A stretch of DNA of 64,000 nt from Streptomyces sannanensis (lineage in GTDB: Bacteria > Actinomycetota > Actinomycetes > Streptomycetales > Streptomycetaceae), in contig NZ_BAAAYL010000001.1 in the NCBI RefSeq assembly GCF_039536205.1, positions 7,068,001-7,132,000 on the forward strand. The letters are read 5' to 3'. Every line of letters begins with the position of its first letter. The first letter of the stretch is position 1. Both the position numbers and the translations under genes were made by a program. Below the pieces are notes generated by a model. That model saw only the letters and a list, made by a program, of their open reading frames with translations, had not been told where the DNA came from and made no database searches. This document shows, one piece after another, positions 1 through 64,000 of the stretch.

Positions 1-389
1 GGGTTCCACGCCCGATCAGCGCGTTCAGCGCACACCGGCCGGCGTGGCCGACAGGGTTCAGGTTCGGGAGGCCCGCCTCACCCCGCCTCCACCCGGGAAG
101 TGTCCCCAACGGGCGTGCCGGCCGGGACACTTGCGCCGGCCTGCGTGCCGTGCCGCAGGAAGGACACCAGCTTGCTGCCGGCCTGGAGCAGGTTCGCGCA
201 GGCCAGCGCAGCCCACAGGCCGGTCAGCCCGCCCGCGTCGGCGATCGGTACGGCCGGCACGGAACCACACGACGGTCCACATCAGGCTCGGCCCGGTGCG
301 CTTGAGCCCGATGAGGGCGAAGCCCGGCCGTGCCGGTCACCCGTCCGAGCAGGCCCGTCATCGTCGCGTCGTCCATGCGGGGAGCGTAC
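1..389. other. No confident gene
   Basis: I see no intact gene here. On the minus strand two short stretches in different frames (about 200-330 and 78-260) read as hydrophobic peptide, which could be a decayed membrane-protein gene, but neither matches a family I recognise. Confidence 0.3.
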
Positions 390-1811
390 CTATGAGGCGG
401 GCCCGGGGCGATGGAGCGGGGGCGGCCGGTGCTCGAACCAGCGCTGGTCCGACTCGAGTTGTGCGGCCAGTGAGATCAGCAGCGGCTCGCTGTGCGCCGG
501 GCCGAGGAGCTGGGCGCCGAGCGGCAGGCCGTCGGGTGTGAAGCCCGCGGGGACGTTGACGCCGGGCCAGCCGAGGACGTTCCACGGCCAGGCGTAGGGG
601 CAGGCCGCGATCACCGCGCGGTCGAGGCGGTGGCCGGAGAGACCGATCAGGGCGCCCACCGGGGGTGGGGGAGTGGCGGTGGTCGGTGCCAGAACGACGT
701 CGAAGCGGTCGAAGATTTCGCCGATGCGGCGGTGGAGTACGGACTCCGCCCGGCGCGCCAGGCGCAGCGGGGCTCCGTCGAGCAGTCCGCCCAGACGGAC
801 GGTGCCACGGGTGCGCGGGTCGAGCAGGGCCGGTTCCGGTACGCGGGACGCCCACTCGCGCAGGCCGGCGGTGGCGCGCGGTATGAAGGCCGGTCCGACC
901 GCGCCGTACGAGGGGTCCGCTGCCGCGACGTCATGGCCGAGGGCCGTCAGCCGCTCGGCCAGCCGGGTCACCGCGGCCCGTACGCGAGGGTCCAGGTGCT
1001 TGGACGTGGCGGTGAACGGCATCCGTGTGGAGAGCGCGATGCGCAGCCGGCCGGGGTCGCGGTTCGCGGCGGCGGACGCGTCGACGGCGGGCGGCCGGTG
1101 CAGATCGCCGGTGTGCGGTCCGCTCGCGGCGTCCAGCATCAGCGCGGCGTCGGCGACCGTACGGGCCAGCACGCCATGGACGGTGATGCCGTTGAAGGCC
1201 TCGGCGTCGGGCCAGGTGGAGATGCGGCCGCGCTGGGGCTTGATGCCGACCAGGTGGGTCCAGGCGGCGGGGATCCGTATGGATCCCGCGCCGTCGGAGC
1301 CGAGGGCGGCCGGGACGAGTCCCGCCGCCACCGCGGCGGCCGACCCGCCCGATGAACCGCCGGGTGTGTGGCGGGTGTTCCAGGGATTACGGGTGTCCCC
1401 GAAAGCGGGCCCCTCGGTGAACGGCCACTGCCCGAGCTCCGGGGTGTTCGTCTTGCCGACGATCACGGCTCCGGCCGCCCTGAGGCGCCGTACCGCCTCG
1501 CTGTCGGCGGCTTTCGGCGGGAAGCTGCCGGGACAGCCGAAGGCGGTCGGTTCGCCGGCCACGTCCATGTCGTCCTTCACGGCGACCGGCACACCCAGCA
1601 GCGGCAGCCGGACGCCCTCGGACAGCAACCGGTCGGCGGCCTCGGCCTCGGCGAGCGCACTCTCCGCGCGTACCACCCGGAAGGCGTTGAGCACCGGCTG
1701 GGACGCCGAGATCCTTTCGAGGGTCTGCTCGGTCAACTCCCGTGCGGAGACGTCGCCTTGGGCGAGGGAGCGGGCGGTGTCCAGCAGACCCGCCGGGAGA
1801 GGTGTCGACAC
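390..1811 (-). CDS. Amidase, amidase-signature family
   Basis: Hydrolyses an amide bond, probably in the cytoplasm, since no signal peptide is visible; the substrate cannot be read from sequence. At 473 residues it has the usual length for the amidase-signature fold. The Ser-Ser-Lys triad is visible: Lys near 79 in AVKDD, the glycine-serine motif GGSSGGS at 151-157, and the nucleophile region GSDGAGS at 171-177. The family includes AtzF-, GatA- and fatty-acid-amide-type enzymes. GatA is unlikely because no gatB or gatC is adjacent. It stands alone, running towards the window start, with its own upstream gap. Confidence 0.9.
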   Translation of the reverse strand: MSTPLPAGLLDTARSLAQGDVSARELTEQTLERISASQPVLNAFRVVRAESALAEAEAADRLLSEGVRLPLLGVPVAVKDDMDVAGEPTAFGCPGSFPPKAADSEAVRRLRAAGAVIVGKTNTPELGQWPFTEGPAFGDTRNPWNTRHTPGGSSGGSAAAVAAGLVPAALGSDGAGSIRIPAAWTHLVGIKPQRGRISTWPDAEAFNGITVHGVLARTVADAALMLDAASGPHTGDLHRPPAVDASAAANRDPGRLRIALSTRMPFTATSKHLDPRVRAAVTRLAERLTALGHDVAAADPSYGAVGPAFIPRATAGLREWASRVPEPALLDPRTRGTVRLGGLLDGAPLRLARRAESVLHRRIGEIFDRFDVVLAPTTATPPPPVGALIGLSGHRLDRAVIAACPYAWPWNVLGWPGVNVPAGFTPDGLPLGAQLLGPAHSEPLLISLAAQLESDQRWFEHRPPPLHRPGPAS

Positions 1812-2130
1812 GGAACCTCCCGTTACTCGCTGGCAGTGACCAGGGTAGCGGGAGGTCCCGTCTCATGCGTCAGATCCATTCGTCCGGCGAGGACATGAAG
1901 CCGTCGAAGCCGCACGGTGGAGGGCGCGGCACGCCCTGGTGACCGTACGGAGACGTCGAAGCCGCGCCTCACGAGCAGGGCGGCCCGCTCCGGTACTGCG
2001 AACGGGTGTCGACCGGGTCAGCGGACGGATCGGGCGTACGGCGAGTGCGCCCGGCACGGAGAGGCCGGCGCCCACCAGGAACAGCGCGGGATACCGAGTA
2101 CCAGGCACAGCCGCACGCAACACCCCCGCG
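1812..2130. other. Intergenic, nothing recognised
   Basis: This 319-base gap lies between the amidase start and the thioredoxin stop. Open frames crossing it have no convincing start or family match. It presumably holds the amidase promoter. Confidence 0.4.
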
Positions 2131-2496
2131 TCAGCCGGCCTCCGCCTCCGCGACGGACTTGCGGACCTCGTCCATGTCCAGTGCGCGGGCCTGGCCGATC
2201 AGATCCTCCAGGGCGGGCGCGGGCAGGGCGCCCGGCTGGGCGAAGACCGCGACCTTCTCCCGCACGATCATCAGCGTGGGGATGGAGCTGATCCCGAAGG
2301 CCGCTGCCAGCTCCGGCTGGGCCTCCGTGTCGACCTTGCCGAAGACCAGGTCCTCGTGGCGCTCGGAGGCCGCTTCGAAGACCGGTCCGAACTGCCGGCA
2401 CGGACCGCACCACGCGGCCCAGAAGTCGATCAGAACGAAGTCGTTCTCCGACACGATCTGATCGAAGTTGTCCTTGGTGAGCTCGACAGTCGCCAC
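2131..2496 (-). CDS. Thioredoxin
   Basis: Small dithiol-disulfide oxidoreductase of about 121 residues. The redox motif WCGPC has its cysteines at about 30 and 33, and the conserved cis-proline is seen in SSIPTLM. I chose the GTG at 2496 because a strong AGGAAAGAGAGGG ribosome site lies just upstream and the N-terminus then matches the family. The frame stays open far upstream, but only as the antisense of the next genes. It is divergent from a flavoprotein disulfide reductase starting 117 bases away, so the two may share a promoter region and a redox role. That functional link is inference. Confidence 0.95.
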   Translation of the reverse strand: MATVELTKDNFDQIVSENDFVLIDFWAAWCGPCRQFGPVFEAASERHEDLVFGKVDTEAQPELAAAFGISSIPTLMIVREKVAVFAQPGALPAPALEDLIGQARALDMDEVRKSVAEAEAG

Positions 2497-2613
2497 GTCG
2501 CCCTCTCTTTCCTTCCGGCTCCCCGATGGAGCCACCCGCCACAACCCGGACCGTACCGGGGGTATTCCGCCCGCCCTGTGGCCACGCCGTGCGACCCGCA
2601 CCAGACTGTGCGT

Positions 2614-4044
2614 ATGACGGAGGAGTCGGAATACGACGTAGTGGTGCTGGGCGCAGGCCCCACCGGCGAGAACGTGGCGGACCGCACCAGGGCCGCCGGC
2701 CTGAGTACGGCGGTGGTGGAGTCCGAGCTGGTCGGCGGCGAATGCTCGTACTGGGCCTGCATGCCCAGCAAGGCGCTGCTGCGCCCGGTCATCGCCCGGG
2801 CGGACGCACGCCGCCTCCCCGGGCTTGGGCAGGCGGTGGACGGCCCGCTCGACACGCAGGCGGTGCTCGCCCGCCGGGACGAGAAGACCGCGCACTGGAA
2901 GGACGACGGCCAGGCCGAATGGGTGGACGGCATCGGCGCCAGGCTCTACCGCGGCCACGGCCGGCTGACCGGCCCCCGCCGGGTCACCGTCAGCGGCCCG
3001 GAGGGCGACCGCCACATCCTGACCGCGCGGCACGCGGTCGCCGTGTGCACCGGCAGCCGGGCCGTGCTGCCTCCGCTGCCCGGCCTCGCCTACGGGCATG
3101 TCTGGACCAGCCGCGAGGCAACCAGTGCCCAGCAGGTCCCCGGCAGGCTCGCCGTGGTCGGCGGGGGAGTGGTGGGCACCGAGATGGCCACCGCCTGGCG
3201 TGCCCTCGGGGCCGAGGTGACCCTCCTGGTGCGCGGCGACCGGCTGCTGCCCCGGATGGAGCCCTTCGCGGGTGACCTGGTCGCCGAGGCGCTGACCGAG
3301 GCCGGGGTCACGGTCCGTACCGGCGTCTCGGTCGCCGCGCTGGTACGGGACAGCGGCGCCGGACATCCCGTGTCCCTGGTTCTCGACGGCGGTGAGCACA
3401 TCGAGGCCGACGAGGTGCTGTTCGCGACGGGCCGTGCCCCGCGCACCGAGGACATCGGCCTGGAGACGGTAGGCCTGGAGCCGGGCGCGTGGCTGGAGGT
3501 GGACGACACCTGCCGGGTGGTGGGCAGCGACTGGCTGTACGCGGTCGGGGACGTCAACCGGCGGGCGCTGCTCACCCATCAGGGCAAGTACCAGGCCCGT
3601 ATCGCGGGCCCCGCCATCGCGGCCCGGGCGGCAGGCCGGCCGCTGGACACCGGCCGCTGGGGCGCGCACACCGCGACCGCCGACCACGCCGCCGTACCGC
3701 AGGTGGTCTTCACGGACCCGGAGGCCGCCTCCGTCGGCCTCACTCTCGAGGCCGCCGAAGCGGCCGGGTACCGGGTACGGGCCGTCGACCACGACCTCGG
3801 GGCGGTGGCGGGCGCCGGGCTGTACGCCGAGGGCTACCGCGGCCATGCCCGGATGATCGTCGACCTTGACCGGGAGGTCCTGCTGGGCGCGACGTTCGTG
3901 GGCCCCGGGGTCGGAGAGCTGCTGCACTCCGCAACCGTGGCGGTCGCCGGCGAGGTGCCCATCGACCGGCTGTGGCACGCGGTCCCGGCTTATCCGACCA
4001 TCAGCGAGGTATGGCTGCGGCTGCTGGAGACGTACCGGAAGTGA
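2614..4044 (+). CDS. Pyridine nucleotide-disulfide oxidoreductase, mercuric-reductase-like
   Basis: FAD and NAD(P)H-dependent flavoprotein of about 476 residues in the lipoamide dehydrogenase/mercuric reductase family. The FAD site GAGPTG is at 13-18. The redox-active disulfide motif CSYWAC is at about 44-49, followed by MPSKALLRP. A second nucleotide site is seen as GGGVVGTE, and the C-terminal dimerisation domain is complete. The paired C-terminal cysteines of true MerA are not apparent, so mercury reduction is not claimed. Start ATG at 2614 is set by the N-terminus of the FAD fold. The nucleoside hydrolase follows 12 bases on, probably in one transcript. Confidence 0.9.
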   Translation: MTEESEYDVVVLGAGPTGENVADRTRAAGLSTAVVESELVGGECSYWACMPSKALLRPVIARADARRLPGLGQAVDGPLDTQAVLARRDEKTAHWKDDGQAEWVDGIGARLYRGHGRLTGPRRVTVSGPEGDRHILTARHAVAVCTGSRAVLPPLPGLAYGHVWTSREATSAQQVPGRLAVVGGGVVGTEMATAWRALGAEVTLLVRGDRLLPRMEPFAGDLVAEALTEAGVTVRTGVSVAALVRDSGAGHPVSLVLDGGEHIEADEVLFATGRAPRTEDIGLETVGLEPGAWLEVDDTCRVVGSDWLYAVGDVNRRALLTHQGKYQARIAGPAIAARAAGRPLDTGRWGAHTATADHAAVPQVVFTDPEAASVGLTLEAAEAAGYRVRAVDHDLGAVAGAGLYAEGYRGHARMIVDLDREVLLGATFVGPGVGELLHSATVAVAGEVPIDRLWHAVPAYPTISEVWLRLLETYRK

Positions 4045-4056
4045 AGGAGGCGAGTC

Positions 4057-5049
4057 ATGGCGCTCGCACCGATCGTCCTCGACAGTGATCCGGGACTCGA
4101 CGACGCCGTGGCCCTGCAGTATCTGCTCGGCACCGGGCTGTGGGATCTGAAGGCCTATACCAGCGTCGGAGGCAATGCCCCCGCCGAGCAGACCTTCCGC
4201 AATGCCCGCGGCCTGGCACGGGTCTTCGGCATCGACGGCGACGTACCGGTCCACCGCGGCTCCGGCCGGCACATCAGCCGGACCGAGTATGCCGTGGACT
4301 TCCACGGCAGGACGGGCCTGGGCGAGGAGACACTGCCCGATTCCACCGTCCCCGAGCAGACCGAGCCGGCGCCGGCCGTGCTGATCCGGCTGTCGAAGCG
4401 GTACGAGGGCGAGCTGACCGTCGTCGCCACCGGACCGCTCACCAATGTGGCCACCGCCCTGCTTGCCGACCCGGGCCTGGCCCACCGGGTCCGCAAGCTG
4501 GTCTTCATGGGCGGTGCCGCCCTCGTGCCCGGCAATGTCACCGCGGTCGCCGAGTTCAACATCTGGGCCGACGCGGACGCCGCCGACATCGTGGTCTCCA
4601 GCGGCATCCCATACACCATGGTCGGGCTGGACGCCACCCACGGCTGGCGCTTCGGCCACGGCGACCTGGCCCGCCTCGAGGCCGCGGGGCCCGGCCAGGA
4701 ACTGACCGCCCGTATGATGCGCGCCTACCTGAAGACGTACGAACGCAACAAGGGCGAGGACACCTGCCCGCTGCACGACCCCCTCGCGGTGGGCGTCGCC
4801 GCCGACGAGTCGTTCGTCTCGGCGGCCACCGGCACGGTCGTCGTCGAGTGCGCGAGCGAACTGACGCGGGGGAAGACGGTGTTCCTGGCCGAGGACAAGG
4901 CCGGCCAGTACACCTACCCGCCCGCCGTCATGGCCCGTACCAGGCACTCCGGCCGGGTCGCCCTGTCCACCGGACCGCGCGACTTCAGCGCCGACTTCAC
5001 CGAGACCCTGCTGCGCCGCCCTGCCGTCGCTTGGCGGCCCGCAGGATGA
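4057..5049 (+). CDS. Inosine-uridine preferring nucleoside hydrolase
   Basis: Calcium-dependent N-ribohydrolase that cleaves nucleosides to base and ribose. The family metal motif LDSDPGLDDA lies at residues 8-17, and at 330 residues it has normal length. A GGAGGCG ribosome site precedes the ATG. It is 12 bases downstream of the flavoprotein gene and likely cotranscribed. Its last 53 bases overlap the 3' end of the convergent rlmG gene, so there is no room for a separate terminator. Exact nucleoside preference cannot be told. Confidence 0.92.
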   Translation: MALAPIVLDSDPGLDDAVALQYLLGTGLWDLKAYTSVGGNAPAEQTFRNARGLARVFGIDGDVPVHRGSGRHISRTEYAVDFHGRTGLGEETLPDSTVPEQTEPAPAVLIRLSKRYEGELTVVATGPLTNVATALLADPGLAHRVRKLVFMGGAALVPGNVTAVAEFNIWADADAADIVVSSGIPYTMVGLDATHGWRFGHGDLARLEAAGPGQELTARMMRAYLKTYERNKGEDTCPLHDPLAVGVAADESFVSAATGTVVVECASELTRGKTVFLAEDKAGQYTYPPAVMARTRHSGRVALSTGPRDFSADFTETLLRRPAVAWRPAG

Positions 5050-6172
5050 CGAACTTGGGGTTACCGGCGACGACTTCGCAGTTGCCGAAGAGCTTGCGAA
5101 GCTTCACGTGGTACCCGAGATGGCGGTTGCCGACGACCCACAGCTCACCGCCCGGCCGCAGCGCCCTGCGCGCCCCGGTGAACATGCGCCAGGCCGTCGC
5201 GTCCGTGGTCGCCCGGTGCGAGTGGAACGGAGGATTGTTCAGCACCAGGTCCACCGTCCCGGCCGGTACGGCCGACAGCGCGTCACCGGCCAGGAACTCC
5301 GCCCTGGCGTCGGAGTTCGCCCGGAACGTGGCCTCCGCCGAGGCCACCGCCTGGTACGACTCGTCGATGAAGGTCACCTCGGACTCGGGATTGGACAGCG
5401 CCGCGGCCGTGCCGATCACACCGTTGCCGCAGCCCAGGTCCACGACGTGCTCCGGGCCCCGTCGCCGGGGGAGGTTCTGCAGCAGGAAGCGGCTCCCGAT
5501 GTCGAGGCGTTCCGCGCAGAAGATGCCCGCGTGGTTGGTCACGGTCCGGCCGGAGATCGCTCCGATGTCCTGCGGAAGCGCGTAGGTGAGCGGCCAGGGG
5601 CTGGCGGTGCGGGGGAGTCCGGGGTCCGGTGAGCAGAAGATCAGTCGGGCCTTCTTGACCGCGAGGGAGGTCCGGGTCGGGCCGAGGATCTGCTCGAACA
5701 GCTTCAGCGTCGAGGTGTGGATCTCGGTGACCATGCCCGTCCCGACGACGACCGTACCCGCGTGCACCGCGGGCGCCAGGCGGTGCAGCTGGTCCTCCAG
5801 CAGCGCCAGGCTCTTGGGGACCCGGACCAGCAGCACATCGATCCGCTCCGGGGGCGTGTCCCGGGTCGACAGCAGTCGCACCGCGTCCGCGTCGGCACCG
5901 TTGCGCGCGAGGTTGGCCAGGGTCGCCTGCCGGCCGAGGAACGAGTCGGTGATCTGCACGGGGCGGTGCCCGGCCAGTGCGGTGACCAGGGCACCCCACC
6001 GGTCGCCCACCACGACGACGGTGCCGGCGAGGTCCGCCGGCTCGCCGTCGGTTCCCTTCAGGTGTCGCAGCAGGTACTCGTCGGCGGCGTCCCAGGCGCG
6101 CAGCTGGTCGCGCGGGTCCTCCGGAAAGCGGGTGAGATCGAACTCGCCCCAAGGCGTCGAGAAACGGTTCAT
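4997..6172 (-). CDS. rlmG: 23S rRNA (guanine-N2)-methyltransferase RlmG-type
   Basis: SAM-dependent class I methyltransferase of 391 residues, the length of E. coli RlmG, which makes m2G1835 in 23S rRNA. The N-terminal half is the degenerate substrate-binding domain. The C-terminal half carries DLGCGNG at 245-251 and the catalytic NNPPFH at 312-317. The tail with GNRHLGYHVKLRKLFGN closely resembles RlmG rather than RsmC. Start ATG at 6172. The 3' end overlaps the convergent nucleoside hydrolase by 53 bases. Confidence 0.9.
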   Translation of the reverse strand: MNRFSTPWGEFDLTRFPEDPRDQLRAWDAADEYLLRHLKGTDGEPADLAGTVVVVGDRWGALVTALAGHRPVQITDSFLGRQATLANLARNGADADAVRLLSTRDTPPERIDVLLVRVPKSLALLEDQLHRLAPAVHAGTVVVGTGMVTEIHTSTLKLFEQILGPTRTSLAVKKARLIFCSPDPGLPRTASPWPLTYALPQDIGAISGRTVTNHAGIFCAERLDIGSRFLLQNLPRRRGPEHVVDLGCGNGVIGTAAALSNPESEVTFIDESYQAVASAEATFRANSDARAEFLAGDALSAVPAGTVDLVLNNPPFHSHRATTDATAWRMFTGARRALRPGGELWVVGNRHLGYHVKLRKLFGNCEVVAGNPKFVILRAAKRRQGGAAGSR

Positions 6173-6236
6173 CGTGCCCTCAGGCTAGCCGAGCCGGTGC
6201 GTTGCCCCTGGTCAGGCTCCCGGACTCGGGGCCCCG

Positions 6237-6593
6237 TCAGGCCCCGAACTCCGGGTTCATGGCGACGGCCAGTCGCAGCTCCCGGGCCGCCTCCGCAGCA
6301 CGGCCCTGGCGCTCCAGCGTGCGGCCCAGCATCAGCCGCGCGTACGCCTCCACCGGGTCGCGCTCCAGGACGGCCCGCAGCTCGGCCTCGGCCCGGCGCA
6401 GCTGCGCCGAGTGGTAGTAGGCGCGGGCGAGCAGCAGCCGCGGCGCGACCTGCCCGGGCTCCTCCTCGACCAGACCGGTGAGGATGCCCGCCGCGGTGAC
6501 GTACTCCTTGGCGTCGAAGAACATCTGTGCACGCTCCCAGCGCTCGGCGGGCGTTCCGTGCTCGTAATAGGTGTCGGTCTTGATCTCGCTCAC
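6237..6593 (-). CDS. Small tetratricopeptide repeat protein
   Basis: A 118-residue, all-helical protein with about two to three TPR-like repeats; the pattern AYARLMLGRTLERQGRAAEA is typical of one. There is no signal peptide or membrane segment, so it is probably a cytoplasmic protein-interaction scaffold. It is divergent from the pirin gene, with a 107-base shared upstream region. Specific function unknown. Confidence 0.85.
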   Translation of the reverse strand: MSEIKTDTYYEHGTPAERWERAQMFFDAKEYVTAAGILTGLVEEEPGQVAPRLLLARAYYHSAQLRRAEAELRAVLERDPVEAYARLMLGRTLERQGRAAEAARELRLAVAMNPEFGA

Positions 6594-6700
6594 ACCGTGG
6601 CCAACATCGGACCGTGGTTGAATATTTCACCACCGGTGTGAGCCGGAGAGGCCGCCGCGCGCCGGGACACGAACACGGCGACAGGAATAGGTTGACCGCC

Positions 6701-7666
6701 ATGAGCAATCTCGATCGCCAGGCCACGCCATCCGTCTGCGGCGGCCGGGGCTTCGTCGTCGCCGAGCCGGTGCGTGAGCTCCTCAGTCCCCGCCGCGTAA
6801 CGCTCGGCGAGTCCACCGAGGTGCGCAGACTGCTGCCCAACCTCGGCCGCCGCATGGTCGGCGCCTGGTGCTTCGTCGACCACTACGGGCCCGACGACAT
6901 CGCCGACCAGCCCGGAATGCAGGTTCCGCCCCACCCCCACATGGGCCTCCAGACCGTCAGCTGGCTGCACGAGGGCGAAGTACTGCACCGGGACAGCCTG
7001 GGCAGCCTCCAGACCATCCGGCCCAAGGAACTCGGTCTGATGACCTCCGGCCGGGCGATCAGTCACTCGGAGGAAAGCCCCAGGCCGCACGCCAGGTTCC
7101 TGCACGGCGCACAGCTGTGGGTCGCCCTGCCCGACAGCCACCGCCACGTCGAACCGCACTTCCAGCACCACCCCGAGCTACCCGTCGTCACCGCCCCGGG
7201 TTTCACCGCCACCCTGATCCTCGGTGAAATCGACGGTGCCGCCTCGCCCGGCACCACCTACACCCCGATCGTCGGCGCCGACCTCGCCCTCGCCCGGGGC
7301 GCCGAGGTCTCCTTGCCGCTTGAACCCGACTTCGAGTACGCCGTGCTCTCCATGTCCGGCGAGGCCCATGTCGACGGCGTGCCCGTACTCCCCGGCTCGA
7401 TGCTCTACCTCGGCTGTGGCCGCTCCGAACTCCCTCTGCGCGCCGAATCCGACGCCGCCCTGATGCTGCTCGGCGGCGAGCCCTTCGAGGAGGAGCTGGT
7501 CATGTGGTGGAACTTCATCGGGCGTTCGCAGGCGGACATCGAACAGGCGCGCAGGGACTGGATGAAGGGCTCCCGCTTCGGCGAGGTGAAGGGCTATGAC
7601 GGGGGCCGACTGGCCGCGCCCGAACTCCCGCCGGTGCCGCTCAAACCGCGCGGACGAGTACGTTGA
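6701..7666 (+). CDS. Pirin family protein with exchanged 3' end
   Basis: Bicupin protein of 321 residues. The N-terminal cupin keeps the metal-site pattern HPHMGLQT, and the later HSE pattern in SHSEES is also present. Pirins are iron-dependent quercetinase-like or regulatory proteins; which applies here is unknown. ATG at 6701 is preceded by AGGAATAGG. The last 55 codons have a diverged second copy at 19021-19188 that starts with an identical 23-base core. I infer that the present 3' end was supplied by an integrated element and the original tail displaced downstream. Confidence 0.9.
   Translation: MSNLDRQATPSVCGGRGFVVAEPVRELLSPRRVTLGESTEVRRLLPNLGRRMVGAWCFVDHYGPDDIADQPGMQVPPHPHMGLQTVSWLHEGEVLHRDSLGSLQTIRPKELGLMTSGRAISHSEESPRPHARFLHGAQLWVALPDSHRHVEPHFQHHPELPVVTAPGFTATLILGEIDGAASPGTTYTPIVGADLALARGAEVSLPLEPDFEYAVLSMSGEAHVDGVPVLPGSMLYLGCGRSELPLRAESDAALMLLGGEPFEEELVMWWNFIGRSQADIEQARRDWMKGSRFGEVKGYDGGRLAAPELPPVPLKPRGRVR
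7502..7524 (+). repeat. attL-like core inside pirin gene
   Basis: Twenty-three bases beginning ATGTGGTGGAACTTC are identical to 19024-19046. Before and after this core the two regions differ; after it they still encode homologous pirin tails of equal length (165 bases to the stop) but with many substitutions. That is the pattern left by site-specific recombination into the 3' end of a gene. Confidence 0.7.
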
Positions 7667-7713
7667 CCTGGGGTTATAGACATCGGTCCCATTGTCGCAA
7701 GGTGCCGGCACCG

Positions 7714-7740
7714 GCCCCTCCGCCTGCCATGCGGAGGGGC
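7714..7740 (+). terminator. Hairpin after pirin gene
   Basis: Perfect 10-base stem, GCCCCTCCGC paired with GCGGAGGGGC around a 7-base loop, 47 bases after the pirin stop. There is no clear T-run, as is common in Streptomyces terminators. Confidence 0.7.
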
Positions 7741-8298
7741 GTGCTCGCTGCGTCGAAGTGATCCACTCGGACGTGGGGAGCGAGCTGCACGTGTCGGCAC
7801 CTGTGACCAGGTCTAATCAGACTCTTGCTGACCCTTTGCTGACCTTACTGACGAGTCATCAGATGGTTGCCTGTCGGGAGCGGGAGCGGTCTCGAGTGGC
7901 TCGGGGGAGCGGGCGCGCCGTCCGCACGCGACGCGAGGGTGGCTGGACGGTGGTGCTCAGCCGTAGGGTGCGGGCGTCAGTGGGCAGCATTCCAGTTGGA
8001 ATGGCAACAGGGCCACCTCTTCCGCCCGGGTCCCTCGTGGGAGAGGCAGTAGAGCAGATTTTCCGCGTCCAGTCTGAGAGTGCCAGACGAGGGCAGGGCC
8101 ACGAACCGGACTGTGCCTGGCGACAGTTGACCACGCACCCGCGGCCACAGATGGATACGATATGGGGACGATGCGGAAATGTTCGTGCGATGGCCGGGTT
8201 GGGCGTCGAAGTATTCAACACCCTTATGGAATAAGGGGCCATTCCCACGGTTCGCTCGCTGCCCCGTCAGCGGCCAGGCCATGCCGTAGATACCTTCT
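7741..8298. other. No gene seen
   Basis: Open frames cross this 558-base stretch, but none has family-like sequence. The recognisable content is the TGCTGACC repeat pair at 7826-7844. It may be the remains of the element's left-end genes. Confidence 0.35.
7826..7844 (+). repeat. Left arm-type repeat pair TGCTGACC
   Basis: TGCTGACC at 7826-7833 and again at 7837-7844, an 11-base period. The same pair with the same period occurs at 18954-18972. One turn of helix between copies suits integrase or excisionase arm-binding sites. Confidence 0.5.
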
Positions 8299-8739
8299 TC
8301 AGGTGCGCTCCGCAGACGCACCAGCGGGATCTACACCGGCGAGGGCACCTTCGACCTGGTCGGCAACTCCGCCGATGGCCTTGCCGTGGCGGTAGGCCTC
8401 GGCGACGGGCCGGCCCTCGCCTTCAAAAACACCGCCGCCACTGCTCTCGAACACCTCACGCACGCCATTGGGCCGGTACGGGGCGACACCGGTGTGCACG
8501 ACCGTCCAGTCCGGAGGGAAGAACACCTCCGGCCCCACCGGCAAGGGCAACCATGTCCGGGCCGAGCTCGGCCAGTAGCATCCCGCAGTGGGAACTGGGC
8601 ATCCAGACCTTTCCCGACACCCCGGTCCCGCAGGCCGGCCAGATGGCGGAGCGCGGGGCGTACGGGCCGTGAGGAACATGGTGCTCAAGGCTGTTGTGGT
8701 CTTCTTGGCCGCTGCCTTCGTCGCCTTCTTCTGAGCCAC
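8299..8739 (-). pseudogene. Possible frameshifted remnant, unknown
   Basis: The minus frame starts with a lysine/alanine-rich MAQKKATKAAAKKTTTALS, then loses protein character, and regains it from about 8540 down (GPEVFFPPDWTVVHTG onward). An overlapping frame at 8545-8620 (KVWMPSSHCGMLLAELG) appears to supply the missing part, suggesting a frameshift near 8545. The plus strand also reads openly here, so strand is uncertain. I recognise no family. Confidence 0.25.
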
Positions 8740-8856
8740 GCCTGGTGTCTCCCTCCACGGATTCCTCGGCCTGCGACTCCGGCACCTTGAGTACGGCCGG
8801 ATCGGCTAAGCCTGCTCCGATCGTGGGTAGGCGCTGCGCTCGACCGGCCGGTAGGG

Positions 8857-9258
8857 TCAGCGCGGCGCGGTGCGGTGGCCGAACCAGTGGCGGCGGCTGC
8901 CGGGGGCGTCGGCCACCGGGCCGCCGGTCTCGGCGCGGGCGATGTCGCGTTGCTTGATCAGGTCGTCGCGTTCTCGATCGACGGCGGCGGCCTCGCGGCG
9001 TGACATGCCTGCTCCGCGTCGGGCCCGCGCGGAGCGACGGACTCCGAGCATGACCAGGGCCAGGCCGAGCAGGGCGGCGCCGCCCACGACGACCCCGGCC
9101 AGGAAGACACTTCCCGTGGAGCCCATGACGTGGTAGCCGAAAATGGAGAAATCGCCGCCGGTGCCAAGAGCGTGATCGGCTCCCATGTTGCCGAATATGC
9201 CAACAACGCCGATGATCACGGCGGCGATCAGAATGATCAATCCCAGGATGAGAATCAT
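8857..9258 (-). CDS. Small two-helix membrane protein
   Basis: 133 residues. A hydrophobic N-terminal helix (residues 1-22) and a second at about 48-72 are followed by a basic, charged cytoplasmic tail rich in Arg and Glu. The ATG has AAGGAG seven bases upstream. It resembles small DUF-type membrane proteins common in Streptomyces stress loci, but I cannot assign a function. Confidence 0.75.
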   Translation of the reverse strand: MILILGLIILIAAVIIGVVGIFGNMGADHALGTGGDFSIFGYHVMGSTGSVFLAGVVVGGAALLGLALVMLGVRRSARARRGAGMSRREAAAVDRERDDLIKQRDIARAETGGPVADAPGSRRHWFGHRTAPR

Positions 9259-9421
9259 GGACTGCTCCTTGCGTCCGTGCCCGGACGACCGCCGGACACG
9301 GCTGGCGCCTACCCGGATAGGGAAATGTCACGCGGGACGGCGGACACCGAGGGCCCGCGTGTGCGCACGAGGTGCGGTGCGCTGACACTCCGCTGCGGGT
9401 GAGACCGGCCGGCACTGGTTG

Positions 9422-11011
9422 TCAGATGCGTTGACCGCGGTGGAGGAGGGTGTGCAATCCCTGGGCCCGGAGTGCTGCCCGGGCGGCGTTCGCGCCGGGT
9501 GCTCCGTGGACTCCTCCGCCCGGGTGGGCGGCTGCGGAGGCGAGGTAGAGGCCCTTGACCGGGGTCTCGGGCCGACCGGTGCCGGGGGTGGGGCGGAAGA
9601 TCGCCTGCTGGTGGAGGGCGGTGGTGCCGTTGTTGATGGCGCCGTTGTGGAGGTTCTCGTTCATGGCCTGGAGGGTGGTGGGGGCCAGGATGCGGCGGGC
9701 GCCGATCAGCGTACGGAATCCGGGGGCGAACCGTTCCACCTGCGCTTCGATGCGGTCCGCCATCGCTTCCTGCTCACGGGCGTCCCACCGGCCTGTGATG
9801 CCGTCGGGGCCTGCGTCGGAGGTGATGTGCTGGGGCAGGTGGGTGTAGGCCCACGCCGATTCGGTGCCGGCCGGTGAGCGGCTGGGATCCGCTGTGGTCA
9901 TCTGGCCGAAGAGGGCGAACGGTTCGTCGGGAACCTGCCCCATGGCGATCTGCGAGGCGAACCGGGTCAGGCCGTCGATGCCGGCGGCGACGTGGACCGT
10001 GCCGGCCCCGGCGGCCTGCCGTGCCGTCCACGGCACCGGGCCGGTCAGGGCCCAGTCGACCTTGAAGGTCGCGAAGTCCCACTGGAAGCGTTCCAGGTCC
10101 CGTAGCAGGCGGGACGGGAGGTGTTCCTGCCCGACGAGGTCCCGGTACAGCGCGGTTGCCGACGTATCGGCGAGCACGGCCCGACGTGCGCCTACCGTTT
10201 CTCCGCGGGCCGTCCGCACCCCCACGGCCCTGTCACCGCGTACGACGACTGACGTGACCCGCTCCCCGCAGCGCAGGGCGCCCCCGCGGCGCCGGAGGCG
10301 GCCCACGAGCGCTGCGGTCAGGGCGTCGGCCCCTCCCACGGGGACCGGGAAGCCGTGGCTCTGACCGAGCATCGACATCAGCCAGCCGAAGCCGCCACTC
10401 CCGGCGGCTTCCGGGGACAGGTCGGCGTGCAGGGCGTTGCCGGCCAGCAGAAGTCGGCCGCCCGCGCCCGTGAACTCCTCCTCGCCCAGGCGGCGCACGG
10501 GCAGGGCCAGGTTCCGGGCCAGTCGGAGTCCGCCCGCAGCTCGGAGCTTCGCGGCCAGGTGGAGGCCGGCGCGGACCGGTGGGAAGGGGGTGAACAGGGC
10601 CTGGACGAGATCGGGCCCGACGCGGCTCCAGAGACTGTACATGTCACGCCAGGCGTCGCCGTCGGCCGGCGCGAACGCCTCCAGCCCGGATGCGGTCTCC
10701 TGCACGCGGCGTTCGAGGACCGCGCACCTGCCGTCCAGCAGTGGGTGGGCCAACACGCGCGGGGCGTGGCTCCATCGCAGTCCCTCGGCGGCGAGGTCGA
10801 GGCGGGCGAGGACTGGGGAGGCGGCGGCGAGCGGGTAGAACGCGCTGAAGACGTCCGAGACGTAGTCCGGATGGACACCGCGGTCACTGCGTACCGCCCC
10901 GCCGGGTTCCTCCTGGGCCTCCAGGACCTCCACGTTCCAGCCGGCGTCCGCCAACAGGTTCGCGGCCACCAGCCCGTTGGGGCCCGCGCCGATCACCACA
11001 GCGTCAGGCAT
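9422..11011 (-). CDS. FAD-dependent phytoene-desaturase-like oxidoreductase
   Basis: About 529 residues of the amine-oxidase/carotenoid desaturase flavoprotein class. The FAD dinucleotide-binding motif is at the N-terminus (VIGAGPNGLVAANLLADAGW), and the C-terminal FAD closure reads GLYLASAAAHPGGGVHGAPG. The substrate is unknown; no carotenoid synthase genes are nearby. Start ATG at 11011 overlaps the stop of the upstream SRPBCC gene by eight bases, so the two are translationally coupled and may act on the same hydrophobic compound. The frame is open further upstream but only antisense to nothing recognisable. Confidence 0.88.
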   Translation of the reverse strand: MPDAVVIGAGPNGLVAANLLADAGWNVEVLEAQEEPGGAVRSDRGVHPDYVSDVFSAFYPLAAASPVLARLDLAAEGLRWSHAPRVLAHPLLDGRCAVLERRVQETASGLEAFAPADGDAWRDMYSLWSRVGPDLVQALFTPFPPVRAGLHLAAKLRAAGGLRLARNLALPVRRLGEEEFTGAGGRLLLAGNALHADLSPEAAGSGGFGWLMSMLGQSHGFPVPVGGADALTAALVGRLRRRGGALRCGERVTSVVVRGDRAVGVRTARGETVGARRAVLADTSATALYRDLVGQEHLPSRLLRDLERFQWDFATFKVDWALTGPVPWTARQAAGAGTVHVAAGIDGLTRFASQIAMGQVPDEPFALFGQMTTADPSRSPAGTESAWAYTHLPQHITSDAGPDGITGRWDAREQEAMADRIEAQVERFAPGFRTLIGARRILAPTTLQAMNENLHNGAINNGTTALHQQAIFRPTPGTGRPETPVKGLYLASAAAHPGGGVHGAPGANAARAALRAQGLHTLLHRGQRI

Positions 11012-11456
11012 GGCGCACCTCGCCGTGCCGCCGTTCCACGACCTTGGCCAGACGGGCCAGCATGCCGCGGTGGCGGAGCTGGAGCAGCGCTTCGGTGGCG
11101 GGGTTGTGGAGGGTGCCGCCGATGCCGCGCAGGGGGTGCTCGTCGCAGACGACGAGGGTCTCCCCGCCCCACGGCCGGAGCTGGAGGAAGATCCGTGCCG
11201 TACCGAGGGACTTGAAGGAGGCCTCCAGTTCCAGCTCGCGGCCAGGCTCGGTGTGCCGGACAGTGGTGACTCCGTCGAGCGACCAGGGGCCCAGGCGGAC
11301 GGTGTAACGGAGTCGCGAGCCGACCCCGGGCCAGGCGCCATCGAGGGGCGTGGACTCGGAGGGCCCCACCACCCATTCTCCGTACGCGTCCGGATCCGCG
11401 AGCACCGCCCACACCGCCTGAGGGGGACGCCGGATCAACTGGTGTCGGACAGCCAT
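11004..11456 (-). CDS. SRPBCC (START-like) domain protein
   Basis: 150 residues with the helix-grip fold pattern, starting VRHQLIRRPPQAVWAVLADP and ending in a long C-terminal helix. This family binds hydrophobic ligands in a deep pocket. AGAAGGAC lies before the ATG at 11456. It overlaps the flavoprotein gene by eight bases, and the pair probably forms one operon. The ligand is unknown. Confidence 0.85.
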   Translation of the reverse strand: MAVRHQLIRRPPQAVWAVLADPDAYGEWVVGPSESTPLDGAWPGVGSRLRYTVRLGPWSLDGVTTVRHTEPGRELELEASFKSLGTARIFLQLRPWGGETLVVCDEHPLRGIGGTLHNPATEALLQLRHRGMLARLAKVVERRHGEVRHA

Positions 11457-11899
11457 GGGACAAGTCCTTCTGCCGGGGCGGAGGGAGAACGGCGCAGCCG
11501 CAGTCGTGCAGGGGATGCGCCGGGCGGGTGGCTGAGGTGGGGCTTGCGGTACGGCGGCCATGTGGCCGCGAGACTTTGCTGTCTGATGGAGGGGCGCTGC
11601 GGGCGGTGCACCTTTGTCCACCTGCCTTGGCGACCAGGCCTCCTGCTCCTCGCGAAGCCGTCACACGTTTGCGCCGGGAGCAGGGGCCGCCCGAGAGTAC
11701 GTGCACAACGGGTACAGATGAGGGTCAGCCAGCGCTGCGAGTGCCGGGCGGGTCCTGGGGTGCCCCTGTGTGGGCTGGGGCCCTCGCCGTGCGGGGGTTG
11801 GGATGACTTCGGCTGCTTGGCCATGGTCGGGCTGCCTGCTCTCCTCCGGGCGGGGAGAATCCCCCTCCGCGTGCGGAGCTCCCCGTGCTGACGTGTTTG
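11457..11899. other. Intergenic, nothing recognised
   Basis: This 443-base stretch presumably holds the promoter for the SRPBCC-flavoprotein operon. Overlapping open frames on both strands carry no family signature. Confidence 0.4.
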
Positions 11900-12055
11900 T
11901 TACCAGTAGTGCTTGCGTCCGCCTACGGAGTGTCCGAGGGCGCCGAGGATCCAGAGGATGACTCCGATAACGGCGAGGATGATGCCTATGGTCCACAGGA
12001 TGCTGATTCCCGTAACGAAGCCGATGACAAGCAGAATTACGCCGAGGATGATCAT
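11900..12055 (-). CDS. 51-residue hydrophobic membrane protein (DUF6131-like)
   Basis: Very small gene: MIILGVILLVIGFVTGIS begins a protein of two transmembrane helices and ends with a short polar tail GGRKHYW. GGAGGGCACC lies directly upstream of the ATG. Streptomyces genomes carry many such one-to-two-helix peptides next to stress genes; function is unknown. Confidence 0.75.
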   Translation of the reverse strand: MIILGVILLVIGFVTGISILWTIGIILAVIGVILWILGALGHSVGGRKHYW

Positions 12056-12738
12056 GGTGCCCTCCGATTTCACTGTGACGCTTCTTCCAGCCTAGGCGTG
12101 TTCGTCACCGTCGGCGTGCCGTGTATTGCGGAGGGCCCCACCCAGTGCGCGGGCCCCTTAGGACAGCAAGCACCGGCCGGCTCCGCGCTCGAAGGCGCTC
12201 ACGGGATGGAAGACGTGGGGGCGACGAGGCGGGGTAGGCGGTGGGAGACAGGTGCCACCGCAGGAGGCGCGATGGCAGACCGAGCGAGGTCCAGGCGTCA
12301 CCCGCGGACGGCGCCGGCCGAGGCTGAGGCCGTGGGCGAGAGCGGGGGCCGTGGGGTCCGGCGCCAGGCGGACGATGCCGTCGTCCGGCGTTCGAGCAGG
12401 GCGGAGGACGAAGCGGATGCTGGGGGCCACCGTGCCAAGCGCCGGCGTCCGGGTAATGGCCGTGAAGAGCAGGTTCGTGGCTGGATCCGGTCACCCCGCT
12501 GATAGATCCCCCAGGGGAGGCCACCGTGACGGGTCAGCCTGTTGCCGCTGCATGGTCAACCGGAATTTTCGGGTAATGAAATGCGGCGTGCGCCCGAATT
12601 GGATTTTCGTCTGATCCTCCTGAGAACGGCGGGCTTCCGGATGGTGAACAATTAGATGGGAAGGCGCAAAGCCTCGGCAGTCTGCCGGCCTCCGCAATTC
12701 GTCATGGCGGGCGTGCCGGTCGCTCAAGGAGATGTGCC
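12056..12738. other. Intergenic, nothing recognised
   Basis: No convincing gene in this 683-base stretch. Frames on both strands are arginine-rich, as expected for unselected GC-rich DNA. The AT-richer part at 12550-12660 probably contains the promoter of the methyltransferase operon. Confidence 0.4.
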
Positions 12739-13425
12739 ATGTCCTGTTCGGCTCTGGTTGGGGGCAAACTGCCCGCGGGCCTGATCGCTCTGCCGGGTGT
12801 CTACCGGCCGCAGGCAGACACCCAACTCCTCGCGGCGGCGCTCGACCATGAGGACCTGGGGCCCCAGACCGACGTGCTGGAGATCGGTACGGGCACAGGC
12901 GCCCTGGCCCTGCATGCCGCGGGCCGCGGCGCGCGGGTCACGGCGGTCGACGTTTCCTGGCCGGCGGTGGTCACGGCACGCCTGAACGCCCTGCGCCGGC
13001 GGCTTCCCCTGCGGGTGCTGCACGGCGACTTCGCGGCGCGTACCGCCCGGCGCCGCTTCGACCTGGTCGTCGCAAATCCACCGTACGTCCCCGCCCCGCG
13101 GGCCCGACTGCCTTCACACGGGCCGGAGCGCGCCTGGGACGCCGGTCTCGACGGGCGCACGGTCATCGACCGGATCTGCTCGGCCGCTCCGGCTTTGCTG
13201 CGCCCCGGGGGCACCCTGCTGATGGTGCATTCGGGGATGTGCGGGGCCGAGGAGACCGTCGCCCGGCTGACCCGCGGGCAGCTGGTCGCCGAGGTCACGG
13301 CAACGGCCTCCATACCGTGGGGCCCCGTACTGCGCTCGCGGCGGGCCTGGTTGGAGCGCCAGGGTCTGGCGGCCCAAGCCGAGCAATGGGAAGAACTGGT
13401 GATCATCCGTGCCCGACACCTCTGA
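12739..13425 (+). CDS. HemK2/MTQ2-type class I methyltransferase
   Basis: 228-residue SAM-dependent methyltransferase. The SAM motif is VLEIGTGTGALALHAAGRG and the catalytic NPPY is in VVANPPYVPAP, the signature of N-methylation of glutamine or adenine amino groups. It is shorter than PrmC because it lacks the N-terminal helical domain. AAGGAG precedes the ATG. It heads a tight three-gene operon: the CDSs for the CDGSH and diiron proteins overlap end to start. The natural substrate is unknown. Confidence 0.88.
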   Translation: MSCSALVGGKLPAGLIALPGVYRPQADTQLLAAALDHEDLGPQTDVLEIGTGTGALALHAAGRGARVTAVDVSWPAVVTARLNALRRRLPLRVLHGDFAARTARRRFDLVVANPPYVPAPRARLPSHGPERAWDAGLDGRTVIDRICSAAPALLRPGGTLLMVHSGMCGAEETVARLTRGQLVAEVTATASIPWGPVLRSRRAWLERQGLAAQAEQWEELVIIRARHL

Positions 13426-13678
13426 CCGGGCCGCTGCCGGCGCCCCGGACCCGGCGTACGCGGCGACGCCCGTACGCCGGGTGTTCGTCGACCCGCAGGG
13501 CCCGGTCGTGGTCGAGGGACCGATCGAGATCGCTCTGGAGGACGGGGCGGTCGTCCGGTCCGACCGCTTCATGGTCGCGGTGTGCACCTGTCGCCGCAGC
13601 CGCACGTACCCGTGGTGTGACACGAGCCACCGCCGCCGCGCGCGAGACGTCTCGCCGCCCGAGGACAGGAACCCGTGA
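13409..13678 (+). CDS. CDGSH iron-sulfur domain protein
   Basis: 89 residues with the [2Fe-2S] binding pattern CTCRRSRTYPWCDTSH, i.e. three cysteines and one histidine in the CDGSH spacing. The usual Gly-Ser is replaced by Thr-Ser, which leaves the ligands intact. Small soluble electron-transfer or cluster-donor protein. GTG start lies 17 bases inside the preceding methyltransferase gene, and the stop overlaps the next start, so translation is coupled. It may feed electrons or clusters to the downstream diiron protein (inference). Confidence 0.88.
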   Translation: MPDTSDRAAAGAPDPAYAATPVRRVFVDPQGPVVVEGPIEIALEDGAVVRSDRFMVAVCTCRRSRTYPWCDTSHRRRARDVSPPEDRNP

Positions 13679-14700
13679 TGAGCCCTTCCGCCCTGACGGC
13701 GACGGCTGTCGGCCCCCGCCTGGTCGAGGGACGGGGCGAACTGTCCGCTGCCGTGACCGACGCCCTGCGGTCCGGCCGCCCTCCGGCGTACGACCCGGGA
13801 GCGGTCCTCGGGGCCGATCCGTGGGGGGAGGACCTCCAGTTCGCGCTGTATCTGCTGTACGAGCTGCACTACCGCGGCTTCGATGACGTCGACGACGCAC
13901 GCGAATGGGATCCCGACCTGCTGCGGCTGCGCCAGGCCTTCGAAGGCCGCTTCCTGCACGCTCTGCGGGCTGAACTGTCCGACGGGTCAAAGTCGGTCGA
14001 GGCCGCGTTCGCCCCGCTCCTCGTCGAGCCCGTCGACCTTTCCGGCAGTCTCAGCCACTACCTGGAAACCGAGGGCGAGTTGTGGCAGTTGCGCGAGTAC
14101 GCGGCCCTGCGCTCCCTGTACCACCTCAAGGAGGCGGACCCGCATGCCTGGGTCATCCCCCGGCTCACCGGCCGTGCCAAGGCCGCCATGGTGGCCGTCG
14201 AGTACGACGAGTTCGGCGCTGGACGCGCCGACCGCATACACGCGGAGCTCTTCGCAGACCTCATGGCCGACCTCGACCTGGATCCGACGTACGGCCGCTA
14301 CCTCGACCGGGCCCCGGCGGCCCTGCTCGCCACGGTGAACCTGATGTCCCTCTTCGGGCTCCACCGGGCCCTGCGCGGTGCGCTCGTCGGGCACTTCGCG
14401 TGCGTCGAGGTCACTTCGTCGCCCGGATCCCGCCGCATGGCCAACGCCATGCGGCGCTGCGGGGCAGGCCCCGCAGCCGAGCATTTCTACACCGAGCACG
14501 TGGCGGCCGACGCCGTCCACGAGCAGGTCGTACGCCACGAGGTCGTCGGCGGCCTCCTCGCCGACGAGCCCGCCCTGGAGGCGGACATCGCTTTCGGCTG
14601 CGCGGCCACCATCCTCCTGGAAGACCGCCTCACGGCCCACATCCGCGGGGCCTGGGACCAGGGGCACACAGCGCTGCGCACCCCCCTGCCCGGGCAGTGA
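13678..14700 (+). CDS. Iron-containing redox enzyme, heme-oxygenase-like fold
   Basis: 340 residues, predicted all-helical. Conserved Glu/His-bearing helices typical of heme-oxygenase-like diiron oxidases are visible: YLLYELHYRGF, VEYDEFGAGRADRIHAELF, and HFYTEHVAADAVHEQV. Family members use a dinuclear iron centre to oxidise small carbon substrates. I chose ATG 13678, which overlaps the upstream stop by one base; a GTG at 13675 is the alternative. Third gene of the methyltransferase-CDGSH operon. Reaction unknown. Confidence 0.82.
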   Translation: MSPSALTATAVGPRLVEGRGELSAAVTDALRSGRPPAYDPGAVLGADPWGEDLQFALYLLYELHYRGFDDVDDAREWDPDLLRLRQAFEGRFLHALRAELSDGSKSVEAAFAPLLVEPVDLSGSLSHYLETEGELWQLREYAALRSLYHLKEADPHAWVIPRLTGRAKAAMVAVEYDEFGAGRADRIHAELFADLMADLDLDPTYGRYLDRAPAALLATVNLMSLFGLHRALRGALVGHFACVEVTSSPGSRRMANAMRRCGAGPAAEHFYTEHVAADAVHEQVVRHEVVGGLLADEPALEADIAFGCAATILLEDRLTAHIRGAWDQGHTALRTPLPGQ

Positions 14701-15109
14701 CGGATGGGGCGAGGGAGGCCGTGTCCGTTCATGCCCGGTGGGCCAACGACGCCGAGTGTGATGCGCAGCACATCGGCTGTGGCTCGGACGTGCCCGAAAC
14801 CGGAGGCCAGGAGCCCCGTTTCAGGGCCACGAAGAAAGTAACGGGGCTGGTGCGGGCCCAGGACTCCACCAGTGTGCGGTGCACTACCGGGATCCAAGCT
14901 TCGGCAGGTTCATGGCGTCCTGGTCGACGCCAGCGAGGAGGGGCCGGCTCCGTCGTAACCCGGTAAGGCGCATGAGTACCTCAAGGCCGTGATCTGGAGC
15001 GAGAAGGAGATCTGATCTGAGGAGCCTCGGGAGCATCAGCCGATTCGCGGGGAGCCGTGCTCGAGACGGAACATACCGCCCTGCCTTGCGTCTTTCCACG
15101 GCTGCCCCG
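14701..15109. other. Intergenic, nothing recognised
   Basis: Between the diiron gene stop and the convergent SRPBCC gene stop. One frame at 14964-15015 (EYLKAVIWSEKEI then stop) reads like the end of a protein, perhaps a remnant, but it is too short to identify. Confidence 0.3.
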
Positions 15110-16042
15110 TCACTCTTCGTCCTTGTCGTACTCCTCTTCCTCTTCCTTGTCCTCAGGGCCCTCGTCCTCGTCGTAGCCCTCTTCCTCTTCTTCGTCGTCC
15201 CCTTCGTATTCAGCCGCCGCTTCCTCCTCTTCCATTGCCTCCTCGTGGGTACGGACCACCTCGCTGTCGCGGATTTCGCCGCGCCAGCCCTCGACTTCCT
15301 TGTCGGTGAGCGTGGCGTACCGCTGGAAGTGCTTGAAGTCCAGCCGCAAACGGCGTCCTTGGACACGCCAGAGGTTGCCCGTCTTCTCGAAGAAGCCCGA
15401 GGGGTAGTATTCGACCACCAGCACGATGCGCGTCAGGTTGGGTGCGAGCTCGTGAAAACTGACGCAGCCGCGAGTCGTGCCCTTTGCACCCTCGGAGGTC
15501 CATACGATGCGGTCGTCCGGCACTTGTTCCTGAACAGTCGCCTTCCAGCCGCGGGTTGAGGGGCCTACCTTCACCTTCCAGTCGCTGCTGGTCTCGTCGC
15601 CCTTGGACACACTGCGCACGCCTTTGGTGAAGCTGCTGAACTCCTCGTACTGGGTCCAGCGGTCGTATGCCATGCGAATCGGCACTCCCACGTCCAGCAC
15701 TTCGACGATGTTCATCACCTTCGTGCTGCCGGACTTGCGTCCCTTCCCACCGCCGAACACGTCCTTGACCTTGCCCAGCACGCTGTCCTTGATTCCCTTG
15801 GCCTTCTCGCTGACGAACGCCTTCAACGGGGAATCGCCCTTGAGGATCCGGGCGCCGATGGCAGGGAGTTTGCCGCCATTCTCGGCGACGTCCAGGAGTT
15901 GGTCGGTGACATCCGCAAGTTTGTCCCCGGCTCTGTCTGCCAGGTGCTCCACCTGGGCACCGAGATAGTCGACGAGCTCGTCGCGAAGCATCTCCAGACC
16001 CGAGCCTTCGCCGCGGTCGGTGTCGAGATCTTTACTGGCCAT
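15110..16042 (-). CDS. SRPBCC protein of gas-vesicle locus, GvpZ-like, acidic tail
   Basis: 310 residues. The first 120 form a helical region (LVDYLGAQVEHLADRAGDKL), then a polyketide-cyclase/SRPBCC domain at about 125-270 (VMNIVEVLDVGVPIRMAYDR). The last 45 residues are almost all Glu/Asp with Tyr and Lys. ATG at 16042 has GGAGGTAGGGTC upstream and follows the gvpY-like stop by four bases. Proteins of this build sit in Streptomyces gas-vesicle clusters (gvpOAFGYZJLSK); the GvpZ name is my inference from context. A structural or assembly role is unproven. Confidence 0.7.
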   Translation of the reverse strand: MASKDLDTDRGEGSGLEMLRDELVDYLGAQVEHLADRAGDKLADVTDQLLDVAENGGKLPAIGARILKGDSPLKAFVSEKAKGIKDSVLGKVKDVFGGGKGRKSGSTKVMNIVEVLDVGVPIRMAYDRWTQYEEFSSFTKGVRSVSKGDETSSDWKVKVGPSTRGWKATVQEQVPDDRIVWTSEGAKGTTRGCVSFHELAPNLTRIVLVVEYYPSGFFEKTGNLWRVQGRRLRLDFKHFQRYATLTDKEVEGWRGEIRDSEVVRTHEEAMEEEEAAAEYEGDDEEEEEGYDEDEGPEDKEEEEEYDKDEE

Positions 16043-16046
16043 GACC

Positions 16047-16847
16047 CTACCTCCGCCGCGCGGCAGCCGTCTTGGCAGTCGCCTTCTTCGCCGTGGCCTT
16101 CTTCGCGGTCGCTCGCTTCGCAGTCGTCTTCCTGGCCGCAGTCGTCTCCTTCGCCGGGGGGGCGGCCCTCTTCGCCGGTCGTATCTGCGCGGCCTTCCTT
16201 GCGGGCGCCGCCCTCTTCGCTGCGGGCCTCTCCGCGGCAGCCTTCTTGGCCGGGGCCATCTTCGAAGGGGCAGCCGTCTTGCCAACAGAGCGCTTGGCCG
16301 CCCGCTTCTCGGCGGCGCTCCCCGAGGTGCGGCGGCGGTGCCGTGGCGGCTCCTCCTCAGCTGCTTCCTCCTCGGGCTCCTCGGCCTCTTCCTCCGGTTC
16401 TTCCTCCTCCGGCTCTTCCTCCTCCTCTTCCTCTTCGCCCTCGTACCGCTCCTCCTCCGGCTCCTCCTCCTCTTCCTCTTCGCCCTCGTTCTCCTCCGGT
16501 TCCTCCTCGCCCTCTTCGTACTCTTCCCCCCTCTTCTCGCCTATGCGAAGCGTGCGTTCATGGAGGGCATCTGCGAGGTCGGCGAGGCGGCGATCGGCGG
16601 TGGCCGCCAGGGCTTGGCGTCCGGCGTCCATCAGTCCGCCACGCAGCTGGTCGTTCAGCTCGGCGACTCCTGGAACGTCTCCGAGTTTGTGTAGGCCTTC
16701 GGTCACCAGCTGCTGAGGATTGAGCGCGAAGCGGCGGCCGGCGAGATAGGTCGCCACGGCGAAGGCGAGACGTCCCTTCTTCGTGCGTCCGAGTACATAT
16801 CCACCGGCGACCGCGGCAGCAAGAGCGATCTTGGTCGTGTTTTTCAT
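16047..16847 (-). CDS. GvpY-like protein with Glu-rich and KKATA-repeat regions
   Basis: 266 residues. A short hydrophobic N-terminal helix (KIALAAAVAGGYVLGRTKKG) precedes a helical domain to about residue 105. Then comes about 60 residues of EEEPEE-type acidic repeat, and finally a lysine/alanine-rich tail with ATAKKATAKKATAK like histone H1. ATG 16847 is preceded by GAAGGGAACC. First gene of a two-gene minus-strand unit, divergent from gvpO. The GvpY assignment rests on the neighbours and overall build, not on a motif. Confidence 0.65.
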   Translation of the reverse strand: MKNTTKIALAAAVAGGYVLGRTKKGRLAFAVATYLAGRRFALNPQQLVTEGLHKLGDVPGVAELNDQLRGGLMDAGRQALAATADRRLADLADALHERTLRIGEKRGEEYEEGEEEPEENEGEEEEEEEPEEERYEGEEEEEEEEPEEEEPEEEAEEPEEEAAEEEPPRHRRRTSGSAAEKRAAKRSVGKTAAPSKMAPAKKAAAERPAAKRAAPARKAAQIRPAKRAAPPAKETTAARKTTAKRATAKKATAKKATAKTAAARRR

Positions 16848-17053
16848 GAACCGGTTCCCTTCGAAACGGGCAGGGGGACAACGCCCAGTTCCGGGCCCAA
16901 CACCCCTGCCCAGCCCGCGATTAAGGAACAAAGGGACTCACGCTACGCATCATGTGGACCGCTGCCCCCGGGCAGGTCTCATACGCTCGTCTGACGGACT
17001 CAGGCAAAGCCGCCAACGCTGGCGCTACCCACGCCTGTGCGATACATGTCCCT

Positions 17054-17070
17054 ATACAATGAGATTGTAT
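17054..17070. promoter_or_regulatory. Palindrome ATACAAT-N3-ATTGTAT before gvpO
   Basis: Perfect 7-base arms around GAG, in the only AT-rich part of the divergent gvpY/gvpO region and 46 bases before the gvpO start. A candidate operator or promoter element. Confidence 0.5.
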
Positions 17071-17116
17071 CTTCGCGCGCGGAATATGGCGCCCGCTCCG
17101 AACCACCGGAGAGACC

Positions 17117-17467
17117 ATGGCCGCACCAGAACCCGCCCGGCGGCGGTCCAGCGGTAGCCGTGGCACCGGCCGGGCCAGTGCCAAAGAGGCGCAGGGCCGC
17201 TCCCCCAAGGGCAATGCGGCTTGGGCCATGCGCTCCGCGGCCGAACAGCTGAAGGAATTGCTCGGACGGGCCCCCGAGTCGGTATCGGCGCTGAAGCCGA
17301 CGGATGACGGATGGGAAGCCGCCGTAGAGGTACTCGAACTGGAACGCGTCCCAGAAACCACCAGTGTGATGGCCAGCTACCGAGTGACACTCGACAAGGA
17401 GGGCAATCTCGTGGCGTACGAAAGGACGCGCCGCTACACCCGTGGACAGATCGACCGGCGAGGCTGA
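17117..17467 (+). CDS. gvpO: Gas vesicle protein GvpO
   Basis: 116 residues. A basic, disordered N-terminal third precedes the GvpO domain ([20 protein letters not shown], then VASYR-like strand [20 protein letters not shown]). GvpO is a regulator or assembly factor of gas vesicles in Streptomyces and haloarchaea, and in Streptomyces it is the first gene of the cluster, as here. gvpA begins 26 bases after it. Confidence 0.88.
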
Positions 17468-17492
17468 AGCACAGCCGGTGAAGGGAGGCACC

Positions 17493-17972
17493 ATGACCGT
17501 GGTGCCGCAAGGTGGAGGCGGTGTTGCCCGGGGTGGTGGTACCAGCAGCCTCTACGACGTCCTGGAACTCATTCTTGATCGCGGACTCGTGATCGATGTC
17601 TTCATCCGCGTGTCGCTGGTGGGGATAGAAATCCTGAAGATCGACGCTCGCATTGTCGTGGCCAGCGTCGACACGTATTTGCGCTTCGCCGAGGCGTGCA
17701 ACCGTCTTGATCTCGAAGCCGGAAGGAAAGCGCCGGCCCAGCTGACCGACATCATCGGCGAGTCCGTGGAGAGCGGGGCCCGGGGCAAGACGAAGGGCGC
17801 CCTCTCCGGCGCCGTTGAAGCGATCACCGACTCCGTCAAGGACGTCACCGACCGTGACAACAGTGACGCGGAGGAAGACGAGGACAGGGAGCAGGAACCC
17901 GTGGAGAGGCCACGGCGTCCGGCTCGGCGTACCGCCCGACAGGAAAAGGGATCCCCCCGCGAGAAGGAATGA
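17493..17972 (+). CDS. gvpA: Gas vesicle structural protein GvpA, extended
   Basis: 159 residues. The core about 20-90 is the amphipathic GvpA/GvpJ domain: [20 protein letters not shown], then [20 protein letters not shown]. It is followed by a long C-terminal extension rich in Asp/Glu and Arg, as in Streptomyces GvpA homologues. AAGGGAGGC precedes ATG 17493; an earlier in-frame start at 17442 would overlap gvpO and lacks such a site. The shell protein itself looks intact although partner genes are missing. Confidence 0.88.
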
Positions 17973-17975
17973 GCC

Positions 17976-18330
17976 ATGGCCGTATACATCTACTCCATCA
18001 CCAGCAAACAGCACCCGCTGCGTATCGCTGATCTTTGCGGCGTAGGCGAGCCTCCTGCCGGCCTGCGGACAGTGACCGGTGGACCGCTGTGCGCGGTGGT
18101 CAGTGACGCGCCGGAGGACCTGCGTCCCAAACGCCGTGACATCACCGCACACCAGGAGGTGCAGCAGCGCCTGATGGCGGACGGCACCGTACTGCCCCTG
18201 AGGTTCGGCCTCTTGGCAGCGGACGACGAAGCCGTCCGGCTGACTCTGGAGGAGCGCGCCGAGGAGTACACGGACAGGCTTCGGGCACTGGAAGGTTGCG
18301 CCGAGTACCACCTGAAGGCGTCGCAAGAGG
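17976..18330 (+). pseudogene. gvpF: gvpF, truncated by IS fragment
   Basis: Begins MAVYIYSITSKQHPLRI four bases after gvpA and follows GvpF/GvpL for about 118 residues, through the VLPLRFGLLA and EYTDRLRALEG segments. The match ends around EYHLKASQ. From there the plus frame is nonsense and the minus strand reads as an IS1380-type transposase. Family length is roughly 240-280 residues, so half the gene is lost and the later genes of the cluster are absent. Confidence 0.85.
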
Positions 18331-18641
18331 CAGGCGAGCGTGCGGTGCATCGTGGAATCGGACACCGGACGGGGAAACAGCCGGCCGTGGTGCAACTGGA
18401 GCTGCTCGGCCTCCAGGATGCTGCGGGCTCCCAGCACGATGGCGATCGCGACCTGCACGAACACCGTCGCCCGGTCCCGCCAGCCCGTCCCGGCCCCGGA
18501 CGGAAACGCCCTGGCCAGCGCGCCGGTCAGACCCGTTCGGTCCGCCAGGCGCCGCAAGAGGACCACCCCCGCATGCCCCACCAGACCCCGACCGTCGGCC
18601 TGCACCCGCAGCCCGTCATCCCAACCTGTACGGCGTCTCAC
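18331..18641 (-). mobile_element. IS1380-type transposase, 5' fragment
   Basis: The minus strand from GTG 18641 encodes RRRTGWDDGLRVQADGRGLV and LADRTGLTGALARAF, the N-terminus of IS1380-family transposases, and stops matching inside gvpF at about 18331. Only about 100 of some 460 residues remain. The catalytic core is missing here, but a related internal fragment lies at 20523-20940. Confidence 0.8.
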
Positions 18642-18749
18642 CAGAACGGTGCCCTGACTCTTGTGCCGGATACGACGTAGACACTCGCATCCTTACAGGT
18701 CAGCGGCACCGTTCTGCTATCGAGACGTCAGACCACCGAATTCCACTGA

Positions 18750-18899
18750 AGAGCCAGGGCCAACCGCATCCCGATCACCGACGTCGCTGAGTGGATGGGG
18801 CACAGGAGCATCGACGCCACGTTCAAGATCTATCGTCACCTCATGCCCGGCTCGATCGGCAAGGCGGCCAAGGTCTTGGACGTGGGCCTGGCCACTTGA
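18750..18899 (+). pseudogene. Tyrosine recombinase (integrase), C-terminal fragment
   Basis: About 49 codons ending at TGA 18899. VAEWMGHRSIDATFKIYRHL carries the conserved His of the GHxS motif and the catalytic Tyr region of phage-type integrases (the TFKIYRHLMPG pattern is common in actinomycete element integrases). A stop codon precedes it in frame at 18747, and the N-terminal three quarters are gone. It ends 125 bases before the right att-like core. Confidence 0.8.
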
Positions 18900-18953
18900 C
18901 ATGCGGAAGGGCGCCACGGCGCGACGGTGCCGCGATGAACCTTCAGGTCCCGA

Positions 18954-18972
18954 TGCTGACCTTTTGCTGACC
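18954..18972 (+). repeat. Right arm-type repeat pair TGCTGACC
   Basis: TGCTGACC at 18954-18961 and 18965-18972, the same motif and 11-base period as 7826-7844. Lies between the integrase stop and the right core repeat. Confidence 0.5.
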
Positions 18973-19020
18973 CTCTAGGGCCGCGTATGTGCCTGACCTG
19001 CGGAAATGCCATAACTACGT

Positions 19021-19188
19021 GAGATGTGGTGGAACTTCATCGGGCGGAGCCACGAGGATGTCGCACAGGCCCGCGAGGACTGGATGAAAAGTATCCGATT
19101 CGGCGAAGTGGAGGGCTATGCAGGAGGACGGCTGTCTGCTCCTGAACTCCCGCCTGGGGCGCTGAAACCGCGAGGAAAGGTGCGCTGA
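19021..19188 (+). pseudogene. Displaced pirin 3' end
   Basis: 56 codons beginning EMWWNFIGRSHEDVAQARED and ending with a stop at 19188, colinear with the last 55 residues of the pirin at 6701-7666 but clearly diverged in both DNA and protein. There is no start or upstream part. I read it as the host's original tail, cut off when the element integrated. Confidence 0.85.
19024..19046 (+). repeat. attR-like core
   Basis: Identical over 23 bases to 7502-7524 and located at the first pirin codons of the displaced tail. It marks the right end of the inferred element. Confidence 0.7.
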
Positions 19189-19363
19189 CCTGCGGTGATG
19201 TTGGCGGAGCGAGTTGGCTTACCGCTCGGGGAAACTCGACGCCGTCGCGTTAAGCGGAATCAGGTGCACCGACCTCTTGGGGCTTCCCTGTGAGTGTGGC
19301 CGGCAGCCCAAAGTGTGGTCGTCTGCAGGCAGGTGGCTCCACACATGAGGGGTCGGACTCGGG

Positions 19364-20371
19364 TCAGGTACCCGTGGATACCAGACCGACGGACTTCCGA
19401 ATGATGAGCTCGGTCAGGAGTGAGGCTGGCTCGTTTACAGCTCCGTTGCGAAGGTCGACGAGAGCCTGCATCCCACGGGAGCCCAGTTCCCCGAGCGGTA
19501 GCCGGACGGTGGTGAGGGGTGGCGAGACCAAGGCTGCTGCTGGCAAATCGTTGAAGCCGATGACGGAAAGATCCTCACCAATGATCAGATTCAGGGCGCT
19601 GGCAGCAGCGTAGACACCCATGGCCATGTTGTCATCATCACAGATGACAGCTGTCGGGCGGTTGGAAGCGGAGAGCACCTGGACCATCCGATCCCGGACC
19701 TCAGCCGGCATGAAGGAGCACGAGAGATGATTCGCAATCACGTACGGGTGGCTGAGGGTGCACTGGTCGAACACCTCTGCCCGTCGGGTGAACGTCCAAG
19801 CGAGGCGCTCGGCCCGTAGATGCATAATGCGCTGGTGACCCAGTGCCGTGAGGTGAGCCAGCGCGTTCGCCATCCCGCCGCCGGTGTCCATGGTCACGGT
19901 CGGGGTGCCAGGGGTAGGGGCATCGTCGAGAACTACCAACGGGAGCCCAGCCCGTAGGTTGGAGACGGCCTCGGCTGCCAGCGAGCAGGCGATGACTCCA
20001 TCGAGCGCATGCCGCGGCGCAGGGAACAGGCCGAAGCCGTCCTCCGCGCCGAGGGGAAAGACCACGACACCGAGACCGTTCTGCGCACCGACGCGAGCAG
20101 CGCCGGCGTGGACGGTTGCGAAGACGGGGTTGACCAGTGTCGGGACGACCAGGAGAACCGTACCGGTGCTCCCGAGCCGCAGACTCCGGGCGGACTGGTT
20201 GATCCGGTAACCCAGGTCATCAGCCGTTGTCATCACGCGCCGCGCAGTCTCCTCGCGGATCCTGCCTTGCCATTTGCCGTTGAGGACCAGCGAAACCGTT
20301 GACTGCGACACGTCCGCCACGCGCGCTACATCGGTGGCAGTTATGGTGCGGGCCCGATCGTTTCCATTCAT
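19364..20371 (-). CDS. LacI family transcriptional regulator
   Basis: About 335 residues. The N-terminal LacI helix-turn-helix (TATDVARVADVSQSTVSLVL) is followed by the hinge and a periplasmic-binding-like effector domain with the typical VIGFNDLPAAALVSPPLTTV near the C-terminus. ATG 20371 is chosen because it gives the usual HTH position; a GTG at 20407 is possible. It lies between the integrated element and an IS fragment, close to the left operon of the putative biosynthetic cluster, so it may control that cluster. LacI proteins favour palindromes with a central CG, as found at 25877-25888. Confidence 0.9.
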   Translation of the reverse strand: MNGNDRARTITATDVARVADVSQSTVSLVLNGKWQGRIREETARRVMTTADDLGYRINQSARSLRLGSTGTVLLVVPTLVNPVFATVHAGAARVGAQNGLGVVVFPLGAEDGFGLFPAPRHALDGVIACSLAAEAVSNLRAGLPLVVLDDAPTPGTPTVTMDTGGGMANALAHLTALGHQRIMHLRAERLAWTFTRRAEVFDQCTLSHPYVIANHLSCSFMPAEVRDRMVQVLSASNRPTAVICDDDNMAMGVYAAASALNLIIGEDLSVIGFNDLPAAALVSPPLTTVRLPLGELGSRGMQALVDLRNGAVNEPASLLTELIIRKSVGLVSTGT

Positions 20372-20522
20372 GTCTCTGCCTGTCGCCTGGAATCCCTTGG
20401 CTTTCACTCTCCTTGGTGCGCGGCCATTCTAGTCTTTTGGATTTCATGGCCATCCATCTCGGCGGCGGATAACCTTGGTTGCTGCCGAAATGTGATTACT
20501 TGACACTTCCAGCGAATACGTC

Positions 20523-20940
20523 TGGAAGTTGGCCGGTGCAGCGGCGCCGGACGCCGGCGGGCAGGCGATCGTGGACCTGGACGGCGTCCTCGTTCTGGCC
20601 GCACTCCGAGAAGCAGGACGCCGCCGCGACCTGGAAGAAGACCTTCGGACACCACCCGCTGATGGGGTTCGTCGACCACGGCCGGGGCGGGTCCGGCGAG
20701 CCGGTCGTGGGCCTGCTGCGGCCCGGCAAGGCGGGCTCCAACACCGCCGCTGACCACATCGAGGCCACGAAGCTGGCCCTGGCCCAGATGCCCAAGCGGT
20801 TCCTGCGCGGCCGACAGACGCTGATCCGTGCGGACTCCGGCGGCGGGACCCACGAGTTCGTCGCCTGGCTCGCGAAGCGCGGGCGGTGGCTGTCGTACTC
20901 GCTCGGCATGACCATCACCGATGCCTCGCGGTCGGCGCGG
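20523..20940 (+). mobile_element. IS1380-type transposase, internal fragment, frameshifted
   Basis: Encodes AGGQAIVDLDGVLVLAA in one frame, then HSEKQDAAATWKKTFGHHPL and LLRPGKAGSNTAADHIEATK in another, so there is a frameshift near 20605. These are the DDE-core segments of IS1380-family transposases (first Asp in DLDG, then the RADSGG region with the second Asp). Both ends are missing. It abuts the MFS gene stop at 20947. Confidence 0.8.
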
Positions 20941-20946
20941 TTCGAC

Positions 20947-22260
20947 TCAGTCGGTCGGCGCGGTGTTGGCCGGGGCTGGGAGCTCGGTCGGCCGGGCCAG
21001 CAGTGGTACTGCCAGGCCGGTGAGGGCGAACACGGCACCGAGACCGAGCCAGCCGGTGGCACCCGTGTTCACGACGGCGATGGAGAGCAGTGCCGGCCCC
21101 GCCACGGTCATGCCAGTGGCACCAAGTTGATAGACACTCAGGTAGTACGTGCGCTGCACTTCGGGGGAGAGGCGATATGAGATGCCCCATCCGCCGGCTG
21201 ACTGCCACAGTTCACCTAGCGTGAGTGGTACCGAGGCGAGCAGGAGTAGCAGGCCAGCCGTAAGCGCGCCCATCGACGCGGTAGCCGCTGTCAGGACGCA
21301 GAAGAGTGCCAGCATCAGTCCCGCGGCCCGCTGCTTACGACCGGCGTGCGCCATGTCGTCACCGCCCTTGCTGAGCCGCACCTGGAGCGCCACTGCGAGC
21401 ACGGTGTTCACCACCAGGGCGGCGCCGATCAGGCCGCGCGGCGCGTCGGTGTGAGTGACGATCCAGAGCGGGAACGCCACCGACAGGATCGGAACGTGCA
21501 GGTAGAGGATCCCGTTGGCCATCGAGAGCAGCAGGAACCGCGCGTTCTTGAACGGCAGCAGCTTGGAGCCCGAGCCCCCGGGCTGCTTGGCCTCCCGGGA
21601 CCCCCTGCGTGGGAGCCGAAGCCGCGGCAGCAGTGCCGCAGTTGCCAGGAACGCCGCTGCGTTGGCCAGTACGAAGCCGACGTAGGTGCCGGAGCTGGCC
21701 ATGGTGATGACCACCGTGGCGATCACGGCGGAGAGCGCGTACGCGGCATTCCGAGCCACCGCGATGAGGGCCATGGCCCCGACGGGCGAGCCTTCCTCGG
21801 CCGTCGCGCCGGCCACCGACTGGATGATTGGCCCGACCGCTTGCTCCACCGCGCCGACAAGGCAGGCGACTACCAGGAACATGTGGAAGTCGTCCACGAA
21901 GGGATAGACCAGGAAGGCGGCGGCGCGCCAGAGCTGCAACGCGATCAGGGTAGGGCCGTCGCCGAACCGGTCCGCGAGCCATCCGGTCGGGATGGCACAG
22001 GCAACCCCGAAGAGCCCGGCAATCGAGAGCCCGAGGCCGACCTGTGCGGTGCTGAGCCCGATCACCTGGGTGTAGAAGAGCATCGATCCGGCTAGGAAGA
22101 AGCCCCGGCCGAAGGCGTCCACGAACGCGATGAGGACGAAAACTCTGGCCGCCCGCGACTTCGGGAAGTGTCCTAGTGCTCGCTGGGCGAGCCCCCGCCG
22201 GGCACTTGGCGGTGGGGTGGTGCTCTGCTCGCCATGCGTCGTGCTGGGCCGTAGTCCCAC
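20947..22260 (-). CDS. MFS exporter
   Basis: About 437 residues with some 10-12 hydrophobic segments and a cytoplasmic GWLADRFGDGPTLI loop, the MFS motif A position between helices 2 and 3. The family is that of multidrug or metabolite exporters. I chose the GTG at 22260, with GGGAG upstream; the frame opens further but overlaps the ATP-grasp gene. It is the last gene of the five-gene minus-strand operon and a natural candidate for export of, and self-protection against, the cluster's product. Confidence 0.85.
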   Translation of the reverse strand: MGLRPSTTHGEQSTTPPPSARRGLAQRALGHFPKSRAARVFVLIAFVDAFGRGFFLAGSMLFYTQVIGLSTAQVGLGLSIAGLFGVACAIPTGWLADRFGDGPTLIALQLWRAAAFLVYPFVDDFHMFLVVACLVGAVEQAVGPIIQSVAGATAEEGSPVGAMALIAVARNAAYALSAVIATVVITMASSGTYVGFVLANAAAFLATAALLPRLRLPRRGSREAKQPGGSGSKLLPFKNARFLLLSMANGILYLHVPILSVAFPLWIVTHTDAPRGLIGAALVVNTVLAVALQVRLSKGGDDMAHAGRKQRAAGLMLALFCVLTAATASMGALTAGLLLLLASVPLTLGELWQSAGGWGISYRLSPEVQRTYYLSVYQLGATGMTVAGPALLSIAVVNTGATGWLGLGAVFALTGLAVPLLARPTELPAPANTAPTD

Positions 22261-22315
22261 GTGTTCGTCTTCTCCCTGCTCCGGGTCTCGTCGGGCGGCT
22301 GTGCTGACGGCTGGG

Positions 22316-23623
22316 CTAGCTGACGGTGATGCGGACGGCTTCACGGACCGTTGAGTCGAACCGCTCGAGCTGACCCGGGTCGGGGCTGTCGAACAGAGCG
22401 GTGACGGCCCGGCCGAAGGAGTCAGCCAGCGGCCCCAGTTCGGCACCGCGCGCCTTGAGCACGAGGACCTTCCGGAGGCCGGGCGGCGCGTCGGGACTGG
22501 CCGGCTCGACCGCCGGCCACAGGCCGTGGTCCACAACCCAGAAGGGTTCCACCCCGGCGAGGCCATCGACGGCTATGTCTTCCAGCTTCCCCGGAGTGTG
22601 GTCAAAGTAGATCTGCCGGGCCCAGCGGCTGGGTTCCGGGTGGTGCACGGGCAGGCCGAGTGCCGCGTCGACCACTGAAGACTCGATCGAGGCACCGGTG
22701 GCCAGCTGGTAAAGGTGCAGTATCCCGTCGCCCGGCGGGCGCGCCGCGATCTCCATCAGCGCGATCTGGCCGTCCGGGAGAACGCGGTACTCGCCGTGGG
22801 CCATGCCAGTGCCGAAGTTGAGGCGGGCCAGCACTGCTGCCTGGGCCTCCTTCAGCCGGTCGGCCTCGTCCTTGGTGAGGTTGCAGGCCGGCAGGGTGTG
22901 GCCCATCTCGACGAAGAAGTCGCTCTCGTCTTCGTTAGTCAACTTCTGGGTGACCGCGGAGAAGACCGGATAGCCGCCTGCGACGATGGTCTCTACACTG
23001 AACTCACGGCCGGACAGCCGCTGCTCCAGGAGGACTGGCGAAGCGGACGCCAGATCCTCAAGGTGCGACTCGAGGGCTTCCCGGTCCCTGAGCACCCGAA
23101 CCCCGATGCTGCAGTAGAGGTCGAGTGGTTTGGAGATGAGCGGATACCGGTCGGCGAGGGCCGTCAGGACCGTCTCACGAGAGCTACTCGAGAGCACCGA
23201 CACGGGGCTCCACTCACCTAGGTAGAGCCGCTGGAGATGCTTGTTCCGGCATACTCGCGCGGCCCTGAGCCCGACTCCGGGGAGCCCGAGGAGGTCGGCG
23301 GTCTGCCCGGCGGGCTCGACGAAGGTCTCGGACGAGGCGAAGACGCCCCTGATGTCATAGTCCGCGGCCCAGGACGTGACTTGGCCGAGGATCCCTGCGA
23401 GATCCTCGGCCGGGAGGAACTCGAGCTGCTCCACTGCCTCGAAGGGGTGTCCCGGCTTACCGACGTAGGAGACCGCGACCTGTTCCAACGGCCACTGGGG
23501 CAGCCCGGTGATGACCAGGCTCCGCAGACCGCGCGCGGCGATGGCCTCCAGATAGGCACCGGCCTTGGGGAGGTCCGTGAAGAGGATGAAGGCGGGCGGC
23601 CGGGCCGCGCCGGAGGGAGGCAT
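22316..23623 (-). CDS. ATP-grasp ligase
   Basis: 435 residues with the carbamoyl-phosphate-synthase/BtrJ-type ATP-grasp layout. There is an N-terminal preATP-grasp domain, an ATP-binding region with PLISKPLDLYCSIGVRVL, and metal-binding HGEYRVLPDGQIALMEIAAR (Glu and Arg of the ATP-grasp core). Such enzymes join a carboxylate to an amine or thiol through an acyl-phosphate. GGAG precedes ATG 23623. Within the operon it would make the amide or peptide bond of the product (inference). Confidence 0.88.
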   Translation of the reverse strand: MPPSGAARPPAFILFTDLPKAGAYLEAIAARGLRSLVITGLPQWPLEQVAVSYVGKPGHPFEAVEQLEFLPAEDLAGILGQVTSWAADYDIRGVFASSETFVEPAGQTADLLGLPGVGLRAARVCRNKHLQRLYLGEWSPVSVLSSSSRETVLTALADRYPLISKPLDLYCSIGVRVLRDREALESHLEDLASASPVLLEQRLSGREFSVETIVAGGYPVFSAVTQKLTNEDESDFFVEMGHTLPACNLTKDEADRLKEAQAAVLARLNFGTGMAHGEYRVLPDGQIALMEIAARPPGDGILHLYQLATGASIESSVVDAALGLPVHHPEPSRWARQIYFDHTPGKLEDIAVDGLAGVEPFWVVDHGLWPAVEPASPDAPPGLRKVLVLKARGAELGPLADSFGRAVTALFDSPDPGQLERFDSTVREAVRITVS

Positions 23624-23658
23624 GGTGATCTCCATAGGAGGAATGTGCGGACTCGGGA

Positions 23659-24228
23659 TCACGCCGGTTGGTGCATGGCTGTCGTGGGTGCGAAGACGGA
23701 GACCCGGTCGGCGATGTCCCCGGTCGACCGGCGAACTGGTGGCTTCGCACCGTCGGGAGTGCCGACGTCGAGTGAGCCAAGCAGCCGCTCCGTCGGCGCC
23801 AGGCCCAGCAGTTCGCGGACGGCCCGGCTCTCGCACAGTCGGCCTGTGCGCCAGATCCTGCCGTAACCGCGGGCATGCAGAAGCAGCATCAGGCCGTAAG
23901 CCATGAAACTTGCGGCGGCCAACTGCTTCCACTCCGGGATCTTGTGACCTGGAGTGGAAGCGAAGACCAGCGCCGCCATCAACGGCGCCCGCAGCACCTT
24001 TCGGACGATCTGCTCCTGCTGTTCCGGCGGTACATCGGTCGCCAGGCGGGCACCAAGCGTCTCCCGGTCCGTGCCGCGCAGTGGGACCCACCGCCACGGC
24101 CGCAGGCTCCCGTGGTCTGGAGCGGCAGCCGCGCCGCCTAACAGATAGGCGAACTCCGCGTCATTGGGCGCCAGTTCGATGAGTGTCTGCACGCTGCGGC
24201 GAGTCAGGACCACGGTCATGGCGTCCAA
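23659..24228 (-). CDS. Nitroreductase family flavoprotein
   Basis: 189 residues. N-terminal TRRSVQTLIELAPND and AAPDHGSLRPWRWVPLRG match FMN-binding nitroreductase-fold proteins (the APDHGSLRPWR pattern is close to YdjA-type), and ASFMAYGLMLLLHARGYG follows. Uses FMN and NAD(P)H; substrate unknown. The TTG at 24228 has AAGGAG seven bases upstream, better than the internal ATG at 24219. Middle gene of the left operon. Confidence 0.85.
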   Translation of the reverse strand: MDAMTVVLTRRSVQTLIELAPNDAEFAYLLGGAAAAPDHGSLRPWRWVPLRGTDRETLGARLATDVPPEQQEQIVRKVLRAPLMAALVFASTPGHKIPEWKQLAAASFMAYGLMLLLHARGYGRIWRTGRLCESRAVRELLGLAPTERLLGSLDVGTPDGAKPPVRRSTGDIADRVSVFAPTTAMHQPA

Positions 24229-24281
24229 TGCAATGCTCCTTGGTAGTGACCGTCTACCGGGGTGAGGTGGGCTGTCGCGGG

Positions 24282-25196
24282 TCAGCCGCGCGCGGCGGCG
24301 ATGCGGGCCAGGAAGGCGGTGGTGATCGCCATGACCGCGTGACCGGTCATGCCGCCGACGTCGTGGCTCGGTGCGAACTCGACGATGTCATAGGCGAGTA
24401 CGGGCTCCGGGAGCTGCTCCAGCAGGCCGAGAAGCTCGCCTGTGCCGATGCCGCCGGCCACCGGGGTTCCGGTGCCGGGCACGCAAGAGGCGTCCAACAC
24501 GTCGATATCGACCGTGACGTAGAACTGGTCGACGCGCTCGGAGATCTCCTCGATGTGCCGCCGGTACGCTTGCCGGGCGCCAGCTGGGTCATCCATGAAG
24601 ACCGCCGCCGGCACCTCATTGATGCCGGTCTTGCGAATGAACTCGACCTCGCCGGCGTCGTAGGCGCGGGTGCCCACAAGTAGCACGTTCTCCGGCTCGA
24701 CGGCGCCCTCTTCGACGATCCGCCGCAGCGGGGAGCCGTGCGAGATCGTGGAGCCCTGGTAGCCATCGAGCACGTCCGGATGGGCGTCGAACCAGACCAG
24801 CCCCAATTGCCGGCCCTGTGCGGCGCCGCAGACGATCGGGTAGGTGATCGAGTGGTCACCGCCGAAGGTCAGCACGGGCGCGGTGACCTCGCGGAACACC
24901 GACCGGTAGACCTCTCCGACATAGTCGATCGACCGGGTGAGGTCGAAGCGCCAGGTCTCGACATCCCCGAGGTCGAGCAGCCGCAGGCCGGAGGCGTCGT
25001 GGCCGCGCCGGTCGGTCGTCTTCAGCCGACTCGACAGCTCGCGGACCCGACCGGGGCCCAGTGACGCACCCCCCGCACCGCCCGCTCCGCCCTCGAAGGG
25101 CACCCCGATGACGACCACGTCTGGCGAGTCCGCCGAGCCGCGAGGAACGGCCAGGCCGTTCCAGACCCGAGCACCCGGCTCCGTCAGGTCCTGCAC
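24282..25196 (-). CDS. Ureohydrolase (agmatinase/arginase family)
   Basis: 304 residues. The binuclear manganese motifs are complete: GGDHS, then WFDAHPDVLDG, then VTVDIDVLDASCVPGTGTP. The family hydrolyses guanidino compounds to urea plus an amine (arginine, agmatine, guanidinobutyrate, formiminoglutamate). Which one is used here cannot be read. In the operon it may shape a guanidine-bearing intermediate. It follows the isochorismatase-like gene by 34 bases. Confidence 0.9.
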   Translation of the reverse strand: MQDLTEPGARVWNGLAVPRGSADSPDVVVIGVPFEGGAGGAGGASLGPGRVRELSSRLKTTDRRGHDASGLRLLDLGDVETWRFDLTRSIDYVGEVYRSVFREVTAPVLTFGGDHSITYPIVCGAAQGRQLGLVWFDAHPDVLDGYQGSTISHGSPLRRIVEEGAVEPENVLLVGTRAYDAGEVEFIRKTGINEVPAAVFMDDPAGARQAYRRHIEEISERVDQFYVTVDIDVLDASCVPGTGTPVAGGIGTGELLGLLEQLPEPVLAYDIVEFAPSHDVGGMTGHAVMAITTAFLARIAAARG

Positions 25197-25230
25197 TGAA
25201 GCTTCTCCCTCCCTGCTGGTCCGCGCCCGG

Positions 25231-25815
25231 TTACGCCAGCGCCTGGACGGAGAAGTCGAAGCCGGCCTTGTCCCGGATGCGGGCGACCACGTCCGTCATC
25301 GGAACTACCACTGCGCAGTACGAGGCGAGCCACTCGAGCGCCCTGACCCGGTCCTCGTCACGCGTCGAGACGACACCGTCCGAGGGGACGATCACGTTGT
25401 AGCCGCGGAAATGTGCGTCGGCCGCGGTGGTCTGGATGCACACCTGGGCCTGCATCCCCGTGATGATCACGGTGTCAATTCCGTGCTCCTCAAGGTACTC
25501 GTGAAGCTTCGTCTCAAAGAAGCCGCTGTCCTTCTTCTTCTCCATGATGACGTCCGACGGATGCACGAACTCCGGTAGCAGCTCCGCCCCGGGCGTGCCC
25601 CGCAGCACCGGGATGCGGCCATCGTGGAGCTCGATCTTCTTGTCGCCCTCGTCATAGATCAGCTGCAGGTGGATGACTGGGACGTTCAGCTCCCGCATCT
25701 CCGAGAGGAACCGCGTGAAGTCCGGAGTCATCCGCTCCACGTTGGCTTTGCGCTGCTCGTTCTTGTCGACCAGATCGCGTTGCAGATCGTTGGTCAGGAT
25801 CGCGTATCGGGACAT
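25231..25815 (-). CDS. Isochorismatase-like cysteine hydrolase
   Basis: 194 residues. The expected Asp-Lys-Cys triad is visible: Asp in LTNDLQRDLVD, Lys in MEKKKDSGFFE, and Cys in ITGMQAQVCIQTTAADA. The family includes nicotinamidase, N-carbamoylsarcosine amidohydrolase, ureidoacrylate amidohydrolase and true isochorismatase. No siderophore genes are nearby, so an amidase or carbamoyl hydrolase role is more likely. ATG 25815 is the first gene of the left operon, facing the inverted-repeat promoter region. Confidence 0.88.
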   Translation of the reverse strand: MSRYAILTNDLQRDLVDKNEQRKANVERMTPDFTRFLSEMRELNVPVIHLQLIYDEGDKKIELHDGRIPVLRGTPGAELLPEFVHPSDVIMEKKKDSGFFETKLHEYLEEHGIDTVIITGMQAQVCIQTTAADAHFRGYNVIVPSDGVVSTRDEDRVRALEWLASYCAVVVPMTDVVARIRDKAGFDFSVQALA

Positions 25816-25864
25816 GTCACTTCCGTTGTGAGGATGAGGACGCCAAGAGCGGGCACCAGACAAC

Positions 25865-25978
25865 CCAGGAGGCTAGTCATACGTATGAGGGTCTGCAATG
25901 GGTCGCATCGTGAACATGGCTAAATCCAGCCCAGGTTGACTGCTTGTCGGATCTTCATGCGTATGACTAGCCTCCTGG
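25865..25978. promoter_or_regulatory. Divergent operator pair, 24-base inverted repeat
   Basis: The arms at 25865-25888 and 25955-25978 are inverted copies differing at one position, separated by 66 bases. The inner part of the left arm is itself a perfect palindrome, TCATACGTATGA (25877-25888); the right arm has TCATGCGTATGA. They sit between the divergent starts at 25815 and 26075. Each operon probably has one copy of the same promoter/operator, read in opposite directions. The central CG fits a LacI-type regulator. Confidence 0.75.
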
Positions 25979-26074
25979 ACGTCGGGGCCCGAGCTGGCTG
26001 GCCAATCCGGCTCCCACGTCGGCCTGTTGACGCCCTGATCCTTCCTTCGTTCCAGCGAGAAACAGAGGCACGCC

Positions 26075-26791
26075 ATGACTGAGCGTCTGTCGGTAGAGAT
26101 CGACGAGCGGAACGACGCGTTCACCAGCGCGGTGAAGAGCAAGCTCCTGAACCACCTGCCCACCGCCAGCACGGAGTCGCTGGACTGGCTGATCATGGAG
26201 CACTACCAGTTCTCCTTCGCGAACTGTGGCCTGCTGCAGGCAGCAGTGGAGTGCACCAAGACGCTCGCCGAGCCGGGCGTTTCGGTGGAGCTGCAGCGGA
26301 ACGTGGACGAGGAGGACGGCCACGCCCCGATGTACAAGCAGGGCATGCTGAACGTCGGCACCGATATGGACAAGCGGGTGGAGTTCCCCGCCACCACCAA
26401 GTTCCTGGCCGAGGTCAAGGCGCTGTGTGCCCCGAATCCGTCGCGGGCGCTGGGCGCGCTGTACGCGACCGAGACCGCTGCGATCTTCGAGCACGAGGTC
26501 TTCTTCGAGATCTGCCGCGAGATCTGTGACCGTCGAGGCTTCACTTACGAGGGCAGCCTGATCAAGCGCTTCCACGACATCCACCTGGAGGACGGGGTGG
26601 AGCAGGGCCACAAGGATGGCCTGGCTGCGTTCGTGGACCTCGACCAGACTGGTGTCGAGTTCCCCGAGGGCGAGGCGATCGATCGAGGGGAGGTCCGGCA
26701 GGGTGGCCTGGACGCGATCGAGGTCATGCAGGTCTGGTGGGACGCCCTCCTCGACAAAGCCCTTGCCGAGCCCGCAGGCACCGCTGTCTGA
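26075..26791 (+). CDS. Heme-oxygenase-like diiron protein (DUF3865/HDO type)
   Basis: 238 residues, all-helical. Candidate iron ligands are Glu42-His43 in MEHYQFSFAN, Glu78/Glu79 and His82 in VDEEDGHAP, Glu132 and Glu138-His139 in TETAAIFEHEVFF, and His166/His169 in FHDIHLEDGVEQGHKDG. Related diiron enzymes (UndA, CADD, SznF and fluopsin-pathway proteins) use oxygen for C-C cleavage or N-oxygenation. First gene of the right operon, directly followed by hypE, hypF and an unknown protein. The substrate is not predictable. Confidence 0.85.
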   Translation: MTERLSVEIDERNDAFTSAVKSKLLNHLPTASTESLDWLIMEHYQFSFANCGLLQAAVECTKTLAEPGVSVELQRNVDEEDGHAPMYKQGMLNVGTDMDKRVEFPATTKFLAEVKALCAPNPSRALGALYATETAAIFEHEVFFEICREICDRRGFTYEGSLIKRFHDIHLEDGVEQGHKDGLAAFVDLDQTGVEFPEGEAIDRGEVRQGGLDAIEVMQVWWDALLDKALAEPAGTAV

Positions 26792-26827
26792 ACAGACCAC
26801 AACGCCGCGAGTAGGAGAGGTTGGCAC

Positions 26828-27838
26828 GTGACAGACAAGGTCGTCCTTGACCATGGAGCCGGTGGCGGGATGAGCCAAGAGCTCATCTCGGGGACCATCG
26901 CCGGGATACTTGGCGACACCTACATCGGTGAGATGGAGGACAGCGCACTGCTGGAGCTCCCCAGCATGCGAATAGCAATGACGACCGACTCGTTCGTGGT
27001 TGACCCGATCTTCTTCGGCAACGGCGACATCGGCAAGATCGCTATAGCCGGCACGGTCAACGATCTCGCGGTGAGTGGTGCGCGGCCGCTTTACCTGACC
27101 TTGGCTGTCGTACTGGAGGAAGGCTTCGAGCTCGAAGACTTCCGCCGAATCCTACGCTCCGTCAGGGATGCTGCCAGGGTGGCAGATGTGAAGATCGTGG
27201 CCGGCGACACCAAGGTCGTCCGGCGAGGAGAGGCAGACGGAATCTTCCTCAACACCACTGGTGTGGGAATGCTCGAGCGCCCGTTCACGCTGTCCAGTCG
27301 GACACTCCAGACCGGTGACCAGGTCATCGTCACGGGCTTCCTCGGCGACCACAGCATCCACATCCTCTCCATGCGAGAGGGACTGGGATTCGAGCGGCGC
27401 GTTCACAGCGACTGTGCGGTGCTCAGCCATGTCGTCGCGGATGTCCTCGACACCTGCGGTGACGGTGTGCGCTGCATCCGGGATATCACCCGCGGCGGAC
27501 TCGGCACGGTCGTCAACGAGTTCGCCCAGGCGTCGGCCATTACCATCGAACTGGACGCATCGGCCCTGCCGATCCGGCCGGAGACGGCCATGGCGGCGGA
27601 CATGCTCGGTGTCGACGTGATGTACCTCGCCAACGAGGGAAACCTCTGCCTGGTTGTCGCGGCCGAGCAGGCAGAGGCGGCCCTCAAGGCCCTGCACGCC
27701 CACCCGGAGTGCGCGCAGGCCGCGGTGGTCGGGCAGGTCGTCACCGCCGAGGCAGGCACCGTCCGGATGGTCGACGTAGACGGCCGTGTCTCCACCGTTG
27801 AACTGTTGTACGGAGCCCAGTTGCCGAGGCTCTGCTGA
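26828..27838 (+). CDS. hypE: HypE, thiocyanate-forming carbamoyl dehydratase
   Basis: 336 residues of the AIR-synthase-like HypE family. The N-terminal VLDHGAGGGMSQELI and GTVNDLAVSGARPLYLT are classical. The protein ends exactly in PRLC, giving the C-terminal cysteine that HypF carbamoylates and HypE dehydrates with ATP to a protein thiocyanate (known chemistry). In hydrogenase maturation HypCD takes the cyanide to iron; none of hypA-D nor hydrogenase genes are in the window. The stop overlaps the hypF start by one base. Confidence 0.95.
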   Translation: MTDKVVLDHGAGGGMSQELISGTIAGILGDTYIGEMEDSALLELPSMRIAMTTDSFVVDPIFFGNGDIGKIAIAGTVNDLAVSGARPLYLTLAVVLEEGFELEDFRRILRSVRDAARVADVKIVAGDTKVVRRGEADGIFLNTTGVGMLERPFTLSSRTLQTGDQVIVTGFLGDHSIHILSMREGLGFERRVHSDCAVLSHVVADVLDTCGDGVRCIRDITRGGLGTVVNEFAQASAITIELDASALPIRPETAMAADMLGVDVMYLANEGNLCLVVAAEQAEAALKALHAHPECAQAAVVGQVVTAEAGTVRMVDVDGRVSTVELLYGAQLPRLC

Positions 27839-30147
27839 TGGCGGCCGAGGCGGTACGCAGGACCCTTGAGGTGGCCGGCTTCGTGCAGGGCGTGGGCTTC
27901 CGGCCCTATGTGTACCGCCTGGCCACCCAGCACATGCTGGGTGGCTGGGTGCGCAACGACACCCGGGGCGTCACGATCTGCATCGAAGGACCGCGTGAAG
28001 AGGCCGACATATTCGGCGAGGAGCTGTTGAAGCGGCTTCCCGACCTGGCCCGCATCGATTCCTGCACCATGGTCGCCGAGGAGCCGGTGCGCGACTGGAC
28101 CTCCTCGTTCACCATTCGACACAGCGAGTCGGACGGAGGGGCCGGAGCTCTGGTCACCCCGGACAGCTACGTGTGCGCCGACTGCGCGAAGGAGCTCTTC
28201 GACCCGGACGACCGGCGCCACCGCTACCCCCTACTCAACTGCACCAACTGCGGACCGCGATACAGCATCATCCGTGGCCTCCCTTACGACCGACCGAAGA
28301 CCACCATGGCGGACTTCGCCATGTGTCCGGAGTGCCAGGGTGAGTACGAGTCGCCCGCGGACCGGCGGTTCCACGCCCAGCCCAACGCATGCCGGTCGTG
28401 CGGCCCGCAGGTACGGCTGTTGCTGCCGGACGGCTCCAAGGTCGGCACGTCCGATCCAGTGTCCGTGGCCGCCGAGATGCTTCGAGACGGGCGCATCCTG
28501 GCGGTCAAGGCACTCGGCGGCTACCAGCTGATGGCTGATCCTTGCAGCCGTTCCGCAGTGACCGAGCTGCGGGCGCGCAAGGAGCGCAGCAGCAAACCCT
28601 TCGCACTGCTCGCGCGTGACAGTGCGACAGTCGCCGAGTACGCCGTGATCGACGATCAGGAGCGGCGGCTCCTGGAGTCACCCGGACGCCCGATCGTGCT
28701 GCTTCAGGCCCGGCCGGACAGCGGACTCTCACCTGACGTGGCACCAGGCTCCACCACGCTGGGGTTCATGCTGCCGGCCACGCCGTTGCAACACCTCCTC
28801 CTCCATGCCGTCGGCCCGGTACTGATCGCGACCAGCGCCAACGCACCGGACGAGCCGATGGCCTGCACCGAGGACGAGGCGCTGCACAGTCTGCAGAGCC
28901 TTGCCGATGCCTTCCTCGTGCACGACCGCGAGATCCACACGCGCGTGGACGATTCGATCGCCCGCGTCGTGCACAGTACGGTCGACCCGAAGGTCGCCTT
29001 CGTGCGACGCGCCCGTGGCTACGTCCCTGACCCTGTGCCGACTCCCTTCCCGGTGCCGCCCGTCCTGGCACTCGGCGCGGAACTCAAGAACACCGTGTGC
29101 CTCGGCAGCGGCGACAACCTCTACGTCAGCCAGCACATCGGTGACCTCAAGACCCTGGGCAACCAGCAGTTCTTCGCCGATACGATCGCGCACCTGCGCG
29201 CCATGTTTGGTATGACGCCGAAGTACGTCGCCCATGACCTGCATCCCGACTTCCACAGCACCCGCTACGCCGCCTCCTGCCAGGACGTGCAGCTGGTGGC
29301 CGTCCAGCACCACCATGCCCACATGGCCTCCTGCATGGCGGACAACGGACTGGACCGGCCTGTGATAGGAGTCGTATTCGACGGCACCGGCTACGGCACC
29401 GACGGCACGATCTGGGGAGGTGAGTTCCTGATCGGCGACTACCGCGGCTTCGAGCGGAAGGCGCACCTGGCGCGCTTCCGGCTGCCGGGTGGCGACAAGG
29501 CCGTGCGAGAGCCCGCCCGGGTCGCCATCGGCCTCCTGGCGCAGCATTTCGGCGCCGACGCCGCGGCCCTGCCGCTCGACCTCCTTCAGCGGCGGGATCC
29601 CTTCGAGGTCGGTGTCCTCATGAAGATGGCCGCACGAGGCATCAACGCGCCGGAGACCTCCAGCATGGGTCGGTTGTTCGACGCCTACTCCGCCCTGCTC
29701 GGCGTGTGCGAGCAGGTGGGCTACGAGGGGCAGGCGGCCATCGAGCTCGAACAGCTCATCGCCTGGGATCACACCCCGGCGGAGCCCTGGCCGTTGCGGC
29801 TGCAGGATGAGGACGGCCGCCTCGTCATCGACCACAGGCCATGGCTGGAGGCGCTCCTGTCGGATGTCTCCGACCGCGGCAGCTCTGCGGCGCAGGTGAG
29901 CCGGACGTTTCACGAGAGCGTGGTTCGTGCGGTGGTGGAGATCTGCCTGCGCCTGTCGCTCACCAGCGGGCTGAAGGACGTCGTCCTCAGCGGCGGTGTG
30001 TTCCTGAACCAGCACCTCCTGGTCAGGGCCGAACAGGAGCTGACCCAGGCCGGACTCAGCGTGCACACCCACAGCCGTATCCCCACCAATGACGGCGGGC
30101 TCTCCGCAGGACAGGCTATGGTCGCCGCCGCCCGGGCCAACTCATGA
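27838..30147 (+). CDS. hypF: HypF, carbamoyltransferase
   Basis: 769 residues, full HypF length. Domains in order: acylphosphatase (GFVQGVGFRPYVYRLA, with Asn in VRNDTRG); two zinc fingers (CADC with CTNC, then CPEC with CRSC); YrdC-like (VKALGGYQLMAD); and the Kae1-like domain with the HHHAH metal site and FDGTGYGTDGTIWGGEF. It turns carbamoyl phosphate and ATP into carbamoyl-AMP and loads the HypE cysteine. All key residues seem present. The four-base overlap with the next gene makes translation coupled. Confidence 0.95.
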   Translation: MAAEAVRRTLEVAGFVQGVGFRPYVYRLATQHMLGGWVRNDTRGVTICIEGPREEADIFGEELLKRLPDLARIDSCTMVAEEPVRDWTSSFTIRHSESDGGAGALVTPDSYVCADCAKELFDPDDRRHRYPLLNCTNCGPRYSIIRGLPYDRPKTTMADFAMCPECQGEYESPADRRFHAQPNACRSCGPQVRLLLPDGSKVGTSDPVSVAAEMLRDGRILAVKALGGYQLMADPCSRSAVTELRARKERSSKPFALLARDSATVAEYAVIDDQERRLLESPGRPIVLLQARPDSGLSPDVAPGSTTLGFMLPATPLQHLLLHAVGPVLIATSANAPDEPMACTEDEALHSLQSLADAFLVHDREIHTRVDDSIARVVHSTVDPKVAFVRRARGYVPDPVPTPFPVPPVLALGAELKNTVCLGSGDNLYVSQHIGDLKTLGNQQFFADTIAHLRAMFGMTPKYVAHDLHPDFHSTRYAASCQDVQLVAVQHHHAHMASCMADNGLDRPVIGVVFDGTGYGTDGTIWGGEFLIGDYRGFERKAHLARFRLPGGDKAVREPARVAIGLLAQHFGADAAALPLDLLQRRDPFEVGVLMKMAARGINAPETSSMGRLFDAYSALLGVCEQVGYEGQAAIELEQLIAWDHTPAEPWPLRLQDEDGRLVIDHRPWLEALLSDVSDRGSSAAQVSRTFHESVVRAVVEICLRLSLTSGLKDVVLSGGVFLNQHLLVRAEQELTQAGLSVHTHSRIPTNDGGLSAGQAMVAAARANS

Positions 30148-31616
30148 CGAAGGCGGACATGGACGAAAAGCGGGTCAGGGGGAGCCTCGACGCCATCGTC
30201 GGGCAGATCCGGCAGTACGTGCCCAGCATGGCACCGTATTTTGAGATCGACAGGCCCCTGGGTGAGTACGCGGCAGGACTTCAGCCGGCCCGCGTCGGCC
30301 CGGTGCACGCCGACCGGCAGGAAGCTGTCGCGCGCGCCGTCCGGCAGGTGCTACGGCAGGCGTTCGGGCCAGCCGCAGCGGAGGTCTCCGTGGACGCGAG
30401 TGACGTGCGTGCGATCAATATCGTGGATCACCACCAGCTGCTGAACCACCCGCTGCTGTTGGGGACCAACATCATCGCCAACGCGGACAGGCTGGTGGGA
30501 GGCGGCGGTCGGCGGCCGATCGTTACGTTTTCGTGCAGCAACGTGCCACCGAGTAACCATTACATGCGCAACGGCTTCCAGTTTCGCGGGGAGGCGATCC
30601 CCTACTTCAAAGCGAAGGAACACCGTGATGCGATGTACTACACGAGCGTCCGGTCCTTCGACTTCGTTGAACGGCTGCGCGCACTCAAGCGCTGGGAACG
30701 CTTCAAGTCGGACGACCAAGCCTTCCTGATCGAGTACCAGGGCCTCCTCAACGGCCTCGACTACTCGCACACTAACCGCCACCGCGACCAGCTCGCTGTC
30801 GCGCTGCGGCGTACCTGGCCGATGCTGTTCTCACAGGAACTCCGTCGAGACGTTCCGGAGTTGCTCTACGCCAACTCCGAGGATGTGGCGCGAGAGTGCC
30901 TCGTTGAGCTGCTCGCAGGGGAGAACTTCCTCTCCGCTGCGCTCTTTGACGCGGAATTCCGGCAGCACGTCCTGGATGCCTTCCGAGGCATCGTGGTTGC
31001 CTGGGACGAGGCCGCCGGCAAGGGCACTCACTTCTTCTGGCGCAAGTACCCCGGCCGACCCGAACTGCTCCGCCTGTTCGTCGACGGATCGGACCTGGTA
31101 CCGGCGGACCCGCGCTTCAAGGACCTCAAGGTGCCCCTGGAGCCTGCCGCCATCCGTGACCATCTGGAGCGCGAGGAGATCATCCCGTCTGTCGCGCTGT
31201 GCATGAGCGTCCTGCTGTACGCGGGGGTCAAACCCCTGGTGGGGCCGGGTTCGCTCGTCTACACCACCCAGCTGAAGGAAGGCTGGACCGCGCTCCTTGA
31301 GCGGCACGGGTACGCCTCCGAGGCGAGCCTCGTCGCGCAGGTCGACACAGCGGGTCTGATCGCGGGAACGCCGATGTTCTTCGGGCGTTCGGGAGACGCG
31401 GTGCGGACGCTCTACGCGGCTGATGTCTTCAGCATGGGCGGCATGTCTGAGAGCTACATGAAGACCGCGCTGAGCGCTCCACTCAAAGACCTGCTGTCCG
31501 TTGGCTCGAGTGGTGTGTACGACTTGTTCTCTAACTCGTACATTCCGAAGGAGAAGCAACTGACTGAACGAATTGGCTTCGACGAGGCAGCAACAATCAT
31601 CCATGGATGGGTGTGA
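30144..31616 (+). CDS. Unknown protein, 490 residues, HypEF-linked
   Basis: I do not recognise this family. There is no signal peptide or membrane segment. The striking part is VDHHQLLNHPLLLGTNIIAN at about 94-113, followed by PIVTFSCSNVPPSNHYMRNG with a Ser-Cys-Ser and the GEAIPYFKAKEHRDAMYY stretch. These His/Asp/Cys residues could bind a metal or form an active site. It overlaps hypF by four bases, so it belongs to the right operon and is the best candidate for using the HypE-bound cyano group (inference). The 3' end is less GC-rich than surrounding genes, which suggests transfer. Confidence 0.7.
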   Translation: MTKADMDEKRVRGSLDAIVGQIRQYVPSMAPYFEIDRPLGEYAAGLQPARVGPVHADRQEAVARAVRQVLRQAFGPAAAEVSVDASDVRAINIVDHHQLLNHPLLLGTNIIANADRLVGGGGRRPIVTFSCSNVPPSNHYMRNGFQFRGEAIPYFKAKEHRDAMYYTSVRSFDFVERLRALKRWERFKSDDQAFLIEYQGLLNGLDYSHTNRHRDQLAVALRRTWPMLFSQELRRDVPELLYANSEDVARECLVELLAGENFLSAALFDAEFRQHVLDAFRGIVVAWDEAAGKGTHFFWRKYPGRPELLRLFVDGSDLVPADPRFKDLKVPLEPAAIRDHLEREEIIPSVALCMSVLLYAGVKPLVGPGSLVYTTQLKEGWTALLERHGYASEASLVAQVDTAGLIAGTPMFFGRSGDAVRTLYAADVFSMGGMSESYMKTALSAPLKDLLSVGSSGVYDLFSNSYIPKEKQLTERIGFDEAATIIHGWV

Positions 31617-31976
31617 CTGCGCGGTGACGACCTCGTCCGAACTGTCGGTGTCGGGCTAACGAGGGTGAGCACGATTGTGCTCTCGCTGAGATTGAGACCG
31701 TCAGCAGGTCTGCGGGACGGCAAGTCCCGCACTCCGGGCGCGGAGCTGAAGCCGCCCATGGCGCGGCCCCCCGCGCTGCGGCCCGACCTCGCCCGCGAGC
31801 GGGGTATGGGCGCCACGAGCATGGCGCGGTGGCCCCACAGCTACAGCATCCCGCTCCGCGCCCGCGGCGACGGAGCAAGCCACGAGACTGCCCTTCGTAC
31901 GGTAGGCGAGGCTGCCCGCACTCCCCGCTGCGAATCGTCATGACCTCCCCGTTGACGGTGCCATCCACAGCATGAC
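31617..31976. other. Intergenic, small hairpin, possible remnant
   Basis: A GAGCAC-GATT-GTGCTC hairpin at 31667-31682 may end the right operon. A 92-codon frame at 31665-31943 (GKSRTPGAELKPP) is open but unrecognised. Confidence 0.3.
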
Positions 31977-33341
31977 TCAAGCCAGTTCGGGTTGCGGTTC
32001 CGGTTGCCTCGCTGATGTGGCCTTCGGTTCCCGTGATTTGGTGGTCCGTACGTAGCCGTAGATCACTGAGGTCATCGCCAGTATGAGAAGTGGTCCGAAC
32101 ACCCAAGGATGTTCGGCCATCTCCATCGACAGAAAGCGGTATGACATCAAGAGCGCAACGAAGACGGTTGCGCCGTAAGCGACCAGCTGGGTTGCTGACC
32201 GGTCCCAGCCGCGTGCGAGCGAGCGCAAGGCTGCCTCGATCGTGAGCGTGAACACCACGCCGGCAATGAGATCCGCGCCGTAGTGGTAGCCGAAGCCCAG
32301 CGTTGCGCCGAGCGTGGTAATCAGCCAGAACACGCCGAAGAATTGCAGAATCCGTGGGCCCTTGCGGGAATGAATGAAGAGCGCGGTAGCCCACGCCGTG
32401 TGCAGGCTGGGCATGCAGTTGCGTGGGGTGATCTCGTCGAACAGCATGTGGTGCGGCGCAATGATCGGCGGCGGCGTGTCCGGCCACAGGTTGGCCAGCG
32501 CCCAGTGCTCCCCGCCAGTGCCGTAGGCGCCGGTGCCGTAGGCGAAGATCGGCCCGACCACCGGGAAGATCATGTAGATGCCCGGCCCGAGGAGGCCGAT
32601 CACCAGGAACGTGCGCACCAGATGATGGCGTGGGAAGCGGCGCTCGACCGCCACGTTACGCAGCTGGTACAGCGTGACGATGACCGCGGCCACCGCAAGC
32701 TGAACGTAGACGTAGTCGAGAACGTGGGCGCCGATCGGACCGGTGGCCCTGACAATCCGGCCTACCAGCCACGACGGGTTGCCCAGCGCGTGATCGGCGG
32801 TTGCCACGTACTGGTCGAGCACCGCCGGGCGGGTCTTCGACGTGATGAGTAGCCAGGTATCGCCGGTCTTGCGGCCGGCCACCAGCAGCAGGGCCAGCCC
32901 GACGCCCTTCAGCAGCAGGACACGTTCCCGGCCGGTGCGGCGCGTGACAGCGATGACCGCATAGCCCAAAACCACCCACAACGCGCCGTTGCCGAACATC
33001 ATCTTGGCGTCGACCGCCCACCGCACCAGAAAGAAGGCGATGTCGATGCCGATCGCGACACCAGCCGCGATGAACCGTTGCCGCCAGGGGAGCACCACCA
33101 TCATCAACGCCATACTGGCGTACAACAGTGGCCCCGATTTGGGGGCGAATATCACCTCTTTCGCCTGGTTGGTGATCGGCCCCGGTACGCCGTAGCGACG
33201 TGCGGCGATCTCCAGCATGATGAGGAACCCGAGGGCCACCACACCCGCCGTGGCCCACAGTATCGCCCGTGGCTGACGCCACGCGGCGAACGTAATTCTG
33301 GAGCTTATTCGCGAAAACACCCGCGATGCTATAGATGTCAA
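31977..33341 (-). CDS. PAP2 superfamily membrane phosphatase
   Basis: About 454 residues with some 9-10 transmembrane segments. The PAP2 catalytic motifs are visible as RNCMPSLHTAW and, downstream, GFGYHYGADLIAG, as in the PAP2_3/inositol phosphoryl transferase group. Probably acts on a lipid phosphate or phosphoryl head group at the membrane. The first residues are uncertain: the frame opens at a TTG at 33341 without a strong ribosome site, and a GTG at 33320 is the alternative. Convergent with the HypEF operon; a link to it is only positional. Confidence 0.85.
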   Translation of the reverse strand: MTSIASRVFSRISSRITFAAWRQPRAILWATAGVVALGFLIMLEIAARRYGVPGPITNQAKEVIFAPKSGPLLYASMALMMVVLPWRQRFIAAGVAIGIDIAFFLVRWAVDAKMMFGNGALWVVLGYAVIAVTRRTGRERVLLLKGVGLALLLVAGRKTGDTWLLITSKTRPAVLDQYVATADHALGNPSWLVGRIVRATGPIGAHVLDYVYVQLAVAAVIVTLYQLRNVAVERRFPRHHLVRTFLVIGLLGPGIYMIFPVVGPIFAYGTGAYGTGGEHWALANLWPDTPPPIIAPHHMLFDEITPRNCMPSLHTAWATALFIHSRKGPRILQFFGVFWLITTLGATLGFGYHYGADLIAGVVFTLTIEAALRSLARGWDRSATQLVAYGATVFVALLMSYRFLSMEMAEHPWVFGPLLILAMTSVIYGYVRTTKSREPKATSARQPEPQPELA

Positions 33342-33349
33342 TTATTTGG

Positions 33350-33660
33350 CCGATTTGCTAGATGTTGGTTATTTTCCGTTGAAGGACGGGCGATGAACGT
33401 GATCATCGCGAGTTCGAACATGCTAGCGGGGTGGTGCGGGTGGGTTTCGCTGGGCGCCGCAGGGCTGCGAAGGCCGGTCGGTCCTGCGCTCGATGGTCCA
33501 GCGTCTCGGGGATGACCGTGAAACTCTCGATGCCTGGCGGGCATTGAGGGCATCGCAGGCTGCCCAGTGGGCTCTCAAGCGTATGCACCCGTGAACCGGC
33601 AGCTGGGCGGGATGCTGACATACCGTCAAGACGCTGAAAAGCACGCGGCTTCCCGGTCAA
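33350..33660 (-). mobile_element. IS5-like transposase 3' remnant
   Basis: Minus-strand frames give FTVIPRRWTIERR and then, in a different frame, MFELAMITFIARPSTENNQ. These resemble the end of IS5/IS4-type DDE transposases (the PRRWVVERT and AMI patterns), interrupted by frameshifts. Confidence 0.5.
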
Positions 33661-33738
33661 TGGCCGCGTTCTGCCCCGCTACCGACTCAGTTTCGCCGCG
33701 CCCCGACCGGGCGCTGCACAACAGGTCTGAACCGGCGA

Positions 33739-34008
33739 TCAGGCGACGGGGCTCGAAGCGCCCTCGGAGGAACCGGGTGCCCTGGTGAGACACAAGTCGT
33801 CGGCCATCGTGAGACAACCCTCTCGCACCGCAGGGCACAGCGCTGCCGCATGAAAGGCGAGATGAGATCCCACACGCAGCGCGTGGCCGTGCGAAGCCAT
33901 GAGCGCGCTCGTCTTCGCCTCTTCGCCGTCCAGCACCTTGGCGTAGCAGCGCTGAAGTGCGGCGACGCTCTGCCCTGCGCGTCGCGCCGTCTCGGCACGG
34001 TGAACCAC
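33739..34008 (-). pseudogene. Integrase C-terminal fragment
   Basis: HRAETARRAGQSVAALQRCY and AKVLDGEEAKTSALM match the end of actinomycete plasmid/phage integrases (AGHSVxxLLxxYAKCxDG, with the catalytic Tyr in RCYAK). The upstream part is lost and replaced by an IS630-type fragment. This is a second integrase remnant, of a different type from that at 18750-18899. Confidence 0.6.
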
Positions 34009-34128
34009 AGGGCTCCGCGGCAGGCGATGGCGGACATGATGTTCACGCGCAGGCGCTTGCCGTTGACCTTCACCACCGGGGTCTGCCCCTTCGGGGCCCA
34101 GCTGCGACCCGGGGCGCGGTGTCCGAGC
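34009..34128 (-). mobile_element. IS630-type transposase fragment
   Basis: Minus strand reads WAPKGQTPVVKVNGKRLRVN then IMSAIACRGALWFTV, the central strand of IS630-family transposases. Only about 40 codons remain. Confidence 0.65.
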
Positions 34129-34167
34129 GCAGCTCGCCTAAGTGCGGTGACCGGAATGGTTCACCGG

Positions 34168-34352
34168 CTCGCGACGTTCCCCCAGCTACCGCTGGGGGTG
34201 CCCCCAGGCACGGCACCTCGCGGCGTTGTCGCATCGCGCGAGTACGGCCGAGTACGAGCTGCGACGCTCCGCCTTGCGATGCACCGCACCTGGGGGCACA
34301 TCGGGGGGCATCCTAAGCGGTAGCTGGGGGAGGTAGCTGGGGGAGTCGCGAG
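34168..34352. repeat. MITE-like element with inverted ends
   Basis: A 185-base unit. The left end (34168-34190) reads CTCGCGAC, three bases, then CCCCCAGCTACC. The right end (34332-34352) is its inverse, GGTAGCTGGGGGAGTCGCGAG. A further inverted CCCCCAGC/GCTGGGGG pair lies inside the left end, and GGTAGCTGGGGG is repeated in tandem at the right. There is no coding capacity. Confidence 0.6.
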
Positions 34353-34502
34353 CTTCCGGCAAACCTTTCCGGTCACAGCACTGGCCAGCCCCTCGTTCCG
34401 GTCGGGCAGCACGGCACGGGCGATGCCCGTGAGATTGCCCTGCGCGACGAGGATCTCCCTCCGGTTCGATCCGTCGAGACAGGCCGCGAGCGACTCGCTC
34501 TC

Positions 34503-35411
34503 TCACTCACGACCCGAAAGTGGTAGGTCCGGAAAGTGGCGCAGCGCGTCCAGCATGGCGCGCACCGCCGCTCGGGGTGGCGAGCCGCGGCGGATTGCCG
34601 CCGTGATCGTGCGGGTCAATGGAGTCGCGAGTTCCCTGGTGACGACGCGGTAACGGCGGTCGACCGCCAGGCCGGGCAGCAGTGCGATCGACAGCCCGGC
34701 CTCGACATGCTGCAGGGTCATCATGTAATTGCTGAACCGGCACACCACCTGCGGCTCGAACCCCGACTGACGGCAAAGCCGTTGGGTGAGATTCGCCATG
34801 TACGACTGTGGCATGTCGAACGCCCACGGTTCGTCCGCGTAGGCCGCAAGGTCCGCGGCCCCGCGCCCGGCCGCGGGATGCTCGGGCGGTACCACCAGCA
34901 AGATCGGGTCCTTGGCCAGCGGTACGAGGTCGAGGTCCGGCCCCAACGGCAGCTCGTCGAAGTCCGTGGTTGTGATGACGATGTCCGCGTCGCCGACCCG
35001 CAGCGCGGGCACGCTCTCGTGCGGCTCCAGCTCAAGCAGCTCGATCTCGAGATGCGGATACTCGCGCACCAGCCGGGTCACCGCCGGCACCGCCATGGAG
35101 TGGATCGCGCTCTGGAACGCCCCCAGCCGCACCAGCCCGGCCGGTTCATCGCCGAATCCGCGCAGCTCCGTCTCAACGCTGTCCATGTGATCGAGGATGG
35201 CCCGCGCCCGACGCGCGAGGATCAGCCCGGCCGAGGTCAGCCGCACCCGGCGTCCCGTTCGTTCAAGGAGCTGTGTGCGCGTCTCGGCCTCGAGCACGGC
35301 GAGCTGCTGAGACACACTCGACGGGCTCAGATTGGCGGCCTGGGCGACCGCCCGGACGGTGCCCAGCGTGTCCAGCTGGCTCAGCAGCCGGAGCCTCCAG
35401 GGGTTCATCAT
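34503..35411 (-). CDS. LysR family regulator, DgdR-like
   Basis: 302 residues. The N-terminal winged helix (LDTLGTVRAVAQAANLSPSS) is followed by a substrate-binding domain ending near AMLDALRHFPDL. It is divergent from, and 87 bases away from, the dialkylglycine decarboxylase gene. That is the dgdR-dgdA arrangement known from Burkholderia cepacia, where DgdR is a LysR-type regulator of dgdA. A CGGT-TTT-ACCG palindrome at 35427-35437 is a candidate binding site. Start at 35411, or at 35408 with the second ATG. Confidence 0.9.
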   Translation of the reverse strand: MMNPWRLRLLSQLDTLGTVRAVAQAANLSPSSVSQQLAVLEAETRTQLLERTGRRVRLTSAGLILARRARAILDHMDSVETELRGFGDEPAGLVRLGAFQSAIHSMAVPAVTRLVREYPHLEIELLELEPHESVPALRVGDADIVITTTDFDELPLGPDLDLVPLAKDPILLVVPPEHPAAGRGAADLAAYADEPWAFDMPQSYMANLTQRLCRQSGFEPQVVCRFSNYMMTLQHVEAGLSIALLPGLAVDRRYRVVTRELATPLTRTITAAIRRGSPPRAAVRAMLDALRHFPDLPLSGRE

Positions 35412-35459
35412 GCCGTCATTCTTGTGCGGTTTTACCGAACAGGACAGCCGGAATTGTGA

Positions 35460-36827
<1,368 letters not shown>

Positions 36828-36830
36828 TCA

Positions 36831-36849
36831 CCCGTCCCTGACGGACGGG
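36831..36849 (+). terminator. Hairpin after dgdA
   Basis: CCCGTCC-CTGAC-GGACGGG starts four bases after the stop. The following bases up to 37142 hold no clear gene; one short frame ending in a stop near 37016 (RLDWLTGIDSHSREEDVVRR) may be a remnant. Confidence 0.65.
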
Positions 36850-37142
36850 GACACCGACGCGCTGCGCGAGTGCGCTGGACGTCGAACTCATGAGCGTCCT
36901 CGGTCCCGGAGGCGTCCGGCCGCCTCGACTGGCTGACCGGCATCGACAGCCACTCGCGGGAGGAAGACGTCGTTCGGCGCACCTGGGCGGACGAGGTGGT
37001 GGTGAGCGGGTGATACCGCTGAGCAGGTCACCGCTGCGCGGTGAATTGGTGAAATCGCGGAGCGTCGTCCGCTCGTCGCGCGAGCCGGACCTGCTCATGC
37101 CTCGACCATCGGAAGGATGTCGGCCTGACGGACGGAGGACCG

Positions 37143-38849
37143 ATGGGGCAGGATCAGCGGGAAATCGCGCAGCCGAGGGAAGCGGTCACCAACAGGCGGA
37201 TCAGCGCGGGCATCAGGATCAGAGGATGGCTGACGACGACTGACCACAAGGTCATCGGCAACCTCTACATGGTTACCGCGTTCGGCTTCTTTCTGCTGGC
37301 TGGTGTACTGGCCATGCTGATGCGCGCGGAACTCGCCCGGCCGGGGCTGCAGGTCGTCAGCGCCTACCAGTACAACCAGCTTTTCACCGTGCACGGCACC
37401 GTCATGATGCTGCTGTTCGCGACACCCATGTTCGCCGGATTCGCGAACGCCGTGATGCCACTCCAGATCGGTGCGCCGGATGTCGCCTTTCCGCGCCTCA
37501 ACGCGCTCACCTACTGGCTTTTCCTCTTCGGCGGCTTGATCGTGGTTTCCGGGTTCGTCGTCCCCGGAGGCGCCGCGTCCTTCGGCTGGTTCGCGTACGC
37601 GCCGCTGAACAGCGCGGTCTTCACACCCGGCGCCGGCGGGGACCTGTGGACCATGGGGCTGGTGCTCTCCGGAGTCAGCACCACGCTGGGAGCGGTGAAT
37701 TTCACCGCCACGATCGTGTGTCTGCGCGCCCCGGGGATGACCATGTTCCGGATGCCGCTCTTCACCTGGAACGTGCTGTTCACCTCCATCCTTGCCCTGC
37801 TGGCGTTCCCGGTGCTGGCTGCCGCGCTGCTGGCCCTGGAGGCCGACCGGAAATTCGGGGCCCATGTCTATGACTCCGCCAACGGCGGGGCGATTCTGTG
37901 GCAGCACATGTTCTGGTTCTTCGGTCACCCGGAGGTCTATATCGTGGCCCTGCCGTTCTTCGGGGTCGTGACCGAGATCATCCCGGTGTTCAGTCGGAAA
38001 CCGCTGTTCGGATATGTCGGAATGGTCGGTGCCACCATCACCATCACCGTCCTCTCGGCGGTGGTGTGGGCTCATCACATGTTCGCCACGGGGGCGGTCC
38101 TGCTGCCGTTCTTCTCCCTCATGTCATTCATCATCGCCGTGCCGACGGGAGTGAAGTTCTTCAACTGGATCGGCACCATGTGGCACGGGAGCATCTCCTT
38201 CGAGACGCCGATGCTCTGGTCGTTGGGATTCCTCGTCACCTTTCTGCTCGGCGGACTCAGCGGAGTGCTGATCGCCTCACCGCCCCTGGACTTCCACCTC
38301 ACCGACTCGTACTTCATCGTGGCTCATCTGCATTACGTCCTCTTCGGGACAGTGGTATTCTCCATGTTCGGTGGTTTCTATTTCTGGTGGCCCAAATGGA
38401 CTGGTCGTATGCTCGACGAACGTCTTGGGCGTATTCACTTCTGGACGCTTTTCGTCGGATTCCAGCTGACGTTTCTGGTCCAGCACTACCTGGGTGAGGC
38501 GGGCATGCCCCGTCGTTACGCCGACTATCTCGCCTCGGACGGGTGGACCACACTGAACACCCTCTCGTCCATCGGATCCTTCCTGCTCGGCCTGTCCACC
38601 CTGCCGTTTCTGCACAATGTCTGGCGCACCATGAGCCGCCCGCCCGACGTCGAGGTCGACGACCCATGGGGCTACGGCCGTTCCCTGGAGTGGGCGACGT
38701 CCTGCCCTCCGCCGCGGCACAACTTCAAGGCCTTGCCGCGCGTGCGCTCCGACTCGCCGGCCTTCGATCTCAACCATCCGGACGTGGCGGAGAGGGCGCC
38801 GATCATCGGTCGTGGCGGCCCGGCAACTCCCGACGAACGAGGGGTGTGA
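37143..38849 (+). CDS. ctaD: Cytochrome c oxidase subunit I
   Basis: 568 residues, about 12 transmembrane helices. The heme and copper ligands are present: His in [25 protein letters not shown] and [11 protein letters not shown]. Catalytic subunit of an aa3-type oxidase that reduces oxygen and pumps protons. ctaC and ctaE are not nearby, and Streptomyces normally has a main ctaCDFE-qcrCAB locus, so this is likely a second ctaD. A ctaF-like gene follows in 3 bases. Confidence 0.95.
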
Positions 38850-38852
38850 CGC

Positions 38853-39239
38853 GTGAGAACAGAAGCCTGGCTCTTTGCCGGAGTGGCATGGTTCTTTCTC
38901 GTGACAGACGTGCTGTACGCCGCGTGGTCCAGGGATCCGGCCGGTACGGCGGCACTGACCGTTGCCTTCCTCATGGCGACGCTGGTCTCGTACTTCTTCG
39001 CGGTGACCTATCGCAGACGGGGCCTGCGGCCCGAAGACCGCAAGAACGGGGAAGTACATGACCGGGCAGGGCCGGTGGACTTCTTCCCCCCGCACAGTGT
39101 CCTTCCTGTATGCACCGCCTTCGGCGCCGCCGTGCTCGCGCTGGGTGTCGTCTTCGGGCTGTGGCTCGCAGTGATCGGCGTCGGCATCGTTGCGGGGGGA
39201 GTGGCCGGAATGGCCTTCGAGTTCCTCGGTCACGACTGA
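38853..39239 (+). CDS. ctaF: Cytochrome c oxidase subunit IV, actinobacterial
   Basis: 128 residues, four transmembrane segments in two pairs separated by a polar loop, ending GMAFEFLGHD, as in actinobacterial subunit IV. The GTG at 38853 comes three bases after ctaD, so they are cotranscribed. The convergent qcrB stop lies 15 bases downstream. Confidence 0.9.
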   Translation: MRTEAWLFAGVAWFFLVTDVLYAAWSRDPAGTAALTVAFLMATLVSYFFAVTYRRRGLRPEDRKNGEVHDRAGPVDFFPPHSVLPVCTAFGAAVLALGVVFGLWLAVIGVGIVAGGVAGMAFEFLGHD

Positions 39240-39253
39240 CCCCGGCCGAGGCG

Positions 39254-40927
39254 TCACTCCTGCCTGTCCCCGGTCGGCTCCGGCCCCGGCGCCGCCCTCG
39301 GCTCCGGCTCCGGTGGCGGCGCGATGCGGGCCTCGATCTCCGCCTGCTGCTCCTCGGTGACGGGCAGCTCCACGCGGTCGCTGTAGTACCAGCTGCTCAG
39401 GGCAGACCTCAGCCGCTGCCGACGGGTGACGGGACCTTCTGCGGGCAGCTCCAGGGGCTGGGGAAGTTCGCGCACGAGGGCGCGGTAGCGGTGCGGCGCG
39501 GGCAGCGGGCGGCGCCCCCCCGAGAGTCCGCCGAAAGGCGTCTGGATCACCAGGCCGCTCTCCTCTCCCTCGGTCAGGAGCCGGCGGTCGTGCGCCTGCA
39601 GGGCGAGGCAGAGCCGCTTGGTGACGGCGAAGGCCAGCACCGGGGCCACGATGAGCGCGATCCTCAGGATCCATGTCAGGGCACCGACCGAGACATGGAA
39701 CGAGAACGCGGTGACGTCATTGCCGCCGGCGAGGAGGAGCACCGCGTAGAACACCACGGCGGCGACGCCCAGCCCCGTACGGGTCGGGCGATTGCGCGGC
39801 CGGTCGCACAGATGGTGTTCACGGCCGTCGCCCGTCACCCACTTCTCGACAAAGGGGTAGAGGAACAGCACCAGGAACACGATCGCCGGCAGGACGACGG
39901 CCGGGAGAAAGACGTTCCACATGATGGTGTGTCCGGCGACATCTGTCTCCCAGGGCGGCATGAGCCGCAGGGCGCCCTCGAGGAATCCGACGTACCAGTC
40001 CGGCTGCGCATCGGTGGAGACCTGGTCGGCTTGATAAGGGCCGTACTTCCATACGGGATTGATCTGTGCGACGGCGCCCAGAAAAGCCAGAACGCCGAAC
40101 ACCATGAGGAAGAAGCCGGTGGACTTCGCGGTGAACTGCGGGAACATCGGCTGGCCCACGACGTTGCGGTTCGTGCGGCCCTGCGCGGCCCATTGAGTGT
40201 GCTTGAGATAGACGACCAGGACGAGGTGTGCGGCGATCAGCGCGACAAGAATTCCGGGGACGAAGAGTACGTGAACGATAAACAGGCGGGGAATGATGGC
40301 ATACCCCGGAAACTCTCCTCCGAAGGCGAACATCTCCAGCTCGGTACCCACGACCGGGATGGACCCGACAATGGTGGCTGCCGTCCGCAGGCCGGTTCCG
40401 GACAGGAGATCGTCGGGTAGGGAGTAGCCGGTGAATCCCTCCAGCAGGGCGAGCAGGAACAGTGTCACCCCGATGACCCAGTTCACCTCCCGCGGCTTGC
40501 GGAACGCGCCGGTGAAGAAGATCCGCAGCATATGGACGGCGATGGCGGAGATGAAGATCAGCGCGGCCCAGTGATGGATCTGGCGGATCAGCAGGCCGCC
40601 GCGCACCGCGAAGCTGATGTTGAGCGTGGATGTGTATGCCTGCGTCATGAGCGCGCCGTTCAGTGGGGTGTACGGGCCGTGGTAGACCGTTTCCACCATT
40701 CCGGGGTCGAAGAACAGCGTCAGGAACGTGCCTGTCAGTAGCAGCACTGCGAAGCTGTACAGCGCGATTTCGCCGAGCAGAAAGGACCAGTGATCCGGGA
40801 AGGCCTTGCGCAGCACCTGCCTGGCGAGTTCCGCGGCGGGCATTCGTCCGTCCAGCGCGCTGAAGCCGTCGACCGCCGCCTGCCCGGCCTGGGCCTTCAG
40901 TCGTTCCCGCCGCTTCCGAAAGAGCAT
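39254..40927 (-). CDS. qcrB: Cytochrome b subunit of bc complex
   Basis: 557 residues. N-terminal cytochrome b with heme b ligands visible in QIHHWAALIFISAIAVHMLR and VLFVPGILVALIAAHLVLVV, plus PDWYVGFLEGALRL. The C-terminal cytoplasmic tail is long and Pro/Glu-rich, as in actinobacterial QcrB. ATG 40927 fits the normal N-terminus. qcrC and qcrA are absent here, so it is probably a paralogue of the main qcrB working with the adjacent ctaD-ctaF. Convergent with ctaF. Confidence 0.93.
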   Translation of the reverse strand: MLFRKRRERLKAQAGQAAVDGFSALDGRMPAAELARQVLRKAFPDHWSFLLGEIALYSFAVLLLTGTFLTLFFDPGMVETVYHGPYTPLNGALMTQAYTSTLNISFAVRGGLLIRQIHHWAALIFISAIAVHMLRIFFTGAFRKPREVNWVIGVTLFLLALLEGFTGYSLPDDLLSGTGLRTAATIVGSIPVVGTELEMFAFGGEFPGYAIIPRLFIVHVLFVPGILVALIAAHLVLVVYLKHTQWAAQGRTNRNVVGQPMFPQFTAKSTGFFLMVFGVLAFLGAVAQINPVWKYGPYQADQVSTDAQPDWYVGFLEGALRLMPPWETDVAGHTIMWNVFLPAVVLPAIVFLVLFLYPFVEKWVTGDGREHHLCDRPRNRPTRTGLGVAAVVFYAVLLLAGGNDVTAFSFHVSVGALTWILRIALIVAPVLAFAVTKRLCLALQAHDRRLLTEGEESGLVIQTPFGGLSGGRRPLPAPHRYRALVRELPQPLELPAEGPVTRRQRLRSALSSWYYSDRVELPVTEEQQAEIEARIAPPPEPEPRAAPGPEPTGDRQE

Positions 40928-41256
40928 GCGCCCGTTCTCCCGTCGACTCCCGTACCGCCGTCTGCGGGCGGCTCGATTCGCCGATATGGGTAACCAGCAG
41001 CTCGCGGAATCAATCAGTGCCGATATGGGCATGGTGCGTCGGCGTTGTTCGATTTCGTCGGCGGTGCGCTCGCCCCGGGCTCGGAGGCAGATCGGTCGGC
41101 GGCGCTCAGAACGCCGCCTGGAGGGCGGGCAGGAGTGTCTTTGCCGACCAGTCGAGAAAATCGTGCTGGGTATCGCCGCCGATCTGTACGAGCGCCACCA
41201 GGTTCTAGCGAGGGAGTACCAGGCTTCAGCCCGGTAGGGAATCGCTTCTCAATACT

Positions 41257-41278
41257 GCTCTGACCAGCAGGTTAGAGC
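41257..41278. repeat. Hairpin upstream of tnpB, possible IS left end
   Basis: GCTCTGACC-AGCA-GGTTAGAGC forms a nine-pair stem with one G-T wobble, 43 bases before the tnpB start. IS200/IS605-type ends carry such imperfect hairpins. The rest of 40928-41320 shows no gene. Confidence 0.4.
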
Positions 41279-41320
41279 GGACGTGCCGTGTTGTCAGACC
41301 CGCCGCATAGGGTGGTCGTC

Positions 41321-42535
41321 GTGCAGCTTCGTTACCAGTTCCGCGTCTACCCGACGCCCGGTCAGCGCATTCGCGCGGCCAGGGTGTTCGGGTGCAGGCG
41401 TGTGGTCTGGAACGACGCGTTGGCCCGGATCAAGCCGGTCAAGGCGTCGAACAAGCTGCTCGGGAATCCGAAGGACCGGCTCGCCCACGGCCCGTACCAG
41501 TTGGTGCCGAAGAGCCCGGACCTGGCCAAGACGCTGATCACCGAGGCGAAGAAGACCCCCGAGCGGGTGTTCCTCATCGATGCGCCGGTCGGCGTACTCC
41601 AGCAGACCCTCCGGGATCTGGACGCGGCGTGGAAGGCGCACGAGGACTCCAAGACCGGCAAGCGGAAGGGACCGAAGGTTGCCCCGCCGAGGTTCAAGTC
41701 CCGCAAGGACAACCGGCAGGCTGCCCGGTTCACCCGCTCCGACCGGTGGTCGATCACCGAGGACGGCAAGCTGAGGTTGCCGAAAATCGGCGGCCTCAAG
41801 GTGAAGTGGACCCGTGATCTGCCGTCCGAACCCAGCTCGGTGACGCTGGTCAAGGACCGTTCCGGCCGGTACTGGGCGAGCTTCGTCGTGGAGACCGACC
41901 CCGCCGCCGACATCCTCCCGCCCACCGACGGCGACCAGGGCATCGACCTGGGCCTGACCCGGTTTGCCGTGCTCGCGGACGGCTCGCACATCGCCTCGCC
42001 GAAGTACCTGCGCCGGGCGGAGAAGAAGCTGAAGAAGCGGCAGCGTGAGCTGTCGCGGAAGAAGAAGGGCAGCAGCAACCGGGACAAGGCCCGGATCAGG
42101 GTCGCCCGCGCACACGCCGCCGTGGCGGATGCGCGCCGCAACTTCCATCACCAGTGGTCTCACAAGCTGACGAGCGAGAACCAAGCCGTCTTCACCGAGA
42201 CCCTGAACGTGTGTGGACTGGCGCGTACCCGACTGGCCAAGAGCGTGCACGACGCGGGCTGGGCACAGTTCGTGATGTTCTGCGAGTACAAGGCGATCCG
42301 GCGCGGACGCTCCTTCGCCAAAGTCGCCCGGGGCTTCCCCAGCTCTCAGATATGTTCCGCCTGCGGACACCGCGACGGACCCAAGCCGCTCGACGTCCGG
42401 CAGTGGACGTGCCCGAACTGCGGCACCCGGCACGACCGGGACTTCAACGCGGGCAAGAACGTCCGATACGAAGGCCGCCGCATCCTCGCGGCGGCAGCAC
42501 CATCCACCCCAGGACCTGGGGCCCGACGCCGGTAA
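41321..42535 (+). CDS. tnpB: TnpB, RNA-guided nuclease of IS200/IS605 type
   Basis: About 404 residues from the GTG at 41321. The RuvC-like residues are all present: Asp in GIDLGLTRFAV, Glu in FTETLNVCGL and Asp in RHDRDFNAGKN. Between the last two lies the zinc finger CSACGH and CPNCGTR. TnpB uses a guide RNA from the element's right end to cut at the donor site. No tnpA transposase is adjacent, so this is a solo (IS1341-like) copy. It looks intact and could be active. Confidence 0.9.
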   Translation: MQLRYQFRVYPTPGQRIRAARVFGCRRVVWNDALARIKPVKASNKLLGNPKDRLAHGPYQLVPKSPDLAKTLITEAKKTPERVFLIDAPVGVLQQTLRDLDAAWKAHEDSKTGKRKGPKVAPPRFKSRKDNRQAARFTRSDRWSITEDGKLRLPKIGGLKVKWTRDLPSEPSSVTLVKDRSGRYWASFVVETDPAADILPPTDGDQGIDLGLTRFAVLADGSHIASPKYLRRAEKKLKKRQRELSRKKKGSSNRDKARIRVARAHAAVADARRNFHHQWSHKLTSENQAVFTETLNVCGLARTRLAKSVHDAGWAQFVMFCEYKAIRRGRSFAKVARGFPSSQICSACGHRDGPKPLDVRQWTCPNCGTRHDRDFNAGKNVRYEGRRILAAAAPSTPGPGARRR

Positions 42536-42579
42536 CGGCGGCGGTAAACGCCTGCGGAGCGCACGTAAGACCAGGCAGC

Positions 42580-42617
42580 GCGTGATGCCGAGTTCTGGCC
42601 GCAGCATGTCGGCACGC
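42580..42617 (+). ncRNA. Hairpin after tnpB, possible end of guide RNA
   Basis: GCGT then GCCGA pair with TCGGC then ACGC across a 17-base loop, with a two- to three-base bulge, 45 bases beyond the tnpB stop. TnpB guide RNAs span the gene's 3' end and the element's right end, so this hairpin may belong to it. No guide boundary can be fixed from this sequence alone. Confidence 0.25.
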
Positions 42618-42669
42618 TCAACGGTGTCACCGCCCTCGAGAGAGCCTGGCCGGGCGGGGCTGACGCGGT

Positions 42670-42697
42670 GTGCTCCCGGCGACCTCGCCGGGAGCAC
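42670..42697 (-). terminator. Hairpin terminator
   Basis: Perfect 11-base stem GTGCTCCCGGC/GCCGGGAGCAC with a 6-base loop, 14 bases beyond the phosphoesterase stop and between the convergent tnpB and phosphoesterase genes. Confidence 0.8.
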
Positions 42698-42710
42698 ACG
42701 GACGATCCGA

Positions 42711-44618
42711 TCAGGCCGTCATGAAGGCGCCGACGGGCAGGGCCCGGTCGACGATGCGGACGTCGCCGACGAAGGCGTGCAGGACCTGGTCGAGCTTGCC
42801 GCCGTACTCGTAGCCGCCGAGCAGCCAGGGCATGCCGAGAGTGGTGATGCCGTTCGCCACCGTGGAGGGGTTGCGTACCACCGGGCAGCCGTCGACGTAC
42901 ATAGTGGTGTGGCGGCCGTCGTTGACCACGGCCACGTGCCACCACCTGTCGAGCGGGAGTTCGTGGCCCCAGTTGGTGACCGAGTCGTCCCGGTTCAGCG
43001 GGTACATCGCCCACTGCAGCTCCCGGCCACCGGAGAGGCTGAGCGTGGCCACCGGCTCCTCGGGGTCGCCGCCGGTCTTCTTCGCCTCGCCGCTCATGCC
43101 CCACCGGCTGAGCAGGGCGGCCCAGGCGTTGTTGCGGCTGTTCCAGTCGGCGGGCAGCTTGAAGAACGCCTCGATGGTGTAGCCGGAGGCGAAGGTGGCC
43201 TGGTTCAGCGGAGCCTGCGGGACCGTCTGCAGGTAGGCGCCCTGCAGCGGGTTCTGGTGCCCGGTGAAGAAGATGCTGCCGTGCCCCGGCTGGTCGGGGT
43301 GGAACTCGGCGGACCAGGTGAGAGCGTCGGCAGGGCTCCCCGGGACCGTCGCCTTGACCAGGTCGTTTCCATGGCCGCTCAGATCGGTGACCCGCTCGGA
43401 GTCGGACAGCGGTGAGCCGTCCTGCTGGGCGCTGTCGAAGCGCCAGTACGCCACCGTGCCGGGGATCAGCATCCGACTCGCCGGGCGCGCCGCGCGCGCC
43501 GGCACGGGCGCGAAGCCGGAGAACCGCTGTTCGAAGTCGATCGGGACGGAGAAACGGTCCTGGTCGCCGGTGAGTTCGATCTCCTGGCGCTCCAGGGCGT
43601 TGAGCCGGCTACCGGCCTGACCCATGACCCACGGAGAGATGGTCTCGACATCGATGGTGTTCCGAGCCAGGTCGAACCGGTAGAGCCGGATCATGGCGGC
43701 GCCGCCGTAGTAGCGGTTCTGGTAGTTGGTGATGTGGAGGTGGACGTCGTTGCCGACGTCGTTCCGTCGGGTCGTCCGCCCTGCGGGCCAGTAGTGCCCG
43801 TTCAGGGTGAGGAAGATCTGATCGTTGCCCGCGATCAGTTTGTCCCACAGCTGTCGGCCGTAGCCGGAGAGCTGGGCCTCGTCACCGGGTTTGTTCGCGT
43901 AGACGAGTTCATGCGTCGTCAGGATGACCGGAGTCCCGGGATGCTGCGCGATCACGTTCTGCGCCCAGGCGAAGCCGGCCGCGGAGAGCCGCCAGTCCAG
44001 GGCGAGCACCAGCCACTCCCGGCCGGCGGCCCGGAACAGGTGGTAGGTGTTGTAGCCGTCGGGGCTGGCGCCGCCGAAGGTACGTGCCTTGCGGAAGCGC
44101 TGGGGGCCGAAGGCGTCCCGGTACGGAGTGTTGCCACGCTGGTCGTTGCCGCCCGAGCCGACGTCGTGGTTGCCCGCGAGCACGCTGTAGCCCACGTCAC
44201 TGTGGTCCAGCAGCTCGAAGGCCTTGCTGATCGCGTCGAACTCGTTCTTCTGGCCGTTCTGGGTGAGGTCGCCGAGGTGCGACATGAAGACGATGTTCTC
44301 GTCCGCGGAGTTGTCGAGGATGTAGCGGAAGGACGCCTCGATCGGCTCGGGGTGGATGCTCTGACCGTCGAAGAGGTACTGGGTGTCGGGCATCACCACC
44401 AGCGTGAACCGGGGGCTGTCGGGATCGGGCCGTCCACGACCGGGCTCCGCGCTCCGGGCTTCGGCGCCGGGCGGCAGCAAGGGAGCCGCGGCGGCGGTCG
44501 GCGTCCCGATCACGCCGGCGGCCACGGCTCCGGCGCCCACCAGCCCTGCGTTGCGCAGAAGCGATCGGCGGCTGGTGCCCAGTTGTGGGCCGTCAGGCTT
44601 GTGGTGCGGGCTGCACAT
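42711..44618 (-). CDS. Secreted metallophosphoesterase with LamG-like domain
   Basis: 635 residues. A Tat signal (TSRRSLLRNAGLVGAGAVAA) implies export in folded form. The calcineurin-like phosphoesterase domain follows at about 70-330: MPDTQ, HLGDLTQNG, AGNHDVG and TLNGHYWP carry the usual metal Asp/His/Asn ligands. A concanavalin/LamG-type beta-sandwich is at about 410-625. GGAGA lies before ATG 44618. Substrate unknown; the LamG domain may bind a polysaccharide or cell-wall target. Confidence 0.88.
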   Translation of the reverse strand: MCSPHHKPDGPQLGTSRRSLLRNAGLVGAGAVAAGVIGTPTAAAAPLLPPGAEARSAEPGRGRPDPDSPRFTLVVMPDTQYLFDGQSIHPEPIEASFRYILDNSADENIVFMSHLGDLTQNGQKNEFDAISKAFELLDHSDVGYSVLAGNHDVGSGGNDQRGNTPYRDAFGPQRFRKARTFGGASPDGYNTYHLFRAAGREWLVLALDWRLSAAGFAWAQNVIAQHPGTPVILTTHELVYANKPGDEAQLSGYGRQLWDKLIAGNDQIFLTLNGHYWPAGRTTRRNDVGNDVHLHITNYQNRYYGGAAMIRLYRFDLARNTIDVETISPWVMGQAGSRLNALERQEIELTGDQDRFSVPIDFEQRFSGFAPVPARAARPASRMLIPGTVAYWRFDSAQQDGSPLSDSERVTDLSGHGNDLVKATVPGSPADALTWSAEFHPDQPGHGSIFFTGHQNPLQGAYLQTVPQAPLNQATFASGYTIEAFFKLPADWNSRNNAWAALLSRWGMSGEAKKTGGDPEEPVATLSLSGGRELQWAMYPLNRDDSVTNWGHELPLDRWWHVAVVNDGRHTTMYVDGCPVVRNPSTVANGITTLGMPWLLGGYEYGGKLDQVLHAFVGDVRIVDRALPVGAFMTA

Positions 44619-44941
44619 GTACGTCTCCGTATCTCCGGGATGAGCACGCACACCGTAGGTTTCGTGCACGGAGTAAACGGGAGTGGTTGCGTCGACGTCT
44701 GCGGAAGATCACATGAACAGCAGCGCGGGAAGCCGACGAATGGTGTGATTGGGCCGGTCGCGGTCGAGAGGTGCCTTGGGAATCCCGGTCGCGGCCTTTA
44801 CGCCGAAGGGCTCGAGTACGGCTGCCGGAGGACTGGCTGCGACCAGCCGGTTCTTGGTGACCCGCAGGCAGCGCGCGGCGTCGCTTGTCGTCACCGCGGC
44901 TGCCACGCTGAACCCGTTGACGGTATGCGAGGGAGGCAATC
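44619..44941. other. Intergenic, divergent promoter region
   Basis: 323 bases between the divergent phosphoesterase and PPK2 genes. No gene or clear repeat is seen. Confidence 0.4.
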
Positions 44942-45823
44942 GTGGTGCCTGGCAAGAATCGGACGAAAGGCGGCACGCCGAAGGCCGGGGACGGCCCCGG
45001 CCGCCTGTCCTCGGCTGCGTACGAGAAAGAGCTGTTGCGTCTCCAGATCGAGCTGGTCAAGCTCCAGGAGTGGGTACGGGCCACAGGCGAGCGGCTCGTG
45101 GTCCTCTTCGAGGGCCGCGACGCGGCCGGCAAGGGCGGCACGATCAAACGGGTCACCGAGCACCTCAACCCGCGCATCGCCCGCATCGTCGCCCTGCCGG
45201 TGCCGACCGAGCGCGAGCGCACCCAGTGGTACTTCCAGCGCTACGCCGAGCAGCTCCCGGCCGGGGGAGAGATCGTGCTGTTCGACCGCAGCTGGTACAA
45301 CCGGGCCGGCGTCGAGCACGTCATGGGCTTCTGCACCCCGGATGAATACCGGCGCTTTCTTCATCAATGTCCCATCTTCGAGCGGATGCTCACCGAGGAC
45401 GGGATCCTGCTGCGCAAGTACTGGTTCTCGGTGAGTGACGCCGAGCAGGAGCGCCGGTTCCGCAAGCGGCTCAGCGACCCGACACGGCGCTGGAAGCTCT
45501 CCGCGATGGACGTGGAGTCCTTCACCCGCTGGGAGGCGTACTCCCGGGCGAAGGACGAGATGTTCGTGCACACCGACATCACCGAGGCGCCCTGGTACGT
45601 CGTGGAGAGCGACGACAAGCGCGCAGCGCGCATCAACATGATCGCCCACCTGCTGTCGACCGTCCCGTACGGCCAGGTCGAGCCACCGCTGGTGCAGCTG
45701 CCGCCGCGGCCTTCGTCGACGGGATACCAGCGGCCCCCCAGGGACCTCCAGTCGTACGTGCCCGACTATGCGGCCACGCTGCTGGACCGGTCCCCGCCCG
45801 GTGCGGCACACCCTCAAGGGTGA
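44942..45823 (+). CDS. ppk2: Polyphosphate kinase 2
   Basis: 293 residues. Walker A is in FEGRDAAGKGGTIKR, and Walker B with the lid region is FDRSWYNRAGVEHVMGF, diagnostic of PPK2. Uses polyphosphate to phosphorylate nucleotides, or the reverse. The one-domain length fits class I. GGGAGGC precedes tandem GTG codons at 44942 and 44945; either may start. It converges with the alcohol dehydrogenase gene with only nine bases between stops. Confidence 0.93.
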   Translation: MVPGKNRTKGGTPKAGDGPGRLSSAAYEKELLRLQIELVKLQEWVRATGERLVVLFEGRDAAGKGGTIKRVTEHLNPRIARIVALPVPTERERTQWYFQRYAEQLPAGGEIVLFDRSWYNRAGVEHVMGFCTPDEYRRFLHQCPIFERMLTEDGILLRKYWFSVSDAEQERRFRKRLSDPTRRWKLSAMDVESFTRWEAYSRAKDEMFVHTDITEAPWYVVESDDKRAARINMIAHLLSTVPYGQVEPPLVQLPPRPSSTGYQRPPRDLQSYVPDYAATLLDRSPPGAAHPQG

Positions 45824-45832
45824 GGGGAAATG

Positions 45833-46855
45833 TCAGCGGGTGGTGAGCACCATCCGGAAGCGGGCCGCGCCGGAGAGCATCCGCTGGTACGCCTCTGCGG
45901 CCTGGCCCAGCGGCACAGTCTCGGTCATCGGGCGGATCCCGTGGAGGGCGCTGAACGCCAAGGTGTCCTGGATGTCCTGCGCGGTGCCGGACGGGTGGCC
46001 GCGGATGATCTTACCGGCCATGAGGAGCTGGACCGGGCTGATTCCCAGTGGTTCGGTGTCCGCGCCGATGACCACCAGCTCGCCGCGGTGGGACAGCCCG
46101 TCCACGGTCGCCGTGATGGCATGGGAGTTGGCCGCGGTGGCCAGGACGACCCGTGCGCCGCCGAGGGACTGCAGCGCGTCTGCGACAGGGGTGGCGGTAG
46201 TGCTGTCGATGTAGTGGTGCGCGCCGAGTTGCTTGGCGAAGTCGGCTTTGTCGGCTCCGCGGGCGATGGCCACGGTTTCGAAGCCCATGGCGACCGCGTA
46301 TCTCACCCCCAGGTGGCCCAGGCCACCGATGCCGAGGACGGCGACCAGGTCGCCCGGCTGCGCTGAGCTGCGCCGCAGTCCGTTGTACGTGGTCACGCCG
46401 GCGCAGGCGATGGGTGCCGCATCGGTCGGTGCCAGCGAGTCGGGAATCCGGGCCAGGGCGTCTGTCGGCACGACCACTGTCTCGGCGAAACCGCCGTCGT
46501 ACGCCCATCCCGGAACCTTGAGGTTCGGGCACACGATGAAGTCGCCCTGTCTGCACGGCGTGCAGTGGTGGCAGCTTCCGCCGAACCAGCCGATCGCCAC
46601 CCGGTCGCCCAACCGCCAGTCGCTGTGTGTCCCCTCGCCGAGTTCCTCGATGCGTCCGGCGATCTCATGCCCGGGTACCAGCGGAAACCGGACGCCCGGC
46701 AGCATGGCGTCCACGAACAGGGCGTCGCTGTGGCAGATTCCGCATGCGTCCACAGCGACCCGTACATGGCCGGGACCCGGCTGTGGTACCTCACGCTCGA
46801 CGATCTCGAACGGCCCGCCTGTGGCGGCCACCTGCGCGACTCGATAGCTGCTCAT
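45833..46855 (-). CDS. Zinc-dependent alcohol dehydrogenase
   Basis: 340 residues, medium-chain dehydrogenase/reductase. Catalytic zinc ligands are in DACGICHSDA and VPGHEIAG; the structural zinc cysteines are in FGGSCHHCTPCRQGDFIVC. The NAD(P) site is VLGIGGLGHLGVRYA. Oxidises an alcohol or reduces an aldehyde in the cytoplasm; substrate unknown. GGGAGAG lies before ATG 46855. Confidence 0.92.
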   Translation of the reverse strand: MSSYRVAQVAATGGPFEIVEREVPQPGPGHVRVAVDACGICHSDALFVDAMLPGVRFPLVPGHEIAGRIEELGEGTHSDWRLGDRVAIGWFGGSCHHCTPCRQGDFIVCPNLKVPGWAYDGGFAETVVVPTDALARIPDSLAPTDAAPIACAGVTTYNGLRRSSAQPGDLVAVLGIGGLGHLGVRYAVAMGFETVAIARGADKADFAKQLGAHHYIDSTTATPVADALQSLGGARVVLATAANSHAITATVDGLSHRGELVVIGADTEPLGISPVQLLMAGKIIRGHPSGTAQDIQDTLAFSALHGIRPMTETVPLGQAAEAYQRMLSGAARFRMVLTTR

Positions 46856-47251
46856 CCAGATCTCTCCCGTGTGCCGGCCTCGGCCTGTCGACGACCAGCA
46901 GATCAGCTCCGGCCGGATCGCGCGCGCCGAAACGGGCTCGGGCCCCCGCAACGTGCACGAGCGCGGCCGCACGACCTGGGGTTGGCCTACGCTCGTCCCT
47001 GTGCGACCCACTGCGGCGGTTGTCACGCGCACTGGTAGTGAGCTTCTGCCATGCGCGCCGGACGTGTCCGGGAGATCCTGGCCGGGGAACAGGTGGGCCA
47101 CACGGAGTCGGATCGGCATGGTCCACCGAGTGGGCCGGTATCACGTCGGCATGGTGGTCCTGGCTGCCCGAGCCGACGCATGGCGTCGCAGGACTGGTCC
47201 GCGCGGAGCCCCCGGCCGAGTACGGGTCCCGTATGACGAAAGGACGTACCC
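46856..47251. other. Intergenic, nothing recognised
   Basis: 396 bases between divergent genes. Frames in it have no recognisable domain. It should hold the promoters of the dehydrogenase and the FMN reductase. Confidence 0.35.
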
Positions 47252-47911
47252 ATGACCACGGACGCCCATCCCGGCCCGCTGCGCGTGCTCGTCTTCGGCG
47301 CCGCACTGCGGGCCGGATCGGCCAACGCCCGCCTCGCGTCCCTCGTGGTTCGGCTGATCTCCGACACCGGCGCCACCGTCGACCACGCTGCCATGCACGA
47401 CTTCGACATGCCGTTGTACGACGGCGACGTGGAGGCCGCCACAGGACTGCCGAACGGCGCCCTCGCGCTGCGTGACCGGATCGAACAGTCCGATGCCTTC
47501 GTCATCTCGTCCCCCGAGTACAACGGCTCCGTGCCGGGCGTACTGAAGAACGCGATCGACTGGGTCTCACGTGTACGGCCGCAGCCGTTCAGGACCAAGC
47601 ACGCGTTGCTTGTCTCCGCCTCGCCGTCCTTGATCGGTGGCAACCGAGGGCTGTGGGCGCTGAGAGTCCCCTTGGAACACCTCGGTACTCGCGTCTATCC
47701 GGACATGTTCAGCCTTGCCAATTGCTACCAGGCATTCGCGGAGGACGGAACGCTGATCGACCCGGGGTTGCGGCAACGCCTCACCGAAACCGTGACCGCG
47801 TTCCTCAGCCTCGTCGAAGCCGATGTGCGATACGTCTGTCTGGAGCGCCGGTGGTACGAATTCCTGGGAGACCGCACCGAGGCGCCCATCACCCAACGGG
47901 CCGAGGGGTGA
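47252..47911 (+). CDS. NADPH-dependent FMN reductase
   Basis: 219 residues, flavodoxin-like fold. The FMN phosphate loop is GAALRAGSANARL and the second flavin contact is SSPEYNGSVPGVLKNAIDW, the family signature. Reduces FMN or quinone-like compounds with NAD(P)H. GACGAAAGGAC lies before the ATG. Followed by a strong hairpin. Confidence 0.92.
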   Translation: MTTDAHPGPLRVLVFGAALRAGSANARLASLVVRLISDTGATVDHAAMHDFDMPLYDGDVEAATGLPNGALALRDRIEQSDAFVISSPEYNGSVPGVLKNAIDWVSRVRPQPFRTKHALLVSASPSLIGGNRGLWALRVPLEHLGTRVYPDMFSLANCYQAFAEDGTLIDPGLRQRLTETVTAFLSLVEADVRYVCLERRWYEFLGDRTEAPITQRAEG

Positions 47912-47923
47912 GCCCGGCCGTGA

Positions 47924-47949
47924 GGCCCCCGGCGTCGCGGCCGGGGGCC
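47924..47949 (+). terminator. Strong hairpin terminator
   Basis: Perfect 10-base stem GGCCCCCGGC/GCCGGGGGCC with a 6-base loop, 13 bases after the FMN reductase stop. Confidence 0.85.
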
Positions 47950-48001
47950 GACCACGTATGAGAGCTCAGTTTGAACTCGGTACTCCGAAATCGTAATATC
48001 C

Positions 48002-48022
48002 GGAATCGTGAAGTCCGATTCC
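48002..48022. promoter_or_regulatory. Inverted repeat over marR start
   Basis: GGAATCG-N7-CGATTCC spans the start codon at 48008; a related GAAATCG is 14 bases upstream. The position suits autoregulation of the MarR gene. Confidence 0.5.
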
Positions 48023-48442
48023 GTTCCCATGGTGCCCTCGGCCCTGCTTGCCCTGCAGCGTGCCACGCACACCACGCTGCACGTGCTTGCCGCCGAGCTC
48101 GTCGATCTGGACCTGACCGCCTCCGAGATCAACGCGCTGGCCAACCTCGCCGACGGCAACGGCCGCACGGTGTCCCAGCTGGGCGCCGCCGTCGGCGCGC
48201 GCCCCACCACGCTGACCAGCGTGCTCGACCGGCTGGAGCGTCGCGGCCACATCACCCGCGGCACCCGCGCCGGCGACCGCCGATCCGTGCTCGTCGAACT
48301 GACGCCCTCCGGACGGCTGACGGCCGCCACGATCAGGCAGACCCTCAGCGAGCTGGAGCAACGTGTCCTGGCCGGGGTGTCCCCCGAGGCGGTCGAGGGT
48401 TTCCGCACGGTCCTGGAAGCAATGACGAAGGTAAGCGCATGA
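48008..48442 (+). CDS. MarR family transcriptional regulator
   Basis: 144 residues. Central winged helix-turn-helix RTVSQLGAAVGARPTTLTSV followed by the wing LERRGHITRGTRAGDRRSVL. A GTG start within an inverted repeat suggests self-control, probably leaderless or with a weak ribosome site. Its stop overlaps the start of the next gene (ATGA), so the pair is coupled and the partner is a likely target or co-effector. Confidence 0.9.
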   Translation: MKSDSVPMVPSALLALQRATHTTLHVLAAELVDLDLTASEINALANLADGNGRTVSQLGAAVGARPTTLTSVLDRLERRGHITRGTRAGDRRSVLVELTPSGRLTAATIRQTLSELEQRVLAGVSPEAVEGFRTVLEAMTKVSA

Positions 48443-48894
48443 CCATCCACCACCCCAGTCCTCACTCCACCCATGACGCGTCCGGTGACGACCGGTCGCC
48501 CTTCGCCGCGCTGATGGCCCAGGTGATGGCCGACGCCGAACGGTTCGGCCACCGCCAGCACATCCACCTCACCTGGCTCGCGATCCGGCAGTACGGCACC
48601 ACCGCGGCGATCGATCTGGTCAGCGACGGCATCCAGGCCACCGCCCGCCGCGCAGGAGTGCCACAGAAGTACAACGTCACTGTCAGCCGCGCCTGGGTCG
48701 AACTCGTGGGGCACCACGTCGCCGCATCCGACAGCGCCGACTTCGACGCCTTCGCCGACCAGCACCCGGACCTGCTCGACAAGCAGCTGCTGAGCCGGTT
48801 CTACCGCCCTGAGACGCTGTCCGGTGCGTCAGCCCGCGTCGGCTGGGTCGAACCCGACCTCGTCCCGTTCCCCTGGCAGTCCGTCAGCAGCTGA
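48439..48894 (+). CDS. Conserved hypothetical, MarR-coupled
   Basis: 151 residues, soluble, with several His and Trp near residues 36-50 (ERFGHRQHIHLTWLAIRQYG) and a C-terminal WVEPDLVPFPWQ. Helical in outlook. I cannot name the family. It overlaps the marR stop by four bases and is therefore translated with it. Confidence 0.75.
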   Translation: MTIHHPSPHSTHDASGDDRSPFAALMAQVMADAERFGHRQHIHLTWLAIRQYGTTAAIDLVSDGIQATARRAGVPQKYNVTVSRAWVELVGHHVAASDSADFDAFADQHPDLLDKQLLSRFYRPETLSGASARVGWVEPDLVPFPWQSVSS

Positions 48895-48918
48895 CCGCCG
48901 TGCCCGATCGCGTCGGGC

Positions 48919-50493
48919 CTACAGCAGGGTCTGGTACACCTGCTGCACGTTGTTCCGGACGGGTGGGCGGTGCCGGGCCGCCGGCCCGACGGCGAAGGCT
49001 CTCAACAGGTTCTCCGTGGTACGGGTGACGAACGCGCCCGTACGGGCGTCCATCCCGTGGTTGCGTCCGTTGTCGTGGGTGCCCGCCATGAGGCCCTCCA
49101 CCCAGCGCATTGTTCCGCTCGCGAAGACGCCCGCACCGCTGGGCACGGTGTAGTACGCCGAGTCGCTGTGACTCATGCGGCCGTTGCACACGACGGGGGA
49201 GTGCGCGACGATCTCGATGTCCTCGGGGCCGGGCATGCCCGGAAAAACCCGGTCGTACTCCACGCCCACCAGATGCTCGAACGTGTCGCCCGACCGGACG
49301 CCGGTTCTCTCGAACAGCCAGTGGTCGGGCGTGTGGACGACATACGGCGCGTCCACCGGATATCCCTCGTACAGCACCCCGGTGAGACCCGATTCGGGGT
49401 CGGGTGCGGGGGCCGCGCGGAAGTCGGTGGTGACCAGGGCCGGACGACGTGGGTAGTACGGGTCGGACGTGTAGGAGCTCTTATAGCAGACCACAGTGTG
49501 ATCGGGGGAGTCGTGCCCCTGCTCCAGCCGGACTCGCCGGTAGCACGTATTGGCGCCCATGATGGCGAGATTGGTGCCGGCGTCCCGTGCCTTGGTGATG
49601 TGCTCCCGCTGTTGCGGGGTCCAGTACTCGTCGTGCCCCAGCACGACCACCGTCGTCGCGCCGCGCAGGACGCGGGGGTCGCGGTGGACGTCCATGCCGG
49701 TGGTGTAGGCGAGCGGGATACCGAGGCGCTCGGCCAGTGCCACCGCTGCCCGCTCGTAGACCATGAACTTCTCCGCGCCGTTGCGGTCGTAGGGCCTGTC
49801 GAAGCTGACCACGAGCGACCTCGAGCCGTATGTGCCGTCCGATCCCTCGTAGAGGTTGTAGCCGCCCCATCGGTTGTACGCCTGCCAGGTGGCGGGCGCG
49901 GACATCAGTACCGTGCGGCCGGCGCCGTGCGCTGAGCGGACGATCAACGGCACGTACCGCTGATGACCGCTCTCCGCGTCCAGGCGCAGCAGGTACGCGC
50001 CTTCCGGCCAGCCCTGCGTGCCGACGGTGAGAGTACGTTTCCAGTGGGCACGCACCGTACGCGTCGCCCCCTCCAGGCGGGGAGCGCCCTGGGCGCGTCC
50101 CGGCACCCGCTCGGAACGCCACACCAGCCGTGCCTGCACGCCGCCGTACCAGCCCATGCGGTAGGCGGAGACGCGGAAGCCGGGTGCGGTGGTCGACACG
50201 TGCAGCCCGAAGGACTCACCAGGCAGCACGCTCACCTGATCGGCGTACCCCGCGACGGCCTCTGGAGGCCCCTGCGAGCGAATCCGCCAGTCGTCGGCGC
50301 CCGGCAGTTCCGTTTCGTTCTCCGCCCGCCCTGTGCTCTCTGCGGGCCGAGGGCGCGCCGTGTGCTGCTCGCACGCGGTGGCTGCCGCGTTCGTGACACC
50401 TATTGCCGCGCACGCGCACAGAAAGCGCCTGCGGTTCCACTTCGCTCGGTTCTTGCCGTCCAAGCCGCCTCCCTGCGTCGGTGCGCACAGCAC
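48919..50493 (-). CDS. Exported DUF6605/dimethylformamidase-beta-like protein
   Basis: 524 residues. Twin-arginine start KWNRRRFLCACAAIGVTNAA followed by a cysteine (ATAC) that could be a lipobox, so probably an exported lipoprotein. The body resembles the N,N-dimethylformamidase beta-subunit family: GWYGGVQARLVWRSE, WQAYNRWGGYNLYEGSDGTY and VLGHDEYWTPQQREH. Catalysis in homologues is largely uncharacterised. The start may be GTG 50493 or TTG 50463, the latter with GGGAGG upstream. Confidence 0.8.
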   Translation of the reverse strand: MLCAPTQGGGLDGKNRAKWNRRRFLCACAAIGVTNAAATACEQHTARPRPAESTGRAENETELPGADDWRIRSQGPPEAVAGYADQVSVLPGESFGLHVSTTAPGFRVSAYRMGWYGGVQARLVWRSERVPGRAQGAPRLEGATRTVRAHWKRTLTVGTQGWPEGAYLLRLDAESGHQRYVPLIVRSAHGAGRTVLMSAPATWQAYNRWGGYNLYEGSDGTYGSRSLVVSFDRPYDRNGAEKFMVYERAAVALAERLGIPLAYTTGMDVHRDPRVLRGATTVVVLGHDEYWTPQQREHITKARDAGTNLAIMGANTCYRRVRLEQGHDSPDHTVVCYKSSYTSDPYYPRRPALVTTDFRAAPAPDPESGLTGVLYEGYPVDAPYVVHTPDHWLFERTGVRSGDTFEHLVGVEYDRVFPGMPGPEDIEIVAHSPVVCNGRMSHSDSAYYTVPSGAGVFASGTMRWVEGLMAGTHDNGRNHGMDARTGAFVTRTTENLLRAFAVGPAARHRPPVRNNVQQVYQTLL

Positions 50494-50761
50494 GCGTCAT
50501 GTGGAGTACAGGGTCGACTCACCGTAACGGCCGCCTCGGCCGAACAGCCACCGGAATGCCCCCTGGCCCGGCCGAAGCGGTCGGGCCAGGGCAGCGTGGA
50601 CCCCCTCCTCGCGCCCAGCGCTCCCGTGGACGGCTTTCCCGGCCCGGGGCGGTGTGCGGACCCTCGTCGTACAGTGCGCCCGACGTGACGACCGCGACCG
50701 TGGCCAGGGCCCACAACCAGTGTCGCGCGCGACGGGCGGCGGCGTCGGTTGTCGGGCCGCT

Positions 50762-50796
50762 GCGGGGAGCGTGCGATGAGGCCGGCACGCTCCCGC
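50762..50796 (-). terminator. Hairpin terminator after terB
   Basis: GCGGGGAGCGTGC pairs with GCACGCTCCCGC with one bulged G, nine bases past the terB stop. The rest of 50494-50804 shows no gene. Confidence 0.75.
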
Positions 50797-50804
50797 AGGC
50801 CCGG

Positions 50805-51260
50805 TTACAGGTCGAACTCGTGCGGCGGCAGGTCCAGGGTGTAGCAGGCTTCGCGGACGACGGCCTGTTCGGTCTTGTCGAAGTCGCCGTCTGCGCCGCC
50901 GATGACGATGCCGATCTGGATGACGGCGCGGGCCTCGGCCGGCTTCTTCTTGGCCTTGGCGATTTCCTGGAGGACGCTGACCTTGCCGAAGTCGAAGTCG
51001 GCGGTCAGCTTGTCGAGGTTGCTGTCGAAGCGGCGCTGGAGGTCTTCGGCGGGAAAGTTCTGCAGGACCTCGTTGGTGGCGATGAGCTGGGCGACACGGC
51101 GCCGCTCGGAGGGATCGACGGTGCCGTCGGCGGCGGCGACGAGGGCACACATGGCCATGCTCGCGTCGCGGAAGGCGCCGCTCTTGAGGTCGTTCTTCTT
51201 GGCCACGAGCTGTGTTTGCATCGTCGACGCGGATTCCTTGATGCGGTCCCACAGAGCCAT
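50805..51260 (-). CDS. terB: Tellurite-resistance-type protein TerB
   Basis: 151 residues, the helical TerB fold, with the acidic motifs VAAADGTVDPSER and GGADGDFDKTEQ in symmetric positions. TerB belongs to the Ter stress module and binds metal ions. ATG 51260 has GGAGAAGC upstream. It lies 94 bases after terD on the same strand and probably shares its BlaI-type operator. Confidence 0.93.
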   Translation of the reverse strand: MALWDRIKESASTMQTQLVAKKNDLKSGAFRDASMAMCALVAAADGTVDPSERRRVAQLIATNEVLQNFPAEDLQRRFDSNLDKLTADFDFGKVSVLQEIAKAKKKPAEARAVIQIGIVIGGADGDFDKTEQAVVREACYTLDLPPHEFDL

Positions 51261-51354
51261 GGTGCTTCTCCTCGGAGTGCGGTGGGTGGTAGTTGAAGTC
51301 GTCTGCCCGCAGGCCCGGGCCATGTGACGCCCCGGGCCGGCAGGCGGTTGTCCG

Positions 51355-51930
51355 TCAGACGTTGACGCCGAAGTCGGAGGCGATGCCGGCGAGTCCGGAG
51401 GCATAGCCTTGACCGACTGCTCGGAACTTCCAGTCGGCGCCGTTGCGGTAGAGCTCGCCGAAGACCATGGCGGTTTCGGTGGAGGCGTCCTCGGAGAGGT
51501 CGTAGCGGGCCAGTTCGGTGCCGCCGGTCTGGTTGACCACGCGGATGAAGGCGTTGCGGACCTGGCCGAAGCTCTGCCCGCGGGCATCGGCCTCGTGAAT
51601 CGAGACGGGGAACACGATCCTGGTGACATCGGCCGGTACGGCGGCGAGGTTCACCTTGATGGACTCGTCGTCTCCCTCTCCCTCGCCGGTGAGGTTGTCG
51701 CCCGTGTGCTCGACCGAGCCGTCGGGGCTCGTGAGGTTGTTGTAGAAGACGAAGTGCCGGTCGGAGACGACCTTTCCGGAGTCGCCCAGGAGCAGCGCGC
51801 TGGCGTCGAGGTCGAAGTCCGCGCCGGAGGTGGTGCGCACGTCCCAGCCGAGCCCCACGAGCACGGCGCTCAGACCGGGGGCCTCCTTGCTCAGTGAAAC
51901 ATTGCCGCCCTTGGCGAGGCTCACACTCAT
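51355..51930 (-). CDS. terD: TerD family calcium-binding protein
   Basis: 191 residues. Full TerD domain: [58 protein letters not shown] and a second acidic [10 protein letters not shown]. These aspartates form the paired calcium sites known in the family. GAGGGAGACAGC precedes the ATG. The TCTACA-N4-TGTAGA palindrome is centred about 72 bases upstream, between terD and the divergent blaI-type gene. Confidence 0.94.
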
Positions 51931-51994
51931 GCTGTCTCCCTCTGTCGGAGGTCGCGGGCGCCTGCGCGCCAGTAACTCGATCATTACCAGAAAA

Positions 51995-52010
51995 TCTACA
52001 GCACTGTAGA
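51995..52010. promoter_or_regulatory. BlaI-type operator 1 (terD/blaI)
   Basis: TCTACA-GCAC-TGTAGA, a 16-base palindrome. TACA/TGTA half sites are the core of BlaI/MecI operators. It lies between terD and the BlaI-type regulator, so it can act on both. Confidence 0.8.
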
Positions 52011-52086
52011 GAATGGCGGGGCGGGGCCCGACGACTCAGTACGATGGGGTCGCACAACGGGCGGGCGAACGTGAAGGGAAACGGAG

Positions 52087-52497
52087 TTGAGTAACCAGGA
52101 AACTGCCGGCTCGCTCCCTGGGGGCGGCATCCGTAGACGGGGACAGGGTGAACTCGAGGCGCAGGTGCTGTCCGTGCTGCGGGACGCGCCCGGCCCGGTG
52201 ACCGCGGTTTGGGTGCAGGCGCAGCTGCCCGGCCACCTCGCGTACACCACCGTCATGACGATCCTTACCCGGTTGCGGGCCAAGAACGCCGTCACGCGGG
52301 AGCGGGAAGGCCGGTCCTTCGTCTGGCGGGCGACATCCGACCAGGCGGGCCTGGCCGCGCTGCGGATGCGACGGGTCCTGGACGGCGAGTGCGATCGGGA
52401 AGCGGTGCTGGCCAGTTTCGTCACATCGCTCTCCCCCGAGGACGAACGACTGCTGCGCGGTCTGCTCAGCCATACGAGCGACGATCCGGAGGAGTGA
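52087..52497 (+). CDS. BlaI/MecI/CopY family repressor
   Basis: 136 residues. The winged helix is seen as GQGELEAQVLSVLRDAPGPV, then YTTVMTILTRLRAKNAVTRE and REGRSFVWRA, followed by the C-terminal dimerisation helices. TTG start with GAAGGG upstream. The next gene, an M56 protease four bases on, is the usual BlaR1/MecR1-like partner that inactivates such repressors. The palindrome 76 bases before it suggests autoregulation. Confidence 0.93.
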   Translation: MSNQETAGSLPGGGIRRRGQGELEAQVLSVLRDAPGPVTAVWVQAQLPGHLAYTTVMTILTRLRAKNAVTREREGRSFVWRATSDQAGLAALRMRRVLDGECDREAVLASFVTSLSPEDERLLRGLLSHTSDDPEE

Positions 52498-52501
52498 CCG
52501 G

Positions 52502-53428
52502 GTGGGCGTCTTCGTCTTCCTGCCGCTGGTGCTGCCCTTGACGGCATGGCCGATCGCGCGCCTCGCCGAGCAGCACCTGCATCCGGTCACCGCGACCCGG
52601 CTCCTGGCAGGTGTGAGCGCGCTGATGGCCCTGTCCAGCACCGTGTGCCTGGCGTTGATCATGGTGGTCGGAACCGCCCAACTGCCGGGCAATCCGCTGC
52701 CGGACAGCTGGTCCGATCCGGAGGTGCGCAAAGCGGTCCCGTACGACGAGGTCGTCGGCATCATCGCGATTCCGGCTCTGGCCGTCGTGGCCGCTAGCTG
52801 CGTCTGGACTGTCTGGCGTCACCACCGGGTGCGGCGCAGCGCCGTACGGGCTCTGGCGGGGATTCGGCCGTCACCGGTCGCGGTGCTGCCCGACGAGTCG
52901 CCGTACGCGTATGCGCTGCCGGGCAGGCGGGGGCGGATCGTGGTGTCCACGGCGATGCTGGCCTGCCTCGATTCCGGGGAGCGCAGGGCGCTGTTCGCCC
53001 ATGAACGTGTCCATCTGACGGCCTCCCATCACCGCTACCTCCTGGCCGCACAACTTGCCGCGCGGGCCAACCCGTTCCTGCGGCCCCTGTGTACCGCCGT
53101 CGCCTACGGGGCGGAGCGCTGGGCGGACGAGGAGGCGGCCCGGGTGATCGGGAACCGGCGGGTGATGGCGCGTGCGGTCGGCAAGGCCGCCCTGGTCTCA
53201 CGGGGTACGCCTTCGCCGGCACTGGCCGGTTTTGCTGCCGGTCCCGTGCCCCGGCGCGTGGCCGCCCTGCTCGGTCCCATGCCCCCGGCCCGGTCGTGGC
53301 CGTCCGCCTTCACCGTGGCGGGCGTTGCCGTCTGGACGGCTGCGGCCGGTGCGACGGCGTCCGCTCTGTCGTCGGCGAACTCGGCTGTGGCGCTCTTCCT
53401 CGTCCTCAAGGCGGCGACACCGCTCTGA
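52502..53428 (+). CDS. M56 family membrane metallopeptidase (BlaR1-like)
   Basis: 308 residues with about four transmembrane segments. The zinc protease motif HERVH lies in ALFAHERVHLTAS, and the third ligand Glu is likely in AERWADEEAARV. Unlike BlaR1 it has no penicillin-binding sensor domain, so the signal is unknown. GTG start four bases after blaI; the pair forms a sensor-repressor operon. It would cleave or trigger loss of the upstream repressor (inference from family). Confidence 0.9.
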   Translation: MGVFVFLPLVLPLTAWPIARLAEQHLHPVTATRLLAGVSALMALSSTVCLALIMVVGTAQLPGNPLPDSWSDPEVRKAVPYDEVVGIIAIPALAVVAASCVWTVWRHHRVRRSAVRALAGIRPSPVAVLPDESPYAYALPGRRGRIVVSTAMLACLDSGERRALFAHERVHLTASHHRYLLAAQLAARANPFLRPLCTAVAYGAERWADEEAARVIGNRRVMARAVGKAALVSRGTPSPALAGFAAGPVPRRVAALLGPMPPARSWPSAFTVAGVAVWTAAAGATASALSSANSAVALFLVLKAATPL

Positions 53429-53506
53429 GCGGATCGAAGGACCTACGACCGGCAGGCGGGAGCGGCGAGTCCGCCGTGCCGGACGGTGGTGATCGGGCTG
53501 TGACGA

Positions 53507-53770
53507 TCAGCGGCGTGCCCGGATACGTTCCAGGGCGGCCACACCCACGGCGGCGAGGGCGATCTGGATGCCCCACTCGACCCAGTCGATGCCCTTGGTG
53601 TCCGCGACGCCGAGGGCGGACGCGATGCCGCTGCCGATGAGGGCGGCGACGATGCCGACGGCGATCGTCCACAGGATGCCTATGCGCTGTCGGCCGGGGA
53701 GGGCGAGCCGTCCGAGCACGCCGATGACGGCGCCGATCACTATTGCGCTGAAGATGCCGGAGATTTCCAT
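53507..53770 (-). CDS. GlsB/YeaQ/YmgE family membrane protein
   Basis: 87 residues, three transmembrane helices with glycine-rich turns (IGAVIGVLGRLALPG, GIVAALIGSGIASALG), the transglycosylase-associated family of envelope stress proteins. GGAAGGGGCGTC lies before ATG 53770. Function within the family is unclear. Confidence 0.88.
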   Translation of the reverse strand: MEISGIFSAIVIGAVIGVLGRLALPGRQRIGILWTIAVGIVAALIGSGIASALGVADTKGIDWVEWGIQIALAAVGVAALERIRARR

Positions 53771-53869
53771 GACGCCCCTTCCGGTGTGTTCTGAACTGCG
53801 TATGCCCGCCTGGGCGTTACACATTCGCGAATGACGGGTTCTCCGCCGCACCGGCCTTTGTGGGCGGGC

Positions 53870-53899
53870 CGTCAGGGCCGGAGGGGACCGGCCCTGACG
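53870..53899 (-). terminator. Strong hairpin after spo0M
   Basis: Perfect 12-base stem CGTCAGGGCCGG/CCGGCCCTGACG with a 6-base loop, 20 bases past the spo0M stop. Confidence 0.85.
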
Positions 53900-53918
53900 T
53901 CACGGGGGAGTGCGGCGG

Positions 53919-54908
53919 TCAGCCCTCGTCGCCTTCGTCCTCGTCCTCGAATGCGTCGCCGATCTCGTCGATGACCTCGGCTGCGACCATGCCGCCGACG
54001 ACTCCGACGGCGAGACCGGCCGCGCCCGCGGCGATGGCGGTACCCATGCCCGGTCCGGAGTGGTGGTGCCCGCCATGGCCGTGACCGGACGCGTACGGGT
54101 CGCCGTGGCCGTACGAGCCGTGGGTTCCGTAGGAGGAGCGGTGCTCGACGAGTTGGCGCATCCAGCTGTCGACTTCGGCGTTCCAGTCGCGCTGGTGAAC
54201 GTCGTGGTGGCTCACGGTGAAACGGGTGAGCGCGTCGTGGCCGCCGGAGAACAGGCCGCCACGCTTGTCCGCCTCCAGGACGACCTCCATGCCGCCCGGG
54301 GTGGCGAGGAAGGTCACCTCGATCTCGTTGATCGCGTGCGCGTACTGCGGAGCGGGAGTGAGCTCGATCTCCTGGTAGAAGGGGAGCTGCTGGCCGGAGC
54401 CGCCGATACGGCCGTACTCGAGGTCGGCCGACTTGAAACCGAAACCGAGTTGCCCGAACGCCTCCAGGATCGCTTCCTGTACCGGCAGGGGGCGTACCGC
54501 GAGCGGGTCGAGGTCGCCCTTGTCCTTGGCGGCGGCCACTCCGAGCTCCGTGCGTACGCCGAGCACGATGCCGAGCGGCTGGCCGTACAGTTCGGTGACC
54601 GGGGTCTCCCACGGGAGCGCCACCGAGAACGGCAGGCTGCGCTGCTCGCCCTCAGTGAGGCGGAAGCCGCCGCCGACGGTGAACCGGTCGAAGACGACGA
54701 CGCCTTGGTGTTCGCCGCCTTCCAACTCGGCCTCGACGCGGGCGACCAGCTCCAGCGTGATGTGCTCGATGCCGAAGTCGGCGTTGCCGCCCTTGAGATG
54801 GACGTCGCCGGTGAGGCTGCCGCCGGGCAGGACAGCCCCGGGGGCGAGGACCGTGTCCACGGCCGGGCCGCCGACGCCGATCGAGCCGAGCAGTCGTTTG
54901 AACACCAT
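53919..54908 (-). CDS. spo0M: Sporulation-control arrestin Spo0M-like
   Basis: 329 residues. The N-terminal 240 form the arrestin-like Spo0M fold (GDVHLKGGNADFGIEHITLE, LPFSVALPWETPVTELYGQP). A Gly/His/Tyr-rich linker precedes a hydrophobic stretch GMGTAIAAGAAGLAVGVVGG and an acidic end. Start ATG 54908 with AAGGAG 11 bases upstream. A TCTACA-N4-TGTAGA palindrome lies 86 bases before it, so it is a likely BlaI-regulon member. The His-rich linker might bind metal. Confidence 0.9.
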   Translation of the reverse strand: MVFKRLLGSIGVGGPAVDTVLAPGAVLPGGSLTGDVHLKGGNADFGIEHITLELVARVEAELEGGEHQGVVVFDRFTVGGGFRLTEGEQRSLPFSVALPWETPVTELYGQPLGIVLGVRTELGVAAAKDKGDLDPLAVRPLPVQEAILEAFGQLGFGFKSADLEYGRIGGSGQQLPFYQEIELTPAPQYAHAINEIEVTFLATPGGMEVVLEADKRGGLFSGGHDALTRFTVSHHDVHQRDWNAEVDSWMRQLVEHRSSYGTHGSYGHGDPYASGHGHGGHHHSGPGMGTAIAAGAAGLAVGVVGGMVAAEVIDEIGDAFEDEDEGDEG

Positions 54909-54993
54909 CGTGGCGTTCACTCCTTCGTGGTGCGCGCGGTTCTGTGTGGTGGTTCTGTGGAGCGGCAAGGAAGTTCCTTACCGCCGGGCGTTG

Positions 54994-55009
54994 TCTACAC
55001 GCATGTAGA
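54994..55009. promoter_or_regulatory. BlaI-type operator 2 (spo0M)
   Basis: TCTACA-CGCA-TGTAGA, same arms and spacing as at 51995-52010, upstream of spo0M. Confidence 0.8.
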
Positions 55010-55018
55010 GCATAGGGA

Positions 55019-55321
55019 ATGAGGGGCCGGAAGGTGTCCCGCCATCCCTCGAAGCGGACTGACCAGGAGTTTTACTCGGGCCTCCACATCAAGGACGCCC
55101 TCGGCGCCGCCGACCGCACCCGGCCCTTCCCCCGCGCCGCGCTGCACCCGATCGCCGAGGTCACCCTCGACACACCCCTGGACGACACCATGACAGCCAT
55201 GCGAGCGGCCGGAACCCACCTCGCCGCCGTCACCGGCAACAAGGGCACGGTCATCGGCTTCGTCACCATGGAAGATGTCCTGGAGGAACTCGTCGGCCCG
55301 ACCTCCGACGCCGCCGCCTGA
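55019..55321 (+). pseudogene. CorC/CNNM-type CBS protein, 3' fragment
   Basis: From about 55070 the frame reads EFYSGLHIKDALGAADRTRP and GTVIGFVTMEDVLEELVGPT, the second CBS domain and end of CNNM/CorC-like ion transport proteins. The membrane domain and first CBS are missing, and the first 17 codons are unrelated. It starts just after operator 2, so it could be transcribed, but it is probably a remnant. Confidence 0.7.
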
Positions 55322-55333
55322 CACGCCCGGCCC

Positions 55334-55370
55334 GCAATGGCCGGCACCCGACGAGGGGGCCGGCCATTGC
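55334..55370 (+). terminator. Strong hairpin
   Basis: Perfect 12-base stem GCAATGGCCGGC/GCCGGCCATTGC, 12 bases after the CBS fragment stop. Confidence 0.85.
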
Positions 55371-55417
55371 CGTACTGCGCGACGGAGCGGTAGCGGTCGG
55401 TGACTCGGCCCGGATGA

Positions 55418-55433
55418 TCTACAGGGCTGTAGA
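55418..55433. promoter_or_regulatory. BlaI-type operator 3 (cation channel)
   Basis: TCTACA-GGGC-TGTAGA, the third copy of the same palindrome, 150 bases upstream of the channel gene. Confidence 0.8.
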
Positions 55434-55582
55434 GTGACAGCTGTGGCCGAGGGTGTGAATCGGTCCGCCAACACCCGGACAGGGCCCAAGGGTTCAGGCG
55501 GCAGGCGGAGTGACTCCCGCCGATCCTGCCTAAGATCACACCTTGCAAGAACATGATCCGCAGCGCGCATTGAGGAAAGAGC

Positions 55583-56461
55583 ATGACGGACGCCACGGCC
55601 CAGGTGCCGCAGCTGCGCCACACCTTGGCCTGCCGATGCCGCGCGATCACCGAGGCGCGCTGGTTCGCCGTAGCGGTCTTCGCTCTTATCCTCGCCAACG
55701 CCGCCGTCCTCGGTGTCGAGACCTACACCGGAGTCGTCGACCAATGGCGCGGCGCGCTGCGCGTCGTCGAGCACAGCTTCCTCGTGGCCTTCACTGTGGA
55801 GATGCTGCTGCGCGCCGGCGCCCATGCCGACCGGCCCAAGGACTTCTTCCGCGACCCGTGGAACCTCTTCGACCTGGCCGTCGTGCTCGCCGCCTTCCTT
55901 CCGCTCGTCCGTGAGAACAGCACCGTCCTGCGGCTGCTCCGGCTGGCCCGGGTCCTGCGTTCCGCCCGCTTCCTGCCGCAGCTGCGCATCGTCATGGTCG
56001 CGATCGGCCGAAGTCTGCCCGGGACCGTCAGCTTCCTGCTCGTCGGTGCCCTGCTTCTCTATGTGTACGCGATGATCGGCTGGGTCTTCTTCGCCGCCCA
56101 CGATCCGCAGCACTTCGGCTCCATCGGCCGGGCCGTCCTCACGCTCTTCCTCCTCATGACCCTGGACGGGCTGGGGGACTCCGTACGCGCCGGCCTGGAG
56201 ATATCGCGCTGGAGCATCGTCTACTACGCCTCGTACGTACTTCTCGCCTCGTTCGTGCTCGTCAACGTACTCGTCGGCGTCGTCATCAACTCCCTCGAGG
56301 AGGCCAAGGAGATGGAGGAGGAGCAGGCCGCTGCCTCCCCGGAACACTCCACGTCGTCAGACGTCGGGCGCGAAGACATCAGGGCGCGGCTGGCCGCGAC
56401 GCGAAGAGCCCTGGACGAGCTCGAGGCCGGTCTCAGCAGTCTTGAGGAGGCCCGTCGATGA
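55583..56461 (+). CDS. Single-domain voltage-gated cation channel
   Basis: 292 residues with six transmembrane segments. S4 is visible as RLLRLARVLRSARFLPQLRI with arginines at about three-residue spacing. The pore loop has TLDGLGD where NaChBac has TLESW, suggesting a Na/Ca-type selectivity filter with an acidic residue. A C-terminal coiled-coil (EEAKEMEEEQ to LDELEAGLSSLEEA) should assemble the tetramer. Likely controlled by the BlaI-type operator upstream. Confidence 0.88.
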   Translation: MTDATAQVPQLRHTLACRCRAITEARWFAVAVFALILANAAVLGVETYTGVVDQWRGALRVVEHSFLVAFTVEMLLRAGAHADRPKDFFRDPWNLFDLAVVLAAFLPLVRENSTVLRLLRLARVLRSARFLPQLRIVMVAIGRSLPGTVSFLLVGALLLYVYAMIGWVFFAAHDPQHFGSIGRAVLTLFLLMTLDGLGDSVRAGLEISRWSIVYYASYVLLASFVLVNVLVGVVINSLEEAKEMEEEQAAASPEHSTSSDVGREDIRARLAATRRALDELEAGLSSLEEARR

Positions 56462-56531
56462 CGCGGCATCAACCGGGGCGAAGGTACGGTGCGACCGGCC
56501 CGGCTGCGGGTGCTCCACGCTATGGCTCCGG

Positions 56532-56850
56532 TCACCGGCCAAGGCCGCAGCCGAGGGCTTCGAGCAACCCACGCTCGCGCCGGGCGCTCAGACCGGCACG
56601 TCTTGCCCGGTCCAGACCCTGCTCACGTTCCCAGAGCAGGGCGTCGGCCAGTAGCTCCGCCCGGGGCCGGTGACGGAGTCCCGCAGCGCGCGCCGCGGAC
56701 CCGTTCCGGGCCGACCATCCTTCCCAGCCCTGCTCGACCAGCCACATCGGCAGCGACTCGGGTCCCATGTACTCGGCCACGCCGTTCGCGAGCAGCCATG
56801 CCCAGGCGGGTTCGCCGACAGTGGATCCGGCGTGGAACGCCCGAGGTGCG
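56532..56850 (-). pseudogene. NAD-dependent epimerase/reductase, 3' fragment
   Basis: The minus strand reads [20 protein letters not shown] and [20 protein letters not shown] then [16 protein letters not shown], the C-terminal end of the extended-SDR reductases common in Streptomyces. The Rossmann part is missing; upstream the frame runs antisense to another gene. Confidence 0.65.
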
Positions 56851-56916
56851 GGGAACCGAGCGCACTGATTCGCTGAGTGAGGGGCAGTCCACAGCGAGGA
56901 CCTCACAGGAGCAGCG

Positions 56917-57108
56917 ATGGACATCACAGGCGGACCCGGCAGCCACGCCAAGGAAATGCGTGCGCATGCGCAAGAACTCGAACAAGCCGCGGAAAGCGCT
57001 GCCGATCCCAAGGAGAGGAGGCGCCTGATGGAAGAAGCACGCAAGCTGCTCAACGACAGCGAACAGGAGAGCGCCATGGCTGCGGGAGACATCTACCCGC
57101 AGGACTAG
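56917..57108 (+). CDS. Small DUF6381-type protein
   Basis: 63 residues, highly charged and helical: [20 protein letters not shown] then [20 protein letters not shown], ending GDIYPQD. No membrane segment. AGGAGCAGCG precedes the ATG. Common in Streptomyces stress regions; function unknown. Confidence 0.8.
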
Positions 57109-57252
57109 CCCCTGCCCCGGACCCCGGGCCCTGGGCCTCGGGGGGTCGGCCCGCCCCGCGTGCCCGTGAAGTGCCGGGTGTCCGCCGATCACTCGGCGTC
57201 GCGTGCCAGGTCGAGGGCGAGCGCCTGCACCCGAGCCCCCAGTGGAGCACGT

Positions 57253-58656
57253 ATGACCACACTTGCCGACCCCGTCCCCGGCGGGCGGCCGGGCGATGTG
57301 GAGCGGGCCGTCGCACTGAGCGCGGAGCTCGCCGAGCGAGGAGTGCACGGGATCGTACTGGCCTATGTCGACACCGCCGGCATCGGCCGGGTGAAGACGA
57401 TCCCGGCATCCCGGCTCGCCTCCGCTGCCGCGTGGGGCGTCGGTATGTCGCCGGTGTTCGACACCTTCCTGGCGAACGACTCCATCGTCTCCACCGACGT
57501 GCTCGGCTCGCCGGACGGCGACCTTCGGCTCTACCCCGACCTCGACCGGCTGGCGGTCCTGGCCGGCCAGCCCGGCTGGGCGTGGGCGCCGGTGGACCGC
57601 ATCACCCAGGAGGGCGAGCGGCACCCGGGGTGCAGCCGCACCGTGCTGCGCCGGATCGTCGCGGACGCCGCCGAGCGCCACGGCATCACCTTCAAGGCAG
57701 CCATCGAGGTCGAATGGGCGGTCGGGCGGGGAACCGCCCAGAAAGCCGACTTCGTCCCCGCGTGCTCCGGTCCCGCGTACAGCGCCACCCGGCTGGTCGA
57801 GCTGAGCGACTACGTCGCCGAACTGATGGCGGCGTTCGCGGTCCAGGGCGTGGACGTCGACCAGGTCCACCCCGAGTACGCGGCCGGTCAGTTCGAGATC
57901 TCGGTGGGCCCGCTCGACCCGGTGGCCGCGGCCGACCGGAGTGTGCTGGTGCGGCAGACCATCCGGGCGGTCTCGCTGCGCCACGGCCTCAGGGTCTCGT
58001 TCTCACCGGCCGTCCTCGCCGAAGGCGTCGGCAACGGCGGCCATGTACACCTCTCAGCCTGGCGCGACGGGGTGAACCTGCACTCCGGCGGCGACCGGCG
58101 GTACGGCATGACCGCCGAGGCGGAGTCGTTCGTCGGCGGTCTGCTCGCACACCTGCCCGCGCTCACGGCTGTGACCGCGCCGAGCCCGGCGAGCTATCTG
58201 CGGCTCAAGCCCTCGCAGTGGGCCGGGGTCTTCACCGCCTGGGGGCACGAGACACGCGAGGCCGCGGTGCGCGTCATCACGGGCACCGCGGGTCAGCGCG
58301 ACCGGGCGGCGAATCTGGAGGTGAAGCCGGTCGACCTGGCCGCCAATCCCTATCTCGCGCTCGGCTGTCTCATCGCCGCCGGTCTTGACGGCCTGGAGTC
58401 GTCCACCGCCCTGCCCGAGGAGATCACCGGAGATCCGGCACTCTTCACCGCCGCCCGGGCGACGGCCCAGGGCGCCTTCCGCCTGCCGACGACGCTGGAC
58501 CGGGCCGTCGAGGAGTTCCGCAAGGACCAGCTGCTCCGGGTCGTGCTGGGGCCGGTCCTGGCCGACGCCGTGATCGCCGTACGCCTCGGGGAGATCGCGG
58601 CCGTGGCCGGGCTGGACGACGGGCTGGTGGCGGCTGCGTACCGGTGGAAGTACTGA
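57253..58656 (+). CDS. Glutamine-synthetase-like gamma-glutamyl ligase
   Basis: 467 residues. N-terminal beta-grasp GIVLAYVDTAGIGRVKTIPA and the catalytic domain with AAIEVEWAVG, NGGHVHLSAWRDGVNLHSGG and NLEVKPVDLAANPYLALGCL. Ligand positions agree with GS-family ATP and metal sites, but the sequence belongs to the divergent GlnA3/GlnA4/FluG type that joins glutamate to amines other than ammonia. The next gene, two bases on, is an amidohydrolase, so together they match the two halves of fungal FluG. Confidence 0.9.
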   Translation: MTTLADPVPGGRPGDVERAVALSAELAERGVHGIVLAYVDTAGIGRVKTIPASRLASAAAWGVGMSPVFDTFLANDSIVSTDVLGSPDGDLRLYPDLDRLAVLAGQPGWAWAPVDRITQEGERHPGCSRTVLRRIVADAAERHGITFKAAIEVEWAVGRGTAQKADFVPACSGPAYSATRLVELSDYVAELMAAFAVQGVDVDQVHPEYAAGQFEISVGPLDPVAAADRSVLVRQTIRAVSLRHGLRVSFSPAVLAEGVGNGGHVHLSAWRDGVNLHSGGDRRYGMTAEAESFVGGLLAHLPALTAVTAPSPASYLRLKPSQWAGVFTAWGHETREAAVRVITGTAGQRDRAANLEVKPVDLAANPYLALGCLIAAGLDGLESSTALPEEITGDPALFTAARATAQGAFRLPTTLDRAVEEFRKDQLLRVVLGPVLADAVIAVRLGEIAAVAGLDDGLVAAAYRWKY

Positions 58657-58657
58657 C

Positions 58658-59827
58658 GTGGGCAACGCGTCCCCCACTGACGGGCCGGTCCATGAGGCCC
58701 TCGCCGGACTGGCCCTCGTCGACCACCACTGTCATGGCGTGGCCACCGCCGACCTGGCTCCTGAAAGCTTCGAGTCGCTCATCACCGAGGGTGACGCATG
58801 GCCCGACAGCGGAATCACGCCCTTCGACAGTCCCGTGGGCGTGGCCATCCGCCGCCATTGCGCTCCTGTGCTGGGCCTGCCACGGCACGCTCCCGCCGCG
58901 GGGTACGTGGCGCGTCGGGCCGAGCTCGGCTGGCGCGAGGTGAACCGGAGGTTCGTCTCCGGCGCGGGAACCGGTGCGTTCTGCCTCGACACCGGTTACG
59001 CACCGGACGCTGTCACGACGCCGGCGGAGCTTGCCGCGTCAGCGGGCGGCGCGGCTGCCGTGTACGAGGTCGTACGACTGGAGAGCGTCGCCGAGGCCGT
59101 GGCGGCCGCGGGGGTGGAGCCGGACGAGTACGCCCCCACGTTCCTCGCGGCCGCGCGGGAGGCCGTGGAACGGCGAGGCGCGGTGGCGGTGAAGTCCGTC
59201 GCCGCGTACCGCACCGGGTTCGACCTGGACCCACGCCGGCCGTCGGACGCGGAAGTCACCGAAGCGGCCCGGCGGTGGCTCGCCGCGGGCTCACGGGGCG
59301 GCCGGCTTCACGACCCCGTGCTCATGCGGCACCTGCTCTGGACCGCCGTCGACCTCGGTCTGCCCCTCCAGCTGCACACCGGATTCGGAGACAGTGACAT
59401 CCGGATGCACCGGGTGGATCCCACCCACCTCACGGACTGGCTCCATCTGACCTCCGGCACGATTCCGGTGATGCTGCTGCACTGCTGGCCCTATCAACGC
59501 CAAGCCGCCTACCTGGCGACGGTGTTCGCACAGGTGTACCTCGACGTCGGGCTCACCCTGCACTACGTCGGGCCCTCTCGGGCCCGGGCCATCCTCGAGG
59601 AAGCACTTGAGATCACCCCGTTCCGCAAGCTGCTCTACAGTTCCGACGCCTACGGGGTGGCGGAGTTCTACCATCTCGGCGCACTGGCCTTCCGACGAGG
59701 CCTGGCCTCGCTGCTCCAGGAGCGGGTGGACGAGGACGAGCTGAGCCTGCCCGACGCGGTCCGTATCGCCACATGGACGGCATGCGACAACGCTCGCCGC
59801 GTCTATCGGCTCCCCGAGCACGACTGA
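58658..59827 (+). CDS. Amidohydrolase family protein, FluG N-half-like
   Basis: 389 residues, TIM-barrel metal hydrolase. Metal ligands: HHCHG near the N-terminus, His in LQLHTGFGDSD, His in MLLHCWPYQRQAAYL and Asp in LLYSSDAYG. The GTG start comes one base after the GS-like stop, so the pair is one operon. It may hydrolyse the gamma-glutamyl or amide product or feed its amine to the ligase (inference). Confidence 0.9.
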   Translation: MGNASPTDGPVHEALAGLALVDHHCHGVATADLAPESFESLITEGDAWPDSGITPFDSPVGVAIRRHCAPVLGLPRHAPAAGYVARRAELGWREVNRRFVSGAGTGAFCLDTGYAPDAVTTPAELAASAGGAAAVYEVVRLESVAEAVAAAGVEPDEYAPTFLAAAREAVERRGAVAVKSVAAYRTGFDLDPRRPSDAEVTEAARRWLAAGSRGGRLHDPVLMRHLLWTAVDLGLPLQLHTGFGDSDIRMHRVDPTHLTDWLHLTSGTIPVMLLHCWPYQRQAAYLATVFAQVYLDVGLTLHYVGPSRARAILEEALEITPFRKLLYSSDAYGVAEFYHLGALAFRRGLASLLQERVDEDELSLPDAVRIATWTACDNARRVYRLPEHD

Positions 59828-59830
59828 GCG

Positions 59831-59899
59831 CTCGCCGCGGCGCTGTTCGACAGCGAGGAGAGCATGGTCCGCCTGGACATGAGCGAGTACCAGGAACGG
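59831..59899 (+). pseudogene. ClpB-type chaperone fragment
   Basis: LAAALFDSEESMVRLDMSEY followed by QER is the conserved block after Walker A of the second ClpB AAA domain. Only 23 codons survive; the sequence then switches directly to a thioredoxin tail. Confidence 0.7.
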
Positions 59900-60020
59900 T
59901 CCAGGCCGTCCCGACGCTGCTCCTGCTCGACAGAGGGCAGGTGATCGCCAGGCAAGCGGGGCGGCGCCCGCCCAGGCCCTGCGCGAATGGGTCGAGGAGA
60001 CCGTCTCCGGCCGCCGGTGA
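59900..60020 (+). pseudogene. Thioredoxin 3' fragment, frameshifted
   Basis: VQAVPTLLLLDRGQVIARQA contains the cis-Pro loop of thioredoxin; after a one-base frameshift near 59970 the frame continues APAQALREWVEETVSGRR and stops at 60020. The WCGPC half is gone. Confidence 0.7.
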
Positions 60021-60048
60021 CCTACCCTCGACGGAAGGAGGCTCCGCC

Positions 60049-60309
60049 ATGAAGCAGGCCGATCCACATCTCTCGCTCGTGCGCCCGGTGACGCCGCGCA
60101 CTCCCCAGGGCTGCGAGGAGTGCCTACGCCTCGGCACTTCTTGGGTGCACCTCAGGCTCTGCCTGATCTGCGGTCACGTCGGATGCTGCGACTCCTCGCC
60201 GTTCAAGCACGCACGCCTGCATGCCCATACCGTCGACCACCCCATCATGCAGTCCTTCGAGCCGGGCGAGGACTGGCGCTGGTGTTATGTCCACGAGGTC
60301 CTGGTCTGA
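60049..60309 (+). CDS. UBP-type zinc finger protein
   Basis: 86 residues. Cys/His pattern [28 protein letters not shown] and [20 protein letters not shown], as in the UBP zinc finger that binds C-terminal diglycine peptides in eukaryotes. Bacterial single-domain versions are of unknown function. GGAAGGAGGCTCC lies before the ATG. It sits between heat-shock gene fragments. Confidence 0.88.
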
Positions 60310-60319
60310 TGAGCACCAG

Positions 60320-60496
60320 GAGGAAAATCTCGTCCGTGTGCCCGAGCGCCGGTCGCCCGCCGGCGTCTTCTCGCGCCGGCTGATGCTCGCCGATACGCTC
60401 GATACGGAACACATCAGGGCCGACCAGGACGCAGGTGTCCTGAACCTGCGCATCCCGATTGCCGAGCGCGCCGAGCCCCGCAGGAACGCCGTCGGT
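60320..60496 (+). pseudogene. Hsp20 chaperone 3' fragment
   Basis: [20 protein letters not shown] then [17 protein letters not shown] follows the alpha-crystallin domain end, including the GVLxxRIP variant of the GVL motif. No start; it overlaps nothing else of note. Confidence 0.7.
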
Positions 60497-60613
60497 GCAG
60501 GGGCAGTCCGCCCAGGCAGATCAGCGGCTGACGCCTCAAATCGCGCGGCGTGCGCGGAGCGGAGATCTTCTCCGCTTCACCCCGCCCTCCGCGCGCCGGA
60601 AGGGGGCCGGAGG

Positions 60614-61006
60614 ATGCCCATGAGATGGGAAGCGTTCCTCGATGAGGTGCGGGAGCGCGGCGAGTACGCCTCGGAACAGGAAGCGGAACGCGCTGCCCGC
60701 GTCGTTCTCGGCCTGCTCGGCGCACACCTGGTGGGTGAGGAGCGCACCGAACTCGCTGCCCGGCTGCCGGAGACGTACGCCCTGATCCTGCTCAATCCCC
60801 TCCAGGCCGCGGAGCCGCTGTCCCCGGAGCGGTTCGTCCGGGCGACAGCGGCGTGGATCGACGGAGCCACGGAACAGACCGCGAAATGGGACGTCGGTGC
60901 CGTACTCAGCGTGACCGCGGACGCCGCCGGTGACGATCTCATGCGACGGCTCCTGCTCCAGCTCCCTCCGGGCTACGACCTGCTCTTCGGCCCTCAGCCG
61001 ACATAG
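60614..61006 (+). CDS. DUF2267 protein
   Basis: 130 residues (or 128 from ATG 60620, which has better spacing to GGAGG). Helical DUF2267 pattern: [40 protein letters not shown]. These proteins accompany CBS, Hsp20 and stress genes in actinobacteria; molecular role unknown. Convergent with the thiolase gene. Confidence 0.88.
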
Positions 61007-61033
61007 CAAGGGCGGGAGGACCGACGCGTGTGC

Positions 61034-62257
61034 TCACACGCGCTCCACGAGCATCGCGACGCCCTGCCCGACACCCACGCACAGGGTGGCAAGACCACGG
61101 CGGGCGTTCTCCCGCTCCAGCCGTCCGATCAAGGTGAGCAGGATTCGGGCGCCCGAGCAGCCCAGCGGATGGCCCAGCGCGATGGCGCCACCGTCGGCGT
61201 TGACCTTCTCCTCGTCGAGCTTCAGGCGCCGGATGACGGCCAGGGCCTGTGCGGCGAAGGCCTCGTTCAGTTCGATCGCGTCCAGGTCGCCGATCTGCCG
61301 GCCGGCACGGGACAGGGCCTTCTCCGTGGCGGGGACCGGGCCGAGGCCCATGATGTTGGGCTGGACTCCCGCCGACGCGGAGGTGACGATCCGGGCCCGC
61401 GGGGTGAGCCCGTACCGCTGGACGGCCGCCCCGCTCGCCACCACCAGTGCGGCGGCACCGTCGGACAGCGGTGAGGACGAGCCCGCCGTGACGATGCCGT
61501 CCTCGCGGAAGATCGTCCGCAGGCTTCCGAGCTTCTCCAGTGTCGTGGAGGGGCGCGGGCCCTCGTCGCGTGTCACCTCGCCGCCCTTGACCGGCACCGG
61601 CACGATCTCCCGGTCGAAGCGGCCCGCCTGCTGGGCCGCGACCGCCCGCTGATGACTGCGGAGCGCGAAGGCGTCGGACTCGGCACGGGTGATGCCGTCC
61701 AGAGCCGCGACCTCCTCGGCGGTCTCACCCATCGACAAGGTCGACTTCACCGTTTCCGGCCCGGCACCGGCAGGCACGGCCCGGTCGGCGGCGGTGAAGC
61801 GCGGATTGGTGAAGCGCCAGCCCAACGAGGTGTCGTGCACCTCGCCCGGCTTGGCCCACGGAGTGCCCGGCTTTTCCATCACCCACGGAGCGCGGGTCAT
61901 CGACTCCACGCCGCCCGCGACGACGACGTCGGCCTCACCGGCCCGGATCGCCTGGGCGGCCGAGGCGACGGCGGTCAGGCCGGAGGCGCACAGCCGGTTC
62001 ACGGTGTAGCCGGGAACCGTGTGCGGCAGCCCGGCCAGCAGCACGGCCATCCGGGCCACGTCACGGTTGTCCTCGCCGGCCTGGTTGGCGGCGCCGAGGA
62101 TCACCTCGTCCACGGCCTCGCCCGGGAGCCCGGCGCGGCGGACGGCCTCTCCGACGACCAGGGCCGCCAGGTCATCGGGGCGTACGGAGGCCAGAACGCC
62201 GCCGTAGCGGCCCTGCGGGGTGCGTGCCCCGTCGATCAGGTAGACCTCGTCAGACAT
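61034..62257 (-). CDS. Thiolase (acetyl-CoA acetyltransferase/PaaJ type)
   Basis: 407 residues. Catalytic cysteine in VNRLCASGLTAV (near 90), then GGVESMTRAP, NEAFAAQALAV and GGAIALGHPLGCSGAR with the catalytic His and second Cys. Position beside paaI and the shared palindrome point to 3-oxoadipyl-CoA thiolase of phenylacetate or adipate degradation, but an acetoacetyl-CoA thiolase cannot be excluded. ATG 62257. Confidence 0.92.
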   Translation of the reverse strand: MSDEVYLIDGARTPQGRYGGVLASVRPDDLAALVVGEAVRRAGLPGEAVDEVILGAANQAGEDNRDVARMAVLLAGLPHTVPGYTVNRLCASGLTAVASAAQAIRAGEADVVVAGGVESMTRAPWVMEKPGTPWAKPGEVHDTSLGWRFTNPRFTAADRAVPAGAGPETVKSTLSMGETAEEVAALDGITRAESDAFALRSHQRAVAAQQAGRFDREIVPVPVKGGEVTRDEGPRPSTTLEKLGSLRTIFREDGIVTAGSSSPLSDGAAALVVASGAAVQRYGLTPRARIVTSASAGVQPNIMGLGPVPATEKALSRAGRQIGDLDAIELNEAFAAQALAVIRRLKLDEEKVNADGGAIALGHPLGCSGARILLTLIGRLERENARRGLATLCVGVGQGVAMLVERV

Positions 62258-62379
62258 GTGCGGACTCCTCGATGGGTGCGGGCCGACGCGACTCGAGGGG
62301 CTCGAAGGCCTTCTCGGACATGCGTTCCACCCCTTGACAGGCAGTTCGGAGGCTGGATTACTTGGCCGTGCGCACGCTA

Positions 62380-62393
62380 ACCGAATGTTCGGT
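62380..62393. promoter_or_regulatory. Palindrome ACCGAA-TG-TTCGGT
   Basis: A 14-base palindrome between the divergent thiolase and paaI genes, followed directly by CGGTT. Similar ACCGNNCGGT-like sites are bound by PaaR/TetR regulators of phenylacetate genes. No regulator gene is in the window. Confidence 0.6.
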
Positions 62394-62415
62394 CGGTTGA
62401 CAAGATGGTGGAAAC

Positions 62416-62841
62416 ATGACGCAGGTCAGTGACGCGATATCCAGCCCCACCGAGGCGATGTTCGCCGCGGACGAGGCGTCCCGGAGTCTGGGCATCGAAC
62501 TGCTGGAGCACGGAGAAGGCACTGCCGTTCTCCGGATGACAGTGACGTCGGCGATGGTGAACGGGCATGGGATCGCCCACGGCGGATATCTCTTCCTGTT
62601 CGCCGACACCGCGTTCGCCTGTGCCTGCAACAGCCATGGCCCGGTGACCGTCGCGGCCGGCGCCGACATCAATTTCATCGCCCCCGCGCACGAGGGCGAT
62701 GTACTCCTGGCGGCCGCGCAGGAACGCACCCGCTTCGGCCGCAGCGGCATCTATGACGTGAGCATCCTGCGCGGCGACGAGGTGATCGCGGAGTTCCGCG
62801 GACGCAGCCGCAGCATCCGAGGCGCGAAGGAGACACGCTGA
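62416..62841 (+). CDS. paaI: PaaI hydroxyphenylacetyl-CoA thioesterase
   Basis: 141 residues, hot-dog fold. The motif MVNGHGIAHGGYLFLFADTA carries the catalytic Asp and Asn-Gly region of PaaI, and GADINFIAPAHEGDVL follows. Removes dead-end CoA thioesters in phenylacetate degradation. Divergent from the thiolase with a shared 14-base palindrome. Confidence 0.92.
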   Translation: MTQVSDAISSPTEAMFAADEASRSLGIELLEHGEGTAVLRMTVTSAMVNGHGIAHGGYLFLFADTAFACACNSHGPVTVAAGADINFIAPAHEGDVLLAAAQERTRFGRSGIYDVSILRGDEVIAEFRGRSRSIRGAKETR

Positions 62842-62910
62842 ACAGTTGAAGGGTCAGTCGGGGGTGTGCCGTCCGGAACGCCTTCACGCCCCGGACATGG
62901 AGGAACTCTC

Positions 62911-63333
62911 ATGGACATCGCGGCACTCGCCATGTGGGCGGTCACCGCTCTCGGCGGCTTCTACATGCTCGCCACCTGGTTCTCCCGCGGCGGACCTCAC
63001 AGCCACGACAGCCGCCTGCCCGTCCCCGTCGTGTTCGGGCACTTCGCGCTCGCCGCCGCCGGACTGGTCGTATGGATCCTCTACGTGATCAGCGACGCGG
63101 GCGCACTGGCGTGGACCGCCTTCGGGCTGCTCGTACCGGTCGTTCTGCTCGGCCTCACCCTGCTCGTGCGCTGGATCCCCGTGTACCGGCGCCACGTCAC
63201 CGCGCAGGCCGGCGGAGCCGACAGCGGGCCCGTCGAGGCGTACTTCCCGGTCACTGTTGTGGCCGGGCACGGGCTGGCCGCCGTCACGACCGTCGTGCTG
63301 GTCCTGCTCACCGCGTCGGGGATCGGCGGCTGA
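62911..63333 (+). CDS. Four-helix membrane protein
   Basis: 140 residues with four hydrophobic segments (about 5-22, 42-62, 68-90, 115-136) and His-rich polar loops (GGPHSHDSR, YRRHV). GGAGG precedes ATG 62911. Unknown function. Confidence 0.75.
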   Translation: MDIAALAMWAVTALGGFYMLATWFSRGGPHSHDSRLPVPVVFGHFALAAAGLVVWILYVISDAGALAWTAFGLLVPVVLLGLTLLVRWIPVYRRHVTAQAGGADSGPVEAYFPVTVVAGHGLAAVTTVVLVLLTASGIGG

Positions 63334-63341
63334 CCGGAGCC

Positions 63342-63361
63342 CGGGACGGGACGCCGTCCCG
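63342..63361. terminator. Bidirectional hairpin
   Basis: CGGGACGG-GACG-CCGTCCCG in the 45-base gap between two convergent genes. Confidence 0.75.
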
Positions 63362-63378
63362 AGCTCTGCACCGGGCCG

Positions 63379-64000
63379 TCAGGAACTCCTGCCGCTCCGC
63401 GTGGTGCGCCACGGCGTGAACGCGTTCGTCACGCCCGCGAGGGCCGTGCGCAGCTCGGGGTGGTGGCGCAGCAGGACGGTGACCATGGAGTTGTCCTCGA
63501 TCCAGGCCAGGCCCGCCTTGGAGTACACCTCGGGGGTGTAGTACTCGGTGAAGAAGCGGTCGCTGTTCAGCCGGCGCGACGCCATCAGGATGAAGATACG
63601 AAATGCCGTGTCGCTGAAGGCGAATCCGGCCGGCAGCTTCTCCGCGTACATCCCGACCGTCAGGTCGACCTTCTCGATGTCGTCCTCGTAGAGACGTCTG
63701 ATCTCCTTGGCCCACGTCGGGTTGTCGGTCAGTTCCTCGAAGCTCTCCGCGGGCTTCAGTCGCAGCAGTCGCCGGAACTCGTTGTAGCGGGGGACCCCCA
63801 GTTCCCGGCTGCGCAGGATGTCGGTGGCGGCGAGGTCCTGGAGGTGGCCGTCGGGGCGCTCGTACTCCTGGAGGAATCTGGGGAAGTTGTGCAGGGTGAC
63901 CAGCCCCGGGTGGAGCGTGCCGAAGCTGTAGAGCAGATCGGCCATCGGCGTGTTCTTCAGGACCTTCAGTGCCTCGGGACCGGCGATGTCGCGGAAGGTG
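63379..64000 (-). CDS. Animal-type heme peroxidase family, 3' part
   Basis: Partial; runs off the window, and the visible part is the C-terminal 206 codons. SRELGVPRYNEFRRLLRLKP and YEDDIEKVDLTVGMYAEKLP, then FRIFILMASRRLNSDRFFTE, match the helical end of the animal heme peroxidase/dioxygenase family found in actinobacteria. The active-site histidine helix would lie beyond position 64000 or near it. Confidence 0.85.
   Translation of the reverse strand, partial: TFRDIAGPEALKVLKNTPMADLLYSFGTLHPGLVTLHNFPRFLQEYERPDGHLQDLAATDILRSRELGVPRYNEFRRLLRLKPAESFEELTDNPTWAKEIRRLYEDDIEKVDLTVGMYAEKLPAGFAFSDTAFRIFILMASRRLNSDRFFTEYYTPEVYSKAGLAWIEDNSMVTVLLRHHPELRTALAGVTNAFTPWRTTRSGRSS

Follow-up and report, generated by a model that had tools for sequence, protein, structure and literature searches.

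A non-hydrogenase HypE/HypF pair in a candidate small-molecule gene cluster of Streptomyces sannanensis

The window analysed here, a 64,000-nucleotide stretch of the Streptomyces sannanensis genome, carries a divergent gene cluster whose HypE belongs to a clade separate from that of hydrogenase maturation. We hold it to be somewhat probable that this is a regulated small-molecule cluster built round the non-hydrogenase HypE/HypF pair, in which the group of a HypE thiocyanate is relayed via a cysteine hydrolase to a small molecule. That HypE gives up its cyano or carbamoyl group to a small molecule had been put forward in the original prediction and appears to us the best reading; it has gained from the finding of the same hydrolase-HypE-HypF trio in more than one phylum, and it is still inferred.

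Architecture and conservation of the cluster

Ten genes lie at window positions 19364-31616, as listed below (coordinates, strand, assignment); copy counts refer to the six cluster copies compared.

19364..20407, minus strand: LacI-family regulator, probable pathway regulator (PF00356 and PF13377; a homologue lies near the cluster in 5/6 copies)
20512..20925 (about), no strand: IS1380-type transposase remnant, left between the LacI and MFS genes and playing no part in the cluster (megablast to annotated IS1380 transposases of S. longwoodensis plasmids)
20947..22260, minus strand: predicted MFS exporter (PF07690; 6/6 copies)
22316..23635, minus strand: ATP-grasp ligase, optional gene (PF13535; PDB 3vot, BacD; 3/6 copies)
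23659..24228, minus strand: nitroreductase-family protein, optional gene (PF00881; 2/6 copies)
24282..25196, minus strand: ureohydrolase of the guanidinopropionase / proclavaminate amidinohydrolase / agmatinase kind (PF00491; PDB 3nip and 1gq6; 6/6 copies)
25231..25815, minus strand: isochorismatase-type cysteine hydrolase (PF00857; 6/6 copies)
25877..25888, no strand: operator-like palindrome TCATACGTATGA in the divergent promoter
25955..25966, no strand: second operator-like copy TCATGCGTATGA, 78 bp from the first
26075..26791, plus strand: DUF3865 / CADD-like haem-oxygenase-fold protein, probable non-haem diiron enzyme (PF12981; PDB 3b5o and 7twa by profile; 6/6 copies)
26828..27838, plus strand: HypE of the non-hydrogenase PRLC clade (TIGR02124, tree, C-terminus)
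27838..30147, plus strand: HypF carbamoyltransferase with all domains (TIGR00143, Pfam domains, motifs, tree)
30144..31616, plus strand: 490-residue protein of a family without a Pfam or NCBIfam model, overlapping the end of hypF by 4 bases

All of these genes apart from the first had been named in the original prediction, and they lie where it had put them. The extent it gave, 20947..31616, was too narrow: the matching block of S. clavuligerus spans window 19376-31617, and for this reason we count the LacI-family gene as part of the cluster. The MFS reading frame opens at 22566, with a likely start near 22260 placed from the S. clavuligerus homologue. L-amino acid (dipeptide) ligases (PDB 3vot, BacD) are the nearest solved relatives of the ATP-grasp protein, and the ureohydrolase (218.9 bits against PF00491) carries the metal-binding motifs GGDHS, DAHPD and DIDVLD. 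Intergenic gaps are at most 55 bases, except for those of 539 bases (transposase remnant) and 259 bases (operator region). S. sannanensis itself holds the whole cluster in two copies, at mirrored positions on the main contig.

Seven of the ten genes are common to all six copies. Co-conservation of the flanking genes with the hypEF pair had been set beforehand as a test, and those for the MFS protein, ureohydrolase, cysteine hydrolase, DUF3865 protein and 490-residue protein were present every time. The twin palindromes were found in the shared promoter of five copies, the same five that have the LacI gene (in one copy with one mismatch), and the LacI protein would probably act through them as a repressor of both operons.

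HypE and HypF

Both proteins matched their family models over the full length and well above cut-off, HypE with 411.8 bits against TIGR02124 (cut-off 251.6) and HypF with 753.4 bits against TIGR00143 (cut-off 466.1). HypF comprises an acylphosphatase domain, two zf-HYPF fingers, YrdC and both Kae1-like parts (Pfam order acylphosphatase, zf-HYPF, YrdC, HypF_C, HypF_C_2), as originally predicted, and its motifs were kept in the six sequences inspected out of 23. HypE residues K129, E270 and C336 were kept in 28/28 sequences, including 15/15 members of the window clade; we take the lysine and the glutamate to have catalytic roles. The C-terminal PRLC cysteine reported for the window HypE was likewise confirmed. 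The terminus reads PRLC in all 15 non-hydrogenase clade members and PRIC in all 13 hydrogenase sequences, the available text of PMC4506123 giving the HypE motif as PR(I/V)C.

In the HypE tree these 15 and 13 sequences were separated by a 100/100 branch. The HypF tree showed a like separation from eight hydrogenase sequences (branch 100/99), the three most remote of which have long branches; here the trio sequences do not form one clade, Rhizobium branching apart. As judged from the trees and C-termini, the window HypE belongs to a distinct non-hydrogenase clade. The pair thus shares with [NiFe]-hydrogenase maturation its full-length family matches, the complete set of HypF domains and the HypE Lys, Glu and Cys, but it differs in its separate clade, in PRLC instead of PR(I/V)C, in an operon without HypC, HypD or hydrogenase and, throughout its clade, in a constant cysteine hydrolase partner. 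HypF also shares YrdC-like and Kae1-like chemistry via carbamoyl-adenylate with the O-carbamoyltransferases TobZ, GdmN and Asm21, whereas its domain order is the reverse of the TobZ type (YrdC before Kae1-like) and it has an acylphosphatase domain, zinc fingers and a HypE partner. As a separate observation, Streptomyces NBC_01276 has a HypE-like gene, annotated 'AIR synthase-related', in another context.

The hydrogenase operon elsewhere in the genome

A [NiFe]-hydrogenase operon, equipped with hypA, C, D, E and F, is present elsewhere in the genome, so that the description 'without hydrogenase' is right for the cluster and wrong for the organism. A genome-wide search covering HypA, HypC and HypD gave one match for each, all at C1:6.549-6.554 Mb and thus outside the window, from which hypA, hypC and hypD had been said to be missing. 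Together with a strong match to the hydrogenase large subunit they occupy C1:6.549-6.558 Mb, beside another hypE/hypF; the window HypE and HypF are only 42% and 45% identical to the proteins of that operon. The genome-wide check called for in the original prediction, which turned on whether such an operon lacked a hypEF of its own, found both genes there. The same search found neither a HypC/HypD acceptor nor hydrogenase genes in the window operon.

Hydrogenase HypD was detected in five of six genomes searched, the match in one of them, the cluster carrier G349, being partial and unaccompanied by HypC. Streptomyces G087 has the trio and gave no match to HypC or HypD. Because most cluster carriers have a hydrogenase HypD, it is by sequence arguments only that hydrogenase use of the cluster pair is excluded.

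A cysteine hydrolase accompanies the PRLC-clade HypE and its HypF across phyla

An isochorismatase-type cysteine hydrolase was found at 15/15 PRLC-clade loci, directly upstream of hypE in nine and one gene away across a divergent promoter in six. Counted from the TTG at 25863, its residues D26, K109 and C142, the catalytic triad of such enzymes, are invariant in all 15. In a census of 72,556 plasmid records, the ten best HypE records, ranked by coverage times identity, were also the ten best hydrolase records. This agreement holds for full-length HypE, since two further matches are partial: a HypE piece of Streptomyces NBC_01591 (54.9% over 66% of the query), which is surrounded by transposases, no hydrolase being annotated over 20.7 kb, and a Methylocystis HypE (48% identity, coverage only 80%). 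A second Citrobacter record was set aside. The HypE clade with its hydrolase partner was seen in Actinomycetota and Pseudomonadota. A phylum-level match, G595, spans 51 residues interrupted by three stops and was not taken for a gene.

Some trios lie in NRPS-type clusters and others in short operons with exporters. When the ten window proteins were compared by tblastn (E 1e-3 or 1e-4) with seven trio loci, only the hydrolase, HypE and HypF were matched; the DUF3865 and 490-residue proteins gave no match in these seven (L073-L077, L081 and L085, with L079 and L080 outside the set), and no acceptor other than the cysteine hydrolase was found in common among trio loci. In Paraburkholderia, three plasmids carry hydrogenase genes no more than about 9 kb away from the trio, and in P. 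phymatum trio and hydrogenase genes are both NifA-dependent. An ectoine-type acetyltransferase beside the Paraburkholderia trio was considered and dropped, as the two GNAT proteins scanned had no NCBIfam match. The Citrobacter operon had no match in 20,395 E. coli records at megablast sensitivity.

The best NCBIfam model for the hydrolase was biuret amidohydrolase, far below cut-off, and its nearest models and structures include biuret amidohydrolase, an N-carbamoylsarcosine-amidase-related protein and ureidoacrylate amidohydrolase. Hydrolysis of amides and N-carbamoyl groups is the usual reaction of the family. Relatives at 53-63% were also found, with no known context. Among hydrolase contigs of at least 6 kb, 17 of 29 also hold a DUF3865 relative and seven of 29 a 490-residue relative, a rough lower bound on which no conclusion rests, the contig sizes being approximate and part of the contig list left out.

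The DUF3865 and 490-residue proteins

Haem-oxygenase-like diiron enzymes such as CADD and BesC act in amino-acid tailoring. The DUF3865 profile reaches this group, matching the CADD-like PDB 3b5o (46.6 bits) and 7twa, a 4-chloro-allylglycine synthase (25.4 bits), but these weak scores mark it as a remote relative. Residues E42, H43, E72, E79, E80, H83, E133, E139, H140, H167, H170, E176 and H179 were invariant in 24/24 chosen homologues, and the protein is probably a non-haem diiron enzyme.

The 490-residue protein, described from the start as unknown, had no Pfam or NCBIfam match at E 0.01 and no PDB match at E 1; its family profile gave one chance-level match in the PDB (E 0.13), and its 43 family members gave only scattered weak matches in Pfam at E 1 (best E 0.011). 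With no informative family or structure, we abandoned it as a key to the function of the cluster. Distant relatives occur in Patescibacteria, where seven stretches inspected by eye showed no constant neighbour. HypE was not found in 4/4 of the Patescibacteria genomes with a relative (completeness not given), and the basic activity of the protein therefore would need no HypE. A role in anti-phage defence was rejected, five proteins having yielded 0 PADLOC matches.

Discussion

We know of no description of HypE/HypF chemistry beyond hydrogenase maturation, and none was found among the literature matches listed. In maturation, the cyano group is taken by HypC/HypD. By homology and intact residues, the cluster HypF would turn carbamoyl phosphate and ATP into carbamoyl-adenylate and carbamoylate C336 of HypE, and HypE would dehydrate this cysteine, at the expense of ATP, to the thiocyanate. 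Because HypC and HypD are absent from the locus and the hydrolase is the constant partner, we propose the latter as acceptor or transferase in their place: it might take up the group on C142, or use this cysteine to move it, and pass it to a nucleophilic small molecule, from which a cyanamide, nitrile or thiocyanate would result. This is the weakest step and we advance it tentatively. In the Streptomyces version the diiron-type protein, together with the ureohydrolase and the 490-residue protein, may shape the carrier; the ATP-grasp ligase may attach an amino acid to it, and the MFS protein would export the product.

HypF and HypE might instead carbamoylate an amine, a thiol or an oxygen, with the isochorismatase-type enzyme trimming or recycling the group. 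Given that its family hydrolyses amides and N-carbamoyl groups, the hydrolase may indeed have a carbamoyl product as its substrate and not be a cyanide carrier; N-carbamoyl amidohydrolases are among its nearest models and structures, its Asp-Lys-Cys set is kept throughout the 15 loci, and the window cluster includes a ureohydrolase. Plain carbamoylation, however, would make an ATP-using dehydratase superfluous, yet HypE keeps its Lys, Glu and Cys in every clade member, and natural-product O-carbamoyltransferases work without HypE according to the available text of PMC6022934. We regard carbamoyl delivery as unlikely. A further possibility is that HypE gives cyanide to iron in the DUF3865 protein, the 490-residue protein, another metalloprotein or a metallophore. 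The one use of HypE that we know of is to pass cyanide to iron, and the window cluster encodes a probable iron protein with invariant Glu and His residues; but neither candidate protein was matched by tblastn in the seven trio loci tested, several trio loci contain exporters or NRPS-type genes, and a HypD-like scaffold was not found in the cluster, all of which makes a metal cyanide distinctly improbable.

That the window genes are spare maturation parts for the genome's hydrogenase could draw on the presence of that hydrogenase and on HypD in four other cluster carriers (partial in G349), but this idea is largely refuted and we reject it: the hydrogenase operon already encodes a HypE and a HypF, the window pair falls in a separate clade with operon partners unrelated to hydrogenase, and G087 holds the trio with no HypC or HypD match. 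A last alternative is a RiPP cluster. The available text of the 2020 decRiPPter screen (PMC7794033) lists 42 candidate RiPP families and mentions in passing that one of them combines hypE and hypF with an ATP-grasp gene, no further hyp genes being present; it suggests a novel function. That cluster resembles ours in these genes and may or may not be the same one; the window gaps leave little room for a precursor gene, and the ATP-grasp gene is absent from 3/6 copies, so that a RiPP is very improbable here. That text devotes one paragraph to the cluster, without a pathway, and the cysteine hydrolase, the clade and the other phyla are absent from it. The statement that no pathway with this gene set had been described accordingly stands in respect of a pathway, whereas a hypE/hypF/ATP-grasp cluster had been mentioned before.

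If the favoured reading, relay of the HypE group to a small molecule, is true, an enzyme system for cyanide synthesis has been co-opted for small molecules. It is possible, though on the doubtful side, that the trio acts as a portable cyanyl donor which plasmids and biosynthetic clusters have carried between bacterial phyla, its hydrolase-fold protein having become a cyanyl transferase that takes the group from HypE-thiocyanate onto its cysteine and passes it to small-molecule N, C or S. Its targets would then include, for example, a diamino acid in Paraburkholderia and an NRPS building block in Streptomyces, yielding cyanamides, nitriles or cyclic guanidines. The PRLC terminus with a neighbouring cysteine hydrolase offers a sequence handle for genome searches, and the claim that nitrile, cyanamide or carbamoyl groups can arise in a new way is testable. 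Some genes annotated as 'hydrogenase formation protein HypE' or 'carbamoyltransferase HypF' would by implication hide another job, and, were the portable-donor view correct, carbamoyl phosphate would be a source of the C-N triple bond of natural products.

Organization and conservation of the cluster

All the cluster genes named in the original prediction were located in the window, which corresponds to C1:277353-341352 (minus strand) of the main contig, C1 (7,409,353 bases; genome 7.83 Mb), and are arranged as follows:

19364-20407: LacI-family gene, part of the cluster unit
Left operon: MFS, ATP-grasp, nitroreductase, ureohydrolase and isochorismatase-type Cys hydrolase genes
Right operon: DUF3865 protein gene, hypE, hypF and a gene for a 490-aa protein

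hypE and hypF overlap by 1 base, and hypF and the 490-aa gene by 4 bases. The LacI-family gene is assigned to the unit because the match to S. clavuligerus plasmid pF1D35B (NZ_CP065243.1), with 87% identity over 82% of the 13.5-kb query, takes in window 19376-31617. The entire cluster is present twice, at window 19364-31616 and at C1:7085000-7104999, at mirrored distances from the ends of C1 (one-base offset), and thus looks to lie within a terminal inverted repeat. A second mirrored pair is found at 477 kb, to which, assuming continuity, the repeat may extend.

Within the genus, the 490-aa protein occurs in 5/392 genomes, source genome included. Six cluster copies were compared (window, S. 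clavuligerus and genomes G282, G294, G349 and G045), leaving out the second copy of the source genome. The MFS, ureohydrolase, Cys hydrolase, DUF3865 protein, HypE, HypF and 490-aa protein were each present in all six, LacI in five, ATP-grasp in three and the nitroreductase in two. The 490-aa gene is broken across two frames in the S. clavuligerus plasmid record, and another S. clavuligerus entry holds a 490-residue homologue.

Two palindromes of almost the same sequence, TCATACGTATGA and TCATGCGTATGA, lie in the inter-operon gap of 259 bases. The pattern TCATNCGNATGA, derived from the window and afterwards tested on the other copies, matches twice in 64 kb, both times in this gap (0.01 expected; two reached in 0/100 shuffles). 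The corresponding gap has both palindromes in four other copies: 98-99 bases separate them in G294, G349 and G045, and 78 in S. clavuligerus, which shares the spacing of the window and has one mismatch in its second site; the spacings thus differ by about 21 bases, or two DNA turns. They are absent from the gap of G282, the sole copy with no LacI gene in the 19.5-kb stretch examined around the cluster. Stray single matches were seen downstream of the MFS gene in G349 and in one Patescibacteria locus. This distribution fits the palindromes being putative operators for LacI-type control of both operons. In locus L025, a second LacI-family gene near this cluster is immediately preceded by two more operator-like palindromes (18554-18565 and 18580-18591), which suggests that this gene may be autoregulated.

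HypE and HypF of the cluster are distinct from the hydrogenase set

The description of the cluster as lacking a hydrogenase holds for the cluster itself but not for the genome, where a search placed single copies of HypA, HypC and HypD at C1:6.549-6.558 Mb, together with the one strong match to the [NiFe] large subunit. The contrary case raised in the original prediction, a hydrogenase operon elsewhere lacking its own hypEF, was not encountered, as this operon comes with a HypF (45% identity to the window protein) and a HypE (42%) of its own. Elsewhere in the genome there were two short large-subunit matches at 29 bits and one further match below the cut-off. A 183-aa frame present in mirrored copies (C1:477413-477682 and C1:6931671-6931940) scores 29 bits, just above the cut-off of 25.8, against the C-terminal portion of the [NiFe] large-subunit model.

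When 72,556 plasmid records were searched by tblastn, the window HypE matched 143 records, and among the best 60 of these, ten full-length matches (54.0-87.9% identity) stood above the next rank at 46.6%: three from Paraburkholderia, two from Citrobacter, two from other Streptomyces and one each from S. clavuligerus, Salmonella and Rhizobium. The window Cys hydrolase matched 742 records, and among the best 40, the top ten (43-93%; next 32%) were the identical ten. Gene neighbourhoods were covered in nine of them, S. clavuligerus and eight others. In these eight loci and in Streptomyces genome G087, the Cys hydrolase gene immediately precedes hypE (order in NBC_01445 and G087 placed by tblastn); the six window-type clusters, which include that of S. 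clavuligerus, have it divergent from hypE with the DUF3865 gene alone between, giving 15 loci in total. Among 394 class-wide genomes, the Cys hydrolase had two carriers at E 1e-30 (source genome included), both with the trio of Cys hydrolase, HypE and HypF.

We compared the 15 HypEs of these loci with 13 hydrogenase HypEs (eight from annotated plasmids, five from genomes), each with HypD alongside, that of G349 being partial. The 15 fell on one side of a branch with 100/100 support. A comparable split was obtained for HypF at 100/99 with eight hydrogenase rows, three of them long-branched, and the nine trio rows did not form a single clade. Positions equivalent to K134, E272 and C338 of T. kodakarensis HypE are conserved in all 28 HypEs; roles of the Lys (K134) and Glu (E272) were reportedly described by Tominaga in 2013. 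D26, K109 and C142 of the Cys hydrolase are conserved in 15/15. The HypE C-terminus reads PRLC in 15/15 trio and cluster proteins and PRIC in 13/13 hydrogenase proteins, the motif being given as PR(I/V)C in PMC4506123.

Gene contexts of the trio

Beyond the window-type clusters, the trio was found in the following settings:

Citrobacter and Salmonella: LysR regulator, hydrolase, hypE, hypF, HAD phosphatase, MFS
Rhizobium: ABC transporter genes, hydrolase, hypE, DMT exporter, hypF
Streptomyces NBC_01361 (L077, annotated) and G087 (L085, inspected by eye): PLP enzyme within NRPS-type clusters
Paraburkholderia symbiosis plasmids (L075, L079, L080): ectB-type transaminase and GNAT gene upstream of the trio

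The top NCBIfam model for the two Streptomyces PLP enzymes was fluorothreonine transaldolase, at 190 and 221 bits, under the cut-off of 650. The NBC_01361 locus additionally has genes for a 2OG-Fe dioxygenase and for a glutamine-amidotransferase-like protein. G087, rated 100% complete (about 90 contigs), gave no HypC or HypD match, and a role of its HypE and HypF in serving a hydrogenase of the usual kind is therefore unlikely, judging from gene content.

Remains of a second transaminase lie downstream of hypF in two of the three Paraburkholderia plasmids (L079, L080), and hydrogenase genes are located several kb from the trio on the opposite strand. According to PMC8305402, hypE (Bphy_7271) and hypF (Bphy_7272) were down by log2 5.17 and 7.47 in P. 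phymatum nodules of a nifA mutant, as were ectB (7.58), the GNAT gene (8.06) and the hydrogenase genes, and reduced 2,4-diaminobutanoate was linked by the authors to ectB.

Other proteins of the cluster

The DUF3865 profile has remote matches to CADD-like 3b5o and 4-chloro-allylglycine synthase, and 13 Glu/His are invariant across 24 chosen homologues. Relatives at 49-55% identity (P0165, P0171, P0172, P0142) come from Legionella, another gammaproteobacterium and a deltaproteobacterium. The ureohydrolase is closest to 3-guanidinopropionase and proclavaminate amidinohydrolase; for the ATP-grasp protein, the nearest solved relatives are L-amino acid ligases.

The 490-aa family has at least 62 members, own protein included, and no described relative was found. 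Matches occurred in 20/286 genomes of one Patescibacteria phylum, 17 of the 20 below 200 bits. No HypE was found in four Patescibacteria genomes that carry it; thus, the basic activity of the 490-aa protein does not depend on HypE. By eye, the Patescibacteria relatives, of about 490-520 aa, had no constant neighbour (loci L014-L017, L095-L101); an ATP-grasp ligase-like gene adjoins one (L016) and PEP-utiliser-like genes lie near two (L015, L017). A metagenomic protein of 527 aa (P0059) has a HypF C-terminal Pfam domain and aligns to 47% of the 490-aa protein at 67% identity; it appears to be either a fusion of HypF with this family or a frame joint.

Proposed chemistry

Beyond the established gene content, co-conservation, clade and residues of the cluster and trio, and by analogy with known HypE/HypF chemistry, HypF and HypE would carry out carbamoylation, then dehydration, on HypE C336. 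We propose that the Cys hydrolase would take over from HypCD the part of acceptor or transferase, given that no other partner occurs in all 15 loci and that it has an active-site cysteine. Since its family acts on N-carbamoyl groups, transfer of a carbamoyl rather than a cyano group to the small molecule is a live alternative to cyano transfer from HypE-thiocyanate.

One hypE/hypF/ATP-grasp cluster was reported by decRiPPter, whose authors suggested a novel function (PMC7794033). Among the papers listed in a literature search that mostly did not reach subscription journals, none dealt with the trio or a product, which is not proof of absence. Half of the cluster copies carry an ATP-grasp gene, suggesting an amino-acid-like product that would be ligated to another amino acid in some strains.
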